Below are positions 1-33,997 of a DNA stretch of 33,997 nt, one piece after another. Both the position numbers and the translations under genes were made by a program. How positions within the stretch are numbered: position 1 is the stretch's first letter; each line of letters opens with the position of its first letter. Below the pieces are notes generated by a model. That model had not been told where the DNA came from. It was given only the letters and a program-made list of their open reading frames with translations, and did not search any database. The stretch is from Lachnospiraceae bacterium. Lineage in GTDB: Bacteria > Bacillota > Clostridia > Lachnospirales > Lachnospiraceae. Location: contig JAILKW010000286.1 of NCBI GenBank assembly GCA_024693455.1, positions 1 to 33,997 of the forward strand, read 5' to 3'.

Positions 1-40
1 AACAGGATCGCATCTTTTTTTTCGCAGAAAGGAGAATGTT

Positions 41-1537
41 TTGCTTTTTAGACACAATAGATATGCCAAAACTCTTTCGATGGTACTTGCTTTGGCAGCT
101 ACGATAGAAATGCTTGGAACACCTGTTGTCAGTTTTGCATCTGATTTAAGTGACGGGACCTATATTTCCGAAGAGACGGTAACAGACGGGGCTATCGATA
201 CAGCTACCGAAGCTTCACAGGAATCGGAAACTGTAACCCAACCTGAGGTTATTTATAACCCGATAGTTTCTACGGTTCCGCTCAATGAAAGTGCTGATAT
301 TAAGCTGCTCAAAGAAGAGGAAAGTCATAAACTGCTTTTTGGGGCATCCGGAATGATAGACATTGATACGACTTCCAAGAAAGCGGCAAAGCTCGGTTTT
401 GATAAGATAACGGGAAGAAAGATAACCTCATCAAACGAAGCAGTGCTTAAGATAATAGAGAGTCAGGGTGGATATGTATACTCCGCAGTTACTTCCGGAG
501 AAGCATATGTAACGGTTGAATATTCGGTTGAGGGAGGAACGGAGAATTACTCCTGCAGTTATTATTTTTATGTTACTTCCGATATGACCAATGTTACGGC
601 GGATAATACCTCCTTTGAATTAACGTTTGATGCAAGTGAGTATCTTTATGGTACGGGAAATCAGGAAGTATCATTTAATCTGTTGGGTCTTCCGGAAGGG
701 GCAGCGCCTCTGTCAGACTATAATTCATTTGTTGATTTTTCTGTTTCGGGTTCCTCCAATGTAAAGATCAAAGATGTGTCGGTTAACGAAAATGTTGTTA
801 CCATACTTGCTTCAGGAAACGGGAAAAAGACGGTAAATGTTGATATTAACGGCAAAATCTTCCCTGTAGAGATAAAGCTTAACGGTATTAAGCTCAATAA
901 AAAGTCTGCATTTCTCATGCAGGGCAAAACAACAACTCTTAAGGTTGCAAAATTTGACGGAAAGGTAGAGTGGAAGAGCAGTAAGCCCAAGGTGGCTACA
1001 GTTTCCCAAAAGGGAGTTGTAAAAGCTAAGGGAGTGGGTTCAACCCTTATAACAGCTAAAGCAGGTGAGTATAAGCTTTACGCGGTTATAAATACGGCTT
1101 CAGACGCAAAATACCATATAATTAAGACTGCCAGAGGAATAGTAAACAGCAGCAGCTACTCACAGCCTTACAGAATGAAGAAGGGATATTACGATTGCAG
1201 TTCCCTTGTATGGCGTTCATTTAAGAACTACGGATATTATTTCGGAAACAGATATTGGGCGCCCGTAGCTGCAGATATAGCAAGATATCTTATGGCAAGA
1301 CACAAAAAGATCGGATGGGTCAACAATAAAAATATCAAAAACAGAAAGTTTAACCCCGGAGATCTTTATTTCGGAACGGGAGCAAATAACGGCAGATATA
1401 AAGGTATATATCATGTGGAGATCTGCACCGGATATGATATAGCATATGTGGACGGTAATGGAAAACCTGTATATATTATGACCTGGGTGAACAGAGACCC
1501 GGGATACGGTGCAGGCGGACTTATGTGCAGACCGTAG
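41..1537 (+). CDS. Secreted protein with Big_2-like Ig domain and C-terminal NlpC/P60-like cysteine peptidase/amidase domain
   Basis: TTG start preceded by AAAGGAG; Sec signal (KTLSMVLALAATIEMLGTPVVSFAS); Big_2-like 'VEWKSSKPKVATVSQKGVVKAKGVGSTLITAKAG'; NlpC/P60-like 'YDCSSLVWRSF' (Cys) and 'YHVEICTGYD' (His). Confidence 0.75.
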   Translation: MLFRHNRYAKTLSMVLALAATIEMLGTPVVSFASDLSDGTYISEETVTDGAIDTATEASQESETVTQPEVIYNPIVSTVPLNESADIKLLKEEESHKLLFGASGMIDIDTTSKKAAKLGFDKITGRKITSSNEAVLKIIESQGGYVYSAVTSGEAYVTVEYSVEGGTENYSCSYYFYVTSDMTNVTADNTSFELTFDASEYLYGTGNQEVSFNLLGLPEGAAPLSDYNSFVDFSVSGSSNVKIKDVSVNENVVTILASGNGKKTVNVDINGKIFPVEIKLNGIKLNKKSAFLMQGKTTTLKVAKFDGKVEWKSSKPKVATVSQKGVVKAKGVGSTLITAKAGEYKLYAVINTASDAKYHIIKTARGIVNSSSYSQPYRMKKGYYDCSSLVWRSFKNYGYYFGNRYWAPVAADIARYLMARHKKIGWVNNKNIKNRKFNPGDLYFGTGANNGRYKGIYHVEICTGYDIAYVDGNGKPVYIMTWVNRDPGYGAGGLMCRP

Positions 1538-1565
1538 CAATTTACGATTTTTGATCAAATATAAA

Positions 1566-1600
1566 AGGACCGGCTCGTAAGAGTCCGGTCCTAATTTTTT
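1566..1600. terminator. Intrinsic terminator between convergent genes
   Basis: AGGACCGGCTC-GTAA-GAG(T)CCGGTCCT stem followed by AATTTTTT. Confidence 0.8.
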
Positions 1601-3524
1601 ATAACGGTGATATATTTACTTTTGAGAAGAAGTTTTCAAGCTGTGCAATAGGTATGGGCTTTGAGTATTTGTAGCCCTGCAGGTACTGAGCAAACATTCT
1701 GATACATCTTGCCTCATCGGCTGTATCCTCAACACCTTCATAAAGCACTCTGTAGTTAAGCTTGTGGAACATATCCGCAAAGGTGTGTACCATGTACTCC
1801 GACGTCTTGTCTTTTCCGGATTCTATAACCAGAGAGCGGTCAAACTTGATGATATCGAAGGGTAGCTCCATGATACGATCGAAGTTGGAATAACCGGTTC
1901 CGAAGTCGTCTAAATAGAAGAGAATGCCCTTTTCTTTCAGTTCGTATATTTTGGCCTTAACCATGTTGAAATCAGTGGTATTTCGGCTCTCTGTAAGTTC
2001 TATGGCGACTTTTTCGTAAGGAATATTGTTTTGTTCTATGATCCTTAATATATCACGGCAGAAATTCTCGTCCCTGACTTCCTGAATGGAGAAGTTTATC
2101 GATATGCGGTGAACGTGGAAACCGTTTTCAAGCATATTATGGATCACCTTACAGGTTTTGTTTAAAATAATAAGCGAAAGCGGATGAATGAGATCTGTCT
2201 GTTCCGCTACCGGGATGAACATATCAGGGAATAAAAATCCGGTGTCCGGAAGCTCCATTCTCATAAGAGCTTCAGCAGTATCATAAGCGCCTGAGGAGAC
2301 GTTAAATACGGGCTGACAATAAACAATAACTCTCGGATCATCAAGATCCATTTTTTCTTCGATATCCCTAAGCTCGGAAATGATGTAAAGTCTTCGGGTG
2401 AAATTGAGTATGTCATCTTCCGTGACTGTATAAAAATTGTTGGGTTCACATTTGGGCTCAATATATTTAAACAGATCAGGGTAAGAGTTATTCTCTGAAA
2501 GCTTGGACTCCGACTTAACAAAAACAGCTTTAAATTTGAGTTTGAGTTTTTCGTATAAGGGAGTAAATGCTTCAACAAGAGCCCTGTTCGTTTCTTCGTA
2601 GTTGGGATTCTGGTCGATTCTGTATACAAGTACCAACCTGTCACCGTGCAAGCGGAAAAGAGTGCCTTTCTTTACGCATTTGCTGTAGAAGTTATATACC
2701 ATACTATGCATATCTCTAAGAAGGTATGCATTTTTATCGAAGTCCTGAACATGCAGGGAAATTATCATAAGCTCGCGGTTTTTGCTGTGTGCATCCAGGA
2801 TCATTTTTGTAAAAGAGGATGCGTGTATCGCACCGGTTTCCGTATCATAAGGATTTGAGTGCAAAAGATACATAAGAGCAATGATGGGCAGTATAAAGAT
2901 CGAGATGGTAAAGGATGTCTGATGATGCAGCCCCTGTATTATGTGGATGATAATACAAAGAACATAGCTTCCCATTACGCCCTGCAGGATCTGAAATACC
3001 AGTCTCTCTTTGTATCTTGTCAGCATGAAACCCAATATGCAGATATTTAATAAAAGTCCTATGGCCAGGAAGTTAAATCCTCCTGTGTAAGAATGCGAAC
3101 TGTAGTCAACCGTAAATCCATATCCGAAGACTGAACCTAAAATATCACCGAGCAAGAGTAAAGACGAAATTAGTATAGAGACGGCATTAAAAGTTTTTTT
3201 GGTTTTCTTAGGCAGTTCAAGTAAGTTCCCGAAATAATAGACATAAAGAATAAAAGTTCCGAAAAGGCAAAAGCGCGATATCATCCGCGTGGCATATATC
3301 AAAAATACAGGCATGTTGTCGGATGCCAAAAGTGTATGGAAGATAAGGTCAAATACTGCAGCTAAAGCTACAAACCCCAGCATACCGCAAAATGCTTTAA
3401 AATTTGAATCCTTGGTAATAAAGGTCTGGATCAAAAGATGCATCAGCAGAATGCAGATAATAAGTGTCAGCAGATCGCCTACAGGCGAAAAACTGCCGAA
3501 TTTTTGAAGTAATCCTTCAGACAT
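1599..3524 (-). CDS. Multi-TM membrane protein with degenerate GGDEF and intact EAL domain (c-di-GMP phosphodiesterase)
   Basis: About 7-8 N-terminal TM helices; GGDEF-position motif reads 'RLHGDRLVLV'; EAL motifs EALMRM, ELTES, YLDDFGTGYSNF, IKFDRS, EGVED, QGYKYSKP. ATG at 3524 has RBS GAAGGAGAGC; the ORF track start at 3584 is upstream of it. Confidence 0.9.
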   Translation of the reverse strand: MSEGLLQKFGSFSPVGDLLTLIICILLMHLLIQTFITKDSNFKAFCGMLGFVALAAVFDLIFHTLLASDNMPVFLIYATRMISRFCLFGTFILYVYYFGNLLELPKKTKKTFNAVSILISSLLLLGDILGSVFGYGFTVDYSSHSYTGGFNFLAIGLLLNICILGFMLTRYKERLVFQILQGVMGSYVLCIIIHIIQGLHHQTSFTISIFILPIIALMYLLHSNPYDTETGAIHASSFTKMILDAHSKNRELMIISLHVQDFDKNAYLLRDMHSMVYNFYSKCVKKGTLFRLHGDRLVLVYRIDQNPNYEETNRALVEAFTPLYEKLKLKFKAVFVKSESKLSENNSYPDLFKYIEPKCEPNNFYTVTEDDILNFTRRLYIISELRDIEEKMDLDDPRVIVYCQPVFNVSSGAYDTAEALMRMELPDTGFLFPDMFIPVAEQTDLIHPLSLIILNKTCKVIHNMLENGFHVHRISINFSIQEVRDENFCRDILRIIEQNNIPYEKVAIELTESRNTTDFNMVKAKIYELKEKGILFYLDDFGTGYSNFDRIMELPFDIIKFDRSLVIESGKDKTSEYMVHTFADMFHKLNYRVLYEGVEDTADEARCIRMFAQYLQGYKYSKPIPIAQLENFFSKVNISPL

Positions 3525-3567
3525 AATATGCTCTCCTTCGACTGAGAAATATACAAGTAATGAAATA

Positions 3568-4323
3568 TTATGGGTGAGTCTCAAAGTAGGAATCTATCTC
3601 CGCAACAAGCATTTTAGGCGGCATTGTTTTCAGAAGGTAGTTTACGGGCTTAAGTGCTAAAACTCTCATTACAGATTCTTTATCGGATTTTACCGTTAAA
3701 AACATTATGGGAATATCTGCGGTATCCGGATCGCTTTTTAGCATCTGATAAACTTCCGGTCCGTCCGTTATCGGCATTTCGTAGTCCAAAAGTATGAGAT
3801 CCACTGAGTTTGTCGCTAAAAATTTGATTGCAGACATACCTGAGTTTACGATGGTAACCCTGTATTTGATCTCAAGCCAGGATTTGATGGCTTTAAGCAT
3901 CATTCCGTCATCATCGATAACAAGTATCCTTTTGGCTCCGTCGTATACACGTTCATTTTCCATAATGATCTGGAGCTTGACTTCAAGCTGTTTGATGTTG
4001 ACGGGTCTTATGAAGGAGCCCTCGACTCTTTCTTCGGGAATAAAGTCATAGGCTCTGTCAACCTGCATTTTTTCGCCTATGATAACGACCTTTATATCCG
4101 AAGCCAATACTTCGGCATCAAGATACATTAGCGTTTCCGAAAAATCGTTTGAATTATCCAGATAAACTATGTAAAGATCCGGGCGGAAGTTAACACCTTT
4201 AACATCCCTTGCTCTGTGAGAAACCCGGGTAACATTATAACCGATATCGTACAGATCTTTGGTTATGGCATTTACCATGAAACTATCCGGATCACCTATT
4301 AACAGTACTTTCTTTTCTTCCAT
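3568..4323 (-). CDS. Response regulator with two receiver domains (first degenerate), no output domain
   Basis: Second REC canonical: 'ILVIDDDGMMLKAI', 'VDLILLDYEMPITDG', 'FLTVKSDKE', 'NYLLKTMPP'. First REC-like unit 'KKVLLIGDPDSFMVNAI...DLYIVYLDNSND...SFIRPVN' lacks the acidic pair and the conserved Lys. ATG at 4323 is 1 nt after the kinase stop; TTG at 4332 is an alternative. Confidence 0.88.
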   Translation of the reverse strand: MEEKKVLLIGDPDSFMVNAITKDLYDIGYNVTRVSHRARDVKGVNFRPDLYIVYLDNSNDFSETLMYLDAEVLASDIKVVIIGEKMQVDRAYDFIPEERVEGSFIRPVNIKQLEVKLQIIMENERVYDGAKRILVIDDDGMMLKAIKSWLEIKYRVTIVNSGMSAIKFLATNSVDLILLDYEMPITDGPEVYQMLKSDPDTADIPIMFLTVKSDKESVMRVLALKPVNYLLKTMPPKMLVAEIDSYFETHP

Positions 4324-4324
4324 T

Positions 4325-6376
4325 TTAAACAACCTCTGTATGACTTAATTCTTCAAGCAGCTCATCAAGCTTGACTTCTGCCATAAGTGTTTGGATACGT
4401 GTCCATTTATCCCCGTATTCCGGGGGTATCCTATAACATTCTACCATATGCATTATGGATTGTGCATTATCATAATCAAAAACTTCGAGCAGTTCTTTCA
4501 TATCGGAAAGAGCATTTAAAAATGCCTGTTTTGAAATTTCTTCCGCAGCCTCAGGCTGCTTTATGTATTCCTCCATCGGTGCGAGCTTTTCGAGGTAGCT
4601 GCGATAAAGACGAAGGAGCTGAGGCGTAAGAAGAGAGATCTGATCTTTGTCCTCGGCATTTCCGTACTGCTCTAAGGTGGCAGCTTCATCGGAAAGACGC
4701 ATTGCACCGATCAGCCTTGCATTGCTTTTTAAGGCATGGACGGCAACAGTAAAATTGCGGTAGTCAAGATCAGCTGCGTACTTTTCAATATCGCCGGATT
4801 TGTCGGGAATGGTTTGATAAAATTCCTTCAAGGCTTCCCTTAAAATATCAATCGTATCGCAGTTGTTTAATGCAGCTTTAAGATTTATTCCCTCAAGCCC
4901 GTTGAATTCCGACAAGTCGTCTTCATGTTGAACGGGAGAGGCTTTTGAAACATTTGCATCGTCATTGGCGGAAGGCGCTTCGACGTCATTAAAACCCGGA
5001 TCTCCCGGATAAATTATCATATCAGCCGGAAGATATTTTTCGAGACTCTTTTCAAGACGTTCCGAAGAAACGGGTTTTGAAAGATAATCCTGGAAACCGG
5101 CATTAATATACTGTTCTCTTGCACCGGAGATCGCATTGGCGGTAAGAGCGATGCAGGGAACATTTTTGTTGGGATTGTCTTCCATGTTGACCATTAGCTC
5201 GTGAGTTTCTATTCCGTCAAGTCCCGGCATTTTGTGGTCAATGAAGATGAGGTCGTATTTTTTCTGCTTCACCATGGAAAGAGCTTCACGACCGGAATCC
5301 GCGGTGTCTATCTGTATGAGGGTTTTTTTGAGAAGTCCTTTGACCACTATGAGATTCATATTGGTATCGTCGATAACAAGAATCCTTGCATGCGGTGCGT
5401 GGAACGGCTCGCTGTAATTCTTACCCTTATTTTTACCGCGAAGATATCTTCCCTGGAAATCACCGATGGGCTCCCAATCCAAAACCTTTTGCCTTATAAC
5501 GAAATGGAAGGTTGAGCCTTCGCCGTAAACCGAGTGTACCCTTAGTGTACTTCCCATCATTCCCAAAAGTTTATTTACGATCTCAAGTCCGAGTCCCGTG
5601 CCTTCGATGGTATGAAGCTTGGCTTCATCAAGTCTTTCGTAGGGAGTGAACAGCTTTGACATGTTATCGGGACTTATGCCCACACCTGTGTCACTGACCT
5701 TGATCGTAAGTGCGATATTGTCATTATTTATTTTTCTGTATTCGACTAAAAGTCCGACGCTTCCTTCCTGAGTGTATTTGATCGCATTGGTAAGCAGATT
5801 AAGAATACATTGCTGGAGTCTGCTCTCATCACCGCAGAGAATCGAAGGAATGTCGTTTGCTATATTGATATCCAGTTTAAGTCCTTTGTTTTCGGCCTGG
5901 ATATCTATCATGTTTACAACCTTTGAAAGAAGATTGGAAAGCTCGTAACGTTCATTGATGATTTCGGTCTTGCCTGCTTCTATCTTGGAAAGATCCAAAA
6001 TGTCATTTACTATGTTAAGAAGTATCTCTCCCGATGCCTTTATGTCCTGGGAGTATTTTAAAGTGTCCTCCTCATGACTTTCTCTCATTATGATCTCGTT
6101 CATTCCGATTATGGCATTGATCGGAGTCCTTATTTCATGAGACATATTGGACAAAAAAGTACTCTTTGCAAGGCTTGCTTCCTTAGCGAGAGTCAACTGA
6201 TTTTCAAGGTCCTGTTCACGCTGCATTTCGACCCGCATTGTCTCGAGATATTCAGCATCTGCTATTTCTTTTGCTTCCTGTGCTTTTTTCATTTTTTTGA
6301 TCTTGGAAAAAGAAATAATGATAACAGCAGTTTCGGCAAGCGTCGCTATTGCCAATAGGATAATGGTAAGAAGCAT
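4325..6376 (-). CDS. Hybrid sensor histidine kinase (TM-HisKA-HATPase_c-REC-HPt)
   Basis: H-box 'FLSNMSHEIRTPINAIIGMN', N-box 'NLLTNAIKYT', G boxes 'DTGVGIS' and 'GTGLGLEIV', REC 'ILVIDDTNMN...DLIFIDHKMPGLDG', HPt 'VHALKSNARLIGA'; RBS GAGGTGG upstream of ATG. Confidence 0.93.
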   Translation of the reverse strand: MLLTIILLAIATLAETAVIIISFSKIKKMKKAQEAKEIADAEYLETMRVEMQREQDLENQLTLAKEASLAKSTFLSNMSHEIRTPINAIIGMNEIIMRESHEEDTLKYSQDIKASGEILLNIVNDILDLSKIEAGKTEIINERYELSNLLSKVVNMIDIQAENKGLKLDINIANDIPSILCGDESRLQQCILNLLTNAIKYTQEGSVGLLVEYRKINNDNIALTIKVSDTGVGISPDNMSKLFTPYERLDEAKLHTIEGTGLGLEIVNKLLGMMGSTLRVHSVYGEGSTFHFVIRQKVLDWEPIGDFQGRYLRGKNKGKNYSEPFHAPHARILVIDDTNMNLIVVKGLLKKTLIQIDTADSGREALSMVKQKKYDLIFIDHKMPGLDGIETHELMVNMEDNPNKNVPCIALTANAISGAREQYINAGFQDYLSKPVSSERLEKSLEKYLPADMIIYPGDPGFNDVEAPSANDDANVSKASPVQHEDDLSEFNGLEGINLKAALNNCDTIDILREALKEFYQTIPDKSGDIEKYAADLDYRNFTVAVHALKSNARLIGAMRLSDEAATLEQYGNAEDKDQISLLTPQLLRLYRSYLEKLAPMEEYIKQPEAAEEISKQAFLNALSDMKELLEVFDYDNAQSIMHMVECYRIPPEYGDKWTRIQTLMAEVKLDELLEELSHTEVV

Positions 6377-6476
6377 ATGTCCACCTCGCTTTACACATGA
6401 TATTTATTTTATCTTATTTTATATCTAAAAACAATAAAATCTCGGTCATGTGTGTTATAAGTCTTCATATGATAAG

Positions 6477-6505
6477 TTGCGCACAAAATTGTAACTTGGT
6501 ATAAT
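6477..6505 (+). promoter_or_regulatory. Predicted sigma70/SigA-type promoter for first M13 peptidase gene
   Basis: TTGCGC - 17 nt - TATAAT, about 50 nt upstream of the ATG at 6557 in the divergent intergenic region. Confidence 0.65.
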
Positions 6506-6556
6506 CAAAGGCAATGGACATATTTTGGTATCTGCTTAAACGAAGGGGGAGACTGA

Positions 6557-9067
6557 ATGAAAATGAAACTAAATGTAAAGGGTATTGTGGGAATCGCATT
6601 GTCTGCGGTTATGCTTTTGGGGACGCCGCTCAGTTCACTCGCTTATAAGCCCACAAAGGATGAGAAGCTCGACCTTAAAGGACTGAAGGATACCTGGGAC
6701 GATCTTAATACCGCCTATGCGGTTGTTGATCTGAACGGTGATTATACAGGGGAATTGATCGAAGCAGAGGTCTCCGGAAGATATTTGAAAGTAAAGATAT
6801 TTAAATATAAAAAATCCGGTATCGTTAAGGTTAAAGCATTTAAAAAAGTTTCCAACATGTGGGTAAGAAGAACGGGCAGAGGCAGAGCGGTTTCTTTTGT
6901 TTTAAGCACTGCGGGAAAGCCTTACGATACTTATACCGAGTATAAAATAAACGGAACCAAAGCAAAAAAGATAAAGGTTTTTCATACCAAAAAGCAAAAA
7001 GGTAAAACCGTCTTTTTAAAAGGTAAAAAGCAGATAAAAAAAGCTGCTTTCAAAAAGTATGTAAGAAAAGTCAAAAATCAGGAAGTCGTTGTTTTTTCAA
7101 GACCGGGTTATCCCTGGATCGATTCCGGTGTTTTGGGATATGCTGCGACAGTCGGAAATCAGGGAGTTAAAGAAGATGCTCATCTGGCATTGAATTACGA
7201 TTATCTTTCCGATGACTCGGAGTTGTTGGAATCGGAGTACGATATCGTATTTAAGACTGATGTCGAGGAGCTTATCCGCAATCAGAAGAAAGAAATTTTC
7301 GATGGGGGCTTTACCTCGGATGCTGATGGAAAGAGGGTAAGAGATTACTTTAATATGGTAAGGGATTGGAGCACAAGAGATACACTCGGAACCGAGCCTC
7401 TTAAAAAGTATCTTGACAGGATAGAAGCCATATCTTCTATGGACGAACTTACCGCATATCTTACAGCCGAAGATGATTATGTCATGAACAGATTCGTAGA
7501 TGTTCTTGTTGCCAAGCATCCTAAAGAAGGTGACGGAAAGACATATGTGTGCTCCATCGGTGAAGATCCGGGTTCATACGGTATAGAAGAAAAAACAATA
7601 ATAAATGCTCTTAAAAAATCCGGTTATACAGAAAAACAGGCAAAGAAGTATATTGATGATTATTCCGAAATATATGAAGGCATGTTTATCGGAAAAACAG
7701 ATAATATAAGCGAAGAGGGTGGATATTACTACAAGGCATCCAAGGTAGACAGTTTGTGTAAAAAATTTCCTCTTACAGGTGTTTTAAATTCCATGGGCGC
7801 ATTTTTCGATAAGACGGGGGTTGTTACATGGGATAAAACTCTGTTCAAAAACCTTGATAAGATATACGTGGAAAAGAACCTTGAAAAGATGAAGGGATAT
7901 CTTATCAGCGCAAATGCGGCAGAGGCGCTTTTTGCCTTGGACAAAAAAACAACTGTCAAGGCGTATAATGACCTGCTGCAGACCTTGGGATATCCTAAAA
8001 TAAGTTTTCCTTCGGACAGCAGCAAGTGGGACGATTTTACAATGGGGCTTTGTCTCGCAGAATACGGATACGGTGATGAGAATCAGCTTTCGGTTGCTAT
8101 TGAGAATGCATACGCTAAGAAGTATTTCACCGATGAAGATAAAAAGAAAGTTACCGATCTTACCAGGGAAATAATAGACAATTACGCAGAAATGCTGACC
8201 AATGAAGACTGGCTTTCGGAATCAACCAAAACCAATGCGGTGGAAAAGCTTAGGGCTATGAAAATTAATGTTATCAGGCCCGAGACTCTTACCGATACAT
8301 CATATCTGGATATTAAAGAGGGTGATAACCTGCTTGACCTTAAAATAAGAAGCGGTAATCTCTTTAAAAAACAGACAATGAAGTATACCGGCAGTAAGGC
8401 AAGCGATGTCGGCTGGAATTGGGATATCGATGCATGGGCTTATACTTCAACAGACAATGCCATGAATGATTTTGAAAGCAATTCAATATATATCCTTGGC
8501 GGATATGTAAACAGACTTAAGCTTTTGGAAGACGATTCGGATGAAGCGGTATACGGATGTATGGGAACTGTTATCGGACATGAGATATCACATGCTTTTG
8601 ATGCCGTGGGAGCATACTATGACAAGGATGGAAACTATTTCGGAGAAGATGAGGATGACGGCGGATGGTGGACCAAAAAAGACCTCAAAGCCTTTAACAA
8701 AAAATGCGAAAAAGTAGCTTCTTATTTTTCCGGAATAATACCTCTTAATTCAGTCTCAATGGATGGATATGCTCTTACAAGTGAAGCCATAGCGGATATG
8801 GGTGGAATGGCTGTTATTCTTAAAATGGCCAAAGAGAATCCTTCGTTTGATTACGAAAAATTCTTTAAAACCTATGCAGGAGGATTTAATGCCTATAAAT
8901 CATCAAGGATCGGAGAAGTTATGAGAGTATTTGATGATGAGCATCCTCTCGGATTTTTAAGGACCAACGTTACGGTTCAGCAGTTCGATGAATTTTACAA
9001 GACCTTTGATGTCGGCAAGGGAGACGGAATGTATCTTGCTCCCAAAGACAGGATAAAAATATGGTAA
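6557..9067 (+). CDS. Secreted M13-family (neprilysin/PepO-like) zinc metallopeptidase with additional N-terminal module
   Basis: Signal peptide (IVGIALSAVMLLGTPLSSLAY); zinc motif '[21 protein letters not shown]'; third ligand '[13 protein letters not shown]'; C-terminal 'PKDRIKIW'; RBS AAGGGGGAGA. Confidence 0.88.
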   Translation: MKMKLNVKGIVGIALSAVMLLGTPLSSLAYKPTKDEKLDLKGLKDTWDDLNTAYAVVDLNGDYTGELIEAEVSGRYLKVKIFKYKKSGIVKVKAFKKVSNMWVRRTGRGRAVSFVLSTAGKPYDTYTEYKINGTKAKKIKVFHTKKQKGKTVFLKGKKQIKKAAFKKYVRKVKNQEVVVFSRPGYPWIDSGVLGYAATVGNQGVKEDAHLALNYDYLSDDSELLESEYDIVFKTDVEELIRNQKKEIFDGGFTSDADGKRVRDYFNMVRDWSTRDTLGTEPLKKYLDRIEAISSMDELTAYLTAEDDYVMNRFVDVLVAKHPKEGDGKTYVCSIGEDPGSYGIEEKTIINALKKSGYTEKQAKKYIDDYSEIYEGMFIGKTDNISEEGGYYYKASKVDSLCKKFPLTGVLNSMGAFFDKTGVVTWDKTLFKNLDKIYVEKNLEKMKGYLISANAAEALFALDKKTTVKAYNDLLQTLGYPKISFPSDSSKWDDFTMGLCLAEYGYGDENQLSVAIENAYAKKYFTDEDKKKVTDLTREIIDNYAEMLTNEDWLSESTKTNAVEKLRAMKINVIRPETLTDTSYLDIKEGDNLLDLKIRSGNLFKKQTMKYTGSKASDVGWNWDIDAWAYTSTDNAMNDFESNSIYILGGYVNRLKLLEDDSDEAVYGCMGTVIGHEISHAFDAVGAYYDKDGNYFGEDEDDGGWWTKKDLKAFNKKCEKVASYFSGIIPLNSVSMDGYALTSEAIADMGGMAVILKMAKENPSFDYEKFFKTYAGGFNAYKSSRIGEVMRVFDDEHPLGFLRTNVTVQQFDEFYKTFDVGKGDGMYLAPKDRIKIW

Positions 9068-9082
9068 AGGGTTTAAAATAGT

Positions 9083-9111
9083 TTGCTTGTTAATTATAAA
9101 TGTGCGATAAT
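9083..9111 (+). promoter_or_regulatory. Possible promoter for second M13 peptidase gene
   Basis: TTGCTT - 17 nt - GATAAT in the 93-nt gap between the two peptidase genes. Confidence 0.4.
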
Positions 9112-9160
9112 TTCCATTATATCGTGTTGCTAAGTTTTGCATTCATAAAAGGAGGATTAA

Positions 9161-11707
9161 ATGAAAAAATTTTTTGGGAAGCGATTGTTTTCGCTTATGC
9201 TCGCGGGCGCTGTTGTTATCACTACATATGTACCGGTCAATGCTTATGAATTTTCGCCCAATGAGATCATTGATCTTAAGGGTGTCTCGGATACATACGG
9301 TAAAGCCGGGAATGTCTTTGGTATATATGATATCAATGGTGATGATATACAGGAACTTTTTGAAAGTGAGCCTAACGGAGATTACATAAAACTCAAGGTA
9401 TTTAAATATAAAAAAAGCACAAATAAAGCAGTTAAGGTTAAGACTTTTTCAAAGGTTTCAAAGGTTTGGGGAGCCAAAAAATCCATTATAGTATCCACTC
9501 CCTCAAAGCCTGCTGACAGTTATACAAAATATAAGATCAAGGGATTTTCTTTAAAGGCCGTAAAGAAGATCACGGTAAAGAAGGTTAAGGGAGTCGCTAA
9601 ATATAGCCAAAACGGAAAAGCCATTAAAAAAGCCGAATACAAAAAAGCCGTAAAGAAGATCAAAAAGGGTGCAGAAGCTATTCCTTTCGGTGTAGCGGGA
9701 TATCCCTGGATCGATTCCAATGTTATCGGTTATGCAGGAGCTGTAGGAGATGTAGGCATTAAAAATGATGCACACCTTTCTTTCAATTACGAATATCTTA
9801 GTAATACCGATGATCTTGACGGCAGAAGGGCAACTGTCGGAGGTGCTGTAAATGCGATGAAAAGAACTTCAGACAGGAAAAAGGAAATTTTTACCGGGAA
9901 AAAAGTGACAGGAAAGGATTCCGAGAAAGTCAGAATGCTGTTTAAAAAGCTTGCGGATTTTTCTGCCAGAGATGCTGTAGGTATTGAGCCCCTTAAGCAG
10001 GACATTGAAAGGATACAGGCGATCTCATCCATAAAAGATATGACGGCATATCTTACCGATACAAGCCGGATGGTTCCCACAAGATTTGTAAAACTTAATT
10101 CTACAATTCATAGTGCAATGCAGGGCATCCGTTTGCCGGATGTTGAGTATGATTCGCTTCAGAGTGATGATGGCAGGGAATCTTTCGATAATACCGTAAA
10201 AAAGGTTTTGAAGAAGATCGGTTATAAAAAATCAGAGGCAAACAGGATAATTAAAAATGCGGTAGCTCTTGATGAGACTTTAGTAAAAGGTTTTCTGACG
10301 GATGACAAACTCAAGAAAAAATATCCTTCAGACAATTGCGCCTATATAGATGGTCAGAGTGTTAGCGAACTTTGCAAGAATTTCCCTTTGACAGACATTC
10401 TTAAGGGTTATGGCAGCAAGGCTGAAACTTATGGTTTTGCCACGCTTCAGACAAAGTATTTCAGTAATCTTGACAATGTTTACAAAAAGAAAAACCTGGA
10501 GCTGCTGAAGGATTATATGATATATGCAGCTGCTTACAGAGGAGTTTTGATAACAGACAGTGATACACTTGTTTCCGCTGTAAGTGATGCACAAGAGTTA
10601 GTGGGAAGACCTGCGGTTGAAAAGCCCGTAGGCCAAGAGGCAATAGACAGCTTTATTGCTGATCTTGTTGCAGCAAACGATTATGGTGAGAGTGGTTATT
10701 TGTGCTCCAGCAAGATATGGGAATTTGCTCCACTTATCTGCAATGCATATGTAAGCGAATACTATGACGATAGCGATAAAAAGCGCGTAAGTGATTTTGC
10801 TGAAACGATAGTAGATAACTATGAGGCAATGCTTTCTGAGGAAGACTGGCTTGCTGAGGAAACAAAAAAGGCAGCTATAGAAAAGCTCAGAGCCATGGAT
10901 ATAAATGTTTTATATCCCGACACACTTCCGGATCTTAGTTATCTGGATATCAATGAAACGGATTCTGTGTATACTACTTTTTACAAGGCAAGAGAGGCTA
11001 CACAAAGACATAATGCCGAAAATGAAGGAAAGCTTTTGGATTTACAGGGATGGCGTTGGGATCTTGATACGATCTTCGATACAACGATAATGAATTCTTT
11101 CTATCTGCCTACCAATAACAGCGTATATATTTTAGGCGGATATGTAGATGGAAAAGAAGATATATCCACTCTAACCAACGAGGAATTATATGGTTTCCTC
11201 GGACTTGTTATAGGACATGAGATATCTCATGCTTTTGATTCAGCAGGCGCCAAGTATGATAAAGACGGAGTATATGTGGCTTCAGAGGAGAATCCTTCCG
11301 GATGGTGGACGGATGAGGACTGGACAGTATTTGAGAAAAAAGTTAAAAAGATGGCTAAGTACTATAACGGAATTTCACCGCTTAACGGAGTAGACGAGCT
11401 TAACGGCAGTATGCTTACCGGAGAAGCTATTGCTGATATGGGTGGTATGGCTGTCTTACTTCGCATGGCAGGTCAGATCGAAGGGTTTGACTATGATAAA
11501 TTCTTCAGAGAATATTCAAAGGGAATTTTCTTATATAAAGCGCCTAAGATGGCTGATTATTTAATGTCGTTCATGGATGTGCATCCGCTTGGATACTTAA
11601 GAACCAATGTCACGGTTGCACAGTTTGATGAATTTTATAAGACATACGATATAACAAAGGGCGACGGTATGTATATCGCACCTAAGGATAGAGTAAAAAT
11701 CTGGTAG
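9161..11707 (+). CDS. Secreted M13-family zinc metallopeptidase, tandem paralog of the upstream gene
   Basis: Signal peptide; '[21 protein letters not shown]', '[13 protein letters not shown]', C-term 'PKDRVKIW'; co-linear with the 6557..9067 product, including the N-terminal module; RBS AAAGGAGG. Confidence 0.88.
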
Positions 11708-11721
11708 TTAAGGAGCTCAAA

Positions 11722-14364
11722 ATGCAATTAGCAAAGACATATGATCCTAAGGGACTTGAGGATCGCTTATACGAGAAATGGGAAAAGGGAGGATTTTTTC
11801 ACGCAGAGGTAAATCCGGATAAAAAGCCGTTTACTATCGTTATGCCGCCTCCAAATATCACGGGACAGCTTCACATGGGGCATGCTCTTGACAATACACT
11901 TCAGGATATCCTTATAAGATACAGAAGGATGCAGGGGTATGAAGCTCTTTGGCAGCCGGGAACAGACCATGCTTCAATAGCAACCGAGGTTAAGGTTATC
12001 GAGTCCTTAAAGGAACAGGGGATCGATAAAGAGGATCTTGGCAGAGAAGGCTTCCTTGAAAAATGCTGGGACTGGAGAAAAGAGTACGGCGGAAGGATAG
12101 TAAAACAGCTTCGCAAGATGGGTTCCTCCGCTGACTGGGAGCGCGAACGCTTTACAATGGATGAAGGCTGCAACGAAGCGGTTGAGGAAGTTTTTGTTCG
12201 TTTGTACGAAAAGGGACTTATATATAAGGGGAAGCGTATAATCAACTGGTGTCCGGTATGTCAGACCTCCATTTCAGATGCAGAGGTTGAGTACGAGGAT
12301 CAGGCAGGACATTTTTGGCATATTAATTACCCTATCGCGGGTGAAGAAGGCAGATTTGTTCAGATAGCAACCACCCGTCCGGAGACAATGCTCGGAGATA
12401 CCGCGCTTGCCGTTAATCCCGATGATGATCGTTATAAGGATCTTGTCGGTAAGATGGTAATCCTTCCTCTTGTCAATAAGGAGATCCCCATAGTTGCGGA
12501 TGAGTATGTTGATATGGAATTCGGAACAGGTGTTGTAAAGATAACACCCGCTCACGACCCCAACGATTTTGAGGTAGGAAAGAGACACGATCTTCCCGTT
12601 ATCAATATTTTAAATGATGATGCCACGATCAACGAAAACGGTGGCAAATATGCGGGAATGGACAGATATGAAGCCAGAGAGCTCATGGTTAAAGAGCTTG
12701 ATGAGCTGGGTCTTCTTGTTAAGATCGAAGATCATGATCATAACGTAGGTACGCATGACAGATGCCATACTACCGTAGAACCGATGGTAAAGCCTCAGTG
12801 GTTTGTTGCAATGCAGGAGCTTGCAAAACCCGCCATTGATGCGATCAAAAAGGGCGAACTTAAATTTGTTCCCGAAAGATTTGATAAGACATATCTCCAC
12901 TGGCTGGAGAATATCAGAGACTGGTGTATAAGCAGACAGCTTTGGTGGGGACACAGGATACCTGCTTGGTACTGTGATGATTGCGGAGAGATAACCGTTA
13001 CCAAAACAAAGGATGCTCCGAAGGTTTGCCCCAAGTGCGGCAGCAGTCATATAAGACAGGATGAGGATACACTCGATACGTGGTTTTCCTCTGCTCTTTG
13101 GCCTTTTTCAACTTTGGGATGGCCTAAGGAAACACCTGAACTTAAATATTTCTATCCTACGGATGTACTTGTTACCGGATATGATATCATCTTTTTCTGG
13201 GTGGTTCGTATGGTATTTTCGGGATATGAGCACACAGGCAAGTCTCCCTTCCATACGGTTCTTATTCACGGTCTTGTAAGAGATTCACAGGGCCGCAAGA
13301 TGTCAAAGTCACTCGGAAACGGAATCGATCCGCTGGAAGTAATTGACAAATACGGTGCAGATGCTCTAAGACTTACTCTTGTCACGGGAAATGCGCCCGG
13401 AAACGATATGCGTTTCTATTGGGAAAGGGTAGAGGCAAGCCGTAACTTTGCAAACAAGGTATGGAATGCTTCACGATTTATCCTCATGAATCTTGAGGGA
13501 GTCGATTTAAAACAGCCTGCGGATTCAGAGCTTACAACAGCCGATAAATGGATAATGTCCCGTCTTAATAAGGTGGCACGGGATGTTACCGAAAATATGG
13601 ATAAGTACGAACTCGGAATTGCTGTTCAGAAGGTTTATGATTTTATCTGGGAAGAATTCTGTGACTGGTATATCGAGATAGTAAAACCTCGTATGTACAA
13701 TAAGGAAGCAGAGCCCGTAAGCGCTAATGCAGCGCTTTATACCTTAAGAAGCGTGCTCTCACAGGCACTTAAGCTTCTTCATCCGTTCATGCCTTTCATC
13801 TCGGAAGAGATCTATTGTAATCTTTTGCCTGAGGCTGAAACTATAATGACGGAATCATGGCCCGTTTATGATGAGGCATGGAATTTTGAGAAGGAAGAAG
13901 AGATAGTTTCACGTTCTCAGGATCTTGTAAGAGGAATGAGAGCACTTCGAACAGATATGGATGTACCTCCTTCAAGGAAGGCAAAGCTTATCATAACTTC
14001 CAAAAATGAAGCTGTTCGCAGTATATTTGATGATAATAAGTCAATTTATCAGGGACTTGCCGGAGCGAACGAGATCGAGGTTTCTCAGTCATGTACAGAA
14101 TCAGAGAAGGTAGTTTCCTTTGTCATACCTGACGCGGTTGTTTATGTTCCCCTTGAGGATCTGGTTGATATGGAAAAGGAGAAGGAGCGTCTTACCAAGG
14201 AAAAGAAGCGTCTTGAGGGAGAGCTTAAGAGAAGCCGAAGCATGCTTTCCAACGAGAAATTCCTTTCAAAGGCACCGGAGGAGAAGGTTGCCGAGGAGAA
14301 GGAAAAACTTGCAAAATACGAGCAGATGATGAATGATGTAGAGGCAAGACTTTCAAATATGTAA
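11722..14364 (+). CDS. valS: Valyl-tRNA synthetase
   Basis: '[21 protein letters not shown]' (HIGH), '[27 protein letters not shown]' (KMSKS), editing-domain '[12 protein letters not shown]', C-terminal coiled coil; full length 880 aa. Confidence 0.98.
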
Positions 14365-14377
14365 CAGGGGATGTGTT

Positions 14378-14788
14378 ATGCAGCATACAATAAAGGCTGA
14401 TGAACTTATTAATGGGGCGAAGGCGGCTATGAAGGCCGCTTATGCCCCATATTCCCATTTTTACGTGGGAGCTGCGGTTCTTGCGGAGGATGGAAAGATT
14501 TATACCGGATGCAATATAGAGAATTCATCCTACGGTGCGACCAACTGCGCGGAGAGAACTGCAATATTCAAGGCAGTAAGCGAGGGATGCAGGAAGATAC
14601 ACGCTATTGCGATCTGCGGCGGTTATGAAGGTGTGATAGAAGCCGTTGCATCGCCTTGCGGGATCTGCAGACAGGTTATGTCTGAGTTCGGACAAAATGA
14701 CATGCCGGTCTTTCTTATTCATAAAGATGGCTTTGATGAGTATACTTTGGGGGAACTTTTGCCCTGTAGTTTTACATTGGAGAATTAA
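14378..14788 (+). CDS. cdd: Cytidine deaminase
   Basis: 'YSHFYVGAAVL', 'GCNIENSSYGATNCAERTAIFKAVSEG', 'ASPCGICRQVMSEF' (C/HAE...PCxxC). Confidence 0.95.
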   Translation: MQHTIKADELINGAKAAMKAAYAPYSHFYVGAAVLAEDGKIYTGCNIENSSYGATNCAERTAIFKAVSEGCRKIHAIAICGGYEGVIEAVASPCGICRQVMSEFGQNDMPVFLIHKDGFDEYTLGELLPCSFTLEN

Positions 14789-14789
14789 A

Positions 14790-14927
14790 ATGATCGATTT
14801 TGAAAAAGAGCTGGAGAAGTTTCAACCCAGCATGGAAGTTAAAGAAGCTGAGGATGTTATTAAAAATAAAGATCTTACCGATATGATCGACATTCTCAGA
14901 GAAATGATAAAGGAAGGAAGAGCATGA
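14790..14927 (+). CDS. Small 45-aa acidic/amphipathic protein of unknown function
   Basis: ATG at 14790, 1 nt after the cdd stop; MIDFEKELEKFQPSMEVKEAEDVIKNKDLTDMIDILREMIKEGRA; stop overlaps the start of the next gene (ATGA, 14924). The ORF-track start at 14646 lies inside cdd. Confidence 0.65.
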   Translation: MIDFEKELEKFQPSMEVKEAEDVIKNKDLTDMIDILREMIKEGRA

Positions 14928-16351
14928 CAGCGGAGGAATTGATTTATAAGGCTGCAAATGTCTCATATAATGAGGGACTTAGTCTTGCCCGGCTGCATGA
15001 TCTTTCGGGGGCTATCGTAGCCCTGTCAAGGGCTCTTAAATATAATAAACGTCACACTGATGCCAGGAATCTTCTGGGACTTGTTTATTTTGAATACGGT
15101 GAGCCGGTTTTGGCACTCAGAGAATGGGTTATCAGTAAGAACTTCCAGCACAACGACAATGCTGCGGATCATTATTTAAGAGAGGTTCAAAGAGCCGGTA
15201 CCTTGGATAAACTGGACAGTGCTGCCAAGAAATTCAATCTTGGACTTGATTATGCCAAGAGCGGTAATCTTGAACTTGCCAGGATCCAGCTTAAGAGGGT
15301 ACTTTCGGGCAATCCCAAGATGGTCAGAGCCAGATTACTTTTGGCTCTTCTTCACATGCAGGACGGGAAGTTCAGCGAAGCCCGAAAGGAGCTGAGGCTT
15401 GCCCAAAAGATAGACGTTAACAACAGCACACTTGTCGGATATATGCAGGAGGTAGAGACGCATATAGCCGAAATTGAAAAAGAGAAGAAAAGAAAGAGAA
15501 GAAATCATCCGGATGTTATTGATATTACAGACGGAAATGATTCCTGGCGTATGCCCAGGCAGACGTTTGTGGAAGCGATCGACAATACAAAAAGCGGTAT
15601 TTTAAATCTTATTCTCGGAACCGGGATCGGTATTATGGTCGCCATCTTTTTGATAGTTCCAACAGTTAAACAGGAAGCGAACGCAGACGCAGCCACAGCT
15701 CTTATCAGCGCCAATACAAAAGCACAAACGACTCAAAATGATGTTGAGGATCTTTCCAAAGAAGTAAAAAGACTTAACAAAAGACTGGAAAAATATGAGG
15801 GACAGGCGGATATAAAAGAGTCCTATGAGTTGCTTGTGGACGCAAGAAACGCTTATGATGAGGGTGAGTTTGACACGGCACTCAGTAAACTGGATTCTCT
15901 CAACAAAGATCTGCTCGAAAAAAAGGGAGTTTCTCTTTATGAAAAGATGGAGGCTGATATCCAGGCTGACAGAGCAAAAGCCTTTTTCTCGGAAGGAATG
16001 GCTGCAAAGAAACGCGGTGATTATGAAACAGCCACAAAGCTGTTAAAGTCTGTTGTTAAATATGATGAGAATTATGCAGACGGTGAAGCAATGTACAGAC
16101 TTGCGGAAAGCTACGAGAAGGACGGAAAAGTCGATCGTGCGCTCACTTATTATAAAAAGGTCGCTGAAGAATATCCTACCAAGTACATCGGAAGGAAATC
16201 AGCGCAGAAGGTAGATGCACTTGATACTGAAGAAGAGATGGAAACTGTGGATACCCAGACAGATGAAATGTTAACGGATGAACAGTTGATAGATGAACCG
16301 CTCTTTGATGAAAACGAAGAAGACGAAACGGAAACGGATCAGAATGAATAA
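14924..16351 (+). CDS. Membrane-anchored tetratricopeptide repeat protein with acidic C-terminal tail
   Basis: TPR-like repeats at both ends (e.g. 'HTDARNLLGLVYFEYGEPVLALREW', 'AMYRLAESYEKDGKVDRALTYYKKV'), central TM 'GILNLILGTGIGIMVAIFLIVPTV', acidic tail 'DENEEDETETDQNE'. Confidence 0.82.
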   Translation: MTAEELIYKAANVSYNEGLSLARLHDLSGAIVALSRALKYNKRHTDARNLLGLVYFEYGEPVLALREWVISKNFQHNDNAADHYLREVQRAGTLDKLDSAAKKFNLGLDYAKSGNLELARIQLKRVLSGNPKMVRARLLLALLHMQDGKFSEARKELRLAQKIDVNNSTLVGYMQEVETHIAEIEKEKKRKRRNHPDVIDITDGNDSWRMPRQTFVEAIDNTKSGILNLILGTGIGIMVAIFLIVPTVKQEANADAATALISANTKAQTTQNDVEDLSKEVKRLNKRLEKYEGQADIKESYELLVDARNAYDEGEFDTALSKLDSLNKDLLEKKGVSLYEKMEADIQADRAKAFFSEGMAAKKRGDYETATKLLKSVVKYDENYADGEAMYRLAESYEKDGKVDRALTYYKKVAEEYPTKYIGRKSAQKVDALDTEEEMETVDTQTDEMLTDEQLIDEPLFDENEEDETETDQNE

Positions 16352-17129
16352 AAAATTGATTTTTTTTGATATTGACGGTACTTTATGGGGGCATGACAGG
16401 ATTGTTCCAGAGTCAACTAAGGAGGGGATCAAAAAGGCACAGAAGAACGGTCATATATGTATGATAAATACGGGACGTTGTCGTTCTTTTGTAAGAGACA
16501 GGGATTTGCTGGGTATTGGATTTGACGGAATAATAACCGGATGCAGTACTATGATCGAATATAACGGTGAAACATTGTTTTATCATGTCATAGATAACGA
16601 TGTTATCGAATACGCCATAAATACATCACGTTCTTTTTCCTTCAGACCGATCCTGGAGGGCAGATATAATCTTTATTATGATGATGATGAGTTTGGCAGG
16701 GATCCTTTCGGTATTTTTATCCGTGAGGAAATGGGGGATGATGTACTTCCCATAGAAGAAAATTGGAATAAATGGGAAGTTTCCAAAATGTCCTGCGCAG
16801 TCGATGACGGTCATATTGAGGAATGTTATGAAAAATTAAAAGACAATTTTGATTTTATGGTTCATAATTCAAGTGTGATCGAGCTTGTTCCCAAAGGCTT
16901 TCATAAGGGAGTCGGTGTAAAAAAAGCCTGTGAGCTTTTAAATATACCGATAGAGGATACGGTATGTTTCGGAGACAGTGCCAATGACATAGAGATGTTT
17001 GAAGCAGTCAATACCGGAGTTGCAATGGGTAACAGTGCTGATGTAATTAAAGATATGGCAAGCTTTGTGACAACGGACTTTGATAAAGACGGAATATATT
17101 TGGGACTGGAGAAGCTTGGAATCATATAA
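16344..17129 (+). CDS. Cof-type HAD-superfamily phosphatase
   Basis: 'KLIFFDIDGTLWGHD', 'MINTGR', 'VCFGDSANDIEMFEAVNTGVAMGNS'. ATG at 16344 overlaps the end of the TPR gene; the ORF-track start at 16293 is probably too far upstream. Confidence 0.9.
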   Translation: MNKKLIFFDIDGTLWGHDRIVPESTKEGIKKAQKNGHICMINTGRCRSFVRDRDLLGIGFDGIITGCSTMIEYNGETLFYHVIDNDVIEYAINTSRSFSFRPILEGRYNLYYDDDEFGRDPFGIFIREEMGDDVLPIEENWNKWEVSKMSCAVDDGHIEECYEKLKDNFDFMVHNSSVIELVPKGFHKGVGVKKACELLNIPIEDTVCFGDSANDIEMFEAVNTGVAMGNSADVIKDMASFVTTDFDKDGIYLGLEKLGII

Positions 17130-17140
17130 CGAAATAAAAG

Positions 17141-17181
17141 AAATCCCTCACCTAAGCCTTAAAGGCGTAGGTGGGGGATTT
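17141..17181. repeat. Palindromic hairpin between convergent genes, likely bidirectional terminator; related to the hairpin at 32248
   Basis: AAATCCCTCACCTAAGCCTT-A-AAGGCGTAGGTGGGGGATTT: 20-nt arms, 18/20 complementary, T-rich on the 3' side of each strand. Confidence 0.75.
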
Positions 17182-17188
17182 TTGGAGT

Positions 17189-19063
17189 TTATACCGCATC
17201 ATCTGAATTTGAATTTTGCATATCCTGTGGTTTTGAGAAATTTCCCATTCTTCCCATACCACCCATTCCGTTGCTTTCGCCGTAAACAATACCGCTCATT
17301 GTAATGCTCTGGGTATCGTTTCCGAGTGTTACGGAGTAGGTTCCGTCACTTGTGATCTCGGGTGTTGAGATTACAGCACATTCATACTGCTTATCGGGAG
17401 TGTAGCTTGCAAGTACCTTACCGTTTGAGTCTGTTATCTTTATTTCGCCGGTTTGTGAGCTGTTTGAGGAAACAAGCATGCTGCCCTGCTTTGAACTTGA
17501 GCTGAAGCTTTCTGCCATTCCTTTTGCGCCTGCAGCTATTACCACGCCTCCGTTGATCACGGCTTCAGTACCGGAATCTATTGCTCCGTTGCCTGAATTT
17601 GTGGGGCCTGATACATAAACTGTTCCGCCGTTTACGGTAAGCACTCCGTTTGAATCAAGACCGTCTCCTTCGGCATTAACAGTGATAGTACCACCGTTTA
17701 TTGTAAGGGAGCAGCTTTCGTCAGCGTCCATTCCGCCTCCCATGCCGCCATTACCGCCCATACCGCCATGACCATTCATTGTTCTTTTGCCGGAGCTGCC
17801 GTTGTCGCCACTTATCGCAGAATCCGAAGTTGTGCTCATGTCAGGTCTTTGTCTCATGTTTCCGTCAGGTCTTTGTCCCATTCTGCCACCCGGCCTTTGC
17901 ATGTTATTGTCGTCGGGTCTTTGAGGCATATTACCGTCGGAGCCTTCCGGCTTTTGAGGCATTTTGTTGCTATCGGTGCTGCCTGTTTCACTATCGGATC
18001 CGGATTCTTTGGTAAATCTTTTTCCTTCTTTGGAGCCTGAGTTATCTGAAGAGGTTGTTTCACTTGAGCTGCTTCCGCTTGAAGCGTTAAAGCCGTCGTC
18101 AGAGGAAGTAACATCTATATCACCGTCATTAACGATTATTGTCTGTGCCTCAATACCCTCATTACTGTTTGTTATATCAATTTTTCCGTTATCTATCTGA
18201 AGCAGTGTGTCTGAATGAATACCGTCATCTTCTGCGAAGATCGTTATTGTACCGTCTGCGATATAGGTATATCCCTTTGAGGTATCATCATCATTGGAAC
18301 TGTGAATACCGTCTTTTCCTGCGGTTATATCAATGTTTCCGTCAGCTATCCTAACGCTGTCTTTTCCGGAAAGTCCGTGTTTTTCCGCTGTTATCTTATA
18401 AGTTCCTCCGCATACCTTAAGATCGTCTTTGCTGACAACGCCATGACCGTATTTTGCTGTTATGTTCAATGTGCCTTTTCCGTTAAGTATGATATCGGTC
18501 TTTGAAAAAATAACGGCATCAATGTTGTTATCGTCTGTTGCTACATATTCACCGGTTACGGAAAGTTTGTTTGTACTTCCCTTTGCCGTTGTTACAAAGA
18601 CTTTATCGGCTTCTATGCTGTAAATGCAGGCTGAACTGTCGTTAGATATGGTTACACCGTTTAAAACGATCTGTACCTTTGCGTCATCGGCTGCGTCTAC
18701 AACTATCTGTCCGTCACTTAAAGAGCCGCTTATGATATAGGTGCCTTCAGCTGTGATGGTAATAGTACTTTTGTCGATTTTTACATTCTTTGAAGATGAT
18801 TTACAGCCGGAATCGGAAAGGGTTATGGTTTCCGCTTCGCTTTCGTCATAATCGTTTTCAAGATCTCTGTCCGTAAACATTTCAGCGGTGTTGATCTTGG
18901 ATAAGGATGCTGATGAGTTCTTGCCTGAGGAAGCGCCGCCCGACGCTGTTTCTGTTGTTTCCACACTGCCTGTTGTAAGGTTTGTGACCGAGCATCCCGA
19001 AAGAGTAAGGGTTGCTGTTAATGTTACCATTGCTATTATTGATAAATATTTCTTATAATTCAT
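17189..19063 (-). CDS. Lipoprotein with Cthe_2159/DUF4353-like carbohydrate-binding beta-helix domain
   Basis: Lipobox 'LTLSGCS'; 'GTYIISGSLSDGQIVVDAADDAKVQIVLNGVTISNDSSACIYSIEADKVFVTTAKGSTNKLS' and 'ADGTITIFAEDDGIHSD' repeats typical of this family; RBS AGGAGGG. Confidence 0.85.
   Translation of the reverse strand: MNYKKYLSIIAMVTLTATLTLSGCSVTNLTTGSVETTETASGGASSGKNSSASLSKINTAEMFTDRDLENDYDESEAETITLSDSGCKSSSKNVKIDKSTITITAEGTYIISGSLSDGQIVVDAADDAKVQIVLNGVTISNDSSACIYSIEADKVFVTTAKGSTNKLSVTGEYVATDDNNIDAVIFSKTDIILNGKGTLNITAKYGHGVVSKDDLKVCGGTYKITAEKHGLSGKDSVRIADGNIDITAGKDGIHSSNDDDTSKGYTYIADGTITIFAEDDGIHSDTLLQIDNGKIDITNSNEGIEAQTIIVNDGDIDVTSSDDGFNASSGSSSSETTSSDNSGSKEGKRFTKESGSDSETGSTDSNKMPQKPEGSDGNMPQRPDDNNMQRPGGRMGQRPDGNMRQRPDMSTTSDSAISGDNGSSGKRTMNGHGGMGGNGGMGGGMDADESCSLTINGGTITVNAEGDGLDSNGVLTVNGGTVYVSGPTNSGNGAIDSGTEAVINGGVVIAAGAKGMAESFSSSSKQGSMLVSSNSSQTGEIKITDSNGKVLASYTPDKQYECAVISTPEITSDGTYSVTLGNDTQSITMSGIVYGESNGMGGMGRMGNFSKPQDMQNSNSDDAV
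17837..17962 (-). repeat. Low-complexity in-frame repeat region encoding (M/R)xQRPDxN-type units
   Basis: Encodes MPQKPEGSDGNMPQRPDDNNMQRPGGRMGQRPDGNMRQRPDM; the + strand shows recurrent 'gtCxGGtCTTTG' units. Confidence 0.7.
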
Positions 19064-19733
19064 AATTTCCCTCCTGTCCTGTCATAATTGCTATTTCAAG
19101 GTTTCCGTTTTTACATCTGAGTGAATCGATAAATTCCTTTTCTTTGGTTACGTCCTTCATGCATATTGAGTAGGATATTTTAAAAAGGCTTCCCATATTA
19201 CAGGTCTTTACGCCGAGCAGTTCGTGACGTGTTGTAAATTTATTCATATCTTCTTCAAAAATATCGGTATAGTTTAAATCTTCGGGAATTGTGATACGAA
19301 GAAGTTTTTCTCCTTTTTTGGATTCTCCGAGGTGGCTCGCCTGGAAGATCAGCATACAAACGCCTACCGTGATAGCAAAAAGTGCTGCGTATCCCAAATA
19401 TCCCATTCCGCAGATAAGACCTGCGACCATTGCCATGAAGATGGCTGATATCTCTTTGGCGGTTCCGGGAACTGATCTGAATCTTACCAGTGAGAAGGCA
19501 CCTGCTACAGCAACTCCGGCGCCTACATTTCCGTTTACCATGATGATGACTGCTGCCACCATGGCGGGTAACAGGAAAAGAGTCATCATAAATCCTTTTG
19601 TAAATCTGCTCCGAAATGAATATGCTGCTGAGAAGAATGCTCCGATAAGAAGTCCTCCCACCAGGCAGATTATAAATTGCTGCCATCCTAACGTTGTAGT
19701 TTCATTGAATACACTTTCGAATATTGTGTTCAT
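19053..19733 (-). CDS. DUF4956-family membrane protein
   Basis: 'GGLLIGAFFSAAYSFRSRFTKGFMMTLFLLPAMVAAVIIMVNGNVGAGVAVAGAFSLVRFRSVPGTAKEISAIF'. ATG at 19733 has RBS AGGAGGAG; the ORF-track start at 19766 is likely too far upstream. Confidence 0.88.
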   Translation of the reverse strand: MNTIFESVFNETTTLGWQQFIICLVGGLLIGAFFSAAYSFRSRFTKGFMMTLFLLPAMVAAVIIMVNGNVGAGVAVAGAFSLVRFRSVPGTAKEISAIFMAMVAGLICGMGYLGYAALFAITVGVCMLIFQASHLGESKKGEKLLRITIPEDLNYTDIFEEDMNKFTTRHELLGVKTCNMGSLFKISYSICMKDVTKEKEFIDSLRCKNGNLEIAIMTGQEGNYEL

Positions 19734-19806
19734 CTTTATCTCCTCCTTTGTTGTTTGTGATGTCAATATAACAATGAAACCTTAAAGATAATTTAAAAAA
19801 ATAAAG

Positions 19807-19836
19807 TTCACAGATTGAACACATATTTAGTATAAT
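19807..19836 (+). promoter_or_regulatory. Possible promoter for YitT-family gene
   Basis: TTCACA - 18 nt - TATAAT, 61 nt upstream of the ATG at 19897. Confidence 0.5.
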
Positions 19837-19896
19837 GGAAGATGTGGCGGTGAGTTTAACCCAAAGATATTACAACGATCACTGTTCGGAGGTAAG

Positions 19897-20829
19897 ATGA
19901 GAAGACGGCTTATTAAAAAGCTAAGACTTAAAGACGTGCTTACTATTTTTATAGGTAGCATGATAATGACTATAGCATTAAAATATATTTTGGATCCTGC
20001 GGGACTTGTTACGGGAGGAGTATCGGGTCTTGCGATAGTGATCAAAACATTGGGCGCCAGGGCGGGGATCAACATTCCCCTCTGGGTCAGCAACGTGGTA
20101 TTTAATGTACCGATATTTCTTTTCGCATTAAAAACGGAAGGTTTTAGGGGAATACTTCGAACCGGGCTTTGCTGGGTTCTGATGTCCGTGGAACTGGCGG
20201 TTATGCCCAACTGGGTGATCCCCACCGAAGATCTGCTTTTGGTTTCGATATACGGAGGAATACTTTTCGGAGCTTCCACGGGTATTTTGCTTTCCGTAAG
20301 GGCAACAAGCGGCGGAACCGATATGCTGGCCAATTCCATTATCCACTATGCTGCGGGAAAGCAGGTGGCAAGGGGAGAAGGCGGCGCTTTTGATTCCTTT
20401 ACCAAGAGATTTAAGCAGATAAGCTATGGCAGGCTCATAGCCATCTTAGACGGGATCATCGTGGTTATAGGTGCTCTTGTATTTGATATCGAAAGAACCT
20501 TATTTGCGATCATTTCCATATTTATAATGGGTAAGGTTACTGATCTTATCGTTAATCGGGGTAAGGATGCAAGAATGGTCCTTATCGTTTCGGAAAAGAG
20601 CAATGAGATAGCAGAAGCCGTAATGAGGGATATGGACAGGGGAGTTACATCTCTTCATGCCACGGGAATGTATAAAAACGTAGACCGGGATGTTCTTATG
20701 TGTATCTGCAGCCGGCGTGATATAGTGGACATAAAGGATATTGTAAGTGAATTTGATAAGGGAGCCTTCTTTGTGATAGGTAATGTGAATGAGGTTATGG
20801 GAGAAGGCTTTATAGAAAACTGGTCATAA
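19897..20829 (+). CDS. YitT family (DUF161/DUF2179) membrane protein
   Basis: 'YILDPAGLVTGGVSGLAIVIKTL', 'ATSGGTDMLANSI', C-terminal DUF2179-like 'GVTSLHATGMYKNVDRDVLMCICSRRDIVDIKDIVSEFDKGAFFVIGNVNEVMGEGF'. Confidence 0.9.
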   Translation: MRRRLIKKLRLKDVLTIFIGSMIMTIALKYILDPAGLVTGGVSGLAIVIKTLGARAGINIPLWVSNVVFNVPIFLFALKTEGFRGILRTGLCWVLMSVELAVMPNWVIPTEDLLLVSIYGGILFGASTGILLSVRATSGGTDMLANSIIHYAAGKQVARGEGGAFDSFTKRFKQISYGRLIAILDGIIVVIGALVFDIERTLFAIISIFIMGKVTDLIVNRGKDARMVLIVSEKSNEIAEAVMRDMDRGVTSLHATGMYKNVDRDVLMCICSRRDIVDIKDIVSEFDKGAFFVIGNVNEVMGEGFIENWS

Positions 20830-20855
20830 GCAACTGACGATTACGAAGGAGTGTT

Positions 20856-21566
20856 ATGCTTAGATTAGCGATCGTAGATGATGATGAAAGGTACAGAAAC
20901 GAAATAAAGGGAATGCTTCTGGAGTATGAGAAGGAGTATGGAGAGTCTTTTCAGATCACGGAATACAGTGACGGAGATGAGCTTGTTGAGAACTATAAGT
21001 CAGATTTCGATATTATCCTTTTGGATGTTGAGATGAGATTTATGGACGGAATGAGCGCTGCAGAAGAGATAAGAAAAGTGGATTCCGACGTTATCCTCGT
21101 TTTCATAACCAATATGCCCCAGTATGCGATCAAGGGATACAGGGTGGATGCTCTTGATTATATCTTAAAGCCTCTTTCGTATTTTCCGTTTTCACAGACG
21201 ATAAAAAGAGCAATAGGAAGACGACATGTTTCGGATAAAAACTACATTATAATCAGCGTCAAAGGCGGTAAGCAGAAGGTAGATGCCGAAGAGATACGTT
21301 TCATAGAGGTAATTAATCACGATCTTATTATCCATACCATTAATGAAGATATCGAAACAAAGGGTTCTATAAGGGAGATGGACGAGAAACTAAAGGGTGA
21401 GAGCTTCTTTCAGTGCAATAAGGGGTATCTTATCAATCTTGCATTTGTGGACGGGCTCACGGGGAATGACGTCCGTATAGGTGACGATATTTTGCAGGTC
21501 AGTCGTTCCAAAAAGAAACCGCTTATAGATGCGCTCAATGATTATATGAGGGAAATGGGGCGATGA
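20856..21566 (+). CDS. LytTR-family response regulator
   Basis: REC 'RLAIVDDDERYRNEIK...FDIILLDVEMRFMDGMSAA...FITNMPQYAIKGYRVDALDYILKPL' plus LytTR domain 'EIRFIEVINHDLIIHTINEDIETKGSIREMDEKL...FFQCNKGYLINLAFV'. Confidence 0.93.
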   Translation: MLRLAIVDDDERYRNEIKGMLLEYEKEYGESFQITEYSDGDELVENYKSDFDIILLDVEMRFMDGMSAAEEIRKVDSDVILVFITNMPQYAIKGYRVDALDYILKPLSYFPFSQTIKRAIGRRHVSDKNYIIISVKGGKQKVDAEEIRFIEVINHDLIIHTINEDIETKGSIREMDEKLKGESFFQCNKGYLINLAFVDGLTGNDVRIGDDILQVSRSKKKPLIDALNDYMREMGR

Positions 21567-21567
21567 T

Positions 21568-22932
21568 ATGGAGATCGGTATAAGACAGGTTGAAGCTTTG
21601 GGGAATACTCCGGGACTTTGGTATGCTCTTTCATATTTCTTTTCCGTGATCGTATTTTTGTCCTCTAACAGGAAAAAGCAGGAAGGACTTAGCAGGCTCT
21701 TTCTTATAACGGGCGTAGGCCTGCTCATCGTTTTGTTCATGGTTATCACGGACGGGACGACAGGTGTATGGTTTGTTCCGATAATGCTTGGGGTGTTCAC
21801 ACTCCTTGTACTTATCTTTCATCTTGCAATGAAGGGCGGACTCGGAAAGGATATTTATTACGCTCTTCGTGCATTCATGCTCGGAGAATTTATGGCATCT
21901 TTGGGGTGGCAGTTATATTATTACGGAATCAATAATTCATCATTCAAGAATAATATCTATCATCAGGCTGCTGTTATGCTGCCTGCGATAGTGATAATAT
22001 TTGCCGTGGCATTTATAATGGAAAGACATCATAAGGGGGAAAACCATGATATGGATTTTAATAACCAGGTTGTGGGAGGAGCCCTTGCAATAGTTCTTTC
22101 GGTATATGTTTTCAGCAATCTTTCATATGTGGTTACGGGAACTCCGTTTACCACGGTCTACTCGCCGGAGCTTTTTTTGATAAGGACTGCTTCGGATTTT
22201 ATGGGTGTGATCCTTCTTTATGTTTATCATGAGCTTATGCAGCAGACAGCCGCAAGGCTCGAGGAGAGGACACTAAGGAATATGCTTGAGCTTCAATACA
22301 GTCAGTACAAACTTTCCGAAGAAAGCATAGCTCTTGTAAATCAAAAATATCATGATCTCAAGCATCAGATAGCTATGCTTAAGACAAGCATAAGTTCCAA
22401 AGACAGGGAAAATGGCACAGAATATCTGGATCAGATGCTTAATGAGATCAGGCAGTATGAGGCACAGTGGAGGACGGGTAATCAGGTCCTTGATACCATG
22501 CTTTCCGCGGAGGCAATGAAGTGTCAGGCTTCCGATATAGAGTTTACCTGCGTGGCAGATGGCAAGATACTTTCTTTTATGAGTCCGATGGATATTTCCG
22601 CCTTGTTTGGAAATGCGCTTGATAATGCCATAGAAAGCGCCGAGAGGATTTCCGAAAAAAGAGAAAGACTGATCTATCTTACGGTTGACAGACAAAGGGA
22701 TTTTGTCAGGATATATGTTGAAAACCGTTACGAGGGAGAGGTTAAGTTTAAACATCATCTGCCCCAGACAACAAAGAAGGATAAAAGTCTGCATGGATAC
22801 GGAGTTAAAAGTATGCAGCAGATAGCGGAAAAGTACGGAGGGTCGATACGCGCGGAAGCTGTCGACGGATGGTTTAAGCTTTCGATACTCATACCCATAC
22901 CCGAAAACAGCAGACAAATGAATAATAAATAG
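21568..22932 (+). CDS. GHKL-domain sensor histidine kinase (AgrC/NatK-like)
   Basis: N-terminal multi-TM region; H-box 'QKYHDLKHQIAMLKTSI'; 'SALFGNALDNAIESAERI'; 'LHGYGVKSMQQIAEKYGGSI'. Confidence 0.92.
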   Translation: MEIGIRQVEALGNTPGLWYALSYFFSVIVFLSSNRKKQEGLSRLFLITGVGLLIVLFMVITDGTTGVWFVPIMLGVFTLLVLIFHLAMKGGLGKDIYYALRAFMLGEFMASLGWQLYYYGINNSSFKNNIYHQAAVMLPAIVIIFAVAFIMERHHKGENHDMDFNNQVVGGALAIVLSVYVFSNLSYVVTGTPFTTVYSPELFLIRTASDFMGVILLYVYHELMQQTAARLEERTLRNMLELQYSQYKLSEESIALVNQKYHDLKHQIAMLKTSISSKDRENGTEYLDQMLNEIRQYEAQWRTGNQVLDTMLSAEAMKCQASDIEFTCVADGKILSFMSPMDISALFGNALDNAIESAERISEKRERLIYLTVDRQRDFVRIYVENRYEGEVKFKHHLPQTTKKDKSLHGYGVKSMQQIAEKYGGSIRAEAVDGWFKLSILIPIPENSRQMNNK

Positions 22933-22947
22933 ATTTTCAGTTTACGC

Positions 22948-22993
22948 AAAAAAAACGACCGTTCACGAAACAAACGTGAACGGTTCTTTTTTT
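22948..22993. terminator. Intrinsic, probably bidirectional, terminator hairpin
   Basis: A-run, ACCGTTCACG-AAACAAA-CGTGAACGGT (perfect 10-bp stem, 22958-22984), then TCTTTTTTT. Confidence 0.8.
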
Positions 22994-23028
22994 GTGATAG
23001 TATTACGCTAAAGATAAGGAGGAAAGTT

Positions 23029-24735
23029 ATGAAAAACACAGCAACAAAGAAAAGTTTTTTTGACAAATTGCCGCCGAGTATGATCAAAAAGTCTGAGGTG
23101 ACGATTTTTCCGGAGGGGGCTCTTGGGTATCTGGTAGGACCTACGTTAGCACTTCTTGCCAATTCGATACTTTCGAATTACTTCAATGCCTACATGTCAA
23201 ACGTACTTAATATCAACGCATGGGCATCGGCATTTTTCACATCACTGCCGGTTATATCCGTTATCTTCGTTGTTCTCGGAAATATAATCGTGGGACGCCT
23301 TATGGATAACAACACATCAAGGGCAGGAAAAGCCAGACCGCTTCTTTTGATAAGTGTACCGATCAGCCTTCTGGCTCTCGTGATACTTTTCATAATAAGT
23401 CCGTTCGTAACGGATACGGTCAATACAAATCATCAGATCATGGCGCTTGTGTGTATAGCGATAGGTTATAATCTTTGGTTTGCGATAGCATATCCCATGT
23501 ACTATACACCCCATGCTTCACTGGTAAACCTTTCGACAAGGAATTCAAAGGACAGATCACTGCTTGCGACCATATCAAATGCTACTGCGCTTGCAGCCAT
23601 GGGACTTACAAGTATGATCCTTCCGTTTTTCCTCCGTCTCCTCTTTGTATATGATATGAGCGGAAAAGGAACACCCGTAACAAATGATGCGGGAGTTGTT
23701 GAATACTATACGGATGAGACCGGAGCCGTACTTTATGATGCACAGGCTTCGTACGAGCACTGGAAAATATTTGTTATAGCGCTTGTTATAATCACTGTTA
23801 TCGGTGCGCTGATCGAGTATTTCTTCACCAGAGAAAGAGTTACCGAGGAAAGTCAGGGAGAGGGTGCAGCACCCAAAAAGGCTCTTCCCATAGGTGAGCA
23901 GGTAAAGATCTGCTTCTCGGATAAATTCTGGATAATAATGATGATCTTCTTCTTTCTCTATCAGCTTGGAGGAATGATGAAGAATGTATCACAGCTGTAT
24001 TTTTGTCAGGCAATGTTTCCCGATTCATTCGGAAACTACACTACGGCAAACGGCGGAACACTTCAGGGAATGCTTTCAATAATAGGTGCAGTTCCCACGG
24101 CGATAGGAATGGTTGTTGCATGGCCTCTTTCCAATAAGATAGGTAAGGGCAAGGCAATCCTCACGGGAGCCGTACTTGCGGTAGCAGGCGGAGTTTTGGG
24201 AATGCTCTTCCCCACAAACTTCCCCATAGTGGTTGCTTCCTTTGTAATAAAGGCTCTTGGCTCCACACCTGCCATGTACTTATCTCTTGCACTTCTTGCT
24301 GATATTTTGGATCATCAGGAAGCACTTCACGGAGCAAGAACAGACGGATTTACAATGACAATATACGGAGCGATCATGGCGGGAATGACCGGAATCGCTA
24401 CGGGAATCATGAACACGGTACTTTCAGGGCTTGAATATTCAACAAGCAATATTTCATCCGAAGCGATAAGAAGCGCAATGCCCTGGATATTTATCGGAGC
24501 AGAGACCGTATTCTATGCGATCATTTTTGCAACATTCATTTTCATGAAGGTAGAAAAGTTTGGCGAGCTTGATCACAGAGCAATAGTTAAAGATCAGAAA
24601 GCAGCAGCGGAAAAGGAAGGCAGAACCTATGTTATGCCTGAAGGAATGAAGCTTAATGAAGATGAAGTTATAGATGAAAAGACAGTTAAGGAATTTAATG
24701 AGCTAAGAAAAGCAAACGGTAAATCACCTTTGTAA
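23029..24735 (+). CDS. Glycoside-pentoside-hexuronide (GPH)/MelB-type MFS sugar transporter
   Basis: 12-TM-like protein; 'PEGALGYLVGPTLALLANSILSNYFNAYMSNVLNI', 'GRLMDNNTSRAGKARPLLLISVP', 'LLADILDHQEALHGARTDGFTMTIYGAIMAG'; RBS AAGGAGG. Confidence 0.88.
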   Translation: MKNTATKKSFFDKLPPSMIKKSEVTIFPEGALGYLVGPTLALLANSILSNYFNAYMSNVLNINAWASAFFTSLPVISVIFVVLGNIIVGRLMDNNTSRAGKARPLLLISVPISLLALVILFIISPFVTDTVNTNHQIMALVCIAIGYNLWFAIAYPMYYTPHASLVNLSTRNSKDRSLLATISNATALAAMGLTSMILPFFLRLLFVYDMSGKGTPVTNDAGVVEYYTDETGAVLYDAQASYEHWKIFVIALVIITVIGALIEYFFTRERVTEESQGEGAAPKKALPIGEQVKICFSDKFWIIMMIFFFLYQLGGMMKNVSQLYFCQAMFPDSFGNYTTANGGTLQGMLSIIGAVPTAIGMVVAWPLSNKIGKGKAILTGAVLAVAGGVLGMLFPTNFPIVVASFVIKALGSTPAMYLSLALLADILDHQEALHGARTDGFTMTIYGAIMAGMTGIATGIMNTVLSGLEYSTSNISSEAIRSAMPWIFIGAETVFYAIIFATFIFMKVEKFGELDHRAIVKDQKAAAEKEGRTYVMPEGMKLNEDEVIDEKTVKEFNELRKANGKSPL

Positions 24736-24754
24736 GAAATAGGAGGAAAGAGTA

Positions 24755-27700
24755 ATGGCAAACAAAAGAAAAAGCCAGAGATTATGGAGAGGACTGGCAT
24801 CACTGACAGCTTCGGTCACAGCGCTTGCGTTTGTGGGAACGGGAATGGTAAATTCCTTCAGAACCGATATTGACAAGTTTTTAGGTACATCCAGCACCAG
24901 ACTGGTAACCGATGAAGAGGATGAGGGCGAAAAATATCTCTACACCTCTGATTATGCCAGTACCACGGAGCTCGTTCAGGGAATAGCGGATCTCGGAGAG
25001 CGTATGCAGGAGGAAGGAACCGTTCTTCTGAAAAATGAAAATGGTGCGCTTCCATTAACGGAAGATGAAAAGAGTAAGGTTTCACTTCTTGGATTTTCAA
25101 GCTATTATCCCGTACAGGGCGGAGATATGGGTTCATCTCTTACACCCAATTCCGGAACGGATGCGGATACTGTGGATTTTGTCGGAGCTCTTGATGCAAA
25201 AGGCTTTAAGATAAATAAAGACCTTAAGGATTTATATGCAGCACTGCTCCCTAACTTCCAGACAGAAATTGATAACTGGGGAAATGTAAGCCTTGTAAAC
25301 AGCATTACAGCTCCCATGATAGGAACACCCTTTACAAGCAAAGAGCCTTCACAGTCAATGCTTTCGGGAGAGAATGCAAACTGGAAAGACACTCTTAAAT
25401 CAAATAACGTGCTTATCGTTACAATAGCTCGTGCAGCAGGTGAGAACCGTAACTACATGCCGGGTGAAGCGGGAGTCGATCCTGCTCAGAAGCTTAACCA
25501 GACAGATCCTTTGGGACTTTCGGATGATGAAAGAGATCTTTTAAAGGCTGCTGCAGAGGCCAAGAAGGCAAACGGCGGAAAGCTCATAGTTCTTCTTAAT
25601 AACGCAAGTACACTTGAGGTACAGGAGATAGAGGATAATGCTGATGTTGATTCTATCCTTGAGATCGGACTTCCCGGCGGATACGGCTTCTACGGTGTTT
25701 GCGATGTTCTTTCAGGCGAGGTTAATCCTTCGGGACATCTTTCTGATACCTATGCGGTAAAGAATTCACTTTCACCCGCAGCACAAAATTACGGCTTCTA
25801 TGCATGGACAAATGCCGATGATGCAAATTATATCAATTCCGAGCAGATCGAGGCAGAAGGCATTTACAAGGGATATAAGTATTATGAGACCCGTTATGCC
25901 GATACTGTTCTCGGACAGGGAAATGCGGACTCAAAGAAGGGATCGATCAAGGGCGCATGGAATTATGATAACGAAGTAACATATCCTTTTGGATACGGAC
26001 TTTCATATACAACATTTGAGCAGAAGCTTACTTCAGTAAATGTTGATCTTACTGCAAAGACGGTTACAGCTACGGTTGAGGTTAAAAATACAGGTGAAGT
26101 AGCAGGTAAGGATGCGGTTCAGCTTTATGTTTCCGTTCCTTATACGGATTATGACAAAGAAAATCATGTTGAAAAAGCAGCAATACAGCTTCTTGATTAT
26201 TCAAAGACGGGAGTTATTGAGCCCGGAGCATCCGAAACAGTAACAATAACAGCAGATGCACAGTATATGGCAAGCTGGGACAGCCTTGCGGATAACGCAA
26301 AGGGAACAAAGGGAACTTATATCCTGGATGCCGGTGATTATTACTTCACGGTAGGAAACGGATCACATGAGGCAGTCAACAATGTACTTGCAGCTGCAGG
26401 ACAGAGCACTGACGGAGATGCAAAAAATGTTCAGACATGGAATCTCGGAGCGCTTGATAACCTTACTTTTGCTGAGACAAAGAACGGTACAAAAGTTGAA
26501 AATCAGCTCGTTGACATGGACTACAATTATTGGGAAGAAGGCACTGTAACCTATCTTTCAAGAAGCGACTGGGACGGAACATGGCCTGTAACATATGAAA
26601 ACCTTACAGCCAACGATAAGATGATGGAATATCTTGATAATGATATCTACGAGATAACCTCGGATAACGGAGAACTTCCCACTTTTGGAGCACAAAACGG
26701 ACTTACACTTGCGGATCTTAAGGGAGTTATCGATCTTACTGATGAAAGATGGTCACAGCTCATGGATCAGATCACACTTGAAGAATGTCTTATCAGAACA
26801 GGCTTCGGTGGTACATCCACAAAGGCTATAGATTCGATCTCATCACCCGAGGCAGTACAGAACGACGGTCCTAACGGAATCTATTCATATCCTCTCGGAC
26901 AGTACGCAAACAAGGATAAGGAAAGCGGAGATCCTTGCGCTATAGACGAAAAAGATAAGAATGCAGGTTATATGTGCGGTGTTATGGCAAATGAGACAGT
27001 TATTGCAGCTACATTTAACAAAGAGCTTGTACATGAGTATGGTGTAACAATGGGTAACTACTCACTTTGGGCTAACCTTCCTATCTACTGGGGAGCATCG
27101 GCAAACATCCACAGGCTCCCTTACAATGCACGTAACCATGAGTATTATTCTGAGGATCCCATGCTTTCAGCAGGAATGGCAGCAGAATTTGTTTCAGGCG
27201 GAAAAGAAAAGGGACTTATAGTAGCGATCAAACATTTTGCTTTCAACGATACAGAGATAAACCGTTCGGGTATTGCAACATTTATGACTGAGCAGGCAGC
27301 AAGAGAAGGAGAACTCCGTTGCTATCAGAAGTCGGTAGAAGACGTGGGAACACTTGGTGTAATGACAAGCTACAACCGCGTGGGCGTTATTGCAGACAAC
27401 GCTCATACAGGACTTCTTACCAATATACTCCGTGGTGAGTGGGGCTTTAAGGGTCTTATGTCAGAGGACTTTATCATGGATCCCAACTATGTTCACCTTA
27501 AGGAAGCCGTTGTAAACGGAGTTACAATGAGCTGTAATACCGGTGATAACACAATGCAGGCAGTCAGCGAAAAGTATCCTTACTGGACAGTTAAGAATGT
27601 AGAAAAGGATGCGGTTCTTACAAATGCACTTAAGCAGGTTATGACCTATCAGGCTTATGCACTTGCAAATTCAAACGCAATGGACGGATATTCTTCATCC

Positions 27701-27826
27701 ACACATCTTGAAAAAGTTAATACATGGTATGATAATTTATTCATGGCACTTAAGGTGATATTTGCACTTCTTACATTACTCAACTTAGTTATGTATGTAA
27801 GAGCTACAAATAAAAAGGAAGCATAA
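24755..27826 (+). CDS. Domain-permuted glycoside hydrolase family 3 (beta-glucosidase type) with N- and C-terminal TM anchors
   Basis: GH3_C-like region first ('EEGTVLLKNENGALPL', 'GLPGGYGFYGVCDVLSGEVNPSGHLSDTY', 'YPFGYGLSYTTFE'), then Fn3-like, then TIM barrel ('DGPNGI', 'KHFAFNDTEINR', 'GFKGLMSEDFIMDPNY'). N-term hydrophobic segment and C-term 'ALKVIFALLTLLNLVMYVRA'. Confidence 0.9.
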   Translation: MANKRKSQRLWRGLASLTASVTALAFVGTGMVNSFRTDIDKFLGTSSTRLVTDEEDEGEKYLYTSDYASTTELVQGIADLGERMQEEGTVLLKNENGALPLTEDEKSKVSLLGFSSYYPVQGGDMGSSLTPNSGTDADTVDFVGALDAKGFKINKDLKDLYAALLPNFQTEIDNWGNVSLVNSITAPMIGTPFTSKEPSQSMLSGENANWKDTLKSNNVLIVTIARAAGENRNYMPGEAGVDPAQKLNQTDPLGLSDDERDLLKAAAEAKKANGGKLIVLLNNASTLEVQEIEDNADVDSILEIGLPGGYGFYGVCDVLSGEVNPSGHLSDTYAVKNSLSPAAQNYGFYAWTNADDANYINSEQIEAEGIYKGYKYYETRYADTVLGQGNADSKKGSIKGAWNYDNEVTYPFGYGLSYTTFEQKLTSVNVDLTAKTVTATVEVKNTGEVAGKDAVQLYVSVPYTDYDKENHVEKAAIQLLDYSKTGVIEPGASETVTITADAQYMASWDSLADNAKGTKGTYILDAGDYYFTVGNGSHEAVNNVLAAAGQSTDGDAKNVQTWNLGALDNLTFAETKNGTKVENQLVDMDYNYWEEGTVTYLSRSDWDGTWPVTYENLTANDKMMEYLDNDIYEITSDNGELPTFGAQNGLTLADLKGVIDLTDERWSQLMDQITLEECLIRTGFGGTSTKAIDSISSPEAVQNDGPNGIYSYPLGQYANKDKESGDPCAIDEKDKNAGYMCGVMANETVIAATFNKELVHEYGVTMGNYSLWANLPIYWGASANIHRLPYNARNHEYYSEDPMLSAGMAAEFVSGGKEKGLIVAIKHFAFNDTEINRSGIATFMTEQAAREGELRCYQKSVEDVGTLGVMTSYNRVGVIADNAHTGLLTNILRGEWGFKGLMSEDFIMDPNYVHLKEAVVNGVTMSCNTGDNTMQAVSEKYPYWTVKNVEKDAVLTNALKQVMTYQAYALANSNAMDGYSSSTHLEKVNTWYDNLFMALKVIFALLTLLNLVMYVRATNKKEA

Positions 27827-27841
27827 TAGGGAGGAAAAGTT

Positions 27842-28270
27842 ATGTCACAAAGAAAAATTTCATTGGGGTTGATATTCACATGCATCTCTGCTGTGCTTGC
27901 CCTTTTAGGATGTATCTTCTACGTTATAAATACAAAAACAAATTATTTTGCCGGAAACGGCGTTAGCACACCGGTTATAGCATGTCTTGCGATAGCAATA
28001 GTTTGCATGGTCGTTTATGTGATAATAGGAATGAGAGGAACTCCCGTATGGGCAGACATTCTTCCGGTAGCTTCAAGCGCACTTCTTATTTCAGGGCTTA
28101 TGAATTTTGCTTCAGCCAGGATAAACGGAATTGCAGCAGTTATGACCTTCGAGAACAATGCACAGAATATGGCGGATCTTAAGAGCGCTATCATCGGAAT
28201 GGTACTCGTTGGAATAGCAGCGGTTGTCAGTATCATAGCAGCATTCTTTGATGTGACTGTTGAGAAATAA
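27842..28270 (+). CDS. Small four-TM membrane protein of unknown function
   Basis: 142 aa with four hydrophobic segments; RBS GGGAGG; starts 15 nt after the GH3 stop. Confidence 0.75.
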   Translation: MSQRKISLGLIFTCISAVLALLGCIFYVINTKTNYFAGNGVSTPVIACLAIAIVCMVVYVIIGMRGTPVWADILPVASSALLISGLMNFASARINGIAAVMTFENNAQNMADLKSAIIGMVLVGIAAVVSIIAAFFDVTVEK

Positions 28271-28283
28271 TAAGCAAATTAAG

Positions 28284-28318
28284 AGGCTGATGTGTCGGGA
28301 AGATACATCAGCCTTTTT
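28284..28318 (+). terminator. Intrinsic terminator
   Basis: AGGCTGATGT-N11-ACATCAGCCT perfect 10-bp stem followed by TTTT. Confidence 0.85.
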
Positions 28319-28360
28319 ACATATCTTGTGATATAATAACGCAAAGGAAAGACGGATGAG

Positions 28361-30136
28361 ATGAATACAAGAAGAACGATGAAAATAAATATAAATTTAA
28401 TATTACTGGCACTTTCCGTTTTGCTTATCACAGGATGTACGAAGACAAAAGGGCAGCAGGCTGCGGAAAATCTTTGGGTTGTGCTCCGGGAGGACAAAGG
28501 CTATATAGCAAAGGAAAATGTTTTGGAATGCAAAATGGGAAAAGAGGTTTCCTTTGAGGTTGAAACTGTTCCGGGAGTTACGGTAAAAGGCTGTGACTAT
28601 GATGGTGAGTATGAGATAGATGAAGATGAGTCTGCAGGGGACGGATATGTTCACAGATATTTTATTAAGCTAAAAGATATACAAAGGATCGAAACGATAT
28701 CCCTTTTAACCGAAAGGGAATCAAAAACTATTTGTTACGACAATGGTGAAAAAGCTGAAGTCCCTTTGTTTCACCGGGGGATAAACACTTTAAGGGCAGA
28801 TCAGTGCGATTATAACGGTGATGGGACTTTGCTTGGTTTTAAAACAGATAAAGGGAAGTTTGTAACATGCGGGAGCAGGATAGACAAAACAGATGGAGAT
28901 AAACTTAAAACCATATTTAAGAAATGGACAAAGGAAGATCTTTTTATTACAGAAAAAAGTGGGGACGGGTGTAAGATAACCGGAGTCAAAAAGTCTTTGT
29001 TTGACGATCTTATCATACCGGGTGAGATAGGGGGACGAAAGGTATATGCTTTGGAAAGCGAAGCCTTTTCAAATATAAAGGCAGATAAGATTGTACTTCC
29101 GACGGGATTGCTTAAGGTGTCGGACCGGGCATTTCAGGGTGCAAAAATTAATCTTCTTTATATTAATGACGACGTAAGGGATTTTTCGCCGAGGGCGTTT
29201 GAGGGAGCCCGGGTGGGCAGATTAAAAGTGATCGCAGCAACGGCTCCCGTATACAGCGGAAATTATTTTGACGGTTTTGCCGATAAGCTTGAAGCGCTTA
29301 AAGCTGTTTCGGATGAGAAAAAGATAGTACTTTTCTCCGGATCATCCGCAAGATTCGGATATGACAGCAGGGCGATAGAGGAGGCTTTTCCGGGATATAA
29401 GGTTATCAATATGGGAGTTTTTGCCTATACAAATGCACTTTATCAGCTCCGGCTTATAAGAGAGCAGATGATGGAGGGAGATATTCTTGTTTTATCGCCT
29501 GAGTTTGATGCTTCCCAGAGTCAGTTTTGTATCGCAAATAACCTTGAGTGGCATGTTTTTGCCATGACGGAAGGAAATTATTCTTTGCTAGATGATCTTG
29601 ATCTATCCGAATATGAAGGGGTATGGCAGGCATTTTCCACTTATCTTACGGAAAAAAGAAGTATGGAAAAACGGGATTATAACATGAGTGTTTTTGAATA
29701 TGATGAAGACGGAAAAGAGGCGGATTCTCCCGTGTATAACGGAGCGGGGGACTATGTTTTGTTCAGGCCGAATGCCTCCGATAATACTCCCATATATGAT
29801 CTTCCGGTTTTGTATGCAAAGGAAGGCTTTCCGGAAAATACATATATAAAGCCGTTTAATAAGATGTGCAGGGAGTTTTTGAACAGGGGAATAAGGGTGT
29901 ATTTTACCTATGCGCCGAGAAATAGGGCGGCTCTTTCAAAGGAGAGCACCAAAGAAAAGATAAATGAACTGGATAAATATTTGAGGGATGAGCTTGTGAT
30001 CCCGGTGATCTCCGATATAAATGACAGTCTGTTTGAAGGAAGGTATCTTTACGGTACGGACAATCATCTTTCAACGGAAGGAGTAAAAATAAGGACAAAG
30101 AAGCTGATAAAAGATCTGGGGAGGGAATTATCATAG
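28361..30136 (+). CDS. Lipoprotein with BspA-like LRR segment followed by SGNH-hydrolase-like domain
   Basis: Lipobox 'LLITGCTKT'; LRR_5-like 'DLIIPGEIGGRKVYALESEAFSNIKADKIVLPTGLLKVSDRAFQGAKINLLYINDDVRDFSPRAFEGA'; SGNH-like 'VLFSGSSARFGYDS' and 'YGTDNHLSTEGVKI'. Confidence 0.7.
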   Translation: MNTRRTMKININLILLALSVLLITGCTKTKGQQAAENLWVVLREDKGYIAKENVLECKMGKEVSFEVETVPGVTVKGCDYDGEYEIDEDESAGDGYVHRYFIKLKDIQRIETISLLTERESKTICYDNGEKAEVPLFHRGINTLRADQCDYNGDGTLLGFKTDKGKFVTCGSRIDKTDGDKLKTIFKKWTKEDLFITEKSGDGCKITGVKKSLFDDLIIPGEIGGRKVYALESEAFSNIKADKIVLPTGLLKVSDRAFQGAKINLLYINDDVRDFSPRAFEGARVGRLKVIAATAPVYSGNYFDGFADKLEALKAVSDEKKIVLFSGSSARFGYDSRAIEEAFPGYKVINMGVFAYTNALYQLRLIREQMMEGDILVLSPEFDASQSQFCIANNLEWHVFAMTEGNYSLLDDLDLSEYEGVWQAFSTYLTEKRSMEKRDYNMSVFEYDEDGKEADSPVYNGAGDYVLFRPNASDNTPIYDLPVLYAKEGFPENTYIKPFNKMCREFLNRGIRVYFTYAPRNRAALSKESTKEKINELDKYLRDELVIPVISDINDSLFEGRYLYGTDNHLSTEGVKIRTKKLIKDLGRELS

Positions 30137-30210
30137 ATCATAAGAATAATAAATTAAGGATAAATTTAAAAAAGTCCCTTATTTTCTTTGCGGTATTATA
30201 TGCTTCTTTA

Positions 30211-31545
30211 TTGATCGCGGCTTCCGTTGTATTTTTTCTGCTTCCGGATCCGTATGAGGGCTCATATCTGTCGGAACTGGGAGAAAAGCTTGAGCTCATA
30301 AAGAACACCGAAGGAAAAAGGGTGATAACGGCAGGCGGAAGTGCTGTTGCTTTCGGAATTAACAGTGGGATGCTTGAAGCTGAGTTTGGGGCAGATATAA
30401 AAGTCCCGGAAAATCCAAACAGGATTAAAGATTACAAGGTAATAAATTTCGGACTTTACGGCAGTCTCGGTACAAAGCTGATGCTTGAACTTTCGGCTCC
30501 TTATTTGCACAGGGACGATATAGTGATAATAATTCCCGAACAACAGGAGGATGCCCTAAGGGGGTATTTCGACGGAAAATATTATTGGCAGGCTCTTGGA
30601 AAGAAAGGTTTTTCGTTTTTGTTTTCTCTTGAAACCGATGAAAGAAACGAAGCGCTGAATAAACTTCTGCCATATATTGCGGAAAAGTTTAAGGCAGTTG
30701 TGTGGGACGGAAAAAGTTCTGCCAAAAACAACGGCATATATATTAAGGATAACTTTAATAAATACGGTGATATGGAGGCTGAAAGAAATACCAATATAAT
30801 GCCGGGAGGTTATGACAGTGATACGTCAATAGTGTTTGATGAAGATATTTTGGAAAATGATTTCTTTAAATACGTGGTCCGGTTTATCAAAAACGGTGAA
30901 AAGAACGGGACGAAGGTATATTTTAGGTTATCTCCGATCAATAATTCCGCTGTAAGAGCGGATAAAGAGCAGATAAAATCATACGAAACAGCTCTTTTAA
31001 ATAAGCTGGGTACTCATCTTTTGGGTGGGACAAGCAGCTCGGTTATGGATAAATCGTATTTTTACGATAGCAATTACCATCTTACAAATGATGGCGCGGC
31101 ATATTACACCTATAACCTTATAAATGACTTAAAGGCAAGGCATAAAGATTATTCTCACACGGATTTTGATGGTGCCTACAATTCAAAAGAGGTATCAAAA
31201 GATACGGTTTCATACAATGGAAACGAAGAGGGCTTTATTTTTGAGGAGTATGATAACGGAATAAAACTGACCGGTATTACGGAAGAATTGAGAAACAGTG
31301 AAGAAATATTAATTCCTGAATTTATAAATGACAAAGAGGTGATATATATTTCTGACGGTATTTTCAGTGGCTGCAACAATCTGAAAAAGATAATAATTAC
31401 CGTGTCATCACCCGAAAATCTCAGGGTGGGACGGGGATTGCTTGATGGGTGCAGCGCTGATATATTTGTTCCCGAAGGCAGTTTATCATCTTATAAAATG
31501 AACTATTTCTGGTCAACGTACAGCAGCAGGATTTTTGTTGATTAA
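30211..31545 (+). CDS. Membrane-anchored protein with SGNH-hydrolase-like domain followed by BspA-like LRR segment (true start probably further upstream, about 30127-30133)
   Basis: 'VITAGGSAVAFGINSGML', 'INFGLYGSLGTKLMLELSAPYLHRDDIVIIIPE', 'FYDSNYHLTNDGAAYYT', then LRR-like 'LTGITEELRNSEEILIPEFINDKEVIYISDGIFSGCNNLKKIIITVS'. TTG at 30211 has no RBS and cuts into the TM helix. Confidence 0.7.
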   Translation: MIAASVVFFLLPDPYEGSYLSELGEKLELIKNTEGKRVITAGGSAVAFGINSGMLEAEFGADIKVPENPNRIKDYKVINFGLYGSLGTKLMLELSAPYLHRDDIVIIIPEQQEDALRGYFDGKYYWQALGKKGFSFLFSLETDERNEALNKLLPYIAEKFKAVVWDGKSSAKNNGIYIKDNFNKYGDMEAERNTNIMPGGYDSDTSIVFDEDILENDFFKYVVRFIKNGEKNGTKVYFRLSPINNSAVRADKEQIKSYETALLNKLGTHLLGGTSSSVMDKSYFYDSNYHLTNDGAAYYTYNLINDLKARHKDYSHTDFDGAYNSKEVSKDTVSYNGNEEGFIFEEYDNGIKLTGITEELRNSEEILIPEFINDKEVIYISDGIFSGCNNLKKIIITVSSPENLRVGRGLLDGCSADIFVPEGSLSSYKMNYFWSTYSSRIFVD

Positions 31546-31606
31546 CTGTATGTGTTTGGTATAAAATTAGGGTGCTGTTTGTAAGTTAAACAAAGTGGAG
31601 GAAATT

Positions 31607-32236
31607 ATGGAAGAGATGATTTATAAAAGAAATGAGCTTTTGGCTCAGAAGGTGATGAAGGGGCTTGAAAGCAGGAATATGACTGCCTACTATGCTGCAT
31701 CAAAGGAAGAAGCTAAAAAACTTGCACTTTCTTTGATCCCCGAAGGCAGCAAGGTTACCAACGGAGGTGTCAGAAGTGCCGAACAGATCGGACTTTTGGA
31801 TGCTGTAAAAGAGGGAAATTACGAATATATAGACAGACATGAGGCTGAGGATAAAGAGGCTGCTACACTTATGGCATACAGCTGTGACTTTTATATTTCA
31901 AGTGCCAATGCCATTACGGAGGACGGTGTCCTTGTTAATATAGATGGCAATGCCAATCGTGTTTCGGCTATTTCCTACGGCCCTAAAAAGGTGCTCTTCA
32001 TTATAGGAATGAACAAGGTTGCGGATGATGTTGACGGTGCGATGAAAAGAGCCAGAAATCTGGCAGCTCCCGCAAACGCTCAAAGGTTCGGACTTAATAC
32101 ACCCTGTGCCAAAACAGGAGCCTGTGCAAACTGCAAATCTCCGGATACCATCTGCTGTCAGTTCCTTATCACAAGATATTCAAGGCAGAAGGACCGTATC
32201 CATGTTATCCTTGTAAACGAGGATCTGGGATTTTAA
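31607..32236 (+). CDS. LUD-domain (LutC/YkgG-like, DUF162) protein
   Basis: 'GSKVTNGGVRSAEQIGLLDAV', 'ISSANAITEDGVLVNIDGNANRVSAISYGPKKVLFIIGMNKV', C-terminal cysteine cluster 'PCAKTGACANCKSPDTICC'. ATG at 31607 has RBS GTGGAGG; the ORF-track start at 31595 lies within the RBS region. Confidence 0.9.
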   Translation: MEEMIYKRNELLAQKVMKGLESRNMTAYYAASKEEAKKLALSLIPEGSKVTNGGVRSAEQIGLLDAVKEGNYEYIDRHEAEDKEAATLMAYSCDFYISSANAITEDGVLVNIDGNANRVSAISYGPKKVLFIIGMNKVADDVDGAMKRARNLAAPANAQRFGLNTPCAKTGACANCKSPDTICCQFLITRYSRQKDRIHVILVNEDLGF

Positions 32237-32247
32237 CTCAGTCGGAG

Positions 32248-32284
32248 AAATCCCCCACCTCTAAGCGTTAGCGTAGGTGGGGGT
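32248..32284. repeat. Palindromic hairpin related to the one at 17141; IS200/IS605-remnant-like (inference)
   Basis: AAATCCCCCACCTCTAAGCGTTAGCGTAGGTGGGGGTT; CCCCCACCT/AGGTGGGGG 9-bp stem; flanked by ACTCAGTCGG direct repeats at 32237-32246 and 32298-32307. Confidence 0.6.
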
Positions 32285-32312
32285 TATGACAAACTATACT
32301 CAGTCGGGGTAC

Positions 32313-32346
32313 AAGCGCTCTGCAGATCTGCAGAGCGCTTTTATTA
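32313..32346 (+). terminator. Perfect 28-bp palindrome followed by T-rich tract; likely terminator of the LUD gene transcript
   Basis: AAGCGCTCTGCAGATCTGCAGAGCGCTT (32313-32340) is a perfect palindrome followed by TTATTATAAT. Confidence 0.75.
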
Positions 32347-32379
32347 TAATAAAATTTAATTTATTCATAACTTGATGCT

Positions 32380-33906
32380 TTAGCACATAAAATCAGCCAT
32401 GTCCTTAAGGAGATGCTTGCCTGCATAGAAGGGAGCAGTATCGAGCTTAGCCTGATTTCCCGCAACATCATTTATCGATCTCATTATCATGTCTTTATCT
32501 ATACGTTCAAAATGATAAAGTCTCATGAAGAGTTCTTTAAGATCTTCGGCATCCGAGATCTTTATTACATCAAATATCAGGTCTGCCAGAGAGCCTGCAG
32601 CATTCAGATAACCCGGGATGAAATATCCAACGGCCGGTCCGTGCGGAATATTACCTTCAAGTGTAAGGTGATATGAAAGCGCGTGAGGAAGCCCCGTTCC
32701 GTCTATTGCTATAGCCATTCCCGCAAGAGTGGACATGGTAAGCAGATTGTTTAATGTATCATCGTTGGGTGTGTATTTTGACAAGAGGGCTTCTTTGACA
32801 TATCTGAATTTGTGGAAACCTTCTATTGCTATGGCACGACTAAGCTCCGTTGCTTTTGAATTAATATAGCTTTCAACAAGATGTGAAAAAGCATCTATTG
32901 CTGTATTCCTGATTATCTGCATATCGGTTGCCCGCAGATATTTTATATTGGAAAAGCCGTACTCAGGCATGATCTTGTAAGGAATGGAGCCTTTAAGACC
33001 GAGTGATCGTCTTGTAAGAACGGAAACTGCCGTGGCTTCCGAGCCTGTACCGCAGGTTGTCGGAACACAGACTACCGGAAGAGCATCGCTGGGATTGCCG
33101 TTCTCATAGAGGTAGTCGATACCGCGGCCCCTGTTCTTAAGCATCAGTGCAATGGCTTTGGCAGCGTCCATGGGAGACCCGCCTCCTATCCCTATAACAA
33201 AATCGGCATCGGCATTTACGCCGGCATCACGTCCCTTCATTATGGTCTCTACAGAAGGATTTTCCTCGACTTCGTTAAAAACGGTGTAGGTAATACCATG
33301 TTCATCGAGAGCTTTTATTACGTCATCCAGGGAGCCGTTTCGTTTTGCCGAATTTCTTCCCGTGACGATAAGAGCCCGTTTGCCGCAAGAGGCTATCTTG
33401 TCACTGTGCTTTGATATGCAGTGCTTATCCTGATAAAGCTCCTGCTTATCATGACTGCTTATAAGATTTCCCTTATCATCATATGTAAGAGTCAGGTTAA
33501 AAAATTGATTTGAACTTTCAAGGATAGACAAAAAGATCTTGTCTCCCTCCCAAAGGTTTAGAGTTTCGATATCGGATTTAGGTATCCATTTTATCTCGCC
33601 TTCATCGCATTCAAGGCGGGGTGTGCCGTCAAAATTGTCGGAAACATAGATAAACATGTATTCCTCGTCTGAAGGACTTACAAAATGTACGATTCCCCTG
33701 AAATTAAGGCTTAAAAGAGTAATGCCTGCCTCTTCCTTTACTTCCCGCATCAGGCAGCGTGCTGCGGTTTCGCCTTCTTTCTTATGGCCTCCCAGGCCCA
33801 GCCATTTACCGGCATTGATATCATTTTCCTTTTTGTTCTTATGGATCATAAGGTAACGACCGTCATCTTCTATATAGCATAAAGTCGTTATAACCGGTGT
33901 GTTCAT
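32380..33906 (-). CDS. Fusion protein: N-terminal Nudix hydrolase (MutT-like) plus C-terminal iron-containing alcohol dehydrogenase
   Basis: Nudix box 'GGHKKEGETAARCLMREVKEEAGI' (GX5EX7REVXEEXGI); Fe-ADH 'VIGIGGGSPMDAAKAIA', 'VPTTCGTGSEATAVSVL', metal-ligand motifs 'DAFSHLVESY' and 'GLPHALSYHL...IPHGPAVG'. ATG at 33906 has RBS AGGGGG; the ORF-track start at 33966 is likely too far upstream. Confidence 0.92.
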   Translation of the reverse strand: MNTPVITTLCYIEDDGRYLMIHKNKKENDINAGKWLGLGGHKKEGETAARCLMREVKEEAGITLLSLNFRGIVHFVSPSDEEYMFIYVSDNFDGTPRLECDEGEIKWIPKSDIETLNLWEGDKIFLSILESSNQFFNLTLTYDDKGNLISSHDKQELYQDKHCISKHSDKIASCGKRALIVTGRNSAKRNGSLDDVIKALDEHGITYTVFNEVEENPSVETIMKGRDAGVNADADFVIGIGGGSPMDAAKAIALMLKNRGRGIDYLYENGNPSDALPVVCVPTTCGTGSEATAVSVLTRRSLGLKGSIPYKIMPEYGFSNIKYLRATDMQIIRNTAIDAFSHLVESYINSKATELSRAIAIEGFHKFRYVKEALLSKYTPNDDTLNNLLTMSTLAGMAIAIDGTGLPHALSYHLTLEGNIPHGPAVGYFIPGYLNAAGSLADLIFDVIKISDAEDLKELFMRLYHFERIDKDMIMRSINDVAGNQAKLDTAPFYAGKHLLKDMADFMC

Positions 33907-33912
33907 GTATGA

Positions 33913-33997
33913 TTTCCCCCTAAAAGTATGTTTATGATAGTTCCATTTATCGTAACACTTTATCATGAAAAAATCAAAATATACTTTTAGGGGGAAA
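33913..33997. repeat. Perfect 17-bp inverted repeat upstream of the Nudix-ADH gene, truncated by the window end
   Basis: TTTCCCCCTAAAAGTAT (33913-33929) and ATACTTTTAGGGGGAAA (33981-33997), 51-nt spacer; the left arm contains the Nudix-ADH RBS on the minus strand. Confidence 0.85.

Follow-up and report, generated by a model that had tools for sequence, protein, structure and literature searches.

Can a single polypeptide in which a Nudix hydrolase is followed by an iron-containing alcohol dehydrogenase (Fe-ADH) be a genuine product of the genome, and what would the two catalytic units be doing together? The question is raised by a gene at positions 32380-33906 of the window, by which is meant the whole 33,997-nucleotide stretch of Lachnospiraceae DNA analysed here. 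An earlier note, made from the letters of the sequence, had described a single in-frame reading frame joining two complete-looking catalytic units, and the present analysis bears this out. The frame is open over 508 amino acids to its stop codon, and the Pfam matches of the product all exceed their cut-offs, namely NUDIX at residues 8-123 (55.2 bits against 21.1), Fe-ADH at residues 156-315 (156.3 bits against 31.3) and ADH_Fe_C at residues 334-437 (50.1 bits against 27). Every motif that had been quoted was recovered: the Nudix box (39-62), GGGSPMDAAKA (241-251) and the metal ligands D338, H342, H408 and H422 (Table 1). This segment is thus confirmed as one intact gene, with a Nudix of MTH1/MutT type first and a nearly complete Fe-ADH after it. 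The AlphaFold model of the fusion protein has a pLDDT of 83 and a pTM of 0.79, with few ADH sequences behind the model and a poor stretch at residues 285-320.

Table 1. Features of the Nudix-Fe-ADH fusion gene, with positions in the window.
Feature	Position	Strand	Basis
Nudix-Fe-ADH fusion gene	32380..33906	-	508 codons + stop; uninterrupted ORF; homologous fusions
AGGGGG, probable Shine-Dalgarno of the ATG at 33906	33916..33921	-	sequence
Nudix domain PF00293, residues 8-123	33538..33885	-	Pfam; MTH1/MutT-type by PDB searches
Nudix box GGHKKEGETAARCLMREVKEEAGI, residues 39-62	33721..33792	-	canonical GX5EX7REUXEEXGU
Linker, about residues 149-158	33433..33462	-	partly low-confidence in model; variable between species
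AGGAG in linker, codons Q155-E156	33439..33443	-	taken as chance
Fe-ADH unit, residues 156-508	32383..33441	-	Pfam Fe-ADH 156-315, ADH_Fe_C 334-437; nearest structures 9jx4, TM0920 (1o2d/1vhd)
Gly183, coenzyme-determining position	33358..33360	-	alignment; rule PMC5125639
GGGSPMDAAKA dinucleotide-binding motif, residues 241-251	33154..33186	-	sequence, alignment
Metal ligand D338	32893..32895	-	invariant in 5 aligned fusions
Metal ligand H342	32881..32883	-	invariant in 5 aligned fusions
Metal ligand H408	32683..32685	-	invariant in 5 aligned fusions
Metal ligand H422	32641..32643	-	invariant in 5 aligned fusions

The source assembly is fragmented (350 contigs, 81% complete) and the fusion gene sits at a contig end, circumstances that would suit an assembly or sequencing artefact in which two genes are wrongly joined. 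There is next to no chance of this, because full-length homologues of the fusion exist in independent genomes of six other species, by which the artefact was ruled out, and the two domains give the same grouping in separate trees. These six species belong to two further Lachnospiraceae genera and carry the fusion at 47-51% identity, the catalytic residues being intact in those that were aligned.

The architecture is nevertheless rare. It was present in 3 of 397 Lachnospiraceae genomes (the window's own and two others, full-length, in two other genera), and among 291 genomes across the class no fusion was seen besides that of the window. A scan of 84,980 species, with one genome per species, was queried with Nudix peptides only and may have missed other fusions; the top two among the matches listed were full-length fusions in Lachnospiraceae MAGs from ruminants (L031 and L032), and the other 78 loci listed had a good match in the Nudix part only. 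Since L031 and L032 look the same as genomes L126 and L118, they were counted once, which gives seven distinct species including that of the window. Within genera, the fusion was carried by all four species of g308, by two of the four in g305 and by one of the 13 in the window's genus, g1. No paper describing a Nudix-Fe-ADH architecture was found in the open-access literature searched, which does not prove its absence elsewhere; within the reach of these searches the combination of domains is new, and each of the two enzyme families is well known.

Separate maximum-likelihood trees were computed for the ADH part and the Nudix part with all seven fusions included. The fusions formed one group in both (support 82/92 in the ADH tree and 87/89 in the Nudix tree, with one group in 84% of the bootstrap trees of each), which favours a single origin of the fusion with moderate support, short of proof. 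In the ADH tree the fused domains fall within the solo ADHs of Lachnospiraceae; in the Nudix tree the window's domain lies on a long branch, and Nudix-Maf fusions adjoin the Fe-ADH fusions. Both domains are clearly constrained by purifying selection and the linker less so: dN/dS in close pairs was 0.03 and 0.09 for the Nudix (a third pair being saturated), 0.04-0.13 for the ADH and 0.10-0.25 for the linker, which reached 0.29 in a fourth, more distant pair, all of these values being rough because synonymous sites are near saturation.

With regard to the junction, the ADH had been thought to be short of its first few residues only, and comparison with solo enzymes agrees, about seven N-terminal residues (MxFYMPx) being gone. 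The linker that stands in their place differs in length and sequence among the fusions. The reading of its AGGAG as a relict Shine-Dalgarno sequence had to be abandoned. In the fusion gene sequence no in-frame ATG, GTG or TTG follows this AGGAG before residue 223, by which a relict Shine-Dalgarno with an internal start in the linker was ruled out, and AGGAG is found 54 times on both strands of the whole window, so the copy in the linker is best read as chance. Loss of the stop codon and intergenic sequence of a neighbouring gene pair is a possible route to the fusion. Of the 45 solo ADH loci compared, one has the two domains as adjacent genes: at L015:839-2814 (G062) a solo Nudix belonging to the family of the fused one lies about 150 bases downstream of a solo Fe-ADH from the branch of the fused ADH, both on one strand. 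The remaining loci had no such pair, and the order at L015, ADH then Nudix, is the reverse of that in the fusion, for which reasons adjacent pairs were rejected as precursors; a pair of this kind would be expected by chance at a few per cent on a rough estimate and is only suggestive.

The fused Nudix is a member of superfamily PF00293 by a score over the gathering cut-off and by its canonical box, in which G40, E46, R54, E55, E58 and E59 are invariant in 34 aligned relatives. In both profile and single-sequence searches of the PDB, MTH1/MutT structures ranked first, and ACT/NudF/ADPRase-type structures were absent among the matches listed. TIGR00052 had no match over its cut-off in any of the seven fusion genomes; six of them gave sub-threshold Nudix matches, the window's genome being the exception. 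Judged by these similarities, the domain is of MTH1/MutT type and an ACT-like nature is not supported, the ACT/NudF class being dropped on the profile searches. Like the solo Nudix proteins of Lachnospiraceae and the MTH1/MutT 8-oxo-dGTP diphosphatases, it has the canonical box together with the tryptophan and the second aspartate of the base pocket, which in MTH1 we take to comprise N33, W117, D119 and D120. In the PDB-search alignment W119 and D122 correspond to W117 and D120, whereas N33 and D119 are replaced by L36 and G121, so specificity for 8-oxo-dGTP is not assured. The C-terminal Fe-ADH sets the fusion further apart from these diphosphatases.

Identity of the fused domain to solo relatives is about 49-57%. 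Of 120 Lachnospiraceae genomes sampled, 85 have a single member of the family to which they belong. None of the seven fusion genomes has a member besides the fused copy, other Nudix matches scoring at most about 22 bits. Being the sole copy of a widespread family, the fused Nudix has probably kept the housekeeping function of that family.

This single-copy family often takes part in fusions, and among relatives proteins of the Nudix-Maf and Nudix-Nudix kinds are common. In other Lachnospiraceae its C-terminal partners are Maf (L039, L066, L114 and L115, the last two being genus mates of the window's genome), a second Nudix (L042, L043, L064, L065, L071, L074 and others) and TrmO (L077). These proteins resemble the present fusion in having the same N-terminal Nudix with a second enzyme at the C-terminus; their partners, however, are nucleotide or tRNA enzymes, whereas Fe-ADH is a dehydrogenase. 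Maf is described in PMC3899018 as a modified-nucleotide pyrophosphatase. A same-family Nudix in L056 carries a methyltransferase on its N-terminal side, and a Nudix of Fusobacterium gastrosuis (L040:5968-6753) has an extra C-terminal domain without a Pfam match at the threshold used, which by eye recalls the NIF3/YqfO insert domain.

The second unit of the fusion has both Pfam domains, the ligands D, H, H and H and the GGGS motif of type III Fe-ADHs. By sequence, 9jx4 is the nearest structure and TM0920 the second, and by fold of the model TM0920 comes first (1o2d, E 1.1e-20); a literature search found no paper on PDB entry 9jx4. In Fe-ADHs one position largely decides the choice of coenzyme, with Gly denoting the NADP type (PMC5125639). 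Since Gly183 aligns with a Gly in NADP-binding TM0920 where MDH2 of B. methanolicus has Asp, the fused ADH is predicted from this one position to be NADP(H)-type. Sequence and fold affinity together with the glycine place it among TM0920-like (PDD-like, cd08181) Fe-ADHs. The metal ligands, GGGS motif and coenzyme-position Gly of TM0920 (1o2d/1vhd) and 9jx4 are as in the fusion, which differs in that the N-terminal residues mentioned above are replaced by the Nudix linker. Between fused and solo ADHs identity is no more than 36-47%, and their substrates may therefore differ.

Neighbouring genes vary by genus, and none recurs in all fusion genomes. Rubrerythrin and desulfoferrodoxin genes are divergent from the fusion at L149:6302-7471 and L031:299-1314, where the intergenic segment is possibly a shared oxidative-stress promoter region. 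An HD_3/YfbR-like 5'-deoxynucleotidase lies directly upstream of the fusion in L147 (by eye the same gene in L127), and an adenosine deaminase-like gene lies downstream in L152 (by eye also in L148). The fit of these neighbours to a damage-control theme is only suggestive. In the window, a LUD-domain gene at 31595-32236 (PF02589, 167.5 bits) is convergent with the fusion, upstream of which the contig ends. The window also encodes neighbouring secreted or lipoprotein-like proteins at 28361-30136 and 30211-31545 that share GSSARFG/GGSAVAFG-type stretches, appear SGNH-like or DltD-like by eye and have a weak LRR_5 match only in Pfam.

It had earlier been held that no obvious textbook link exists between the two activities. 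Such a link is on record, as the Nudix protein ACT stimulates the Fe-ADH methanol dehydrogenase (MDH) of Bacillus methanolicus and Nudix hydrolases are reported to stimulate type III ADHs more widely; the explanation given in 2025 is that ADP-ribose, which competes for the cofactor site and inhibits at submicromolar levels, is hydrolysed, whereby Nudix proteins such as ACT relieve type III Fe-ADHs of inhibition (PMC12926040). The words 'fusion' and 'fused' are absent from the main text of that paper. ACT and the NAD-dependent MDH resemble the fusion in being one Nudix and one Fe-ADH with conserved catalytic residues and metal ligands. They are, however, separate proteins and not one chain; ACT is dimeric and of the NDP-sugar/ADP-ribose pyrophosphatase type, whereas the fused Nudix is MTH1/MutT-type; and the coenzyme position is Asp in MDH2 but an NADP-type Gly in the fused ADH. 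Precedents are accordingly known both for fusions of Nudix with other enzymes and for a functional Nudix/Fe-ADH pair. With the supposed lack of a link and the relict Shine-Dalgarno set aside, what stands of the earlier interpretation is the in-frame fusion, an ADH that is nearly complete, and a sanitising role of the Nudix domain, which is supported as plausible. NAD(H) or 6-OH-NAD(P)H had also been suggested as what the Nudix may act on; by sequence it is of MTH1/MutT type.

We tentatively prefer to see in the fusion protein a bifunctional house-cleaning enzyme that would combine damaged-nucleotide hydrolysis with NADPH-dependent aldehyde reduction, its activities, substrates and shared role being what we infer. 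The N-terminal MTH1/MutT-type Nudix would hydrolyse damaged nucleoside triphosphates as the cell's only copy of this sanitiser, and the C-terminal NADP(H)-type, TM0920-like Fe-ADH would reduce (or oxidise) small aldehydes or alcohols, probably clearing reactive carbonyls. The tether would have both damage-control activities made together in a fixed ratio, and substrate channelling would not be required. This reading is placed before the two considered below because of the MTH1/MutT rank of the Nudix, the NADP-type Gly183, the single-copy status and some of the neighbours; the Maf, Nudix and TrmO fusions and the purifying selection also speak for it. Against it speak the differing neighbours between genera (a LUD-domain gene in the window itself), the replacement of two MTH1 pocket residues, the Asn and the first Asp, the prediction of NADP use from a single position and the low identity of fused to solo ADHs.

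It is also possible, if less probable, that the fusion is neutral or merely co-expressing, two independent enzymes having been joined by chance and kept since both are useful and hard to separate. One event would be enough, as the fusions are one clade in both domain trees; the linker is variable, the finding of the same Nudix with various partners suggests that joining may be opportunistic, and the fusion loci have no common operon. Against this, the fusion is kept in three genera despite identities of 47-51%, its two active sites are intact and each domain is constrained, and all four species sampled in one genus retain it; neutral joining alone does not predict such retention, though it is compatible with it. 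Unlikely in comparison is an ACT effect in cis, whereby the Nudix would keep its own ADH uninhibited by destroying a cofactor breakdown product lodged in the cofactor site, namely ADP-ribose or, if the enzyme uses NADP, 2'-phospho-ADP-ribose. The relief of Fe-ADH MDHs by ACT and the activation across type III ADH/Nudix pairs (PMC12926040) speak for it, as do the correspondence by motif of the ACT-essential R92, E93 and E97 to the conserved R54, E55 and E59 of the fusion, the placing of a hydrolase beside the cofactor site that the fusion would bring about, and the same-family Nudix next to one solo ADH (L015). It is opposed by the MTH1/MutT type of the Nudix, ACT/NudF-type structures being absent among the matches listed; by Gly183, from which an NADP-type ADH is predicted, the enzymes on which ADP-ribose was shown to act being NAD-dependent; and by the sole copy of a widespread Nudix family, which argues for a wider job. 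In some ADP-ribose pyrophosphatases the residue at +16 after the Nudix box is Pro, and this residue is not conserved among the aligned fusions. More doubtful still is the idea that the fusion is an Fe-ADH that protects itself: an MTH1-type Nudix, taken into the same chain, would rid the dehydrogenase of damaged cofactor or of an inhibiting fragment of it (e.g. 2'-phospho-ADP-ribose), and the ACT-MDH principle would thereby have arisen a second time, independently, in cis and for NADP.

For three decades the effect of ACT on MDH was a puzzle to enzymologists, and only recently has it been reinterpreted as the clearance of ADP-ribose; a conserved natural Nudix-Fe-ADH fusion in some gut bacteria is a ready system for testing such coupling in cis and in vivo. 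If the two activities are uncoupled, a widespread nucleotide sanitiser of Lachnospiraceae would still be seen capturing other enzymes at its C-terminus, repeatedly.
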